From Betaproteobacteria bacterium (GTDB taxonomy: Bacteria > Pseudomonadota > Gammaproteobacteria > Burkholderiales > SG8-41), in the NCBI GenBank assembly GCA_025363575.1, contig JANYDM010000188.1:1-41101 (forward strand): DNA of 41,101 bases. Reading direction: 5' to 3'. The notes beneath the pieces are model-generated. The model searched no databases and had not been told where the DNA came from. It saw only the letters and a program-made list of their open reading frames with translations. Below, in pieces: positions 1 to 41,101 of this stretch. Numbering within the stretch: the first letter of the stretch is position 1; each line of letters starts with the position of its first letter. A program made the translations under genes and the position numbers.

Positions 1-208
1 CGCCGGTGCGCCCGTCATGCACGAGCCTGGTCACCTCTTCGATCTCGCCGCCACCCAGCGTCGACAGCCCCGCGCCGATGCCGCCCAGCACGCCGAGCGC
101 GACGACGTTGTTGCCGACGCACAACTGACCCGGGCGATAGCCCATGCGCTCGAGAAAATAAATCTCGTTGCCCGACATGCCCGAAATGCGCTTGTGTTCC
201 TGGATCAT
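1..208 (-). CDS. YbjQ-like (heavy-metal-binding-domain family) protein, 3' part missing
   Basis: The first 69 codons of a minus-strand gene are visible; the rest lies beyond the left edge. The ATG at 208 has an AGGGAGG ribosome-binding site about 6 bases upstream, which supports the start. The N-terminal segment reads as a conserved block beginning MSGNEIYFLERMGY, followed by a Gly-rich VGNNVVALGVLGGIGAGL stretch and a GGGEIEEVT segment. That pattern resembles the extended YbjQ/heavy-metal-binding-domain proteins of Betaproteobacteria as I remember them; function in that family is not established. It follows the Bug gene by 46 bases on the same strand and is probably the last visible gene of the operon that starts at 4721. 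Family assignment is tentative; that the frame is coding is much surer. Confidence 0.55.
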   Translation of the reverse strand, partial: MIQEHKRISGMSGNEIYFLERMGYRPGQLCVGNNVVALGVLGGIGAGLSTLGGGEIEEVTRLVHDGRTG

Positions 209-254
209 GCTGCCTCCCTGTTAGGCGTGTTGACGCGTTTTTACGTTTACTCGT

Positions 255-1235
255 TTACTCGGCGTGTATGCCGGCCTGCTTGATCACTGCACTCCAGCGC
301 GCCATTTCCGAGCGCAGCAGTGCGGTGAGCTCTTCGGGCGTGCTGCCGACTGCCTCGACGCCGCTCGCGATGAACTGCTCGCGCACTTCGGGCGTCCTCA
401 GCAGCTTGACGATCTCCGTGTTCAGGCGCCGCACAATGCCATCGGCGGTACCCGCCGGCGCGAAAACCGCGTGCAGCGATTCCGATTCATAGCCGGCCAG
501 GCCAGCAGAAGCAACCGTCGGCAGGTCGGGCGCGAGTGGCGAAGGCTGCGCGCTCGTTACCGCCAGCGCCCGCAGCCTGCGCGATTTAATCTGCGGCATG
601 ACGACCGATGCAGTCGCAAACGAAAGCTGGATGTTGCCGGAGAGCAAATCAACGGTTTCCTGCGAATTGTTCTTGTATTGGATGTTGACCATCTGCACGC
701 CCGCCAGCGCCTTGAACAGCTCGCCCGACAGATGCGACGACGAGGCCGTGCCCGCCGAAGAATAATTCAGCATGTTCGGCTTCGCCTTGGCGAGCGCGAT
801 CAATTCGCGCATCGATTTCACCGGCACGGAGGGATGCACGACGACAATGTTGGGCGCGCGGTCGGCGAGCGTGACGGGCACGAAATCGCGCAGCACATCG
901 TACGGCGTTTTGCGCAGCAGCTGGCCGACCCACAGGCCGCCGCTCATCGCGAGCAGCGTGTAGCCGTCCGCCGGCGCGTGCGAGACGACCTCGCCGGGTA
1001 TCACGCCGCCGCCGCGGTTCTCGACGATCACCGGCTGGCCGAGCGGGCCCGCGATGCCTTGCGCGATCACGCGCGCGAGCCAGTCGTTGCCGCCGCCGAT
1101 GCCCGCGGTGACGATGCGTATGTATTTCACCGGATAAGCGCCGGGCACAGTCGATTGCGCGCAGGCCGATGCGGCCGGCAACAGCGCCGCCAGCAAGGAT
1201 GCCGGCAGCGCAACGACGGTGTAATACCGCGTCAC
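255..1235 (-). CDS. Bug/TctC-family periplasmic substrate-binding protein
   Basis: Predicted secreted solute receptor of 326 residues, the usual Bug length. A signal peptide ends near ACA-QST. It is followed by the family's PVKYIRIVTAGIGGGNDWLAR start, a VENRGGG loop, a PADGYTLLA block, TPYDVLRDFVPVT, an HPSVPVKSMRELIALAKAKP block and the late LRALAVTS and PDLPTVASAG blocks. A GTG start at 1235 is chosen because it overlaps the upstream oxidoreductase stop as GTGA and places the signal peptide at the N-terminus; the frame stays open upstream to 1304, but that would bury the signal. Its GGLWVGQLL and SVVMPQIK blocks look closer to the Bug protein at 7690 than to the others. It would bind an organic acid for an unlinked TTT-type transporter; the ligand cannot be read from sequence. 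Confidence 0.93.
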   Translation of the reverse strand: MTRYYTVVALPASLLAALLPAASACAQSTVPGAYPVKYIRIVTAGIGGGNDWLARVIAQGIAGPLGQPVIVENRGGGVIPGEVVSHAPADGYTLLAMSGGLWVGQLLRKTPYDVLRDFVPVTLADRAPNIVVVHPSVPVKSMRELIALAKAKPNMLNYSSAGTASSSHLSGELFKALAGVQMVNIQYKNNSQETVDLLSGNIQLSFATASVVMPQIKSRRLRALAVTSAQPSPLAPDLPTVASAGLAGYESESLHAVFAPAGTADGIVRRLNTEIVKLLRTPEVREQFIASGVEAVGSTPEELTALLRSEMARWSAVIKQAGIHAE

Positions 1236-2446
1236 CTCGCGAGATCCTTGTAATCGACTTTCACCCAACTGCGCTCGCGCATCGACCGCTCGGTGGCGTC
1301 CCACACGTAATGCATTTTCAACTGCTCGCGAAACCCGGGTGCGAATTCTGTCCCGTTCCGGATTGCCGCGGCGAATGCGTGCCAGGTCTGCGCTACCGGA
1401 AACGTCGCGCGGCCGTGCTCCATGTCCGCGACGTAGATGTGCCGCGCCGCCGGTTCGATCGCGCTGAACTGCCGCTGCAGCAATTCAGGCGCGGTCGGGT
1501 TCTTCGTCAGCGCGCTGACATCCGCGCGCGCGCCGAAGAGCCGCAGCTCGCCCGAATTGGGATCGCCCTTCTGCGTGTCCTTCGCGCCGCGGTCTTTTAC
1601 GCCGAGCATCAGCATGCCTTCGCTGCCGTATAACTGAAATCCCCAGCCCGGCGCGTGCCATGCGGTAAGGCAGACCTGCAGCGTGCCCATGACGCCCTGC
1701 TCCATGCGCAGCAGCATATTCACGTTGTCGGTCTGGCTGTTGCGCAGCGCGGGCCCGCCGTCGAGATTGGGGCGCTCGGGCACGAGCACGGCCATGTCCG
1801 CGCAAACTTCGGCGATGTCGAGGCCGAGCACCGCGGTAAGACGCTCGATGTTATGTCCCGTGCGATAGGCAGGATGGCCGCCGGCATCCGCCGTGAACAA
1901 CCATTTACGATGGGACGGGCGCGGCGCGATGTACGAGCTCGCGAGGTAGGTGATGTTGAAGGCGAGCGGCTTGCCGATGTAGCCATCGCGCACCATTTCC
2001 GCCATTTGCAGCACCGCGGGTTCGTAGTGCATCTGGTGGCCGACCGCCGTGCGCACGCCCTGCGCCTGCGCGAGGTCGTACATCTCGCGCGCCTGTGCGG
2101 TGGTGGTGCCGAGCGGATGCTCGCAATACACGTGCTTGCCGGCGCGCAACGCGGCCATCACGACTTGATGATGCGTGTCGGGCCGCACGCTCACGCAGAC
2201 GACGTCGAGTTCGGGCCGCTCGGCGAGCATGCGCTCGACGCTGTCGTAAGCATGCGGCAGGTTGAAGCGCTGCCCAGTCGCATTCGCCGTTTCCATGCGC
2301 GTCGTGCATGCCGCGACGACTTCGTACAGATCGGGCAACGCCTTCAGTGCCGGCAGATGCGCGCGTATCGAAAAGCGCTCGCGGCCGTCCGGGCTGCCGC
2401 TGATGCTCGCGCCGACGACGGCGACTTTGAGCGGGCGCGCGCTCAT
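1232..2446 (-). CDS. Gfo/Idh/MocA-family oxidoreductase
   Basis: A 404-residue NAD(P)-dependent oxidoreductase of the Gfo/Idh/MocA superfamily. The N-terminal Rossmann fold is shown by KVAVVGASISGS (residues 7-18), AACTTR at the end of the second strand, and DVVCVSVRPDTHHQVVMAAL (81-100). The region where the family normally has E-K-P reads C108-E109-H110-P111-L-G, so the usual catalytic lysine is a histidine. The variant GASxxG loop and altered EKP recall the Gal80-like branch, where some members bind nucleotide without being ordinary dehydrogenases. Its ATG overlaps the stop of the PrpD gene as ATGA, and its own stop overlaps the Bug start, so the three are probably translationally coupled. 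Substrate unknown. Confidence 0.9.
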   Translation of the reverse strand: MSARPLKVAVVGASISGSPDGRERFSIRAHLPALKALPDLYEVVAACTTRMETANATGQRFNLPHAYDSVERMLAERPELDVVCVSVRPDTHHQVVMAALRAGKHVYCEHPLGTTTAQAREMYDLAQAQGVRTAVGHQMHYEPAVLQMAEMVRDGYIGKPLAFNITYLASSYIAPRPSHRKWLFTADAGGHPAYRTGHNIERLTAVLGLDIAEVCADMAVLVPERPNLDGGPALRNSQTDNVNMLLRMEQGVMGTLQVCLTAWHAPGWGFQLYGSEGMLMLGVKDRGAKDTQKGDPNSGELRLFGARADVSALTKNPTAPELLQRQFSAIEPAARHIYVADMEHGRATFPVAQTWHAFAAAIRNGTEFAPGFREQLKMHYVWDATERSMRERSWVKVDYKDLAR

Positions 2447-3837
2447 GCCGCGGCTCCCGTGCCGCCATCATCGCCGCGCGCGATGTCCATGATCTCGCGC
2501 ACGTCGGGCAGAGTCTCCAGCTGCTCGACGAGTGCAAGCATGCGCTTGGCGCCGCCTTCGCTCAGTGCATTTCGCGTACACGCGAAGAATTTCTTCAGGC
2601 GCTGCTCGCGCGTCGGCGGGTTGGTCTTGCTGCCGAGCCAGCCCGTCACCTTGTTGTCTATCATCTTCGATACCTCGCGCCCGTCCTTGAGCCATACCGT
2701 GACGATGATATGCAACTTTGCTTTGTCGAGCGGAATCGAGTCGTCGGCATGAAAATGCACTTTCGGCAGCATTGCCGCGATATCCGGCGCGCGCAGCCGC
2801 GCGTCCGTGAACGTGTCGACCGTCACTTCGCCGTCGAGCAGCGCGACGAGCGTCGTATATTGCACGCTGAATTTCGCGTCGAGCCCGCTCGCGGGCTGCG
2901 GGCGGTTGACGTAGTCGAAACGCGGGTGCGTGATCTGCACGCGCTCGATGTCAGCGGCGCGAATGTTGTGCGCCTCGCGCAGCGCGAGCGCGGCATCGAT
3001 CGGCCGCTGCGTAAAACCGTTGCACGGATAGAGCTTGAAGCCAACGCCGGGGTCGAGCATGCGCAGCGGCTCGCCGAAATCCCTCACCAGCAATTGCGGA
3101 TCGGCATCGCCCGGCATGAACGTATCGAAGAAACCTTTGGGTCCGAACACATCGGCGCTCGCCGTCCAGCCCATTTTCGCCAGCAGTGCGCTCTCGAGGC
3201 CCATGCGTGCGCCATGTCCCGAGTGCGACGATTTTGTCATGGTGCCCGTGTTGATCGACATGCTGCCGGCACGCGAGCCCGCGACGCCGAACGCCATCAA
3301 TGCTTGTTTCTGATCGAGCGCGAGCAGCTTGATCGACGCCGCAGTGGCGCCGAACAATCCCACGGTACCCGGCTTGTGAAACCCGCGGCCTGTCGCCAAC
3401 CCGGTGGCGGCCATGCGCAGCCTGCCCTGCACCTCGTACGCCGAGACGATCGCTTCGATGACGGCCTTGCCGCCGAGCTGGTAGCGCTCGGCCAGCGCGA
3501 GAATCGCGGGCAGCGTCGGCGACGTCGGATGGTTAGGCGGATAGTGCGTATTGTCGAAGTCGAGCGCGTGCGCCATGCAGCCGTTGGCATAAGCCGCGTT
3601 GATCATCGACGTCTTGAACCCGCCGGTGATCACGGAAGACTGCGGCGTGCCGCCCATCGCGCGCACGTACGCGATCGACAGGCGGCCGACGCCCAGCGGC
3701 TCCGCCGAGCCGGCATGCATGACGCCGAGACCGTCGAGCATGATTTGCTTCGAAACCTCAATCGCCTCGCGCGGCAGGTTGTCGTAACGGATCGCGAGCA
3801 GCCTGCCGGCCAGTTGTTCGGTGATGCTCGATGTCAT
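2443..3837 (-). CDS. MmgE/PrpD-family protein
   Basis: A 464-residue member of the MmgE/PrpD family, which includes 2-methylcitrate dehydratase and cis-aconitate decarboxylase. Visible family blocks are the N-terminal AxxxRYDNLPREAIEVSKQIMLDG helix, an AYANGCMAHALDFDNTH stretch near residues 78-96 that corresponds to the conserved HxxDFDD region, HKPGTVGLFGATAA, the KSSHSGHGARMG block and KLYPCNGFTQRPIDAAL. Length is typical. No methylcitrate synthase or other prp gene is nearby, so a role in propionate metabolism is not supported; PrpD paralogues beside Bug genes are common in Burkholderiales and usually have unknown substrates. It begins 80 bases after the hydrolase gene and overlaps the oxidoreductase by 4 bases. 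Confidence 0.93.
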   Translation of the reverse strand: MTSSITEQLAGRLLAIRYDNLPREAIEVSKQIMLDGLGVMHAGSAEPLGVGRLSIAYVRAMGGTPQSSVITGGFKTSMINAAYANGCMAHALDFDNTHYPPNHPTSPTLPAILALAERYQLGGKAVIEAIVSAYEVQGRLRMAATGLATGRGFHKPGTVGLFGATAASIKLLALDQKQALMAFGVAGSRAGSMSINTGTMTKSSHSGHGARMGLESALLAKMGWTASADVFGPKGFFDTFMPGDADPQLLVRDFGEPLRMLDPGVGFKLYPCNGFTQRPIDAALALREAHNIRAADIERVQITHPRFDYVNRPQPASGLDAKFSVQYTTLVALLDGEVTVDTFTDARLRAPDIAAMLPKVHFHADDSIPLDKAKLHIIVTVWLKDGREVSKMIDNKVTGWLGSKTNPPTREQRLKKFFACTRNALSEGGAKRMLALVEQLETLPDVREIMDIARGDDGGTGAAA

Positions 3838-3917
3838 GCGTTCCCTTTGATGCGAAGTAGCGTTTTCTTGCTGCGCAGTCCGCGCCGGCTGTCCGGCACT
3901 ATGGCGGGACGGTCACG

Positions 3918-4721
3918 TCAACCGAGGGATTTCAGGAACCTCAGCAGTTCTTTCGCGCAGCGGTCGGGCACCGTATCGGTGATGTTGTGCGGCAGCCCGT
4001 CGTAAATAACGAACTCGCACTGCTTGATCTCCTGCCGCAGCAAATCGTATTCGTCGATGAGATGGATGGGATCGGCGCCCGGTGCCACCACCATAACCGG
4101 GCAGCGGATCTTGTGCAGCTCGGCGGTATGGTCGATGACGGCGACGGTCGGCACGAAACGCGCGAGCGACTCGACTTTGTTGCGCGCCGCCTCGGCGATG
4201 AACCAGTCCACGAACCCCGGCTCGACCTGAGACAAGTCCACGCGGTCGGCGATGGTTTCGCGCAAGAATGCGGCCAGCCCTTTGGAGCCTATCTTCGCGA
4301 GCCAGCCGTTATAGTCCTGGCGGCCCATCTTCATGCCGGGCGGCGCAGCGTAGCTCGCCAGCGATTTCACCCGATCCGGATAGTCGATGGCGACACTTTG
4401 CGACACGATGCCGCCCGCCGACGAGCCGGCGAGATGCACGGCGTCGAGGCCGAGATGGCCGATGAGCTCGACGACGTCTTTACCGAGCCGCTTGAACGTC
4501 ATCTGTTCGGGCGTCGGGATGCCCGATTGGCCGTGACCCCGCTGGTCGAGGCGCACGACACGGTAATCGCGCGCGAGAAGCGGCACCCATGCATAGAAGC
4601 GCCGCGAGCTTCCCATCGCCGCATGCACCAGCACGAGCGTGTCCGGTTTGCGCCAGGGATCGGTGTAATCGTCGACAAAGTAACTGAGCTTTAAACCGTC
4701 GCTCGCGGTAAAGCTTTGCAT
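3918..4721 (-). CDS. alpha/beta hydrolase
   Basis: A 267-residue alpha/beta-hydrolase-fold enzyme. The oxyanion region is LVHAAMGSS (31-39), the strand-4 region DQRGHGQSG (59-67), and the nucleophile elbow G99-S-S101-A-G-G with Ser101 as catalytic residue. A candidate acid lies in PGADPIH and the catalytic histidine in LPHNI near the C-terminus. There is no signal peptide, so it acts in the cytoplasm. It heads the minus-strand operon and is divergent from the Bug gene at 4789. The best context-based guess is an ester, lactone or carbon-carbon bond hydrolase in breakdown of the compound imported through the Bug protein, but substrate class cannot be told from the fold. Confidence 0.92.
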   Translation of the reverse strand: MQSFTASDGLKLSYFVDDYTDPWRKPDTLVLVHAAMGSSRRFYAWVPLLARDYRVVRLDQRGHGQSGIPTPEQMTFKRLGKDVVELIGHLGLDAVHLAGSSAGGIVSQSVAIDYPDRVKSLASYAAPPGMKMGRQDYNGWLAKIGSKGLAAFLRETIADRVDLSQVEPGFVDWFIAEAARNKVESLARFVPTVAVIDHTAELHKIRCPVMVVAPGADPIHLIDEYDLLRQEIKQCEFVIYDGLPHNITDTVPDRCAKELLRFLKSLG

Positions 4722-4788
4722 GGCTCTTTCGGTATCGATCTGCGCCCCCTAAGCGGTCGGGTATTTTTCCGTACGGTAACATAAACGT
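4722..4788. promoter_or_regulatory. divergent promoter region with CCGTACGG palindrome
   Basis: These 67 bases separate the divergent hydrolase and Bug genes, so they must carry signals for both directions. An 8-base perfect palindrome CCGTACGG sits at 4769-4776, 12 bases before the Bug ATG, within an AT-richer patch. No convincing -35/-10 pair was found. The palindrome could be an operator half-site or chance. Confidence 0.25.
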
Positions 4789-5760
4789 ATGAAATTACTT
4801 TCGGCGTTGACTGCCTTCGCGCTCGCGCTGCTCGCCAGCGGCGCCCGCGACGCGGACATTGCGGCGTTTCCCGTCAAACCCGTACGCTGCATCGTGCCTT
4901 TCGCGCCGGGCGGCGGCGCCGACGGCGTGGGCCGTCTGATCCAGGCCGGTGCGGGCGCCGCGCTCGGCCAGTCGTTCGTGCTCGACAACCGCCCCGGCGG
5001 CAGCGGCGTCATCGGCAGCGAGATCGTCGCGCAGTCGGCGCCGGACGGTTATACCGTGCTGCTGATCACGACCACGCACACGGTGAATCCCAGCCTTATC
5101 GCGAAGCTGCCGTACGACACGGTGCGCGATTTTGCGCCGGTGACGCTGCTCGCGTCGCAACCGAACATTTTCGTCGTCAATGCGGCGACGCCTGCACGCA
5201 CGGTCGCCGAACTGATCGCGCTGGCAAAATCCAAACCCGGCGCGATTACTTTCGCATCGGGCAGCACCGGCAGCTCGCCGCATCTGACCGGCGAGCTGTT
5301 TTCGACGCTGGCCGGCGTAAAGATGATCCACGTTCCCTATAAGAGCACGGGGCCCGCAATCATCGATTTGCTAGGCGGTCACGTCGACATGATATTCATC
5401 GGCCCGCTGGACGTGGTCGCGCATATCAAAGCGGGCCGTCTGCGCGCGCTCGGCGTCACCAGCGCACGGCGCACGCCGGTGCTGCCCGACGTGCCGACTA
5501 TGGCCGAAGCGGGCGTCAAAGGCCTCGAATCCGGCACCTGGTATGGCGTCGTCGTGCCGGCGCGCACGCCCGCCAATATCGTTGCTGTATTGAACAAGGC
5601 ATTTATCAAAGTCGTTCAGTCGCCGGAAACCGCCGCGCGCCTGCTCGAATTCGGCGTGACGCCCATCGGGCAGGGACCGGATAAACTCGGGCCGTTCATA
5701 CAGGCGGAGATCGCCAAATGGGCGCGCGTGACTAAAGATGCCAGGCTGAGCGCGAACTAG
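4789..5760 (+). CDS. Bug/TctC-family periplasmic substrate-binding protein
   Basis: A 323-residue Bug receptor. It has a short signal peptide (MKLLSALTAFALALLASG), then FPVKPVRCIVPFAPGGGADGVGR, the DNRPGGSGVIGSEIVAQSA loop, PDGYTVLLIT, LPYDTVRDFAPVTLL, and HVPYKSTGPAIIDLLGGHVDM. Around residue 110 the usual HPSLP is replaced by NAATPA. The ATG at 4789 fits the signal peptide exactly; the Shine-Dalgarno is weak (ACGGTAAC). It is the first gene of a plus-strand run Bug-Bug-TauD-Bug and is followed 30 bases later by a second Bug gene. Ligand unknown; the family typically binds carboxylates through a water-mediated contact in the cleft. Confidence 0.93.
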   Translation: MKLLSALTAFALALLASGARDADIAAFPVKPVRCIVPFAPGGGADGVGRLIQAGAGAALGQSFVLDNRPGGSGVIGSEIVAQSAPDGYTVLLITTTHTVNPSLIAKLPYDTVRDFAPVTLLASQPNIFVVNAATPARTVAELIALAKSKPGAITFASGSTGSSPHLTGELFSTLAGVKMIHVPYKSTGPAIIDLLGGHVDMIFIGPLDVVAHIKAGRLRALGVTSARRTPVLPDVPTMAEAGVKGLESGTWYGVVVPARTPANIVAVLNKAFIKVVQSPETAARLLEFGVTPIGQGPDKLGPFIQAEIAKWARVTKDARLSAN

Positions 5761-5776
5761 CCGCCCAGCAGCAGCG

Positions 5777-5784
5777 AGGAGGAG
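5777..5784 (+). promoter_or_regulatory. ribosome-binding site that decides a TTG start
   Basis: AGGAGGAG here is a near-perfect Shine-Dalgarno. It abuts the in-frame TTG at 5785, lies 6 bases before the TTG at 5791, and 21 before the ATG at 5806. Only 5791 has normal spacing, so a TTG start at 5791 is preferred. Confidence 0.6.
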
Positions 5785-5790
5785 TTGAGT

Positions 5791-6756
5791 TTGACCGCAA
5801 TCAAGATGCGCTGGCTTGCACTACTGCTGTCAATAACAGCGACGGCAATCGGCGCGCAGGATTTCCCGACGAAATCATTGCGTCTGATCGTGCCGGTTGC
5901 GCCCGGCGGCGGCACCGATATTCTCGGCCGCGCTCTCGCGCGCAAGCTGAGCGAGCTGTATGGGCAGCAGGTCGTGGTTGACAACCGGCCGGGCGCCGGC
6001 ACCGTCATCGGCTCGGACCTGATGGCAAAATCGCCGCCCGACGGCTACACCATGAGCCTGCAGATCAACGCGCTGGCGGCGAACCAGACGCTGTACGCGA
6101 AACTGCCGTACGACACGCTCAGGGATTTCGCGGCCGTGGTGCTGATCGCGTCGACGCCGAATGTGCTGGTCGCGCATCCGTCGCTGCCGGTGAAATCCGC
6201 GCGCGACTTTCTCGCGCTCGCGCGGGCGCGGCCCGGGCAGATTGCTTACGCGTCCACCGGCGTCGGCGGCGCGGCTTACCTCGCGACGGAACTGTTGAAA
6301 CTCAATACCGGCATCCAGATGATCCATGTGCCTTATAAAGGGACGGCGCCGGCGCTCAATGCCATCCTGTCCGGCGAAGTGCAGGTGATGGCCGCCGCCC
6401 TGCCCGGCACCATACCGTTCATTCAGGCCAGGCGCGTGCGCGCGCTCGGCGTAACCAGCGCGCAACGCGCGCCCGCCATGCCCGAGCTACCGACGCTGAT
6501 GGAGGCCGGCGTGCGCGGCTATGAATTCTCGACCTGGTACGGATTGTTCGTGCCGGCCGCCACGCCGCGCGATATTGTGGCGAAGCTGAATTCCGCAGTG
6601 CTCAAGATACTCGGCCAGGCGGATTTCCGCGCCCAGCTCGCTCGCGACGGGCTCGACCCCATCGGCGGCACGCCCGAGTCGTTCGACGTTTATTTCCGCG
6701 CGGAGGTCGAGAAGCTCGGGGCTGCACTGCGCGCCGCCGGCGCGAAAGCGGACTGA
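5791..6756 (+). CDS. Bug/TctC-family periplasmic substrate-binding protein
   Basis: A 321-residue Bug receptor with a signal peptide ending at AIGA-QDFP, followed by SLRLIVPVAPGGGTDILGR, DNRPGAGTVIGSDLMAKSP, LPYDTLRDFAAVVLI, HPSLPVKSARDFLALARARPG and HVPYKGTAPALNAILSGEV. TTG at 5791 is preferred because of the Shine-Dalgarno at 5777-5784; an in-frame TTG at 5785 and ATG at 5806 are less likely. The gene lies 30 bases after another Bug gene, and a TauD/TfdA dioxygenase gene follows after an 88-base gap containing a candidate promoter. The pair of adjacent Bug genes before a dioxygenase is repeated at 28196-31072. Confidence 0.93.
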   Translation: MTAIKMRWLALLLSITATAIGAQDFPTKSLRLIVPVAPGGGTDILGRALARKLSELYGQQVVVDNRPGAGTVIGSDLMAKSPPDGYTMSLQINALAANQTLYAKLPYDTLRDFAAVVLIASTPNVLVAHPSLPVKSARDFLALARARPGQIAYASTGVGGAAYLATELLKLNTGIQMIHVPYKGTAPALNAILSGEVQVMAAALPGTIPFIQARRVRALGVTSAQRAPAMPELPTLMEAGVRGYEFSTWYGLFVPAATPRDIVAKLNSAVLKILGQADFRAQLARDGLDPIGGTPESFDVYFRAEVEKLGAALRAAGAKAD

Positions 6757-6773
6757 ATGCCCACCCCCGCGTC

Positions 6774-6803
6774 TTGACAACCCGCATCCCCCGCGGCCAT
6801 AGT
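6774..6803 (+). promoter_or_regulatory. candidate sigma-70 promoter for the dioxygenase gene
   Basis: A perfect -35 hexamer TTGACA (6774-6779) is followed after 18 bases by CATAGT (6798-6803), 4 of 6 matches to the -10 consensus. The start codon of the dioxygenase is 41 bases further on, behind GGAGGA at 6830-6835. This suggests that the dioxygenase and the following Bug gene can be transcribed separately from the two upstream Bug genes. Confidence 0.4.
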
Positions 6804-6844
6804 TGGCCGAACCATCGCAAGCGAACACCGGAGGAATCGTCACC

Positions 6845-7693
6845 ATGCAAATCATCCATTCTAAAAACGTCATCGGCGCGGAAATCCGCGACATCGACCT
6901 CGCGCAGACCTTGTCCGAAGCCGACTTCACGCGCGTCGAGAACACCTTCAATGAGCGCGGCGTCGTTTGCTATCCCCGGCAGCAGCTGAACGAAGAGCAG
7001 CTCGTCGCCTTCGCGCGGCGCTTCGGCGATGTCGCGAAGATCTTCCTCACGCACTACGCGCACCCCACGCATCCCGAGATCATGTACGTATCGAACATCA
7101 AGGAAAACGGCCGTGACATCGGCCATGCCGACGCCGGCAGCGTGTGGCACACCGACATGTCGTACACCGCGCGGCCGCCGCGCGCGACCGTGCTCTACGC
7201 GCTCGAGGTGCCAATGGAAAACGGCGTCGCGCTCGGCGATACCCACTTCTCGAGCGCCGCGGCAGCCTACGACAGCCTGCCGGATTCGACCAAACGAAAA
7301 ATCGAGAATTTGCGCGCGATCCACCAGGTGGCGGGCCGCCGCGCGCGCACCGGCACCGGCCAGGGCGACCAGGCGTTGCGCCGCGAGCAGCCGGCCGTCG
7401 TGCACCCCATCGTGCGCACGCATCCGTTCACGGGACGTAAATGTCTGTATGTGAGCAAGGGCGAATGCGAAGGCATCGAGGGCATGCCGCAGGACGAGGC
7501 GCTCGCGCTGATCGACGAGCTCGCTGACCATATCGTCGAGAGCCGTTTTCATCACACGCATCAGTGGAAGGTGCGCGACGTGCTGATGTGGGACAACTGC
7601 GCGTTGCAGCATCTGGCGTCGTTCGACTACAAGTGGCCGCAGCATCGGCGGCTCATGCAACGCGTGACTGTGGGCGGCGGCGCGTCGGTTTGA
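6845..7693 (+). CDS. TauD/TfdA-family Fe(II)/2-oxoglutarate dioxygenase
   Basis: A 282-residue non-haem iron, 2-oxoglutarate-dependent dioxygenase. The facial triad is visible as W-H102-T-D104 in the VWHTDMSY motif and the distal histidine H256 in NCALQHLASFDY; the 2-oxoglutarate-anchoring arginine is one of those in HRRLMQR (269 or 273). The N-terminus has the family's GAEIRDIDL block. The ATG at 6845 is chosen because GGAGGA lies 9 bases upstream. Length matches TauD and TfdA. Substrate is unknown: taurine, 2,4-D, alkylsulfate and other oxygenases share these motifs. Stop and next start overlap as TTGA, coupling it to a Bug receptor, which suggests the enzyme works on the compound that receptor binds. 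Confidence 0.93.
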   Translation: MQIIHSKNVIGAEIRDIDLAQTLSEADFTRVENTFNERGVVCYPRQQLNEEQLVAFARRFGDVAKIFLTHYAHPTHPEIMYVSNIKENGRDIGHADAGSVWHTDMSYTARPPRATVLYALEVPMENGVALGDTHFSSAAAAYDSLPDSTKRKIENLRAIHQVAGRRARTGTGQGDQALRREQPAVVHPIVRTHPFTGRKCLYVSKGECEGIEGMPQDEALALIDELADHIVESRFHHTHQWKVRDVLMWDNCALQHLASFDYKWPQHRRLMQRVTVGGGASV

Positions 7694-8676
7694 CGGCCGG
7701 GCTGTTGCGCCGGCGATTCGCGTCCGCGCCGCGCGCGGCAATCGCCATCGGCCTTGCCGCGGGCGCGTGCGGCGCGCTGGCGCAAAGCTATCCGGAACGG
7801 CCCGTGCGCATAGTCACCGCCGAGGCCGGCGGCGGCGCCGACTATACCGCGCGCATTATCGCCCAGGGGCTGACGGCCGAATTGGGCCAGCAGGTCATCG
7901 TGGACAACCGCCGCGGAGGCGCTGGCATCATCGCAATCGACACTGCGGCGAAGGCTGCACACGACGGCTACACCATGCTGGTCTACAACAACGGCTTGTG
8001 GATCCTCTCGCTTATCAAGAAGCTGCCGTACGATCCGGTGGCCGACTTCGCACCGGTCACGGCGATCGTCAGCATGCCGAATTTGCTCGTCGTGCATCCG
8101 TCGCTGCCGGTAAAATCCGCGCGCGAATTAATGGCGCTGGCGAAAAGCAAGCCCGGCGAGCTCACATTCGCGTCGGCAGGCACCGGTTCGACCAGCAATC
8201 TCTCCGGCGAATTGTTCAAGGCGATGGCGGCCGTGAACCTGATCCACGTGCCTTATAAAGGCAGCGCATCCGCGCTGAACGAATTGATCGGCGGGCAGGT
8301 GCAGATCATGTTTCCGAACGCGACCTCCGTGATGCCGCATGTGAAAGCCGGCCGCTTGCGCGCGCTGGGCGTGACCAGCCTGCATCCGTCGAATTTGTTT
8401 CCGGGCTTGCCGCCAATAGCGGAATCGGGCCTGCCTGGATTTGAATCCGTGGTGATCTTCGGTCTCTACGTGCCGGCCAGAACGCCGCCCGCCATCGTCA
8501 ACCGCCTGAACCAGGCGGTGGCGCAGATCCTGAGCAAACCGGACGTCAAAGAAAAATTCCAGAACGTCGGCGCGGAAACCGTCGGCAATCGTCCCGCCGA
8601 ACTCGCCCACACGATTAAATCCGAAATGGCACGGCTCGCGCCGGTGATCAGGAACGCGGGAATCAGGGAAGACTGA
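7690..8676 (+). CDS. Bug/TctC-family periplasmic substrate-binding protein
   Basis: A 328-residue Bug receptor. The TTG at 7690 overlaps the dioxygenase stop (TTGA) and puts a signal peptide ending ALA-QSYP at the N-terminus. Family blocks are RPVRIVTAEAGGGADYTAR, DNRRGGAGIIAIDTAAKAA, LPYDPVADFAPVTAI, HPSLPVKSARELMALAKSKPG, HVPYKGSASALNELIGG and LRALGVTSL. Its NNGLWILSL and SVMPHVKAG blocks resemble the minus-strand Bug protein at 255-1235 more than its immediate neighbours, hinting at a related ligand. The 3' end overlaps the convergent amidohydrolase gene by 14 bases, so no terminator separates them. Confidence 0.92.
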   Translation: MTAGLLRRRFASAPRAAIAIGLAAGACGALAQSYPERPVRIVTAEAGGGADYTARIIAQGLTAELGQQVIVDNRRGGAGIIAIDTAAKAAHDGYTMLVYNNGLWILSLIKKLPYDPVADFAPVTAIVSMPNLLVVHPSLPVKSARELMALAKSKPGELTFASAGTGSTSNLSGELFKAMAAVNLIHVPYKGSASALNELIGGQVQIMFPNATSVMPHVKAGRLRALGVTSLHPSNLFPGLPPIAESGLPGFESVVIFGLYVPARTPPAIVNRLNQAVAQILSKPDVKEKFQNVGAETVGNRPAELAHTIKSEMARLAPVIRNAGIRED

Positions 8677-9520
8677 CCGCCGTCGGCAATTTCCAGCCCA
8701 GCCACTCGCACAGCCCGCGTCCCATGATCCACTCTTTGTCGTCCGCGGTGAGCCACGGAATTTCCCCGGTGACCATGGTGACGGCCTCGCGATAGGTGCA
8801 CGACAGCCGCGAGAAATCGGTCCCCCAGAAAATACGCCGCGGACCAAACGCGTCGTAAACGCGGCGCAGCGGCGCGTGCAGCCCGCGAAACGGATAAGCC
8901 TCGCTCGTATAGCTGGGCAGGCCGCTCGCTTTCACCATCACATTGGAGCGCCGCGCAATCGGCAGCAGCTTGTCGAATTCCGCAAACGCTTCTGCGTCGC
9001 GCTTTTCGGTGGGCAACGCAAGATGGCACAACGTAAGCTTCAATCCAGGATGGCGCTCGGCGATCTTGTCCATCACGCCGATCAGCGCATGCGGCACCAG
9101 CACCATCACCGGCACGCCAGCTTTTTCCGCTTCTTCCCACAGCCATTCGATGCGCCCTTCGGTCAGCGGCGGAATCAGTTGCGGGCGATTGAAGCTGAAT
9201 CGCATGCCGAGCATGCCGGGCTGCTTACACCAAGAGCTGATGCGCTCGCGCGCGCCCGGCTCTTCGAGCACCAATCGCCCCATAGCGCCAAAACGATCGG
9301 GAAAGCGGCGCGCCGCGTCGAGTATCAGGTCGTTGCGATCGAGATCGAAGCCCGGCGGCACGAGTACTGCGCGCGATACGCCGGCCCCGTCCATGAGCCC
9401 CAGCAATTCCTCGGCTGTAAGCGGTGCGAACCTTTCGGTGACCGGTTTGCGTCCCGCGCGCCACGGACGCTCGGGCGTGTTCGGCCCCCAGATGTGGACT
9501 TGCGCATCTGCAATAAACAT
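8663..9520 (-). CDS. amidohydrolase-family protein (amidohydrolase_2 / LigI-like)
   Basis: A 285-residue TIM-barrel amidohydrolase of the amidohydrolase_2 type, the group of 2-pyrone-4,6-dicarboxylate lactonase (LigI). The start block reads IADAQVHIWGPNTPERPW; the first histidine of the usual HxH is a glutamine, and LigI-type members are known to work without metal. A late FWGTDFSRL block supplies the conserved C-terminal aspartate. ATG at 9520 is chosen because it places that block near the N-terminus; a GTG at 9547 is in frame. It stands alone on the minus strand after the AraC gene and overlaps the convergent Bug gene by 14 bases. A lactone or carboxylate hydrolase in aromatic-acid breakdown is plausible but unproven. 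Confidence 0.88.
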   Translation of the reverse strand: MFIADAQVHIWGPNTPERPWRAGRKPVTERFAPLTAEELLGLMDGAGVSRAVLVPPGFDLDRNDLILDAARRFPDRFGAMGRLVLEEPGARERISSWCKQPGMLGMRFSFNRPQLIPPLTEGRIEWLWEEAEKAGVPVMVLVPHALIGVMDKIAERHPGLKLTLCHLALPTEKRDAEAFAEFDKLLPIARRSNVMVKASGLPSYTSEAYPFRGLHAPLRRVYDAFGPRRIFWGTDFSRLSCTYREAVTMVTGEIPWLTADDKEWIMGRGLCEWLGWKLPTAVSLP

Positions 9521-9592
9521 TCGAGTATCCGCGGTTGATGGGCGCACGGTCTGAAAGCGCGCCGTCGAAAGGCGAAGAGTATACCGGCGAAG

Positions 9593-10570
9593 CTAGGCGA
9601 TCGCCTTCTCGCCCCCGTCCGCAGGCGCGCCGCGCGCCCTGCGCCACGTCGCCGGCGGCTCCCCGAACTCGCGCTTGAAGGCGCGGTTGAACGCGGCTTC
9701 CGATTCGTAGCCGATCTGCTCGGCAACTGCCGCGACACTCGCGTCATTGACGCGCAAACGTTGCGCGGCCAGCGTCAGCCGCCAGCGCGTGAGGTACTGC
9801 ATCGGCGGCTGGCCCAGCAAATCGGTGAAGCGCTGCGCGAGTGCCGAGCGCGATAAGCCGACCTCGCCGGCCAGCGCTTCGACTGTCCACGGTTTTGCCG
9901 GGTCCTGATGCATGAGCGTCAGCGCGCGGCCCACGAAGCGGTCTCGCAATCCCGCGAGCCAGCCGATCTGACCTTCTGGCATAGCTTCGCAATGACGGCG
10001 GATTGCCTCGACGACCAGCAGTTCAGAGAGTTTTGCCAGCACAGTGTCGCTGCCGGGCCGCGGCGCGGATGTTTCCTGCGCGCCGACGCGCAACAGGCTT
10101 TTAAACCACTCCGCGGTCGGCTCGTCACCAAACGGGACGCGCAACATGCCGGGGAGCGCTTCGAGCAAAGGCCGGCACAGTTCCCTGTCGCACGCGAGAA
10201 ATCCGCACATGAATCGCGTCATCTCGCCGCCTCCGCCGTGGACGATGCGCATGAGACCGCCAGCGGGCTGCGCAAGCGCATCGGCAGCGAGCGGCGCCAG
10301 GGCGAGATCGCTGCCCATCAGGTGCAGTTCGTCGCGCGGCATGAGCAGCAGGTCGCCCGCTTGCACCTCGAACGTCTCGCCGCCCGCTGCAAGGCGCGCC
10401 TTGCAGCGGCCCTCCGTCAGCCAGTGAAAGAAGATGACGTGATCGCCGGTCGCGGGCAGCGCCGGCTGGCTCGAGCTCGACGTTACGCACCACGGCGCCG
10501 TGAATTCTGCGTGCAGAAACACCGCGCCCGACAAGCGCAAAACGTGCAATACGTCCGATAACGCGTCCAT
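9593..10570 (-). CDS. AraC-family transcriptional regulator with cupin sensor
   Basis: A 325-residue AraC/XylS regulator. The N-terminal half is a cupin-type effector domain (FFHWLTEGRCKARL, then QAGDLLLMPRDELH). The C-terminal hundred residues carry two helix-turn-helix motifs: WTVEALAGEVGLSRSALAQRF and the RLRVNDASVAAVAEQIGYESEAAFNRAFKREFG second unit, with the conserved P-x-x-W/YR end (EPPATWRR). Length and order match the AraC cupin_6 group. It is divergent from the methyltransferase/mddA cluster, 192 bases away, so that cluster is its likely target. The effector is unknown. Confidence 0.93.
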   Translation of the reverse strand: MDALSDVLHVLRLSGAVFLHAEFTAPWCVTSSSSQPALPATGDHVIFFHWLTEGRCKARLAAGGETFEVQAGDLLLMPRDELHLMGSDLALAPLAADALAQPAGGLMRIVHGGGGEMTRFMCGFLACDRELCRPLLEALPGMLRVPFGDEPTAEWFKSLLRVGAQETSAPRPGSDTVLAKLSELLVVEAIRRHCEAMPEGQIGWLAGLRDRFVGRALTLMHQDPAKPWTVEALAGEVGLSRSALAQRFTDLLGQPPMQYLTRWRLTLAAQRLRVNDASVAAVAEQIGYESEAAFNRAFKREFGEPPATWRRARGAPADGGEKAIA

Positions 10571-10634
10571 AGGCCGCGCATTATCGTAAATTCCGGCGTC
10601 ATGCGCAAAAGAAAAAGAGCATCGGTCATGTCAT

Positions 10635-10673
10635 GCCGGCGGACGAATCTGGATACTTGCATCCCTCGCCGGC
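10635..10673. repeat. imperfect palindrome resembling a dispersed extragenic repeat
   Basis: GCCGGCG at 10635-10641 pairs perfectly with CGCCGGC at 10667-10673, and GGAT at 10651 pairs with ATCC at 10661 inside it. The block begins after GTCAT, as do many REP-like elements of proteobacteria. It lies between the divergent AraC and methyltransferase genes, so it may be a degenerate extragenic repeat or a regulator site. Confidence 0.4.
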
Positions 10674-10762
10674 CAGAAAAGCGCCGTGCTGATGTAACCG
10701 TTTCGGCAGAGACGACGTATATAGCCGAGACACCCGGTCGAACTTTGGAAAAGGAAGCGCAA

Positions 10763-11623
10763 ATGAACACCGTTGCCGTACGCAACCATCCCGCAAGGCT
10801 GGAGCCCGCCGCCACCGCGTCGCCCGACTACGCAACGATCAAGCTGCGCCAGCAGGCCACGTGGGCCAGCGGCGACTTCGCCATCATCGGCGTCACGCTG
10901 CAAATCGTCGGCGAGGAGCTGGCCGAGGCCGTCGACATCCGCGCCGGCGACCGCGTGATCGACGTCGCCGCCGGCAACGGCAATGCGACACTCGCCGCAG
11001 CGCGCCGTTTTGCCGAAGTCACTTCGACCGACTATGTCTCGGAACTGCTCGACAAAGGCCGCGCACGCGCCGTTGCTGAAGGCCTGCCGGTCAACTTCCG
11101 CGTAGCCGACGCCGAGAACCTGCCGTTCGAAGGCGGCACTTTCGATGTTGCGCTATCGACTTTCGGCGCGATGTTTACGCCGGACCACACTAAGCCGGCA
11201 CGCGAGATGCTGCGCGTCGTCCACAGCGGCGGCCGCATCGGCCTCGCGAACTGGACCCCCGAAGGTTTCATTGGCCAGCTGTTCAAGACTATAGGCGTCT
11301 ACATACCCGCGCCCGCGGGACTGAAGTCGCCTGCGCTGTGGGGCACCGAAGCGCACATCGTCGAGCTCTTCGGCACGCAGGCCACCAACATCCGCATCGC
11401 GCGCAAGAATTTCAACTTCCGTTTCCGCTCGGCCGCGCATTGGCTGCAGGTGTTCCGCGACTTCTACGGTCCGGTGCACAAGGCGTTCGCGGCGCTGAAC
11501 CCGCTCGCGCAGGATGCACTGGCACGCGACATCCGCGAGCTGCTCAACCGCAGCAACATCGGCGGCCCGACGTCGCTGGTGGTGCCGGCCGGGTATCTCG
11601 AAGTCGTCATCGACCGCAAGTAA
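10763..11623 (+). CDS. class I SAM-dependent methyltransferase
   Basis: A 286-residue Rossmann-fold methyltransferase of the UbiE/Methyltransf_11 type. Motif I is DRVIDVAAGNGNATLAAARR (63-82), motif II lies near STDYVSELLDKG, a PFEGGTFDVALSTFGAMFTPD block holds motifs around the post-II region, and EMLRVVHSGGRIGLANWTPEG is the motif III region. ATG at 10763 is chosen: AAGGAAG is 6 bases upstream and the frame upstream is not protein-like. Substrate unknown; proteins of this kind are often annotated from arsenite or quinone methylases, but the cysteines needed for arsenite methylation are not evident. It leads a plus-strand cluster with mddA 25 bases behind, opposite an AraC regulator. Confidence 0.9.
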   Translation: MNTVAVRNHPARLEPAATASPDYATIKLRQQATWASGDFAIIGVTLQIVGEELAEAVDIRAGDRVIDVAAGNGNATLAAARRFAEVTSTDYVSELLDKGRARAVAEGLPVNFRVADAENLPFEGGTFDVALSTFGAMFTPDHTKPAREMLRVVHSGGRIGLANWTPEGFIGQLFKTIGVYIPAPAGLKSPALWGTEAHIVELFGTQATNIRIARKNFNFRFRSAAHWLQVFRDFYGPVHKAFAALNPLAQDALARDIRELLNRSNIGGPTSLVVPAGYLEVVIDRK

Positions 11624-11648
11624 CAAACACCATTCAAGGAGCATCTTC

Positions 11649-12383
11649 ATGGGCAGAATTCTCGGCCTGGTTTATGGCGTCGCGGCTTACTGCGCCTTTC
11701 TCGGCACTTTCGTGTACAGCGTCGGCTTTATCGCCGACTGGCTGGTGCCGAAGTCGATAGACTCCGGCGCGATCAACGGCGACGCGCAGTATTCCGCGCT
11801 TATCGATGCCTTGCTGCTGACGATCTTCGCGCTTCAGCACAGCATCATGGCGCGACCCGGTTTCAAGGCCTGGTGGACGCGCTTCGTTCCGCACTCGATC
11901 GAGCGCAGCACTTACGTTTTGCTTTCCAGCCTCGCGTTAATGCTGGTGTACTGGCAATGGCAGCCGCTTTCCGCCGTCATGTGGGAAGTGACGGGCGGTG
12001 CAGCGGCGACCGCGCTGTGGGCGTTGTGCGCTTTCGGCTGGCTGACGGCGCTGGCGTCGACTTTTGCGATCAGCCATTTCGATCTGTTCGGCCTGCGCCA
12101 GGTCTATCTGTACTTGCGCGGCGACACCTGCAAGCAGATTGATTTCCGCATTGCCGGCATTTACCGGCTGGTGCGCCACCCGCTCATGCTCGGCTTCATC
12201 ATCGCTTTCTGGGCGACGCCGCGCATGACGCTCGGGCACTTGCTGTTCGCGGCAACGACGACGCTGTACATCTTCATCGCTTTGCAGTTCGAAGAGCACG
12301 ACCTCATCGCGCACTACGGCGACAAGTACCGTGAGTATAAAAAGCGCGTGCCGATGATCCTGCCCTTCGGCCGGGGGCCCTAG
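11649..12383 (+). CDS. mddA: MddA-type methanethiol S-methyltransferase (integral membrane)
   Basis: A 244-residue polytopic membrane protein. It matches what I know of MddA, which methylates methanethiol to dimethyl sulfide with SAM: FVYSVGFIADWLVPKSID near the N-terminus, ALQHSIMARPGFKAWWTRFVP (61-81), IERSTYVLLSSLALMLVYWQW, HFDLFGLRQVYLYL, the YRLVRHPLMLGFIIAFWATP block that carries the NnrU/ICMT-like cofactor region, and a C-terminal QFEEHDLIAHYGDKYREYKKRVP. About six hydrophobic segments are visible. AAGGAG at 11636-11641 is 7 bases before the ATG. Its stop overlaps the next GTG by one base. Assignment to the family is strong; enzyme activity is inferred. Confidence 0.85.
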   Translation: MGRILGLVYGVAAYCAFLGTFVYSVGFIADWLVPKSIDSGAINGDAQYSALIDALLLTIFALQHSIMARPGFKAWWTRFVPHSIERSTYVLLSSLALMLVYWQWQPLSAVMWEVTGGAAATALWALCAFGWLTALASTFAISHFDLFGLRQVYLYLRGDTCKQIDFRIAGIYRLVRHPLMLGFIIAFWATPRMTLGHLLFAATTTLYIFIALQFEEHDLIAHYGDKYREYKKRVPMILPFGRGP

Positions 12384-12898
12384 TGCCGCATCCCGCACAT
12401 GAAGAAGCGGGCGGCGCCATGCTCGCGCTCGATGGCACCGATCTGCTGTGCATCCTCGATGGTCGCGGCATGCGCATCCGTGTCGTCGCGGGCGTGCTGT
12501 GGGTGACCGAGGAAAACAGCCCGGCCGACCATGTGCTCACCGCGGGCGATGCGCTCGACATTGCGGCCAGCGGCACGATCATTGTGTCGGCGTTCCGTCA
12601 TGTTCGCGCTCGATCGTTCAGCGTGGGCAACGGTGGCAGCTGCCGTCACGATAGTCGCCTTGCAAATCTTCGCTGTTGCGCAATCGATCGCGGCGTCTCG
12701 CGCCGCTTACTGGCGCGCGAGGATGCGCAAGCCGCTGACAGATTGCGGCGCCTATGCGCGGCGTTACATACAACGCCGCCGGCCTCAGGGCACGCGCGTG
12801 GTCGAGCGGGTTGTCATCGACCAATGGCTGATGTGGCGGCGTTGAAATTAATTCAAACCAATCGAAACCAATTCAAGGATAAGCACCATGAGCAATGA
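12383..12898 (+). CDS. DUF2917-domain protein, with a tail that loses coding character
   Basis: The first 80 codons encode a small beta-rich domain typical of DUF2917: GMRIRVVAGVLWVTEENSPADHVLTAGDALDI followed by SGTIIVSAF and VRARSFSV. GTG at 12383 overlaps the mddA stop by one base; ATG at 12419 is an in-frame alternative. After about 12620 this frame turns Cys/Arg-rich and unlike a protein, while the +1 frame becomes well-formed (see 12600-12845). Either the true gene is frameshifted, or it ends with an out-of-frame tail. DUF2917 has no known function; it is common in Burkholderiales. Confidence 0.6.
   Translation: MPHPAHEEAGGAMLALDGTDLLCILDGRGMRIRVVAGVLWVTEENSPADHVLTAGDALDIAASGTIIVSAFRHVRARSFSVGNGGSCRHDSRLANLRCCAIDRGVSRRLLAREDAQAADRLRRLCAALHTTPPASGHARGRAGCHRPMADVAALKLIQTNRNQFKDKHHEQ
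12600..12845 (+). CDS. small membrane-anchored basic protein overlapping the DUF2917 frame
   Basis: An 81-residue frame from ATG 12600. It has one clear hydrophobic helix (WATVAAAVTIVALQIFAVAQ, about residues 9-28) and then a strongly basic tail with many Arg and aromatic residues, ending DQWLMWRR. Composition is more protein-like than that of the overlapping DUF2917 frame in the same stretch. It could be a separate small membrane protein whose start overlaps the upstream gene, or the displaced 3' end of that gene after a frameshift. No family recognised. Confidence 0.4.
   Translation: MFALDRSAWATVAAAVTIVALQIFAVAQSIAASRAAYWRARMRKPLTDCGAYARRYIQRRRPQGTRVVERVVIDQWLMWRR
12851..12875 (+). repeat. 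10-base tandem repeat before the GFA gene
   Basis: ATTCAAACCA, ATCGAAACCA and the start of a third unit ATTCAAGGAT follow each other with period 10 in an AT-rich patch just ahead of the GFA start codon at 12888; the third unit supplies the AAGGA Shine-Dalgarno. It may keep the translation start unstructured. Confidence 0.35.
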
Positions 12899-13322
12899 AA
12901 AATCGCACCAGGGCAGTTGTTTTTGCGGGGCGGTCGAGTTCACCGTGAGCGGCGAGCCGGCGGGCATGGGTTACTGCCACTGTGAGTCGTGCCGCAGCTG
13001 GGCGGCGGCGCCGGTCAACGCCTTCACGTTGTGGCAACCCGCAGCGGTGAAAGTCACGCGCGGCGCAGAGAAAATCGGCACTTACAACAAGACGCCGCAC
13101 AGCTATCGCAAGTGGTGCAAGACCTGCGGCGGCCACATTTTCACGGAGCATCCAGGCCTCGGACTTATCGACGTCTACGCGGCGTCCATCCCCGGATTTC
13201 AGCACCAGCCGGGCGTCCACGTGAATTACCAGGAAACCGTGTTGCATATGCACGACGGATTGCCCAAGATGCGCGATATGCCAAAGGAGATGGGCGGCTC
13301 GGGCATAGTCGTCACGGAATAG
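12888..13322 (+). CDS. GFA-family (formaldehyde-activating-enzyme-like) zinc protein
   Basis: A 144-residue cytoplasmic protein of the GFA/CENP-V fold. The zinc-binding cysteines are in place: C11 and C13 (GSCFCGAVEF), C30, C32 and C35 (YCHCESCR) and C77 and C80 (WCKTCGGH). The family is named for a Paracoccus glutathione-formaldehyde protein, but most members have no proven activity and may act on thiol adducts. AAGGA lies about 8 bases upstream of the ATG. It sits in the mddA cluster, where a thiol- or formaldehyde-linked role would make sense; this is inference. Confidence 0.9.
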   Translation: MSNEKSHQGSCFCGAVEFTVSGEPAGMGYCHCESCRSWAAAPVNAFTLWQPAAVKVTRGAEKIGTYNKTPHSYRKWCKTCGGHIFTEHPGLGLIDVYAASIPGFQHQPGVHVNYQETVLHMHDGLPKMRDMPKEMGGSGIVVTE

Positions 13323-13361
13323 CGCGTGCCCGAATAACCGCGAATAATCGTTAGGGCAAAC

Positions 13362-13931
13362 ATGAAAGCTGCGTTCATCGTATTCGACGGCATGACGGCG
13401 CTGGACTTCATCGGCTTCTACGACCCGCTCACGCGGCTGAAGTCGATGAACATCATGCCCGCATTCGAATGGCGCATCTGCGCAATGACGCCCTACGTCA
13501 ACGACGACCGCGGGCTGCGTTTTGCCGCCAACACCGCGCACGAGCCGCTCGATGCGTACGACATGATCGTGGTGCCGGGCGGCTTCGGCACGCGCAAGCT
13601 CCAGCACGACGCGGGGTTCATCGCATGGCTCAAGACCGCGCAGCGCGCGACGCTCAAGGCATCGGTCTGTACTGGCGCGCTGCTGCTCGGCGCGGCGGGT
13701 TTTCTGCAGGGCCGGCGCGCAACGACGCATCCTAATGCCTACAAGGAGCTCGCACCTTATTGCGCGGCCGTCGTGAAGGAACGCGTCGTCGATGACGGCG
13801 ACATCGTCACCGCGCGCGGCGTCTCGTCCGCCATCGACCTGGGGCTGCATCTCGTGCAGCGATTTGCCGGCGAGGAAGCGCGGGCGCGGGTCGCTGCGCA
13901 GATGGACTACCCGTACCAGTGGAAAATGTAA
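13362..13931 (+). CDS. DJ-1/PfpI-family protein
   Basis: A 189-residue DJ-1/ThiJ/PfpI-fold protein. The nucleophile is Cys103 in KASVCTGALLLGAAG, and the N-terminal acidic block is FDGMTALDFIGFYDPL, with a Asp rather than Glu arrangement closest to the isonitrile-hydratase/InhA-like branch. A late HP-NAYKEL segment supplies the histidine region. There is no DNA-binding domain, unlike the FtrA/GlxA regulators. It ends the plus-strand cluster, 39 bases after GFA, and converges on the ParB-like gene. Possible roles are glyoxalase/hydratase chemistry or stress protection; substrate unknown. Confidence 0.9.
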   Translation: MKAAFIVFDGMTALDFIGFYDPLTRLKSMNIMPAFEWRICAMTPYVNDDRGLRFAANTAHEPLDAYDMIVVPGGFGTRKLQHDAGFIAWLKTAQRATLKASVCTGALLLGAAGFLQGRRATTHPNAYKELAPYCAAVVKERVVDDGDIVTARGVSSAIDLGLHLVQRFAGEEARARVAAQMDYPYQWKM

Positions 13932-13937
13932 GGCGAA

Positions 13938-14921
13938 TTACTCGTCCGCCGCGCCGCCGGTCGCGACGATGTCTTCCTGCTTGATCTTCTCGACGTTGAA
14001 CTTCGCCGCGCGCTCGCGCATGGTCTTGAACACTTCTTCGAGCGGCGGCGGCTCGCCCTGGATCCAGCGCAGCGGATTGATGCGGGCAACCACGAACGCG
14101 CGCAGGTACGGGCTCATGAAACCGCGAGCCTTGAGCTTCGCGATGACCGCGGCGACCTGCTCATCGAGGTCCATCAGCATCGCCGCGTGTTTTTCGTGCA
14201 CCTTGATCGCCTGCGCGATCGGCGCGTCCGAAAATTCTTCGAGCCGGCGCACGATGGGATTGTAAGCGCCGCCCGCGAACTTGCCGTTCTTCTCGTAGCA
14301 GATGCCCAGCGTCACCAGCGACGCTTCCTCGAGATAGAACGCGAACCCGTTTTCCGCGCGCTTCGAATCTTCGTCGAGCAATCCGCGGTAGATGCGGATC
14401 ACCTCGAGCGACTTCTCGCGCAAGTTGTGCGCCTTCTCGGTGTTGAGCGCGAGTATCTGCCAGGCGATTTCGCGTTTCGGCACGATGAGCGCCGTGATGG
14501 ATTTCGCGCCCAGCCGGCGCATGGCTGCCAGCCGGTGCATGCCGTTCGGCGTCCAGAAACCCTGCTCCGGCGCGGTCACCGCGATCAGCGGGTCGAGAAA
14601 AAATCCCGTGCGGTCGATGACGTCGGCGAGTTTCTTGTGGTGCGTCGGCGACAGATCGCGCTGGAATGGCGTCGGCTCGATCGCGTCTATGGGCAGGATT
14701 GCCATCAATAACGCGTTTTTGCCGAGCGGGTCGGCATAAGCACCGATGATGACGCCGCCCGCTTCTTCGACGCGCCTGCGCGCCGCGGCGGCTTCCGCGG
14801 GCAGCTCGTCAAGCCGGCAGTCTTCCGGTGTGTATCCGCGCGAGCGCGCCGCGGCTTTTTTGGCGCGTTTTTTCGCGGGCTTGCGCTTCAGCAGGGATTT
14901 GCGAGGTTTGGCAGCGGCCAT
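13938..14921 (-). CDS. orphan ParB-N-domain (ParB/Srx fold) protein
   Basis: A 327-residue protein. Residues 1-30 form a Lys/Arg/Ala tail like a histone H1 tail. A ParB/sulfiredoxin-fold domain follows, with IEPTPFQRDLSPTHHKKLADVI (80-101), FLDPLIAV, and the NGMHRLAAMRRLGAKSITALIV block (124-145), which corresponds to the CTP/nucleotide-binding GxxR-type motif of ParB. The rest is helical, without a recognisable ParB HTH. There is no ParA neighbour and it does not look like the chromosomal ParB, so a segregation role is unlikely. The basic tail suggests nucleic-acid binding. Function unknown. Confidence 0.82.
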   Translation of the reverse strand: MAAAKPRKSLLKRKPAKKRAKKAAARSRGYTPEDCRLDELPAEAAAARRRVEEAGGVIIGAYADPLGKNALLMAILPIDAIEPTPFQRDLSPTHHKKLADVIDRTGFFLDPLIAVTAPEQGFWTPNGMHRLAAMRRLGAKSITALIVPKREIAWQILALNTEKAHNLREKSLEVIRIYRGLLDEDSKRAENGFAFYLEEASLVTLGICYEKNGKFAGGAYNPIVRRLEEFSDAPIAQAIKVHEKHAAMLMDLDEQVAAVIAKLKARGFMSPYLRAFVVARINPLRWIQGEPPPLEEVFKTMRERAAKFNVEKIKQEDIVATGGAADE

Positions 14922-14975
14922 AAGCAGCGATCATCGCCGATAGGCGGCAAGCATGTAAAGCCAACGCCGATTCGG

Positions 14976-14989
14976 ATAACATCGGTTAT
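14976..14989. promoter_or_regulatory. dyad ATAAC-ATCG-GTTAT upstream of cytochrome b561
   Basis: A perfect 5-base inverted repeat with a 4-base spacer lies between the divergent ParB-like and cytochrome b genes, 30 bases before the latter. It is a possible operator or part of a -10 region; short enough to be chance. Confidence 0.25.
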
Positions 14990-15019
14990 TGAACGACGTC
15001 CATGACCGGAGAAACAGTG

Positions 15020-15565
15020 ATGAGTGAAGACGCTACCAGCACGCCGTTTTGGAAGTACAGCCCGCCGGCAGTGGCCCTGCACTGGCTCCTCGCACTGTTA
15101 ATCGCGGGCCTGTTCGGTTTGGGCTGGTACATGATGCAGATCGAACGACAGCCGGGCGCCGACTGGTACTTCAACCTGCACCGGTCGCTTGGCCTCACCG
15201 TGGCTGGCCTGGTCGTAATGCGCATCGTATGGCGCTGGTCGCATTCGCCCGAAGCATTGCCCGCCGGCGTTCCGGCGTGGGAGAAAACGCTGTCGCTTGC
15301 GGCGCACTGGTTGCTATATGCATGCATGGTCGTGATGCCGCTGACAGGCTATCTCGGTTCTGCCTACAACAAGAGCGGCGTGGCATTCTTCGGCGTTCCG
15401 CTGCCAGTGTGGGCCGCACCCAGCCGCGATTTGTCGAAACTTTTTTTCACCATCCACGAGGCTCTGGTGTGGGTGTTCGTTGCGGTCATCGTGCTGCACG
15501 CGCTAGCGGGTCTTAAGCACCTGGTCGTTGACAAAGACACAGTGTTCCATCGCATGTGGTTCTAG
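15020..15565 (+). CDS. cytochrome b561 (CybB-type)
   Basis: A 181-residue inner-membrane dihaem cytochrome b with four helices. Histidines at 21 (ALHWLLALL), 54 (NLHRSLGLT), 96 (AAHWLLYAC), 146 (TIHEALVW) and 160 (VLHALAGL) match the spacing of CybB-type cytochromes; E. coli CybB is a superoxide:ubiquinone oxidoreductase. ATG at 15020 is chosen over the in-frame ATG at 15002 because GGAGA at 15008-15012 is 7 bases upstream of it. It stands alone between the ParB-like and phosphoesterase genes. Its redox partner is unknown. Confidence 0.93.
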   Translation: MSEDATSTPFWKYSPPAVALHWLLALLIAGLFGLGWYMMQIERQPGADWYFNLHRSLGLTVAGLVVMRIVWRWSHSPEALPAGVPAWEKTLSLAAHWLLYACMVVMPLTGYLGSAYNKSGVAFFGVPLPVWAAPSRDLSKLFFTIHEALVWVFVAVIVLHALAGLKHLVVDKDTVFHRMWF

Positions 15566-15648
15566 CCTTGCTACTTGTTTTGCGCGCGGCGGCCCCCACC
15601 TAAACCTTCCCGTTTCCATCGACGCCCTCCCGGCGTCTGGCCGCCCCT

Positions 15649-16797
15649 ATGTTCGGACTGCTCCGCCAATACGCACCCATCGCATTGCTGCATTTCTACG
15701 TGGCGGTGCGCCTGCTGCCCGATCTTCTCTCGGCCGGGGCGATTGCACCCGCGCTGCTGGCGGCCTGGCTGCTGGCATCAACGGTGCTGATTCCGTTTTC
15801 GTTCCAGACGCGGCGTCCTCGCGGCAAGCGGCTCGCGCAGGCGCTCGCGTGGGCCGGCCTGATCGCAATGGGCATGTTCTCTTCGCTGTTCGTGCTCACG
15901 CTGCTGCGCGACATTGCTCTCGCACTGGGTTTCACGCTGAGCCGCTTTTTTATAGTCGAAGGCCCACTGCAGCAGTTCAGGCACTGGAGTGCGCTCGCAG
16001 TACCCTGCCTGGCGACGGCATTCACGATCATCGGCTTTTTCAACGCGCGGCGCCGCGCGGCCGTGCGCTCGGTCACGGTGCCGATAACCGGACTGCCGGC
16101 TGCGCTGAACGGTTTCACGATCGCGCAAATCAGCGACATCCACATCGGCCCGACCATCAGGGGGCGCCATTTGAGCGCAATCGTCGATGCAGTTAACGCG
16201 CTCAACGCCGACATGATTGCTGTCACCGGCGATCTCGTCGATGGCTCTGTTGCCCAGTTGTCGCCGCACACAGCCAGCCTCGCGCGGCTGTCGGCGCCGC
16301 ACGGCGCGTTCTTCGTCACCGGAAATCATGAGTATTATTCGGGCGCGCATGCGTGGATCGCTGAGATCCGCCGGCTCGGTCTGCGCGTGCTTCTAAACGA
16401 GCACATCGTGCTGCGACATCAAGGCACTGCTGTGGTCGTCGCCGGCGTCACGGACTATAACGCGGGCCATTTTGATCCGGCGCAGCGCAGCGATCCCGTG
16501 GCGGCCATCGCCGGCGCGCCCGCTGATGCGGGAGTCAAAGTCCTGCTCGCGCACCAGCCGCGCTCCGCGTTTGCCGCGCAAAACGCGGGCTATGACCTGC
16601 AACTGTCGGGGCATACGCACGGCGGCCAGTTCCTGCCGTGGAATTTTTTCGTACGCTTTCAGCAGCCGTTCACCGCGGGACTGCACCGTCTGGGCAGGCT
16701 GTGGGTGTATGTCAGCCGCGGCACCGGCTATTGGGGTCCGCCGAAACGTCTGGGCGCGCCGTCCGAAATTACGCGCTTGACGCTGGTGCCGGCTTAG
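15649..16797 (+). CDS. membrane-anchored metallophosphoesterase (YkuE-like)
   Basis: A 382-residue protein. The first 135 residues hold about four hydrophobic segments; the rest is a calcineurin-like phosphoesterase: Asp163-x-His165 (ISDIHIGP), GDLVDG around Asp195, GNHEYY with Asn226/His227, LLAHQP and SGHTHGGQ. All dimetal ligands are visible, so it should be active. The catalytic domain probably faces the cytoplasm or periplasm beside the membrane. YkuE-type relatives act on phospholipid head groups or UDP-sugar lipids, but many are uncharacterised. It converges on the outer-membrane protein gene with an 10-base gap. Confidence 0.92.
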   Translation: MFGLLRQYAPIALLHFYVAVRLLPDLLSAGAIAPALLAAWLLASTVLIPFSFQTRRPRGKRLAQALAWAGLIAMGMFSSLFVLTLLRDIALALGFTLSRFFIVEGPLQQFRHWSALAVPCLATAFTIIGFFNARRRAAVRSVTVPITGLPAALNGFTIAQISDIHIGPTIRGRHLSAIVDAVNALNADMIAVTGDLVDGSVAQLSPHTASLARLSAPHGAFFVTGNHEYYSGAHAWIAEIRRLGLRVLLNEHIVLRHQGTAVVVAGVTDYNAGHFDPAQRSDPVAAIAGAPADAGVKVLLAHQPRSAFAAQNAGYDLQLSGHTHGGQFLPWNFFVRFQQPFTAGLHRLGRLWVYVSRGTGYWGPPKRLGAPSEITRLTLVPA

Positions 16798-16807
16798 CTT
16801 TCTCCAC

Positions 16808-17581
16808 TCAAAACCGCCAGCCGACGGCGACCCGCGTCATGTGATTGTTGGAGAAATTCACGTACGGATCGGCGGCGACGCGCGCAAAGTAACTGCCGTA
16901 ATCGACTGTCAGCGTGACGCCGGTACCGTGCACCGGATCGCTCGCCGGATCGGCCCGCCCCTCCTTGTAGAACACGTCGACCGTCACGCGCGTCTTATCG
17001 TTGAGCTTGATGCGCGCAACCGCATGCGACACGCGCTGGCCGGTGCCGAGGCGGTCGTCCCTGATTTGAAACACGCTTAGCGTAGTGTTCGGCAGCGCGC
17101 GCGTGCCGGCGCCGACAAGCACCATGTCGTTGGGATCGAAGTTCAGGTTGAAATAATCGCGCAGGTTGGTGCGGCCGGCGCCGGCCAGCGCAAAATAGCG
17201 ATCGCCGATTTCCGCCGTCAGGCTGCCGCCGAGAAAGCCGCGCGTCGCATACTGCAGCGATGGCGTCACCCGGCCGAACGGCAGCTCAAGCGTGTTTTCG
17301 TAACCGAGACGCAGTTGCTGGAATTCGCCGGAGCGCTGATAGAAACCGATCCATGCCGTCTGCGCGCCGAGGTTGCCGCGCAGGTTGAGATCGTACGCTG
17401 GCGTGACGTTCGTCGTGCGGTAGTAAGTCGGCGTGAATTTATAGGTAATTGACTCTTGCGGCGCGACCGGCGGCTCGCTTCCCGCCAGCGTCTCGGCGCG
17501 GCCGTCGATTGCGCAGACGGGCGCGGTGCATGCCAGCAGTGCGGCAGCGGCAAGTCCGTGCATCCATCGGAATACGCGCAT
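16808..17581 (-). CDS. predicted outer-membrane beta-barrel protein of unknown family
   Basis: About 257 residues with a signal peptide (MRVFRWMHGLAAAALLACTA, cleavage near VCA-IDG). The mature part is a run of alternating hydrophobic/polar strands, e.g. YRTTNVTPAYDLNLRGNL, TAWIGFYQRSG, RLGYENTLEL, RVTVDVFYKEG and GVTLTVDYGSYFARVA, and ends VGWRF with the C-terminal phenylalanine used as the outer-membrane assembly signal. ATG at 17581 is chosen because it begins the signal peptide; ATG at 17605 is in frame. It could be a 12-strand barrel. No family recognised. It lies 55 bases downstream of lhr on the same strand and may be co-transcribed. Confidence 0.75.
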   Translation of the reverse strand: MRVFRWMHGLAAAALLACTAPVCAIDGRAETLAGSEPPVAPQESITYKFTPTYYRTTNVTPAYDLNLRGNLGAQTAWIGFYQRSGEFQQLRLGYENTLELPFGRVTPSLQYATRGFLGGSLTAEIGDRYFALAGAGRTNLRDYFNLNFDPNDMVLVGAGTRALPNTTLSVFQIRDDRLGTGQRVSHAVARIKLNDKTRVTVDVFYKEGRADPASDPVHGTGVTLTVDYGSYFARVAADPYVNFSNNHMTRVAVGWRF

Positions 17582-17636
17582 GCAGTGAAGCCGGGCCGTG
17601 AACATGCGCCGAGGTTGCGCCGCCGCGGCGCACGCG

Positions 17637-20600
17637 TCAATGCGTTTTCGGAACGCCGTCTTCCCGCGCCGCGACGCGGCTGCGCATCAGGCGCTCGCGC
17701 GGCGTTTCGGTGCGCAGCCATGGCCGCGGGTTCTGCGTGACGGAGCGGCGCGACAGCAACGCATGCAGGCTTTCGTCCGCGAGTTCCGACGCCCCGAGGC
17801 GGCGCACTGCGCCGCCTTCGAGCGCGGCGATGGCAACGCCGTCGCGGAACAGGATGCGGTTGCGCGCTATTGCGGGGACACGCGCGTCGGGCGTCAGGAT
17901 GCCGACGAGATTGAGCGGGTCAGCGCCGCTCAAAGCGACGAGTGCGCCGCTCTTCTCTGTCTTGCGCACTGAGCGCAGGCGCCCCACCGCATCGGCCGCC
18001 GCGAACTGCTCGCCGCCGAAGCCGGCGACGAAACGGCCGCCGCGGATCTCTCCGCGCGCCTCGAGCCGGCGATACACCATCACGAGTTCGCGCCATGGCG
18101 GCAGCCCCGATTCGCGCGCGAGCAATGAGCGAAACACCACGCCGTAGCGTGCGAGCAGCGCGCGCGCGATCGGCTCCACGCGCTCGTCAGGCTCGATGCT
18201 GTCGCCCCCCAGCAACGCCCAGCGTCCCGCCGTATCGACGCCATACATCGAAGCGCGGCGCCCGCTGCGGCCCGACAGGTTCTTGCGCTTTTCGGGCGGC
18301 GTCAGCAGCGCGCGCAATCCGCTGAAGCTGTCGGCCGTCACAAGCCCGGCGCCCGCGAGCTCGCCGAGCGCGCGCTCGACCAGCGTCGGCAGCAGCCGCG
18401 TCGCGGCGACCATCTCGTGGAAAAACGATGCGCCGCGCGCGCGCAGGACTTCGAGCACCGCGCACGCTTCGGAAGTCAGCATGCTGGTATCGGCCTGTGC
18501 CGCCGTGCGCCACAGACCCGCATGTTCGCGCAGCATCAGCGCGATGGGCGAGCTGCGCAGCGGCGCCTTGCCGGCGCTTTCCATCGGTGTCAGGCGTCCC
18601 CATGCAACGCGGCCCGACAAACACAACGTATCGATGTGCCCGGTGTCGTAATCGCGCACGCGCGCCGGCAGCACGTGGTTTTCCCATGCGCTGGCCGCGA
18701 CTTCATAGCCGTCGAGCTGCTCGATGACGGCGGCCAGGCCGTCGACGCCGGCCACCTGCTGGTCGGCGGCGGCATGCTGCCAGTGCAGCAGAAAGCGCAT
18801 GAAATCCGCCGCGGTCGCCGGCTCGATTTCGGCGCGCAGGCGGTTCAGCGTGTAGCGATGGATGCGCGCGAGCAGCCGGCGGTCGCACCACTCGAGCGGC
18901 GGCGCGGCGCCAGCCGCAGCATTGAAATAGCCGCGCAGCACGCGGCCTTCGGTCTCGAGCGCGAGCAGCGCGCCGTCGATGGCCGCGGTATCCGCCATGT
19001 TCAAATCGCCGGCAAGCAGCCCTGCCGTCACCGGGCCCAGCACGTCCATGCGGCTGCGCGTGAGTTCGCGCATTGCGTCCTCAGTCGTCCAGGGTCTGCG
19101 CAGACGCTCGGGGATCACGGGCTGCGTTTTCTGCGCGACAACCGCATTGAATTCGTCGAAGCGCTCGACCGCGATCCAGAATCCGTCCGCATCGAAAGCG
19201 CGCCCGGCGGCGACCAGTTGGCCGAACAGCGCAGGCCACGCGGCCTCGTCCGCAGTGAGCTCGTCGCGGCGGATAAAGCCGGTGAGCTGCAGCGCGTCGT
19301 GCAATTCGTCGGTTGTTTCAGCCGAGGGCCACGCTTCTTCGCGCACGCGTTCGATGGCCGCCGGGTCGAGCGCACCGAGATCGTCGGCATTGCGCGGCTC
19401 GCTCGCGCGCCGCGTGTAAACCGCGCGCGTGCGGCGCTCTTCGAGCGGCGCGTCGTCGAGGAACGTATACACGGCCGAATTCAGCAATTCATGGCAGAAC
19501 ACCGACGGCTCCGGCGTGTCCCTGGCGAGACAGGTCACTTCACCGTCGTAGATGCGCTTGAGCGCCGCGATGAGCTGCGGCAGATCCATCGCCTCTTCGA
19601 GCGCATCGCGCATCGCCTGGTCGACCAGCGGATGGCAAGGGATTTCGCGCGCGCCCTGGATATTCTCGAAGCAGGCCTTGGCATCGGGGAACACGCCGGC
19701 GAGCAGGTCTTCGGCGATCATGCGCTGGATCTGCGCGGGCATGCGCGTGCCGTTGCGCATGCGCGGCACGGCGAGCGCCAGCGTGGTCGTCCAGCGCCAG
19801 CGCGTTTCGAAGATTGGCGAATCGAGCACTGCCTGCACCAGCGTCTCCTTGACGGTGTTCGGATGCAGATAGCGGAACACTTCGAGCAGCGGAAACGAAT
19901 GCGATGGGCCGAGCGACAGGATGATGCCCTCCTCGGTCGCCGCTGCCTGCAGCTCGAAATTGAAGCTCTGGCAAAACTTCTTGCGCAGCGCGAGCCCCCA
20001 TGCGCGGTTCACGCGGCTGCCGAACGGCGCGTGAAGCACGAGCTGCATGCCGCCCGATTCGTCGAAAAACCGCTCGAACATCAGCGTGTCTTTCGACGGC
20101 ACGACGCCGAGTGCGCGCTTGCCTTCGGCGAGATAAGCCGCGATCTGCTCCGCGGCGGAACGCGCCAGCGCGTAATCCCCCATCAGCCATGCGATCGCCG
20201 CGTCGAGCTCGCTTTCGACACGCGGCACATCCGGCGCGGGCAGCCTGGCGTCCGCGCCCGCGCGCAGCCGCGATACTGCCGTGCTCATTTCGTCGCTGCG
20301 CGCCGGCGCTTCGCCGAGCCAGAACGGCATCGTCGGCGGCTGCCCCTTGGCGTCGGCCACGCGCACGACGCCGCTGCCGATGCGCAGGATGCGCCACGAC
20401 GTGTTGCCGAGCTGAAAAATATCGCCCGGCAGCGATTCGATCGCAAAATCTTCATTGAGCGTGCCGACATAGGTTCCCTCGGGCTCGAGCACCACGCGGT
20501 AATCGAAGACTTCGGGTATCGCGCCGCCGGACATGATCGCCGTCATGCGCGAGCCGGCGCGGCTGCGTATCTTGCGGTTGACCGCGTCGTGATGGATGAG

Positions 20601-22022
20601 CGCGCCGCGCTGGCCGCGCTTGGTCGTGAAGCCGCCGGCGAGCATCTTCACGACGGCGTCGAACTCATCGCGGGCGAGATCGCGATAGGGATAGGCGTTT
20701 CGCGTAAACGCATACAGTGCGTCCTCGTCCCACTCCTCCGCGCCGGCTTCGGCCACGATCTGCTGTGCAAGCACGTCCACCGGGTTGTCGGGCACGTGTA
20801 TACGGTCGAGCTCGCCGTCCGCGACCGCGCGCACCATGGCCGCGCATTCGATGAGATCGTCGCGCGTCAGCGGGAATACGCGTCCCTTGGGCGTGCCGCT
20901 GACCGTGTGGCCGGATCGCCCAACGCGCTGCAGCAGCGTCGCGATGCGATTGGGCGACGAAATCTGGCACACGAGGTCGACATGCCCGATGTCGATGCCG
21001 AGCTCGAGCGAAGCGGTTGCGACCAGCACTTTCAACCCGCCTTCGCGCAGGCGCTCTTCGGCGGCGAGCCGGGCCTCCTTCGCGAGGCTGCCGTGGTGCG
21101 CGGCAACGTGCTCATCGCCGAGCAGCTCGCTCAATTTATGCGCCATGCGTTCCGCCAGTCGCCGCGTGTTCACCATGATCAGCGTAGTGCGGTGCTCGGC
21201 GATGAGCGCGACGAGACGGTTGTAGATCTCCTGCCACACCTCGGCCGACATCACTGCCTCGAGCTGCGAGCCCGGGACTTCGACCGCCAGATCGATTTTG
21301 CGCTTGTGTCCGCGGTCGACAATGACGCAATCGCCGGGCGTCTGCATGCCGACGAGGAAGCGCGCGACTTCCTCGATCGGATTTTGCGTCGCCGACAGGC
21401 CGATGCGCTGCAGGCGGCGCCCGCAAACATGGTCGAGCCGCTCGAGCGACAGCGCGAGATGGGCGCCGCGGCGCGACTCGAGCAGCGCGTGAATCTCGTC
21501 GACAATGACGATCTGCGCGGTGCGCAGCATTTCGCGCGAGCGCTCGGCCGTCAGCAGCAAGTACAGCGATTCCGGCGTAGTGACGAGGATGTGCGGCGGC
21601 GTTTTCAGCATGGCCGCGCGCTCTTTTTGCGGCGTATCGCCGCTGCGCACCGCGGCGGTCACGCGCACCGGCGGGTAGCCGGCGTCTTCGGCGATGCGGC
21701 GGATCTCGCGGCGCGGTTCGGCGAGGTTTTTGTGGATATCGGCCGACAGCGCTTTCAGCGGCGACACGTAGATCACGCGCACTTCGTCGGGCAGGCCGCC
21801 GCGCTCGAGACCTTCGCGCAGCAGTTGATCGATGGCGGTCAGAAATGCGGCAAGCGTCTTGCCGGAACCCGTCGGCGCCGCGATCAGCGTGTGCGCGCCG
21901 CCTCGTATCGCGCGCCAGCCTTCGGCCTGCGCCGGTGTCGGCGGCAGTACCGTGCCGTCGGGCGCGGCAAAGCGCGCGTCCCACCACGCGCGCAATACGG
22001 GATGAAAATCTGGAGGAAGCAT
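17637..22022 (-). CDS. lhr: Lhr-family superfamily 2 helicase (long form)
   Basis: A 1461-residue DEAD/DEAH helicase, close to the length of E. coli Lhr (about 1540). Visible motifs are Walker A A49-PTGSGKT56, TTPESLYLLL (motif Ic area), DEIH at 175-178 (motif II), SATQNP (motif III), ASLELGIDIGHVDLV and QRVGRSGH (motifs V and VI). The long C-terminal half carries the Lhr winged-helix and Lhr-CTD region. Lhr proteins are ATP-dependent 3'-5' DNA/RNA helicases linked to repair; the bacterial CTD is an unusual HTH_42-like fold. It is not next to a ligase or nuclease here. The frame is intact throughout. Confidence 0.95.
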   Translation of the reverse strand: MLPPDFHPVLRAWWDARFAAPDGTVLPPTPAQAEGWRAIRGGAHTLIAAPTGSGKTLAAFLTAIDQLLREGLERGGLPDEVRVIYVSPLKALSADIHKNLAEPRREIRRIAEDAGYPPVRVTAAVRSGDTPQKERAAMLKTPPHILVTTPESLYLLLTAERSREMLRTAQIVIVDEIHALLESRRGAHLALSLERLDHVCGRRLQRIGLSATQNPIEEVARFLVGMQTPGDCVIVDRGHKRKIDLAVEVPGSQLEAVMSAEVWQEIYNRLVALIAEHRTTLIMVNTRRLAERMAHKLSELLGDEHVAAHHGSLAKEARLAAEERLREGGLKVLVATASLELGIDIGHVDLVCQISSPNRIATLLQRVGRSGHTVSGTPKGRVFPLTRDDLIECAAMVRAVADGELDRIHVPDNPVDVLAQQIVAEAGAEEWDEDALYAFTRNAYPYRDLARDEFDAVVKMLAGGFTTKRGQRGALIHHDAVNRKIRSRAGSRMTAIMSGGAIPEVFDYRVVLEPEGTYVGTLNEDFAIESLPGDIFQLGNTSWRILRIGSGVVRVADAKGQPPTMPFWLGEAPARSDEMSTAVSRLRAGADARLPAPDVPRVESELDAAIAWLMGDYALARSAAEQIAAYLAEGKRALGVVPSKDTLMFERFFDESGGMQLVLHAPFGSRVNRAWGLALRKKFCQSFNFELQAAATEEGIILSLGPSHSFPLLEVFRYLHPNTVKETLVQAVLDSPIFETRWRWTTTLALAVPRMRNGTRMPAQIQRMIAEDLLAGVFPDAKACFENIQGAREIPCHPLVDQAMRDALEEAMDLPQLIAALKRIYDGEVTCLARDTPEPSVFCHELLNSAVYTFLDDAPLEERRTRAVYTRRASEPRNADDLGALDPAAIERVREEAWPSAETTDELHDALQLTGFIRRDELTADEAAWPALFGQLVAAGRAFDADGFWIAVERFDEFNAVVAQKTQPVIPERLRRPWTTEDAMRELTRSRMDVLGPVTAGLLAGDLNMADTAAIDGALLALETEGRVLRGYFNAAAGAAPPLEWCDRRLLARIHRYTLNRLRAEIEPATAADFMRFLLHWQHAAADQQVAGVDGLAAVIEQLDGYEVAASAWENHVLPARVRDYDTGHIDTLCLSGRVAWGRLTPMESAGKAPLRSSPIALMLREHAGLWRTAAQADTSMLTSEACAVLEVLRARGASFFHEMVAATRLLPTLVERALGELAGAGLVTADSFSGLRALLTPPEKRKNLSGRSGRRASMYGVDTAGRWALLGGDSIEPDERVEPIARALLARYGVVFRSLLARESGLPPWRELVMVYRRLEARGEIRGGRFVAGFGGEQFAAADAVGRLRSVRKTEKSGALVALSGADPLNLVGILTPDARVPAIARNRILFRDGVAIAALEGGAVRRLGASELADESLHALLSRRSVTQNPRPWLRTETPRERLMRSRVAAREDGVPKTH

Positions 22023-22154
22023 AATGGTATGCGGTTATTTTCCTCCGAATAGACCCGCAATCAAAGCGCTTCGTTCCGCGGCGCAGTGTGCGCGCGACGA
22101 AAGCGGCCGCCAAAAAAGACTACACTGCGCTGGCTTACGGAGGGAGAAGCTGCA

Positions 22155-23129
22155 ATGGCATTGGTGACGGCACGAATTTCAGTTGCGTTCTGCGCGGCGC
22201 TGGCAGTGACAGCCGCCTGCGCCGGCGGCTATCCGGAGAAGCCGGTCCGCATCCTGACGCCGTTCTCCGCGGGCAGCGTGACCGACATCCTCGCGCGCCC
22301 GCTCGCCGCGAAGCTGAGCGAGGCCTGGGGCGAGCCCGTCGTGGTCGACAATCGCACCGGAGCAGGCGGCGCCATCGCCGCCGAGATCGTCGCCAAGGCG
22401 ACTCCTGACGGTTATACATTGCTCGTCGGCGCCACCGGCCCCACGGTTGTCAATCCGCTGCTTGTCAAAAGCCTCGCGTATGACACCCGGCGCGCGTTCA
22501 CTCCGGTCACGCTCGTCGCCACCAACTATCTGCTGCTGACGGTGCCGCCATCGCTGCCCGCCAAATCTGTGCGCGAGTTGATCGAATTCGCGCGCGCGAA
22601 ACCGGGGCAGTTGCGCTTTGGTTCCCCTGGCATCGGCAGCTCGCCGCATCTCGCCGGCGAACTGCTGAAAGCGATGGCAGGGATCGACATGGTTCACGTC
22701 GCGTACAAAGGCAGCCCGCAATACACCGTTGACCTGCTGGCGGGACGGATCGACCTCGTGTTTGCCGCAGCCGGCGCGCTGCTGCCCCACGTCAAATCGG
22801 GCCGCCTGCGCCTGCTCGCAGTCGGCAGCGCGAACCGCGATCCCGCGATGCCCGACATCCCGACCGTCAATGAAGCGGGCGTGCCCGGCTTCGATGTGAC
22901 CGGCTGGTACGGGCTGCTGACCACGGCCGGCACGCCGGCACCGGTCATCAGGAAACTTTTCACCGAGCTTGCGCGCATCCTGGCCGCGCCCGACGTGAAA
23001 ACGCTTTATGCGAACGCCGGCCTCAACCCGGCCGTCAGCGCCAGCCCGGCCGAATTCGCCGCCTATATAGAAAGCGAGCGCGGGAAGTGGGCGAAGGTCA
23101 TCCAGGCGGCGAACATCCAGATCGAATGA
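22155..23129 (+). CDS. Bug/TctC-family periplasmic substrate-binding protein
   Basis: A 324-residue Bug receptor. A signal peptide ends at ACA-GGYP; then EKPVRILTPFSAGSVTDILAR, DNRTGAGGAIAAEIVAKAT, PDGYTLLVG, AYDTRRAFTPVTLV, SLPAKSVRELIEFARAKPG, HVAYKGSPQYTVDLLAGRIDL and DIPTVNEAGVPGF. The glycine-rich first loop reads SAGSVTD rather than PxGGGxD, a departure from the other seven Bug proteins that may alter the ligand site. ATG at 22155 is chosen because AGGGAGAAG lies 5 bases upstream. It stands alone, divergent from lhr. Confidence 0.92.
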   Translation: MALVTARISVAFCAALAVTAACAGGYPEKPVRILTPFSAGSVTDILARPLAAKLSEAWGEPVVVDNRTGAGGAIAAEIVAKATPDGYTLLVGATGPTVVNPLLVKSLAYDTRRAFTPVTLVATNYLLLTVPPSLPAKSVRELIEFARAKPGQLRFGSPGIGSSPHLAGELLKAMAGIDMVHVAYKGSPQYTVDLLAGRIDLVFAAAGALLPHVKSGRLRLLAVGSANRDPAMPDIPTVNEAGVPGFDVTGWYGLLTTAGTPAPVIRKLFTELARILAAPDVKTLYANAGLNPAVSASPAEFAAYIESERGKWAKVIQAANIQIE

Positions 23130-23224
23130 CGCGGGGATTGGACCTCACGATGGGCTAAAATAGCGACCCTCTGCCGTTTATCTGCGTTCTGCTCCCTTCC
23201 CGTCTCGCGCTCCGCCTCATTTCC

Positions 23225-24151
23225 ATGCCCGCCGTCATAGCCGTCACCGATATTTCGAAGACTTACGCGTCGGGTTTTCATGCGCTGAGGAACATCAATC
23301 TCGAGATCCGCCACGGCGAGATTTTCGCACTGCTGGGGCCGAACGGCGCGGGCAAAACGACCCTGATCAACATCATCTGCGGCATCGTCAACGCGAGCGC
23401 GGGCAAGGTGATGGTTGACGGTCATGACAACGTCGCCGGCTGGCGTGCTGCCCGCACACTGGTCGGGCTGGTGCCGCAGGAACTCACTACCGATGCATTC
23501 GAAACCGTATGGGCCACCGTTTCGTTCAGCCGCGGACTCTTCGGCCTCCCGGCGAAGCCGCAGCACATCGAGAAAGTGCTGCGCGAGCTGTCGCTGTGGG
23601 ACAAGCGCAATAACAGGATCATGACGCTGTCCGGCGGCATGAAGCGCCGCGTGCTGATCGCGAAAGCGCTGGCGCATGAGCCGCGCATCCTGTTTCTGGA
23701 CGAGCCGACCGCCGGCGTCGACGTCGAACTGCGGCGCGACATGTGGCAGCTGGTGCGCGTGCTGCGCGACACGGGCGTCACGATCATTTTGACGACGCAT
23801 TACATCGACGAGGCCGAAGAGATGGCCGACCGCATCGGCGTCATCAACAAGGGCGAAATCATCCTGGTCGAGGAAAAAGCCGAGCTCATGCGCAAGCTCG
23901 GCCGCAAGCAGTTGACGCTTCAGTTGCAGGACAAGCTCGCACAGGTCCCCGCCGCCCTCGCCGCCCATCAGCTGGAGCTCGCGGGCAAGGGCTGCGAGCT
24001 GATTTATACCTACGATGCGCAGAACGACCGCGCCGGCATCGCCGCGCTGCTGCAAGACCTCGCGGCTGCTGGCATTCGCTTCAAGGACCTGCAGACTTCG
24101 CAACGCTCGCTGGAAGATATCTTCGTGAGCCTGGTGGAAGACAAGGCATGA
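23225..24151 (+). CDS. ABC exporter ATP-binding protein (YadG/DrrA-like)
   Basis: A 308-residue ABC ATPase. Walker A is GPNGAGKTT, the Q-loop [10 protein letters not shown], signature LSGGMKRR, Walker [13 protein letters not shown] and the switch histidine TTH. The C-terminal 80 residues follow the DrrA/NodI pattern. ATG at 23225 follows a pyrimidine-rich leader, with a TAAAAT hexamer at 23155-23160 as a possible -10. It overlaps the permease gene by 4 bases (ATGA), so the two form one exporter. E. coli YadGH is the closest named type; the substrate is unknown. Confidence 0.94.
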
Positions 24152-24909
24152 ACCTGCACGCGATACACGCGATTTACGCGTTCGAAATGGCGCGCACGCG
24201 CCGCACGCTCATGCAGAGCATCATCTCGCCGGTGCTGTCGACGTCGCTTTACTTCGTCGTCTTCGGCGGCGCGATCGGCTCGCGCATCCCGGAGATCGGC
24301 GGTGTCAGCTATGGCGCGTTCATCGTGCCGGGACTCATCATGCTGTCGCTGCTCACGCAAAGCATCTCGAACGCTTCGTTCGGCATCTATTTCCCCAAGT
24401 TCACCGGGACGATTTTCGAGCTGCTGTCCGCGCCGATTTCAGGCTTCGAGCTCGTGCTGGGCTACGTCGGCGCCGCCGCCACGAAATCGATCGTATTGGG
24501 CCTCATCATCCTCGCGACTGCCGCGCTGTTCGTGCCGCTGCGCATCGAGCATCCGTTCGCCATGCTGCTGTTCCTGGTGCTGACATCGGTGACCTTCAGC
24601 CTGCTCGGTTTCATCATCGGCATCTGGGCCGACGGTTTCGAGAAGCTGCAGCTGGTGCCGCTGATCATCATCACGCCGCTGACTTTTCTCGGCGGCAGCT
24701 TCTATTCAATCGACATGCTGCCGCCGTTCTGGCAGACGGTGTCGCTGTTCAATCCCGTGGTCTACATGATCAGCGGCTTTCGCTGGAGTTTTTACGGCAT
24801 GGCCGACGTCGGCGTCGGGGTAAGCCTCATCATGGCCGGCGTATTCATGGCGACGGCGCTCGCCATCGTGACCTGGATATTCAAGACCGGTTACCGCCTG
24901 AAAAACTAG
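24148..24909 (+). CDS. ABC-2 type permease (YadH-like)
   Basis: A 253-residue inner-membrane permease with six hydrophobic segments, beginning [20 protein letters not shown]. The ABC-2 signature region is visible as [19 protein letters not shown] around residues 176-194, with [13 protein letters not shown] after it. The start ATG overlaps the ATPase stop, which fixes it. The ATPase and permease would assemble as a 2+2 exporter for a drug, lipid or polysaccharide-like substrate. A 19-base dyad follows the gene. Confidence 0.94.
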
Positions 24910-24959
24910 GTCGCTGCCCGCGCTTCCGGCGCGTGAAATTTCGCTGTATCGAACGTGCG

Positions 24960-24978
24960 TGTCAGGATTTTCCTGACA
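24960..24978. promoter_or_regulatory. perfect 8-base inverted repeat TGTCAGGA-TTT-TCCTGACA
   Basis: Two 8-base arms pair perfectly around TTT. The dyad lies 50 bases after the permease stop and 22 bases upstream of TATAAC (25000-25005), a good -10 for the histidine kinase gene, so it overlaps that promoter's -35 zone. No T-run follows, which speaks against an intrinsic terminator and for an operator. No -35 hexamer at normal spacing was found. Confidence 0.5.
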
Positions 24979-25081
24979 GCTCCGCCCTGCCTAACGGTGT
25001 ATAACTTGATCAGGGGCGGGCCGCAGTCGGACGAAATTCACCGGAGCAAAAATTCAGCGCGCAAATACGCCGGGCATCCAC

Positions 25082-27277
25082 GTGACGCCTTTCGAATTCA
25101 TCAAGCACATGCGCAGGGGCCAGGCTGCGATATTGCTGGCGGGCATCGCAGCGATCGTCGCCATGGCGATCCTGAGCTACCGTGCGATCGATCGCGAGCT
25201 GACTCAGTCGGCGTTGTCGCGCCGGTCTGCGCTGTCCTTTCTCGCGGCCACGCTGCTGACGGAAAAATTTGATCGCCTCGTCGACATCGGCGTCTCGCTG
25301 GCGTCGCGCGTGCACTTTCGCGAGCTTGTTGAAGCCGGCAAGTGGGGCGAAGCGGTCGACATCCTGCGCGAGGTGCCGGTGGATTTTCCGTTTATCGACC
25401 GCATCACGATCAATAACCTGGAGGGCACGCTGGTCGCCGACGTGCCGAGCGCGCCCGGCCTGGTTGGCCGGAATTTCTCTCATCGCGACTGGCACGCGGC
25501 TGTCGTGCAATCAGGGCGGCCGTACATCTCAAAAATCTATACGCGCACGGCGCTGCCCCGCGCCAACGTTTTCGTCGCAACGGTCCCCGTCCGCAACAGA
25601 GCGGGTGACATGAGCGCCATCCTGGTGCTGCAAGTGCGTGCGGATCGTTTTTTCGAGTGGGTGAAAAACGTCGATGTCGGCCGTGATGGCCTCATCTACG
25701 TCGTCGATCGCGAAGCCAAGGTGGCTTCCCATCCCCAATTCAGGGCGGCGGGCGAGCTCATCGATTATTCAGGCGTGCCCGTGGTGCAGAAAATGATGCA
25801 GGGCTTGCGCGGAATAGAAGTGGCGGCCGGGTCTGCGAACGAGGGCGAGCGCATTGTCGCCTACGAGCCCGTCGCAAAGTACGGATGGGGTGTCGCGCTT
25901 GAACAACCCGCCGATGCCGTGTTCGCTGCCAGGGATGAACAGCGCAAACAGATCCTGTTTGCGTATGGAACGATCCTGCTGCTCATCGCACTGTGCGCCG
26001 AGCTCGCGTCCCGCGTCGCCAGGGAGCGCGGCCGCGCGCAGGCTGCTCTTGCGCGCCAGGCGACGATATTGCAATCGATCATGGACAACATGGGCGACGG
26101 TGTCGCCGTGGCCGACGAGAACATGCGCGTGCTGCTGATTAACCCGGTAGCGCGACGCATCATCGGCCTCGGGCCGCTCGATCCGCCGCCAGCCAACTGG
26201 GCCACCGTGGAAGGCCGCTTCCTGCCCGACATGGTGACGCCGTTTCCGCCCGAACGTCTGTTCATCAGCCGCGCGCTGCGCGGCGAAAATGTGGACGACG
26301 AGGAAGTGTTTATCCGCAACCGGCGCTTTCCCGATGGACTCTGGATCAGCGGCAGCGCGCGGCCGGTCCGGATAGAAGGCGTCGTGCGGCAGGCAGTCGT
26401 CGTATGGCGCGATATCACCGAGCGCCGCCGCGCGGCCGGCCAGATCAAGGAACTGAACATAGAGCTCGCGCAGCACGCCGAGGAGCTCGAAACCACCAAC
26501 AAGGACCTTGAAAGCTTCAGCTATTCGATCTCGCACGATTTGCGCTCACCGCTGCGCGCGATCGACGGCTACGCGAAGATGCTCGAGGATGGCTATAAAG
26601 ACAGGCTCGACGGCGAAGGCCGGCGCCTGCTCGACGTCGTGCGCGGCAACTGCCACAGGATGGCGCTGCTGATCGACGACCTGCTCGAGTTTTCGCGCCT
26701 GGGCCGGCGGGCGATCGCGGCCGCCGGCCTCGACATGAATTCGGTGCTGCGCGAAGCGATCCGCGACGTCCGCGACGCGGATCCCGGCGCAAAGGTGCAA
26801 ATCGTCGCTGCCGATCTGCCGCGCGCGTGGGGCGACCGCGCGCTGCTGAAGCAGGTGTGGATCAACCTCCTGACCAACGCGATCAAGTTTTCCGCCCGCA
26901 CCGACCAGCCCGTCATCGAGATTGCCGGCTCCACAACCAGCGCGGAAAACATTTACCGCGTCACCGATCATGGTGCCGGCTTCGACATGCAGTACTACAA
27001 CAAGCTGTTCGGCGTGTTCCAGCGTCTGCACAGCAGCAAGGAATTTTCCGGCACCGGCGTCGGACTGGCCATCGTGCAGCGAGTGATCAACCGTCACGGC
27101 GGGCGCGTGTGGGCCGAAGGCAAGGTCAACGCCGGCGCGACCTTTTACTTCACGCTGCCGCTGGAAGACAGTGACGGCAACGTCAATCCCGTGACGGCGG
27201 CCGAGGGCGACAGCGGCGAGCGCGTGCCGCATCATGCCGCCCGCAGCGCCGCCGGCAATTCACGCAGTCCGCGCTAG
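25082..27277 (+). CDS. sensor histidine kinase: TM-Cache-TM-PAS-HisKA-HATPase
   Basis: A 731-residue membrane sensor. TM1 spans about 17-36, a dCache-like periplasmic sensor about 40-285, TM2 about 290-307, a PAS domain about 325-440 ending VVWRDITERRR, a coiled linker, then HisKA with phospho-acceptor His485 in SYSISHDLRSPLRA. HATPase_c has the N-box LLTNAIKFS, G1 DHGAGFD and G2 FSGTGVGLAIV. The C-terminal 40 residues look disordered. It uses a GTG start at 25082, the only start before TM1. No response regulator is adjacent, so it is an orphan kinase; related Cache kinases in Burkholderiales partner with distant regulators. The Cache ligand is unknown. Confidence 0.93.
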   Translation: MTPFEFIKHMRRGQAAILLAGIAAIVAMAILSYRAIDRELTQSALSRRSALSFLAATLLTEKFDRLVDIGVSLASRVHFRELVEAGKWGEAVDILREVPVDFPFIDRITINNLEGTLVADVPSAPGLVGRNFSHRDWHAAVVQSGRPYISKIYTRTALPRANVFVATVPVRNRAGDMSAILVLQVRADRFFEWVKNVDVGRDGLIYVVDREAKVASHPQFRAAGELIDYSGVPVVQKMMQGLRGIEVAAGSANEGERIVAYEPVAKYGWGVALEQPADAVFAARDEQRKQILFAYGTILLLIALCAELASRVARERGRAQAALARQATILQSIMDNMGDGVAVADENMRVLLINPVARRIIGLGPLDPPPANWATVEGRFLPDMVTPFPPERLFISRALRGENVDDEEVFIRNRRFPDGLWISGSARPVRIEGVVRQAVVVWRDITERRRAAGQIKELNIELAQHAEELETTNKDLESFSYSISHDLRSPLRAIDGYAKMLEDGYKDRLDGEGRRLLDVVRGNCHRMALLIDDLLEFSRLGRRAIAAAGLDMNSVLREAIRDVRDADPGAKVQIVAADLPRAWGDRALLKQVWINLLTNAIKFSARTDQPVIEIAGSTTSAENIYRVTDHGAGFDMQYYNKLFGVFQRLHSSKEFSGTGVGLAIVQRVINRHGGRVWAEGKVNAGATFYFTLPLEDSDGNVNPVTAAEGDSGERVPHHAARSAAGNSRSPR

Positions 27278-28017
27278 CGCAGATATTTACCGAACCACGC
27301 GAATACTTTTTTCCAGCCGTCCATCGCCGCGGCCACGCGATACTGCGCGCGGTCGACGGCGAAAAATGCATGACCGGCGTTCTCATAGGTCTGGATCTCG
27401 TATGTCTTGCCGTGCTTCTTGAGCGCCTCTTCGGTCCCGGCCGCATCGGCCGGCGAAGGGCGCGTGTCTTCGGCACCGAAAAAACACAGGATCGGGCATT
27501 GCATGTCTTTGGTGAAATCGATCGGCGCCGCCGGCTGGTGCGGCGTGAGGTCTTCAGGCTTGGCTACGACCCCGCCACCGTAACAGTCGATTACGGCGTC
27601 TATGCCTTTGAGCGTGCAGCCCGCGAGATAAGCCTGGCGCCCGCCCGAGCAATAGCCGATGACGCCCACCCTGCCATTGAGATAAGGCAGCGAGCGCAGA
27701 TGATCGATCGCGGCCTGCACATCGCCCATCGTGCGGTCGTCGGGCATGCCGCCAGCCGCGCGTATGCTGGCGCTGTTTTCCTCCGCCGTCGCCTTGCCTT
27801 CGCGGAACTGCAGGTTGGGCGACAGCGCCGCGTAACCATGGTGCGCGAAACGGCGCGCGATTTCCTTGGTCGAAATGTCCCAGCCGGGCATGTGGTGAAT
27901 AATGACGACGCCGGGAAACGGCCCGCCGCCGAGCGGCCGCGCGAGATAAGCGTCGATCTGGTCGCCGTTATGCCCGCGCAGGTGGATGGTTTCCGCCAAC
28001 TGGCCTTCGTAACTCAT
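27274..28017 (-). CDS. dienelactone hydrolase-family protein
   Basis: A 247-residue alpha/beta hydrolase of the DLH family. The triad is visible as Cys123 (IGYCSGGR), Asp184 (FGAEDTRP) and His216 (ENAGHAFF). Dienelactone hydrolases open the lactone of the modified ortho-cleavage pathway, but most family members have other, unknown substrates. ATG at 28017 is chosen because AGGAG sits 8 bases upstream; an in-frame start at 28086 lacks one. No chlorocatechol genes are near. It overlaps the convergent kinase gene by 4 bases and is divergent from the Bug gene at 28196. Confidence 0.92.
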   Translation of the reverse strand: MSYEGQLAETIHLRGHNGDQIDAYLARPLGGGPFPGVVIIHHMPGWDISTKEIARRFAHHGYAALSPNLQFREGKATAEENSASIRAAGGMPDDRTMGDVQAAIDHLRSLPYLNGRVGVIGYCSGGRQAYLAGCTLKGIDAVIDCYGGGVVAKPEDLTPHQPAAPIDFTKDMQCPILCFFGAEDTRPSPADAAGTEEALKKHGKTYEIQTYENAGHAFFAVDRAQYRVAAAMDGWKKVFAWFGKYLR

Positions 28018-28195
28018 TGCGCCTGCTCCTGTGGTTGATTCGATGGTGAACGCGAATATTACAATCGTCGCCCGCCCGCGCGCCACCTCTTCCCGAGCGC
28101 CGCCGGAAAATTCGATGCGGGTGCGCTAAACTGCCCGCCATAATCATGCTGCGTCCCGGGGAATTTGAGATGCTGAACGACGGCGGGCAAGAACC

Positions 28196-29164
28196 ATGAG
28201 AGGACATCCCGCATTAACGATCCTGTTCGCGCTCGCGACGCACGCCATGACAGGCGCGGCGGCGGCACAAGATTACCCGGCGCGGCCGGTGCGCATCGTC
28301 GTCGCGTTTCCCGCCGGCGGCGGCAATGACATCATCGCGCGCTTTTTTTCCACGCGCCTTACGCCGCGCCTCGGCCAGCAGATCGTGATCGACAACCGCG
28401 GCGGCGCGAGCGGCATCATCGGCACCGACATCGTCGCGCGCGCGGCACCCGACGGTTACACGCTGCTGTTCACGTCGTTGACGCACTCGATGAACGAGGC
28501 GATCACCAAGCTGCCGTACGACACGCTGAAGTCGTTCGCACCGGTGGCCATGCTGGGCCGCGGCACCAACGTGCTGGTGGTCAGTCCGGCCTTGCCCGTG
28601 CGCACGCTGCCGGAGTTCATCGCGCTGGCGAAAGCGAAGCCGGGAAAGATCAACTACGCTTCGACTGGCGTCGCGGGCATGCATCATTTCGGCGGCGAGA
28701 TGTTCAAGCGCGCGGCCGGCATCGACATCACGCATGTGCCCTTCAAGGGCGGCGGTCCGGCGCAGATAGCCGTCATGGCAGGCGAAGTCGACATGATGTT
28801 CTCGACACTGCCGCTCGCGCTGCCGCACATCCGCACCGGACGCCTGCGCCCGCTCGCCGTCGGCAGCACGACGCGTTCGCCGCTGCTGCCGGAATTGCCG
28901 ACGCTGAATGAAAGCGGCGCGCCGGGTTACGAATTCACGGTATTCTGGGGCATCGTTGCGCCCACCGCCGCACCGGCAGCCGTCGTCCGGCGGCTCAACG
29001 CGGAGTTCAATACGATACTGTCGGATCCCGAAGCCGCGAAACAGCTCGCGACCGAAGGCGCTGAAGTCACGGTTTGGACGCCCGCCCAGTTCGGCAGGCT
29101 GCTTGCCGACAACGTAGCGTTGTGGAAGCGCGTGGCGCGCGATTCCAATATCCGCGCCGAATAG
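28196..29164 (+). CDS. Bug/TctC-family periplasmic substrate-binding protein
   Basis: A 322-residue Bug receptor with a signal peptide ending AAA-QDYP, followed by RPVRIVVAFPAGGGNDIIAR, DNRGGASGIIGTDIVARAA, PDGYTLLFTSLTHSMN, LPYDTLKSFAPVAML, PALPVRTLPEFIALAKAKPG, HVPFKGGGPAQIAVMAGEVDMMF and ELPTLNESGAPGY. The next Bug gene begins at the base after its stop, so the two are certainly co-transcribed and probably translationally coupled. Together with the dioxygenase at 30182 it forms the second Bug-Bug-TauD module of the window. Ligand unknown. Confidence 0.93.
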   Translation: MRGHPALTILFALATHAMTGAAAAQDYPARPVRIVVAFPAGGGNDIIARFFSTRLTPRLGQQIVIDNRGGASGIIGTDIVARAAPDGYTLLFTSLTHSMNEAITKLPYDTLKSFAPVAMLGRGTNVLVVSPALPVRTLPEFIALAKAKPGKINYASTGVAGMHHFGGEMFKRAAGIDITHVPFKGGGPAQIAVMAGEVDMMFSTLPLALPHIRTGRLRPLAVGSTTRSPLLPELPTLNESGAPGYEFTVFWGIVAPTAAPAAVVRRLNAEFNTILSDPEAAKQLATEGAEVTVWTPAQFGRLLADNVALWKRVARDSNIRAE

Positions 29165-30127
29165 ATGCAATGCGCTTTTCTCGCATTTGCCGGCGCCGCC
29201 ATGGCGATCGCATTGCCATGCGCGGCCCAGCAGTATCCGTTCAAGCCCATCCGCATCATCAATACGACATCCGCGGGCGGCCCGGCCGAATTGACCGCGC
29301 GCCTGATCGGACAGCGATTTACGGAAGCGTGGGGTCAGCAGGTCGTCGTCGATAACCGCACCGGCGCCGGCGGACTCATAGGCGCCGAACTGGTAGCGCG
29401 CGCGGCGCCCGACGGCTATACCCTGCTGCTCGGCTCCGGCTCGTCGATGGTCATCGCGCCGCAGTTGCAGACAACGCCTGCGTACGATGCGCTGCGCGAT
29501 TTCGCGCCGGTCGGCATCGTCGTCATGGCGCCGTTCGTGCTGGTCGTTCATCCGTCCGTGCCGGCGAAGACAGTGCCGGAACTCGTGGCGGCGGCGAAAG
29601 CGCGCCCGGGTTTCTACAATTTCGCCTCGGCCGGCACCGGCAGCACCGCGCATCTGGGGGCTGAGCAACTGAAGATGCTCGCCGGCATCGACATCCGGCA
29701 CGTACCGTATAAAGGCGCGCTGCCGGCGGCCGCCGATCTCGCCGCAGGCCAGGTGCAGATACTTTTCAACAGCATGGCCACTGCATTGCCGCATGTGAAT
29801 TCGGGTCGCATCACGCTGGTTGCAACCGGCGCCGCCGCGCGCTCACCGCTGATTCCTGACACGCCCACTATCGCCGAGACCTATCCCGGTTTCGAAGTAG
29901 TGACGTGGTACAGCATCGCCGCGCCGGCCCGGACACCGCGCGCGCTGGTGCTGAAATTGAACGGTGAAATCGCGCGCGCGCTTGCCAACCCCGATATGAT
30001 CGCGCGCTTTTCCGGGCTTGGACTCGATCCCCATCCAACCACGCCTGACGAGATGGCGGACTACCTCAAAAGCGAGATTGCAAAATGGGGCAAAGTCATC
30101 CGCGCCGCTGGCGTCAAGGCGGACTGA
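29165..30127 (+). CDS. Bug/TctC-family periplasmic substrate-binding protein
   Basis: A 320-residue Bug receptor. The ATG directly abuts the preceding TAG, with no room for a separate leader. The signal peptide ends CAA-QQYP; then KPIRIINTTSAGGPAELTAR, DNRTGAGGLIGAELVARAA, PDGYTLLLGSG, AYDALRDFAPVGIV, HPSVPAKTVPELVAAAKARPG, HVPYKGALPAAADLAAGQV and DTPTIAETYPGF. The first loop, TSAGGPAE, differs from the usual PxGGGxD, so the ligand may differ from that of its partner. The dioxygenase gene follows after 54 bases. Confidence 0.93.
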   Translation: MQCAFLAFAGAAMAIALPCAAQQYPFKPIRIINTTSAGGPAELTARLIGQRFTEAWGQQVVVDNRTGAGGLIGAELVARAAPDGYTLLLGSGSSMVIAPQLQTTPAYDALRDFAPVGIVVMAPFVLVVHPSVPAKTVPELVAAAKARPGFYNFASAGTGSTAHLGAEQLKMLAGIDIRHVPYKGALPAAADLAAGQVQILFNSMATALPHVNSGRITLVATGAAARSPLIPDTPTIAETYPGFEVVTWYSIAAPARTPRALVLKLNGEIARALANPDMIARFSGLGLDPHPTTPDEMADYLKSEIAKWGKVIRAAGVKAD

Positions 30128-30181
30128 ACGACGGGTGGCGGCTGCGGCCTGTGCTATGGTTTCGCCTGGAGGAACAAGATC

Positions 30182-31072
30182 ATGATCGACGTCCGGCCCG
30201 TCGCGCCGAAATTCGGCGCCGAAATCCGCGGTGTCGACGTGCGCAGGCTCGACGTCGCGGCGTTCGACACCGTTTACCGCGCTTTTCTGGACCACATCGC
30301 GATCGTGATTCGCGGCCAGCAGCTCGACGAGCAGGCGTTTCTGGATTTCAGCGCGCGCTTCGGCGAACTCAAGGTGCATATCACCAAAAAAGCGCAACAC
30401 CCGCGCTATCCGCACTTGCTGCTGATGGACAATCGCATGCTCGACACGCGCATAGGCGTGGAGGAGAAAACAGCGCCGCCGCTGCTGGTGAAAATCGGCA
30501 ACGTCTGGCATACCGACACGAGCTACGATTACGTGACGGCCAAAGCAACCGGCATGTACGCAGTCAACGTGCCGGGCACCGGCGGCGATACGCTGTTTGC
30601 GAATTCCTATGCGGCGTACGACACCCTGCCTGCGGCGCTGAGAAAAAAGATCGAGGGCCTGTCGGCGACCTACGTCTATGGCGGCCGCCTCAAGCGCCAG
30701 CAGGAGCGCATGGAGGACGCTGAGCGCGGCCGTCCGGCAGCGCTGCATCCGCTCGTGCAGGTGCATGCAGAGACCGGACGCAAAACGCTCTATTTCAACG
30801 ATGGGCAGATCATCAGCATCGCGGGCGTAAGTGCGGACGAAAGCAACGCGCTGATCGCAGAACTGGCGCGCCACACCGCCAGCACCGACGGCGACTACCG
30901 GCACAAGTGGCAGGCCGGCGACGTCGTCCTGTGGGACAACCGTTGCTCGATCCACTGCGCAACCGGCGACTATCCGGTCAACGAGCGGCGCACGAATTGG
31001 CGCTCGACCATCATGGAACCGGGCTGGCAGAAACAGGCACAGCGCATGGACCACACGCACGCGGCGGGCTAG
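30182..31072 (+). CDS. TauD/TfdA-family Fe(II)/2-oxoglutarate dioxygenase
   Basis: A 296-residue 2-oxoglutarate-dependent dioxygenase. The iron ligands are H110 and D112 (VWHTDTSY) and H258 (NRCSIHCATGDY); the 2-oxoglutarate arginine lies in ERRTNWRS (270 or 274). It has the N-terminal GAEIRGVDV block. GGAGGAA about 9 bases before ATG 30182 supports the start. It shares only family-level blocks with the dioxygenase at 6845, so the two are diverged paralogues with probably different substrates. It follows two Bug genes and is followed by paired hairpins. Confidence 0.93.
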   Translation: MIDVRPVAPKFGAEIRGVDVRRLDVAAFDTVYRAFLDHIAIVIRGQQLDEQAFLDFSARFGELKVHITKKAQHPRYPHLLLMDNRMLDTRIGVEEKTAPPLLVKIGNVWHTDTSYDYVTAKATGMYAVNVPGTGGDTLFANSYAAYDTLPAALRKKIEGLSATYVYGGRLKRQQERMEDAERGRPAALHPLVQVHAETGRKTLYFNDGQIISIAGVSADESNALIAELARHTASTDGDYRHKWQAGDVVLWDNRCSIHCATGDYPVNERRTNWRSTIMEPGWQKQAQRMDHTHAAG

Positions 31073-31102
31073 GTCGCGGCTTGCCTTTTCATTATTGGAA
31101 AG

Positions 31103-31138
31103 ATCGTCGCCGGCTTGCGACAAAAAAACGGCGACGAT
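31103..31138. terminator. hairpin after the dioxygenase gene
   Basis: ATCGTCGCCG (31103-31112) pairs perfectly with CGGCGACGAT (31129-31138) around a 16-base loop that contains seven A. It begins 31 bases after the dioxygenase stop. It may end transcription or protect the mRNA 3' end; there is no T-run after the plus-strand stem, so intrinsic termination is not clear. Confidence 0.4.
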
Positions 31139-31230
31139 TAAGTGCGCCGGCAATCCTGGTCGCCGCGCAAGTCGCCGACCAGATAGTGGAAGGCCGCGCG
31201 AAAAAGTTTTTGCAGCAGGGGGGTAGTACG

Positions 31231-31264
31231 GCGGCCGTCGGTGCCTCAGGCACAGGACGGCCGC
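31231..31264. terminator. nested hairpin between convergent genes, possible bidirectional terminator
   Basis: GCGGCCGTC (31231-31239) pairs perfectly with GACGGCCGC (31256-31264), and inside it GTGCC pairs with GGCAC around TCA. It lies between the 3' ends of the convergent dioxygenase (plus) and winged-helix (minus) genes. A T-rich GCTTTCG follows on the plus strand; the position suits a bidirectional stop. Confidence 0.5.
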
Positions 31265-31292
31265 GCTTTCGTCCGCAGACGCTCTTGCCGGG

Positions 31293-31541
31293 CTAAGTCT
31301 TTTGAGCCTTGGCTTTGCGCCCGGGTGCCGCCGGCGGGATATAGCCGGACACGCGGCAGCTCATGCCGTCGATCTGCTTGCCGTCGACGAATCGAATCGA
31401 GCGGCACATCATGACGTCGCCCTTGGCGGAAAGGTCCGACATTCCGCGCCGAACCGTCGCCAGCGACATGCCCGTTGCGGCGGCAATTTCCGAGTCGAGC
31501 TGCTCGCCGTGGTTCTTCAGGTATTGCAGTATTTCCTGCAT
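31293..31541 (-). CDS. small winged-helix DNA-binding protein
   Basis: An 82-residue protein. The first 50 residues form a compact helix-turn-helix: MQEILQYLKNHG, then SEIAAATGMSLATVRRGMSDL as recognition helix pair, then a wing GDVMMCRSIRFVDGK. The tail is Ala/Lys-rich. This resembles FaeA/MarR-type mini-regulators; no effector domain is present. AAGGAG is 8 bases before the ATG. It is divergent from the FtsH-like gene and may regulate it or itself through the dyad at 31708. Confidence 0.65.
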   Translation of the reverse strand: MQEILQYLKNHGEQLDSEIAAATGMSLATVRRGMSDLSAKGDVMMCRSIRFVDGKQIDGMSCRVSGYIPPAAPGRKAKAQKT

Positions 31542-31707
31542 TTCAACACTCCTTTTTCACCCGCCGGCTATGAATGGGGCGATGGCCGCGCCACCAGCTT
31601 TTGGGGGGACGTATGATACTCGAAAACGGAGCTTTACGGTAACTTAACTTGTACACGTCCGGTAAAAGCGCGAGTCGCAAAGAATGTGACCGCGCGCACA
31701 CTGCTTC

Positions 31708-31722
31708 CAGACGTGCCGTCTG
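31708..31722. promoter_or_regulatory. dyad CAGACG-TGC-CGTCTG, candidate operator
   Basis: A perfect 6-base inverted repeat with a 3-base centre. It ends 13 bases upstream of the -35 hexamer of the candidate promoter for the FtsH-like gene, a normal place for an activator or repressor site. The divergent winged-helix gene is the obvious candidate ligand. Binding is inferred only. Confidence 0.4.
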
Positions 31723-31735
31723 TGACGTATTTACC

Positions 31736-31764
31736 TTGACGTTTCCATGTGCTGACGTTAAAAA
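31736..31764 (+). promoter_or_regulatory. candidate sigma-70 promoter for the FtsH-like gene
   Basis: TTGACG (31736-31741), 5 of 6 matches to -35, is followed after exactly 17 bases by TAAAAA (31759-31764), 4 of 6 to -10. It would give a leader of about 135 bases before the TTG at 31906. Confidence 0.42.
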
Positions 31765-31905
31765 ATCGGCTCGCAGGTGTGATACCGTACCGAACTGCAA
31801 TCCCGGTTGATTTACGGGATTTACGGCGCCGCGGAACCCGCCGGCCCGCCAAACCCGGCATCGAAACTTTTCCACCGCGTCGCTGCACATTTAAGAGAAG
31901 CCGCC

Positions 31906-33759
31906 TTGCTCAATTCACTGCTCAAATACAAAAACCAGCTCAAGATTGCCGCTGTCATGCTGGCATTCGCCGCCTCCATCGCCCTGGTCTGGTTTACCGT
32001 CAACACCCCGGAACTGGGCAAGAACCCGCTCGTGACCGCGATGGAAAAAAACTCGGCGCTGTTTTTCGCAACCGAGCGGGACATCACGGCTCTCGCGCAT
32101 GATGCCGAGTCGGGCGCGGCCGCCAGCATCGGCCTGTCCATGGACTACGCGCTGGTCACACTCAAGGACGGCGGCCATTACTACGTGCGCATCGAAACGC
32201 AGCGCAACCTGATCATGGAACTCTTGAAAGACAAGTTAGCGCCCGCTGCGCCGGCTGTGTTCTCGCTGACCAACATCAAGCCGCCGGCGCCGCCGCTGAC
32301 GGCCTTCACGCGTTCGCTCGACCCGGGCTATCTCGCGCTGCTCGGCCCGCTGCTGATCCTCTTTCTGATCCTGCAGATGAATCCGTTGCGCGGCGGCAGC
32401 ATGTTCAAGAACGCCGACAAGCCGAACACGCGTTTTCGCGACGTCGTCGGCGTCGATGAAGCCAAGGAGGCGCTGCAGGACATCGTCGCTTACCTGAGAA
32501 AGCCGCGCAAATTCTCCGAACTGGGCGCGAAACCGCCCAAAGGCGTCGTGCTCGAAGGCCATTTCGGTTCGGGCAAAACGCTGCTCGCGCGCGCCGTCGC
32601 CGGCGAGGCGGGGGTGCCCTTCATCAGCATCTCGGGCAGCGACTTCAGCGATATGTTTCTGGGCGTCGGCGTGCGCCGCGTGAAAAAACTGTTCGCGCAC
32701 GCGCGCAGCCAGGCGCCGTGCGTGATTTTCATCGACGAGATAGACGGACTCGGCAAGCGCTCCGGCGGCAGTTCCTCGGGCGAAACCGAGAACAATCGCA
32801 TCATCAATACGCTGCTGGTAGAGCTCGATGGCTTTTCGCCGACTTCAGGCATCGTAGTGCTCGGCGCCACCAACAACGTCGACAACCTCGATCCGGCGCT
32901 CATCCGGCCGGGCCGTTTCGACCGCACCTGTCATTTGGGGCTGCCGAATGTAGACGAGCGCGACGCGCTGTTCGCGGCCTACGCCGCCCATCTCCGCACC
33001 GACGGCGACACCGATTTCAGGCAGCTCGCGCGCGTCTCGTCCGGGTTGTCACCCGCCTCGATTGCCAACGTGGTCAACTCCGCGGCACTGTTAGCGGCGA
33101 AGGAAGACGCAGTTGCCGTGACTAACGAACATTTCCGGCGCACGCTCGAACAGCATTTGATGGGCGGTGCCACGGCGGCAGGACAAGCGGCACTAAGCGC
33201 TGCGGAGCGCGAACGCATCGCAGTGCATGAAGCCGGCCACGCTGTGATCGCCAGGCTGCTGGACGTTGGCATCGTAGAAAAAGTCAGCATCCTCAAGCGC
33301 GGCCGCGCACTGGGCGTGACGCTGGTGACCAACGAGCACGACCTGACTCTACAAAGCGAACCGGAGCTCCGCGCGCGCATGACCATGCTGCTTGGCGGAC
33401 GCGGCGCGGAAGCGCTCGTCCTGAAAACCGCTTCGACCGGCGCCGCCAACGATCTCGAGCACGTATCGAGCATGGCTTACCGCATGGTCACCGAGTTCGG
33501 CTTCAGCCGGACCATCGGCCCCTTCAGCTACGCGGGCCTGCCGGAACGCGCGCGCCAGTTCGGCGGCCATCCGGAAGCAGTGGCTGAAGCGCGCGATATC
33601 ATCAAGGACATCGAGAAGGAATGCGCCGAGTTGCTGACGATGCACCGTCACGCCCTCGACCGGCTGACGGCAGAACTTCTCGAGCATGAGACCGTGAGCG
33701 GCCAAGTCGTCGACGCGTGCCTCAAGACCGCCGGGACGGCGCCAGCCCTGGCTGCCTAG
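31906..33759 (+). CDS. FtsH-like membrane AAA+ zinc protease, divergent Walker A
   Basis: About 617 residues, a little shorter than E. coli FtsH (644). Order: TM1 about 12-31, periplasmic domain 32-138, TM2 about 140-158, AAA+ domain from 175, peptidase domain from 430. Walker A reads G218-H-F-G-S-G-K-T225 instead of GPPGTGKT; Walker B is VIFIDEID (273-280), pore phenylalanine F251 (MFLGVGVRR), arginine finger RPGRFDR (334-340). The zinc motif is HEAGH (441-445) and the third ligand Asp516 (GAAND), so it should be an active protease. TTG at 31906 is preferred: AAGAGAAG lies 5 bases upstream and TM1 follows at once; an in-frame TTG at 31807 would add 33 odd residues. It is a paralogue, not the housekeeping ftsH, which normally sits beside rrmJ/ftsJ. 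Confidence 0.9.
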   Translation: MLNSLLKYKNQLKIAAVMLAFAASIALVWFTVNTPELGKNPLVTAMEKNSALFFATERDITALAHDAESGAAASIGLSMDYALVTLKDGGHYYVRIETQRNLIMELLKDKLAPAAPAVFSLTNIKPPAPPLTAFTRSLDPGYLALLGPLLILFLILQMNPLRGGSMFKNADKPNTRFRDVVGVDEAKEALQDIVAYLRKPRKFSELGAKPPKGVVLEGHFGSGKTLLARAVAGEAGVPFISISGSDFSDMFLGVGVRRVKKLFAHARSQAPCVIFIDEIDGLGKRSGGSSSGETENNRIINTLLVELDGFSPTSGIVVLGATNNVDNLDPALIRPGRFDRTCHLGLPNVDERDALFAAYAAHLRTDGDTDFRQLARVSSGLSPASIANVVNSAALLAAKEDAVAVTNEHFRRTLEQHLMGGATAAGQAALSAAERERIAVHEAGHAVIARLLDVGIVEKVSILKRGRALGVTLVTNEHDLTLQSEPELRARMTMLLGGRGAEALVLKTASTGAANDLEHVSSMAYRMVTEFGFSRTIGPFSYAGLPERARQFGGHPEAVAEARDIIKDIEKECAELLTMHRHALDRLTAELLEHETVSGQVVDACLKTAGTAPALAA

Positions 33760-33790
33760 CGCCGCAGCGCGCTGCGTCCTCTTACCCCGA

Positions 33791-34120
33791 TTACGCCGCG
33801 CGCTTTTCGCGTTCGGTCGCCAGCGTCCTTCTGCCGGCAAGGAATTGAAGGCGGTGCAACGCTATGCCAAAAACCGACAGCGCCTCCTTGATTGCGTTGC
33901 ATGCGTCGTTGTCGAGCCGTTTCGACGCCGCATCAAGCTCGAACATCAGTTTCATGAAACGCGATTTGGCGTCGTCGGCCCCCGCCAGCGGCAGCGTGCC
34001 GACAGGCGCGGTGATCGCAGCCGGCGCCGCGGAATCAGCGCTCGCATGGATGTACGCGCTGAGCAAAAAATAAATCACATGCTCGTTTTCGGCGTGACGC
34101 ATTGCATCGGTGAGTTCCAT
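33791..34120 (-). CDS. small cytoplasmic protein of unknown function
   Basis: A 109-residue protein without signal peptide or membrane helix. GGAGGAACGCAA directly before ATG 34120 is a near-ideal ribosome-binding site, so the frame is very probably real. The N-terminus MELTDAMRHAENEHVIYFLLSAYI and a helical C-terminal half (KSRFMKLMFELDAASKRL, then CNAIKEALSVFGIALHRL) suggest an all-helical protein. I do not recognise a family. It converges on the FtsH-like gene (31-base gap). Confidence 0.65.
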   Translation of the reverse strand: MELTDAMRHAENEHVIYFLLSAYIHASADSAAPAAITAPVGTLPLAGADDAKSRFMKLMFELDAASKRLDNDACNAIKEALSVFGIALHRLQFLAGRRTLATEREKRAA

Positions 34121-34630
34121 TTGCGTTCCTCCAATCGGAACACGGCGGCAGCATGCAGTCGTGCGTTAATCGGGAAAATTGGTGCGGCTATTCACGAGCA
34201 CCCGAATCCGGGGCGAACGTTGCGCGACGGATCCAGGCACCAGCACAAGAACGATACCTTGCCCCCGTGACAGGTTGATGAATACGGACGGCGCGACGCG
34301 GACGATTCATACGATAAGCTTTTTTTTGCTGTGCGGTTGCACAAATTTGCTTCGCGCAAACGCAATTTAAAGTCATTTCGAGGGAAGCGCGCAGAACTGC
34401 GTGTTTTAAATAAATAAGCCGGCTCGGCGACCCTCGCTCAGTGTCTAGCGATGACAGAAAATTGCTCGCCAGCGTGTCGCGCCGGCAATAAAAGTCCTCT
34501 TTCATGTACGAAAGCAGACAGATGAAGCACGACTCGCGGCACACACTGAATCTCGAACGGGCGGCAAGGTGATGCGCATTGCGCGGGACGCGCTTCCCGC
34601 CGCCAACTATTGCGAATCTGCGAGGTGATT
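34121..34630. other. gene-poor stretch
   Basis: No convincing gene. It contains an AT-rich patch near 34315-34370 with a run of eight T, a short stem TTTGC-TTCGC-GCAAA at about 34346-34360, and the repeat-like element at 34372-34455. Base composition differs from the flanks, suggesting an insertion scar or regulatory space. Confidence 0.5.
34372..34455. repeat. 84-base repeat-like element with GTCAT...ATGAC ends
   Basis: The block starts GTCATTTCGAGGGAAGCG and ends GTCTAGCGATGAC, so its ends form imperfect inverted repeats. This matches the general form of dispersed extragenic repeats seen in environmental proteobacteria (GTCATTCCGAGCGAAGCG-type). No second copy was found in the window. It may be a degenerate REP or MITE-like element. 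Confidence 0.4.
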
Positions 34631-34852
34631 GTGAGCGATCTGAACAGCACGCCCGGGCAATCCGGTGACTTATTCGGAACGAGGCCGATTGCGCGGCACC
34701 GTGCCGCGACGAGACGTGCGCAGCCGCCGGAACTGGCCATAGCGCGCGCATTGTGCCGCCAACTCCGGCGCAATCGCGCGGCGCGCGAAAAGCGGCGCAT
34801 CGCTCATTTGATCTGCCTTAACCTGTTGTCGCTGCTCAAGCACGGCAGCTGA
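34631..34852 (+). CDS. possible small Arg-rich protein
   Basis: A 73-residue frame from GTG 34631 with GAGGT close upstream. The middle is basic and rich in Arg and Ala (ELAIARALCRQLRRNRAA), and the end is hydrophobic (AHLICLNLLSLLKHGS). It might be a small DNA-binding or regulatory protein; no family is recognised. It could also be noncoding. The lipoprotein gene follows after 146 bases. Confidence 0.3.
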   Translation: MSDLNSTPGQSGDLFGTRPIARHRAATRRAQPPELAIARALCRQLRRNRAAREKRRIAHLICLNLLSLLKHGS

Positions 34853-34998
34853 TTTTGCAGCGGCAACGCAGCGCTGCCCCCGGGGCGTGTGTGCGCCAGC
34901 GCACGGAGGCAGCCTGCAATAAAGCGGATAAAGGCGGCTGCATTCAAATAATTCTTCAGCTCGACCTTTTGGGCAGCCTCAACTACAGGAGATTCCGC

Positions 34999-35157
34999 AT
35001 GATCCGCAAAATTCTGGCAACACTGGTGGCGACCGCATTTATGACTGGCTTGTTCGGCACGCTCGCCGGCTGCAACACCGTGGAAGGCGCCGGCAAGGAC
35101 ATACAAGCAGGCGGCCGCGCAATTAAAGACGAAGCGCGCGAGCAGAAAGACCGCTGA
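34999..35157 (+). CDS. entericidin A/B-family small lipoprotein
   Basis: A 52-residue lipoprotein precursor. The signal peptide MIRKILATLVATAFMTGLFG is followed by the lipobox LAG-C, with Cys25 as the acylated residue. The mature part NTVEGAGKDIQAGGRAIKDE is the conserved entericidin pattern. Entericidins EcnA/EcnB form a toxin/antidote pair in E. coli; a single copy like this is common in Betaproteobacteria and is usually stress-related (often called an envelope lipoprotein). AGGAG is 7 bases upstream of the ATG. A strong hairpin follows 34 bases after the stop. Confidence 0.9.
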   Translation: MIRKILATLVATAFMTGLFGTLAGCNTVEGAGKDIQAGGRAIKDEAREQKDR

Positions 35158-35191
35158 GCGATTTGCACGACCGGAATTAGCATGACCACGT

Positions 35192-35225
35192 GATGGCCTT
35201 CTCCTGCTGTGCAGGGAAGGCCATC
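35192..35225 (+). terminator. strong terminator-type hairpin after the lipoprotein gene
   Basis: GATGGCCTTC (35192-35201) pairs perfectly with GAAGGCCATC (35216-35225). After a one-base bulge, CCTGC pairs with GCAGG around TGT. The sequence continues CGCTTTTGCG, a short T-run. It stops the entericidin-like gene and probably also the convergent cupin gene ending at 35244. Confidence 0.65.
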
Positions 35226-35243
35226 CGCTTTTGCGCCGGGCGT

Positions 35244-35696
35244 TTATTTCCCGGTGATCTGCGTCGTCCCGGTCGGGCCGTTGCCGCCGGTGATCTGTAT
35301 CACGACTTCGCCGTCTTTCGCCCACACGAAATGCGGTTGTCGCGCGGGCTCGATCCAGATGCTGCCCGCCGGCATCACCTTCATTTGGCTTTCATCGAAT
35401 TGCTCGCCGTAACCGACAAGCAATGTCCCCGATACCACCATGCCGATGCGCTCGTCCGGATGAAAATGCGGCTGGACTTTGTAATTGGCCGGAAAGCGCG
35501 AGCGGTACATATACATCCCCGGCTTGCTTGAATCGCCGGTAATTCGCGCCTGCGGATTGCCGGTTGAGCCGGCGCTCCATTGCAGCTCCTGCGGCGTGAC
35601 CAGGCCCCGCATCAGAGGCTCAGCGCAGGCGCCGGCAGTGATGGCGAGCAGCGCGGGCCACGCGCAGCGGACGAGAATGCTTCTCAGGGTTTGCAT
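35244..35696 (-). CDS. secreted cupin-domain protein
   Basis: A 150-residue protein with a signal peptide (MQTLRSILVRCAWPALLAIT, cleavage near ACA-EPL). The cupin barrel shows motif 1 in VQPHFHPDERIGMVVSGTL and motif 2 in MPAGSIWIEPARQPHFVWAK, so two metal histidines and a glutamate of motif 1 are present. It probably folds as a single-domain cupin in the periplasm and binds a metal or small ligand. AAGGAGGAG sits 3 bases before ATG. No catalytic role can be assigned; similar secreted cupins occur near oxidative-stress genes. Confidence 0.88.
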   Translation of the reverse strand: MQTLRSILVRCAWPALLAITAGACAEPLMRGLVTPQELQWSAGSTGNPQARITGDSSKPGMYMYRSRFPANYKVQPHFHPDERIGMVVSGTLLVGYGEQFDESQMKVMPAGSIWIEPARQPHFVWAKDGEVVIQITGGNGPTGTTQITGK

Positions 35697-35752
35697 AGGC
35701 TCCTCCTTGATTTATTTTGTGTGCGTGCCAAAGCTGCGCCGCGCATGTGCAT

Positions 35753-35782
35753 TTGCGCAGGCCCTGCGGCAACGATTATACG
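35753..35782 (+). promoter_or_regulatory. weak candidate promoter
   Basis: TTGCGC (35753-35758) and TATACG (35777-35782) are 18 bases apart; matches to consensus are 3 and 4 of 6. It lies 115 bases upstream of the gene at 35898 in the divergent region with the cupin gene. Confidence 0.25.
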
Positions 35783-35897
35783 GCTGCGGTATCCTGCCGG
35801 CTCGATCGGCGCGACCCGCTCAGCCCCGAAAAACAGGCCGGCACAATCGCACCGGCACGCGCGTTATGATGCGCGCTCAAACCAAAAGGGAGGCGGC

Positions 35898-36674
35898 ATG
35901 AAATCACTCACGAATCCGGCCCGCGCATTCGCCGCGGCGGTTTTGATACTGGCGGCGCACGCTGCGTCCGCGCAGACCATCATCGAGCAGGCGGCGGAAC
36001 ACCGCTTCCAGCTCGACTTCCGCGTGAATGACGCGGCCCTGGCGAAGATGCTGCCGCCCGGCTGGGAACCGGTGATCGCCACGCAGGGCCCGGCCAAGGA
36101 CTGCAACCTGCGCATGATCTTCATCGACCGCATCGCCATCATGGGCGGTGATGGCAAGGCCGCGCCGCGGCCGACTGCGCGTCTCGTCTATCTCGCCATT
36201 CCGGTCAAGCGCTCGATGGACGGGGCCGCGGGTCAGATAATCATCCACGGCCTGACCGAAAACGCGGCCGACAGCCCCGGCGCGTTCGGCGTCTATCAGC
36301 ATGCGACAACCGCCAGAATGTCGCGTACTTCGACGGCGAACGGCAGCGCGATGACGGGCGCGGAAGACTGGGAATTCGCCGCCGCCAGCGGCGAGCGCAT
36401 GGAACTCCATGTGGAATACGAGCGCGGCCCGACCGCCAAAGGCGGCGCTGAAGTGAAGTTCTATTATCCGGGCGATCCTTCGCAGTACCAGATTTTCAAG
36501 ACCGACCAGGCGATCGATATAATGCGCAATGCGACGACCGCACCGCCGGACCACATCCGGAAATTCTCGTACAAAGCGGGCGGCGGTAAAATCGCGGCGC
36601 TGTTCGACGGCACCGAAAAAGTCGTGAGCTGGGATTCGTTTCCCTGGTATATCCGCACCGTCAGCGCGCCCTGA
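35898..36674 (+). CDS. periplasmic protein of unknown function (possible acetoacetate-decarboxylase-like fold)
   Basis: A 258-residue protein. The signal peptide is MKSLTNPARAFAAAVLILAA with cleavage near ASA-QTI. ATG 35898 has AAGGGAGG 5 bases upstream. The mature part has DFRVNDAALAKMLPPGWEPV, ARLVYLAIPVKRSMDG and a C-terminal FPWYIRTVSAP. The LPPGWEP block and the following strands faintly recall acetoacetate-decarboxylase-like/DUF2071 proteins, but no catalytic lysine can be picked out. It is followed by a crotonase gene after 47 bases. Function unknown. Confidence 0.75.
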   Translation: MKSLTNPARAFAAAVLILAAHAASAQTIIEQAAEHRFQLDFRVNDAALAKMLPPGWEPVIATQGPAKDCNLRMIFIDRIAIMGGDGKAAPRPTARLVYLAIPVKRSMDGAAGQIIIHGLTENAADSPGAFGVYQHATTARMSRTSTANGSAMTGAEDWEFAAASGERMELHVEYERGPTAKGGAEVKFYYPGDPSQYQIFKTDQAIDIMRNATTAPPDHIRKFSYKAGGGKIAALFDGTEKVVSWDSFPWYIRTVSAP

Positions 36675-36721
36675 CCCTCCACCGTCATTCAACTGCATCA
36701 AAATGAAATAAGGAAAGCCGC

Positions 36722-37516
36722 ATGAAATTCGAATGCCTGTTGTTTGACCTCAAAGACCGAATCCTGACCCTCACGCTGAACCGGCCCGACCGCCTCAATG
36801 CGCTCGGCGGCACGCTGCGCGAAGATCTGTATGCCGCGATCACGCATGCTGCCACCGCCCCGGATATCGGCGTGATCGTCATCACCGGCGCTGGACGCGG
36901 CTTTTGTTCCGGCGGCGATGTGAAGTCGATGAGCGAGAAAGAGCAGGCAGGCCAGGCGGCTTCCACCGATGAGCGGCTGGCGCCGGTGCGCGACCGCTGC
37001 ATACTTGCCATGCGCGATTGCCCGAAGCCGATCATCGCCGCCATCAACGGCGCGGCGGCGGGCGCCGGCATGAATCTCGCGCTCGCGTGCGACATGCGAA
37101 TTGCATCAACCGCGGCGAAATTCGCGCAATCCTTCGTCAAGCGCGGCCTGGCACCCGACTGGGGCGGGTCTTACTTCCTGCCCCGGGTCGTCGGCGTGGC
37201 AAAGGCGAGCGAACTCATTTTCACCGGCGAAACCATAGACGCGGCCGAGGCGCTGAAACTTGGCATCGTGAACGCCGTGGTCGCGCCGGAAGAGCTGATG
37301 GCCGCGGCCCTCCAGCTCGCGAAAAAAATTGCAGCCGGCCCTCCGATCACCATCGCGCTCGCCAAACGCGCTATCCACCACAACCTGGAAGCGAACCTGC
37401 GCTCCGCGCTCGAGTTCGAAACCTTTGCGCAAGGCATCTGCAAGGAAACCGACGACTACAAGGAAGGCGTCAAGGCGTTCATCGAGAAACGCGCGCCAGT
37501 ATTCCGCGGCTCGTAA
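36722..37516 (+). CDS. enoyl-CoA hydratase/isomerase-family protein (PaaG-like site)
   Basis: A 264-residue crotonase-fold enzyme. The oxyanion hole lies in GRGFCSGGDVKS (58-69) and NGAAAGAGMNLALACD (109-124). At the catalytic positions the first Glu of crotonase is replaced (FAQSFVKRG) and Asp146 follows in LAPDWGGSYFLPRVVG, as in PaaG-type 1,2-epoxyphenylacetyl-CoA isomerases and delta3-delta2 isomerases. So isomerisation of an acyl-CoA is more likely than hydration. There are no other paa genes here. A Bug gene follows after 23 bases, suggesting a carboxylate activated to CoA as substrate. Confidence 0.92.
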   Translation: MKFECLLFDLKDRILTLTLNRPDRLNALGGTLREDLYAAITHAATAPDIGVIVITGAGRGFCSGGDVKSMSEKEQAGQAASTDERLAPVRDRCILAMRDCPKPIIAAINGAAAGAGMNLALACDMRIASTAAKFAQSFVKRGLAPDWGGSYFLPRVVGVAKASELIFTGETIDAAEALKLGIVNAVVAPEELMAAALQLAKKIAAGPPITIALAKRAIHHNLEANLRSALEFETFAQGICKETDDYKEGVKAFIEKRAPVFRGS

Positions 37517-37539
37517 GGAGCGACTCGCCCGGGCTGAAC

Positions 37540-38520
37540 ATGACAACGTTCCTGGCCGGTCGCATGGTGTTCTGCGCCGCGCTCGTCGTGCATGGCGTAA
37601 GTGATGCGGCGGCCGCCGGGCAAATCTTTCCTGCGCGCGCTGTCCGCGTGATCGTGACGACGTCGCCCGGCGGCGGCGCCGACATCACCATGCGCACCGT
37701 CGGGCAAAAGCTCACGGAAATGTGGGGCCAGCCCATCGTGGTGGACAACCGCACCGGCGGCAGCGGCGTCATCGGCCTCGAAATCGCCGCCAAGTCGCCG
37801 CCCGATGGCCACACGCTCGTGTTGATTACTGCCGGACATACCGGCCACGCCGTCATCCGCTCCAACCTGCCGTACGATTTGCTGCGCGATTTCGCGCCCG
37901 TCACCGAAATGGTCACGACGTACTACCTGCTGCTCGTCCATCCTTCGCTCGGCGTCAACTCGGTGCAGGAGCTCGTCGCGCTGGCGCGCAGCAAGCCGGG
38001 CGCATTCACTTACGGCTCGACCGGCACCGGGCAGACTAATCATCTTTCATGGGTGCAGTTCGCGTCCGCCACCAAAATGGAATTGGTCCACGTGCCTTAT
38101 AAGGGCACGGGCCAGTCGCTGGCCGAACTGCTCGCGGGCCATATCCACATGGCTTTCGCCACGCCGCTCGAGGCGATTCCTTACGCGCAGGCCGGTAAGG
38201 TGCGCGCACTGGCGGTGACTTCCGCAAAGCGCTCACCGGCGATGTCTGACCTGCCGACGATCGCCGAATCCGGTGTGCCCGGCTACGATGCGAGCGGCTG
38301 GTACGGTCTGGTCGCGCCGGCTGCGACGCCGCGCGCGACTGTCGCCATCCTGAACACCGCATTGGTCCGCGTGCTGCGCTCGCCCGAAATCGTCGAGCGT
38401 TTCGCGAAAAGCGGCATCGATACCGTGGGCTCGACGCCGGACGAATTTCGCGCGCACATGCAGGCTGAAACCATCCGCTGGCAGCGGCTGGCGAAAATCG
38501 CGGGAATCCAGAAGCAGTAG
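37540..38520 (+). CDS. Bug/TctC-family periplasmic substrate-binding protein
   Basis: A 326-residue Bug receptor with a signal peptide ending near AAAA-GQIFP. Blocks: ARAVRVIVTTSPGGGADITMR, DNRTGGSGVIGLEIAAKSP, PDGHTLVLITAGHTG, LPYDLLRDFAPVTEM, HPSLGVNSVQELVALARSKPG, HVPYKGTGQSLAELLAGHIHM and DLPTIAESGVPGY. It starts at ATG 37540. AAGGAG at 37515 is 19 bases upstream, too far to act well, so initiation may be weak or coupled to the crotonase gene. It is the last of eight Bug genes in the window. Confidence 0.92.
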   Translation: MTTFLAGRMVFCAALVVHGVSDAAAAGQIFPARAVRVIVTTSPGGGADITMRTVGQKLTEMWGQPIVVDNRTGGSGVIGLEIAAKSPPDGHTLVLITAGHTGHAVIRSNLPYDLLRDFAPVTEMVTTYYLLLVHPSLGVNSVQELVALARSKPGAFTYGSTGTGQTNHLSWVQFASATKMELVHVPYKGTGQSLAELLAGHIHMAFATPLEAIPYAQAGKVRALAVTSAKRSPAMSDLPTIAESGVPGYDASGWYGLVAPAATPRATVAILNTALVRVLRSPEIVERFAKSGIDTVGSTPDEFRAHMQAETIRWQRLAKIAGIQKQ

Positions 38521-38606
38521 ATCCTGGCGGCCGTTGCGATACGGCGGCAAATACAGGACAATCGCCGGCATAAGAAGCGCTGGAAATCGGCCCGGGGGAA
38601 ATCCAG

Positions 38607-39071
38607 ATGTACATTGCGCTGCTCATTGTTCACGGCCTGCTGGCGGTCGCACTGCTCGGCGCGATCACGCACCAGGCCGCGAGCGCGTGGCTGCCGTCGC
38701 GCAAGCCCGCCAATTCTTTCGGCGAAAGATTCCGCGCGGTCGGCGCCGGCAACTACGCCAATGCGATCGTCGTGCTCTACGTATGCACGATGCTGCTTGG
38801 CGCCATCATCTATCCTGAATTCCGCGTTTCCATCCGCGGCGTGCTCGAAGAGCTCGACGTGCCGGCCGTGATGGGATCGTTTGAGCTGAAAGAACATTTC
38901 GCGGTGGTGGGTCTCGCTATCCTGCCCGCCTATTGGTGTTTCTGGCGTGCGCCGCTTGCCGCGGAACACGGCCGCACGCGCAACGTGTTGACGGCCCTTC
39001 TAGCGTTCATCGTCTGGTGGAATTTTCTCGTCGGCCATGTCGTGAACAATTTCCGCGGATACGGCGCATGA
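38607..39071 (+). CDS. four-helix membrane protein with intramembrane histidines
   Basis: A 154-residue protein with four hydrophobic helices (about 1-22, 52-70, 97-113, 126-146). Histidines H9, H97 and H144 lie in or at the ends of helices 1, 3 and 4, and H22 follows helix 1; such placement is typical of haem-b-binding four-helix proteins, though no family is recognised. It has an AAAT-CCAG leader before ATG 38607 with GGGGGAAA nearby. Stop and next start overlap (ATGA). Haem binding is inference. Confidence 0.8.
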   Translation: MYIALLIVHGLLAVALLGAITHQAASAWLPSRKPANSFGERFRAVGAGNYANAIVVLYVCTMLLGAIIYPEFRVSIRGVLEELDVPAVMGSFELKEHFAVVGLAILPAYWCFWRAPLAAEHGRTRNVLTALLAFIVWWNFLVGHVVNNFRGYGA

Positions 39072-39406
39072 AAAACGAGCGATCGTTGGCATTTCTCGCC
39101 GTCATCTTTGCGGTGGTCTACGCGGTCGTCTACGTGCTCGCGGTCTGGAAGAACATCGCGCTGTTCACCTATCATCCCGTCACCGGCGCGCTGGCGCCCG
39201 GCGTCGAGAAGCCGCACGAAGGTCCTGCGATGTACTGGTACGGCTGGATGGCCACGGCCGCGCTTGCAGCCTTCGCCGCGTGCGGCCTCGCGTGGCTGCT
39301 GCCCGCGCGCGTGCGACAACAGATATGGTCCGGCTGGGCATGGCTGGCACCCATCGGTGTGCTGTTGTTTTTCGTTTACCTGCTGCGCGGTTATTTTCTG
39401 CGCTGA
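39068..39406 (+). CDS. three-helix membrane protein of unknown function
   Basis: A 112-residue protein translationally coupled to the preceding gene by ATGA. Helices at about 8-27, 54-79 and 88-109; the loop TYHPVTGALAPGVEKPHEGP carries His and many Pro/Gly and would face the periplasm, judged from the positive-inside pattern (MKNER at the start, RVRQQ later). No family recognised. With the 154-residue protein it may form a membrane complex. Confidence 0.78.
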   Translation: MKNERSLAFLAVIFAVVYAVVYVLAVWKNIALFTYHPVTGALAPGVEKPHEGPAMYWYGWMATAALAAFAACGLAWLLPARVRQQIWSGWAWLAPIGVLLFFVYLLRGYFLR

Positions 39407-39436
39407 CCGCGTCGCACGATTGCAAGGAGCTTCCCC

Positions 39437-39820
39437 GTGAAAAAAATACAATTCACTCTCGTCTGGATCTTCGCGTGCTACGTTTTCCCGGCAGCAACGG
39501 CGCACGCTGCTGGCGAAATGGGCGATGCCAAGCACGCGGACGAAGGCATCCGTTTCTTCGGCTTCGTTAAAGACGCCAACGGCAAGCCGCTGGTAGAGGC
39601 GAAAGTCACCGCGCAAATCAAGAACGGCATCAAGTACGTGACGCACACCGCCAAGAACGGCATGTATTCGTTCGGCGGTTTCGCCAAAGCCATCAAGCCG
39701 GACGACGTCGCAATTTCATGCGAGCTCGAAAAATTCAAGCAGGCCAAGGTCATTCGCAAGACGCCCGCCGGCAAAACGGTCAAGTCGGTCGAGACCGAAT
39801 GCCGGATGCAGGCCGGCTGA
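39437..39820 (+). CDS. secreted carboxypeptidase-regulatory-like (Ig-like) protein
   Basis: A 127-residue precursor. The signal peptide MKKIQFTLVWIFACYVFPAA is followed by cleavage near AHA-AGE. The rest resembles one CarboxypepD_reg/transthyretin-like beta domain: FFGFVKDANGKPLVEAKVTAQIK, THTAKNGMYSFGGFAKAIKP and ISCELEKFKQAKV. Such domains bind or scaffold partners rather than catalyse. AAGGAG is 8 bases before the ATG. It precedes a larger protein with a related domain. Confidence 0.82.
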   Translation: MKKIQFTLVWIFACYVFPAATAHAAGEMGDAKHADEGIRFFGFVKDANGKPLVEAKVTAQIKNGIKYVTHTAKNGMYSFGGFAKAIKPDDVAISCELEKFKQAKVIRKTPAGKTVKSVETECRMQAG

Positions 39821-39832
39821 CGGCCGGGCGTC

Positions 39833-41101
39833 ATGCGCGCGCGCATGCGCATTAAAGTTGCCGCGACGTGCGCTGCGTTCCTGCTGCTGGCGGGTTTCGA
39901 CGCCACAAGCGCGGAACCGCCCGCCTCCAATTTAGCCGGACAAGTCAGCTCGTCCACTGAGGGCGCGATGGAAGGCGTGCTCGTCAGCGCGCGCAAAGAC
40001 GGCTCGAACATCACGCATACCGTCGTCACCGATGCGAAAGGCCGTTACGATTTTGCGCCGGCGCGCCTCACCACCGGACACTATGCGTTGTCGGTACGCG
40101 CCGCCGGCTTCGAGCTCGCGGGCGCCGCCGCGGCCGACGTACCGGCGCAGGGCGCGGCCCGGCTGGACTTGAAATTAAGCAAGACGCGCGACCTCGCCGC
40201 GCAGCTCACCAATACCGACTGGTTCATCAGCATGCCGGGCAACGCCGAGCAAAAGCGCCCGCTGATCGAATGCATGAGCTGCCACACATTCGAGCGCATC
40301 GCGCGCAGCAAGCACGGTGCGGCTGCGATGTACGAGGTTTTAAAACGCATGGCGACCTATGCGATCAACACCACCCCGGACAAAAAGCAGTATCGCGCCA
40401 AGCCGCGGCCCTTCAACGAGGCCACGTTTCGCGGGCTCGCCGCCTACCTGGCATCGATCAATCTCTCCAAAGGCGCCACGTGGTCGTATCCGCTGAAGAC
40501 GCTGCCGCGCCCGCGCGGTGCCGCCACGCGCGTGCTCGTGACGGAGTACGACCTGCCGCGCAAGACCATCGCGCCGCACGACGTGGTGACCGATGCGGCG
40601 GGCATCGCGTGGTACTCGAACTTCCTGGAAAACACGCTGGGGCGCGTCGACCCGCGCACCGGCACGCATGCGGAATTCACGTGGCCGACGATCAAGAAAG
40701 GCGCGGCGGAAGGATCGCTCGCGATGGAGCCCGACCGCGATGGCAACTGGTGGCTCGCCACCATGTTCCAGACCGGGCTGGTCCGCTTCAACATCAAGAA
40801 CAATACGTTCACGGTATTCCCGCTGCCGGCGGAGCTCAACAACAGCGAAGCCCAGCAGTCCATGGTCCAGCCGCGTCAGTCGCACGTCGACGGCAAGGTC
40901 TGGTCCACCGACATCGGCCGCCAGGTCATCCTGCGGCTCGACATCGCGAGCGGCAAGTACGAAACCATCGATCCGTTCATCTACATGCTGGAAGGCAGCA
41001 ACCATTCGCCCTACGGGCTCGTCGCCGACGACAAAAACAATCTCTTCTTGATGGATTTCGGCGACGAAGTCATCGCGCGCATGGACGCGAAAACGCTGCA
41101 G
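39833..41101 (+). CDS. carboxypeptidase-regulatory domain + CxxCH + Vgb-like propeller protein, 3' part missing
   Basis: An open frame of 423 codons from ATG 39833 runs without a stop to the window end. Signal peptide about 1-27 (AAFLLLAGFDATSA), regulatory-like beta domain about 35-115, then a cytochrome-c-type haem motif C147-M-S-C-H151 in a helical region with RPFNEATFRGLAAYLASI, then from about 215 a repeat pattern GxVDPRTGTxxEFTWPT, GNWWLATMFQTGLVRFNIKNN, GKVWSTDIGRQVILRLD, NNLFLMDFGDEVIARMD typical of the Vgb/streptogramin-lyase seven-blade propeller. So it should be a periplasmic or surface cytochrome-propeller fusion. It starts 12 bases after the preceding stop. The CxxCH may bind covalent haem; a candidate distal ligand is not settled. 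Confidence 0.85.
   Translation, partial: MRARMRIKVAATCAAFLLLAGFDATSAEPPASNLAGQVSSSTEGAMEGVLVSARKDGSNITHTVVTDAKGRYDFAPARLTTGHYALSVRAAGFELAGAAAADVPAQGAARLDLKLSKTRDLAAQLTNTDWFISMPGNAEQKRPLIECMSCHTFERIARSKHGAAAMYEVLKRMATYAINTTPDKKQYRAKPRPFNEATFRGLAAYLASINLSKGATWSYPLKTLPRPRGAATRVLVTEYDLPRKTIAPHDVVTDAAGIAWYSNFLENTLGRVDPRTGTHAEFTWPTIKKGAAEGSLAMEPDRDGNWWLATMFQTGLVRFNIKNNTFTVFPLPAELNNSEAQQSMVQPRQSHVDGKVWSTDIGRQVILRLDIASGKYETIDPFIYMLEGSNHSPYGLVADDKNNLFLMDFGDEVIARMDAKTLQ

Follow-up and report, generated by a model that had tools for sequence, protein, structure and literature searches.

A recurrent pair of small membrane proteins encoded beside exported enzymes, with a possible role in b-haem/quinone electron transfer

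Overview

The right end of the 41,101-nt stretch of DNA analysed here (the window) encodes two small membrane proteins, P1 and P2, whose genes are found side by side wherever the pairing could be checked. Their repeated association with exported enzymes, haem propellers in particular, makes the pair look like an undescribed plug between enzymes outside the inner membrane and the respiratory chain. P1-P2 may be a two-subunit inner-membrane b-haem/quinone electron-transfer module that serves exported enzymes, a reading to which we give a probability of slightly under one half (about 0.48). In the window the pair precedes a small protein, P3, and a larger one, P4 (Table 1).

Table 1. Features of the P1-P4 region; positions are counted from the first nucleotide of the window
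Feature	Position	Strand	Description
P1	38607-39071	+	ORF, 154 aa; unnamed family; four-helix integral membrane protein
P1 His9 codon	38631..38633	+	Helix 1; level with His144 by couplings; proposed haem ligand
P1 His22 codon	38670..38672	+	Distal end of helix 1, towards the other face of the membrane; candidate quinone/proton site
P1 His97 codon	38895..38897	+	Helix 3; His in 60, Gln in 19 and Asn in 2 of 81 rows
P1 His144 codon	39036..39038	+	Helix 4; proposed second haem ligand
P2	39068-39406	+	ORF, 112 aa; unnamed family; three predicted membrane helices plus hairpin
P3	39437-39820	+	ORF, 127 aa; GTG start; small exported CarboxypepD_reg-like protein
P4	39833-41101	+	ORF running off the end of the window; 423 aa covered
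CarboxypepD_reg domain of P4	39932..40177	+	Residues 34-115; PF13620 47.2 bits, over the cut-off of 32.3
CMSCH motif of P4	40271..40285	+	Haem-c attachment motif; residues 147-151
P4 Met173	40349..40351	+	Equivalent to M166 in P0251, kept in 117/119; candidate distal haem ligand
Vgb-like propeller of P4, start	40538..41101	+	From about residue 236; truncated where the window stops

Gene layout and genomic distribution

P1 and P2 overlap by 4 bases (ATGA), and gaps of 30 and 12 bases separate P2 from P3 and P3 from P4. A recheck of the reading frames agreed at every coordinate with the frames, overlap and gaps given by an earlier reading made from the sequence alone (hereafter the sequence-only reading). 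The gene order recurs in relatives, and this recurrence, with the number of homologues, goes beyond chance. Homologues at E ≤ 0.001 number 3506 for P1 (database clustered to 90% identity), 459 for P2, and at least 4140 for P4, for which scoring covered the 7997 candidates with the most words in common.

Across a sample of 80 genome loci, most of them from MAGs to judge by record titles and one, L064, from the freshwater isolate Polynucleobacter rarus, P2 adjoins P1 in all 79 that are testable (78 of the 80 by tblastn and L056 by cluster; the contig of L038 ends), and the pairing was replicated in 25 of 25 further loci. The 4-base overlap is present in 55 of 78 loci. P3 is found at 48 of the 80, and an ORF with a CxxCH motif lies within 5 kb at 46; the remaining 34, some of them short contigs, have none within that distance. 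The co-occurrence of four genes proposed by the sequence-only reading is upheld for P1 with P2 and is partial for P3 and the CxxCH protein. Of the three outcomes by which that reading could have failed (histidines not conserved in homologues, CxxCH missing from them, no co-occurrence), none was observed, and the reading is supported in part.

The neighbours of P1-P2 include haem-c propellers, Amidohydro_3 hydrolases, small cytochromes c, metallophosphoesterase, FAD amine oxidase and multicopper oxidase, the last as the partner at L024. A CxxCH motif occurs in 39 of 107 immediate neighbours vs 47 of 799 other locus genes, counts that are not independent since the loci are related; signal-like N-termini, by a home-made permissive rule and in the same related loci, occur in 84/107 vs 395/799. 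The partner enzyme changes along the P1 tree, and partner types are clustered on it, with 10 changes over 7 types vs 29.9 in shuffles. The sequence-only reading had envisaged a single four-gene system, and this does not hold: P4 is not the sole partner, and several exported partner families are seen. The arrangement is therefore better described as a membrane unit that combines with various exported partners than as one fixed set of four genes.

At the level of whole genomes, P1 and P4 go together. Among 198 genomes of one bacterial family, 26 contain P4 (threshold E ≤ 1e-50), and P1 is present in 21 of these vs 8 of the 172 without P4. As a yardstick, propellers that are Vgb only are accompanied by P1 in 11 of 39 genomes, vs 18 of 159 genomes without them. 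P1 and P4 co-occur even on different contigs, as in G416. The P4 query found no match in the phosphoesterase genomes G003 and G004, the amine-oxidase genome G011 or the histidine-kinase/TonB genome G012, and gave just a Vgb-like match in G002. At L061, a locus of G011, a P4-long gene lies 2.4 kb away on the other strand.

The membrane proteins P1 and P2

The model of P1 (pLDDT 92) is made up of four long helices, and histidines fall in three predicted helices, as the sequence-only reading had said of one small membrane protein: H9 and H22 in residues 2-28, H97 in 86-113 and H144 in 119-153. Conservation of these histidines in homologues, also anticipated there, holds for three positions. In the family alignment H9 is kept in 81 of 81 rows (79 aligned and 2 recovered in frame upstream of a mis-set start), H22 in 81 of 81 and H144 in 80 of 81, whereas H97 is kept in just 60 and replaced by Gln or Asn in the other 21. 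The motifs of P1, drawn from the alignment of its own family, are GAxTHQ, KE(H/Q) and GHxxNNxRG. The couplings I20-A133, L12-T61 and T61-V142 place H9 level with H144 (Meff 78, calculated without a control), and loop charge puts the H9/H144 end outside in 58 of 81 rows and inside in 3, with 20 ties. The confident model and the couplings together place H9 and H144 at one depth of the four-helix bundle, probably towards the periplasm. Conserved histidines within membrane helices at a common depth are a feature expected of an electron-transfer subunit that carries haem b, and H9 and H144 show this arrangement.

P2 was modelled with a pLDDT of 93, and its hairpin carries FTYHP...GPAMYWYG. No histidine of P2 is invariant (H36 is kept in 43 of 79 rows), and loop charge splits over its topology (36 rows one way, 27 the other and 16 ties, of 79).

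The exported proteins P3 and P4

P3 scores 29.5 bits against PF13620 (CarboxypepD_reg), below the cut-off of 32.3 (E 9.7e-07), and contains two conserved cysteines, 95 and 122. The N-terminus of P4 is signal-like on inspection. The fusion of regulatory domain, CxxCH and Vgb-like propeller described in the sequence-only reading is present, although in the frame shortened by the window's end the propeller scores 41.4 bits against Vgb (PF24684), under the Pfam cut-off of 50; PF24684 is a precomputed domain in the 120 full-length P4 homologues listed, and the closest homologues are about 545 aa long. CxxCH, whose presence in homologues had likewise been expected, is kept in 119 of the 119 examined. 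A CxxCH motif in an exported protein is the mark of a c-type cytochrome and is found in P4, which is predicted to be a Vgb-like propeller protein of the periplasm with a single, covalently bound haem c.

Relation to known families

Neither P1 nor P2 has a Pfam name, with the window's proteins and family members searched, or an NCBIfam name, which for P2 refers to the window's protein. P1 of the window matches no Pfam family at E ≤ 1, and the 120 P1 homologues listed have no Pfam domain and no name but "hypothetical protein". Neither P1 nor P2 has a sequence match in the PDB or a convincing match to a transporter family, and known haem-b proteins gave no sequence match and no significant fold match to either.

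SdhC-SdhD, NarI and FdnI are among the subunits that anchor respiratory enzymes in the membrane by way of b-haem and quinone. Like them, P1-P2 is small and helical, has conserved histidines in its helices, is encoded beside a redox enzyme and is presumed to form a link to quinone. P1-P2 differs from them in that database searches gave it no PDB sequence match, no Pfam name and no significant fold match, and in that it pairs with several enzyme families, hydrolases included.

The propeller of P4 resembles virginiamycin B lyase (streptogramin lyase, PF24684), with 2qc5, 2z2p and 2z2n as best PDB matches, but the relatives of P4 are exported fusions of about 545 aa with CarboxypepD_reg and CxxCH in front. 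The repeats align with Vgb in several registers when the catalytic residues are compared. No sign was seen of an action of P4 on streptogramins. Cytochrome cd1 and the quinohaemoprotein dehydrogenases are periplasmic propeller-cytochrome enzymes, and P4 likewise fuses a predicted haem-c domain to a β-propeller in the periplasm. It differs from these enzymes in its Vgb-type propeller, the CarboxypepD_reg domain in front and the unnamed membrane pair beside it.

Proposed role and alternatives

In the electron-transfer reading, the P1 bundle would hold one b-type haem close to the periplasmic face, between His9 of helix 1 and His144 of helix 4. The conserved R73, R77, E93, K95, E96, N147, N148 and R150 would lie at the haem end. 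His22-Gln23 at the other end may form a quinone or proton site. P2 would contact P1, complete the membrane subunit and offer its hairpin, and the pair would dock exported enzymes and connect them with the quinone pool. P4 would be the catalytic partner in the window and P3 an accessory, while in other lineages the same P1-P2 block would serve other exported partners. We would guess that electrons pass from enzyme to quinone; the flow from membrane to propeller put forward in the sequence-only reading is unsupported as stated and is not favoured over the reverse.

Against this reading, partners not known as redox enzymes are common, with Amidohydro_3 hydrolases making up 22 of the 107 immediate neighbours, NMT1-type binding proteins 10 and metallophosphoesterases 4. 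Also counted against it are the want of a sequence or significant fold match with known haem-b proteins, the variable histidines and split topology of P2, and the partner genomes in which the P4 query found nothing. The abundance of hydrolase partners, together with the 34 loci that have no CxxCH ORF within 5 kb, is the reason why two other roles for the pair are retained. P1-P2 could be a small two-subunit permease that moves a compound used or made by the adjacent exported enzyme across the inner membrane, its conserved His, Lys, Glu and Arg being transport residues. The neighbours do resemble an uptake set, with 22 exported hydrolases, 10 NMT1-type binding proteins and 3 TonB receptors among the 107, and CxxCH ORFs are absent within 5 kb at the four phosphoesterase loci and at the four histidine-kinase/TonB loci. 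The strong over-representation of CxxCH among neighbours, the genome-level association with P4, the common depth of H9 and H144 and the want of a convincing transporter relative make a permease unlikely. Alternatively, P1-P2, perhaps with P3, could serve in assembly or anchoring, holding or maturing varied exported enzymes while moving neither electrons nor solutes. Partners that share export rather than chemistry (by the signal rule and Pfam classes) and cluster on the P1 tree would suit such a role, but an anchor needs no invariant histidine within its helices, and P1 also lies beside histidine-kinase genes (L030, L041, L054 and L059) and TonB receptors; we do not think it probable.

A more distant kinship would give P1 a role in porphyrin or copper chemistry. 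HemJ (UPF0093), a b-haem protein, DUF2269 and CopD are membrane proteins with four-helix units, and P1 has in common with all three (PF03653, PF10027 and PF05425) a histidine in helix 1. Weak Pfam matches occur within the P1 family, where 2 of the 81 members hit DUF2269 (best E 0.0052) and 1 hits DUF420, the L024 partner is a multicopper oxidase, and hhalign aligns helix 1 of P1 with that of DUF2269 with H9 in register, at a non-significant E of 0.013 and probability of 3%. However, P1 against its own reverse does better (E 0.002), and the comparisons with HemJ (E 0.18 across 9 columns, vs 0.15 for the reversed alignment) and CopD (E 0.1 vs 0.088 for the reversed alignment, where 8 CopD rows make the test a weak one) fall short of family membership. 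The same test links HemJ to DUF2269 (E 2e-07) and to CopD (E 5e-05), yet misses DUF2269 against CopD (E 0.11, with 12 and 8 rows), and its miss for P1 is therefore no proof of non-kinship. Membership of this group appears very unlikely. That the four genes are mere neighbours with no joint function could be argued from the presence of P3 or P4 at part of the loci and from neighbours that differ by clade; the constant pairing of P1 with P2, its replication, and the per-genome association of P1 with P4 across contigs make this extremely improbable.

Significance

The electron-transfer reading can be extended, tentatively and with more doubt than belief, to a general, unrecognised redox docking unit in the bacterial inner membrane. 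The unit would be a b-haem pair that reacts with quinone, has no kinship with known anchors and has acquired haem-c propellers, flavin oxidases, multicopper oxidases and even metallohydrolases as partners in the course of evolution; the Vgb-like haem propellers would then form a new class of periplasmic enzymes in respiration. The P1 family is large yet unnamed among the 120 members listed, and its histidine pattern makes its role directly accessible to spectroscopy. If true, a shared membrane partner would explain a group of "streptogramin lyase", "virginiamycin B lyase" and "hypothetical" annotations, and the pair would be a new electron entry or exit point in respiration that shows the reuse of membrane modules with new enzymes.

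Arrangement of the four genes

The sequence-only reading had placed two small membrane proteins (P1 and P2), an exported protein (P3) and a CxxCH-propeller fusion (P4) in a row, and its coordinates are borne out by the ORF list and the sequence. Neither P1 nor P2 of the window matches a Pfam family at E ≤ 1. P3 matches CarboxypepD_reg under the Pfam cut-off, and P4 matches it over the cut-off and also contains a Vgb-like propeller. Several TctC/Bug-type solute receptor genes are present in the window, one of which stops 86 bases upstream of P1. A 1211-aa ORF that overlaps the helicase gene on the opposite strand is probably spurious.

Positions of P1 to P4 and of other genes in the window
Feature	Position	Strand	Basis or remark
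P1	38607-39071	+	ORF list and sequence
P2	39068-39406	+	4-base overlap with P1
P3	39437-39820	+	30 bases behind P2
P4	from 39833, running off the window	+	12 bases behind P3
TctC	28196-29164		Pfam
TctC-like	29165-30127		similar by eye
TctC	37549-38520		Pfam
FtsH-like	31807-33759		AAA and peptidase M41, 650 aa
Lhr-type large helicase	17637-22022

Evidence beyond the window sequence is drawn from relatives. At E ≤ 0.001 there are 3506 homologues of P1, 459 of P2 and 4140 of P4 (among 7997 candidates scored). Genome contigs were scanned with the P1 alignment, and the best 80 of 157 loci were retained. By tblastn, P2 adjoins P1 in 78 of the 80 loci and P3 in 48. Since the contig of one exception (L038) stops right after P1 and the other (L056) has a P2 by clustering, P2 lies beside P1 in 79/79 testable loci. 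With starts set by script, the 4-base overlap recurs in 55 of 78 loci. Tandem P1-P2-P1-P2 blocks are found downstream of a histidine-kinase gene at L041:9986-11700 and L054:7255-8980, the former also with a response regulator upstream and a TonB receptor downstream.

Conserved residues and predicted structures

Across 81 P1 rows, with identity to the window down to 41%, H22 is present in all, H144 in 80 and H9 in 79; the two gaps (L022 and L023) stem from the script's choice of start, and the His is present in frame. Position 97 is H in 60 rows, Q in 19 and N in 2. K95 and E96 are invariant (81/81), and R73, R77, E93, N147, N148 and R150 nearly so. P2 has an invariant Y22 and near-invariant P37, P53, W57 and G59, with H36 in only 43 of 79 members. 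In P3, C95 is invariant and C122 is kept in at least 90% of 48 rows (the contig-cut L008 left out).

AlphaFold2 predicts four long helices for P1 (pLDDT 92) and, for P2, three long ones and a hairpin (pLDDT 93). The P1 model has no significant Foldseek match, and VIA matches are generic helical bundles. Mean-field couplings from 200 P1 sequences (effective number 78, no shuffled control) pair A99-N139, F72-E93, L12-T61, T61-V142 and I20-A133. Taken as helix registers, these would put H9 at the level of H144, H97 about one turn deeper and H22 across the membrane. By loop charge, the end that carries H9 and H144 would lie outside in 58 of the 81 rows and inside in 3, with 20 ties. A haem may sit between these two histidines, its propionates then being close to the polar cluster.

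In the examined P4 homologues longer than 500 aa, the CxxCH motif is always present (119/119), as are propeller His 242, 272 and 384 (numbering of the homologue P0251), and M166 (Met173 in the window), a candidate distal haem ligand, is present in 117 of 119. Within the loci, CxxCH is found in 33 of 38 frames of one P4 gene type (P4-short) and 25 of 25 of the other (P4-long), some frames lacking it being fragments. A second, distant P4-like CxxCH-propeller gene lies directly downstream of P4 in L001 (13082-15121) and L002 (about 13089-15155). Since these two are among the nearest relatives of the window, its right flank, which is not seen, may carry one too. In L013, L031, L035 and L044 further P4-like genes are encoded on the opposite strand.

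Partners of the P1-P2 block

The partners of the block differ between loci. The 80 loci give 107 immediate same-strand neighbours no more than 250 bases away, among them Amidohydro_3 (22), P4-short (18), NMT1-type binding protein (10), P4-long (8), an unnamed 415-aa CxxCH protein (6), small cytochrome c (6), metallophosphoesterase (4), histidine kinase (4), TonB receptor (3), FAD amine oxidase (2) and multicopper oxidase (1), with others seen once or twice. Amidohydrolase, phosphoesterase, amine oxidase, multicopper oxidase and cytochrome c were named by Pfam from one representative each, the phosphoesterase and P4-long representatives matching under cut-off only; binding protein, kinase and TonB receptor labels were assigned by eye. 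Single representatives of the 415-aa and 199-aa CxxCH proteins match no Pfam family. CxxCH occurs in 39 of 107 neighbours versus 47 of the 799 remaining genes in these loci, and a signal-like N-terminus (permissive rule) in 84 versus 395; as the loci are related, the tests are not independent. Of the 80 loci, 46 have a CxxCH ORF no further than 5 kb from P1; the remaining 34 include several short contigs, all 4 phosphoesterase loci and all 4 histidine-kinase/TonB loci.

The unnamed exported protein of 415-435 aa (L044:9217-10464, L079:11158-12465), adjoining the block in 6 loci, has a single CxxCH near its C-terminus, and its L044 form has no Pfam or PDB sequence match. A Tat-like exported metallophosphoesterase (L022:8563-9957, L025:8596-9969) is linked to one P1 clade; it matches nothing in the PDB, and its Pfam signal is very weak (E 0.0098 for L025). 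A small CxxCH protein, roughly 168-199 aa long, lies near the block in L020 (5468-6067; no Pfam match), L198, L201, L205 and L206, accompanied in L020, L205 and L206 by an NMT1-type binding protein.

On the midpoint-rooted P1 tree (81 rows, 20 without a partner label), labels of 7 types change 10 times, where the minimum is 6 and the shuffled mean 29.9. Amidohydrolase, phosphoesterase and kinase/TonB labels cluster on this tree; amine oxidase and 415-aa protein labels do not. The 4 phosphoesterase rows form a clade (support 99) nested in a group of 10 rows (support 91); the remaining 6 of the group, of which the window is one, carry P4-short.

Genome-level link with P4

A further sample covered 198 genomes from the family of G002, the Bradyrhizobium that holds L022; 29 contain P1, one further match having been dropped at E 6.9e-4. 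From 31 stretches, 28 of them from this family, 6 duplicated earlier contigs, to judge by their length, leaving 25 new loci: 22 from the family (two sharing one genome) and second copies in G001, G010 and G012. All 25 carry P2 and 22 carry P3; 15 have a P4-type gene no more than 4.5 kb away (in one case a fragment where the contig stops), and 18 have any CxxCH ORF. The order P4-long, P1, P2, P3, amidohydrolase is found in 8 of the 25, with a wide gap in L199. P1-P2-P3-P4-short is another recurrent order, and the block of L200 has a P4 gene to its left and to its right.

P4 (E ≤ 1e-50) is found in 26 of the 198 genomes, and P1 in 21 of these versus 8 of the 172 without it (Fisher p 2e-17, with no kinship correction and up to 7 candidates scored in each genome). 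Five of those 8 (G418, G456, G459, G519, G590) have P4-long within 4.5 kb of P1. As a yardstick, P1 accompanies Vgb-only propellers in 11 of 39 genomes versus 18 of 159 others (p 0.01). In 12 P1-bearing genomes, the P4 query found no match in G003, G004, G011 and G012 and only a Vgb-like match in G002 and G006; P4-long escapes this query, as at L061 in G011, where it lies nearby.

Possible function of P1-P2

The best reading, at a probability just short of one half (about 0.48), is that P1-P2 is a b-haem/quinone membrane module serving exported enzymes. This would explain the invariant in-helix His and their probable periplasmic side. It would also account for the over-representation of haem-c proteins among the partners, for the association with P4 across genomes and for the company of flavin and copper oxidases. 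Hydrolase partners fit such a module less well, except with P4-long in the same cluster. A permease and an assembly factor are less likely readings of the pair, on a par with each other.

Pfam scans of 81 P1 and 79 P2 members gave scattered weak matches (best E 0.003 and 0.0011, respectively, among the matches listed), and NCBIfam has no name for P1 or, from the window's protein, for P2. The similarity of P1 to HemJ or CopD was too low for membership of either, the CopD comparison being a weak one of 8 rows. A distant kinship with DUF2269 is conceivable: 2 of 81 P1 members match it weakly (best E 0.0052), and the profile alignment reaches E 0.013, which P1 against its own reverse surpasses (E 0.002). 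Search listings of the openly licensed PMC literature showed nothing on the module. P1-P2 would work similarly to respiratory membrane anchors, but as a module outside any family so far established for it.
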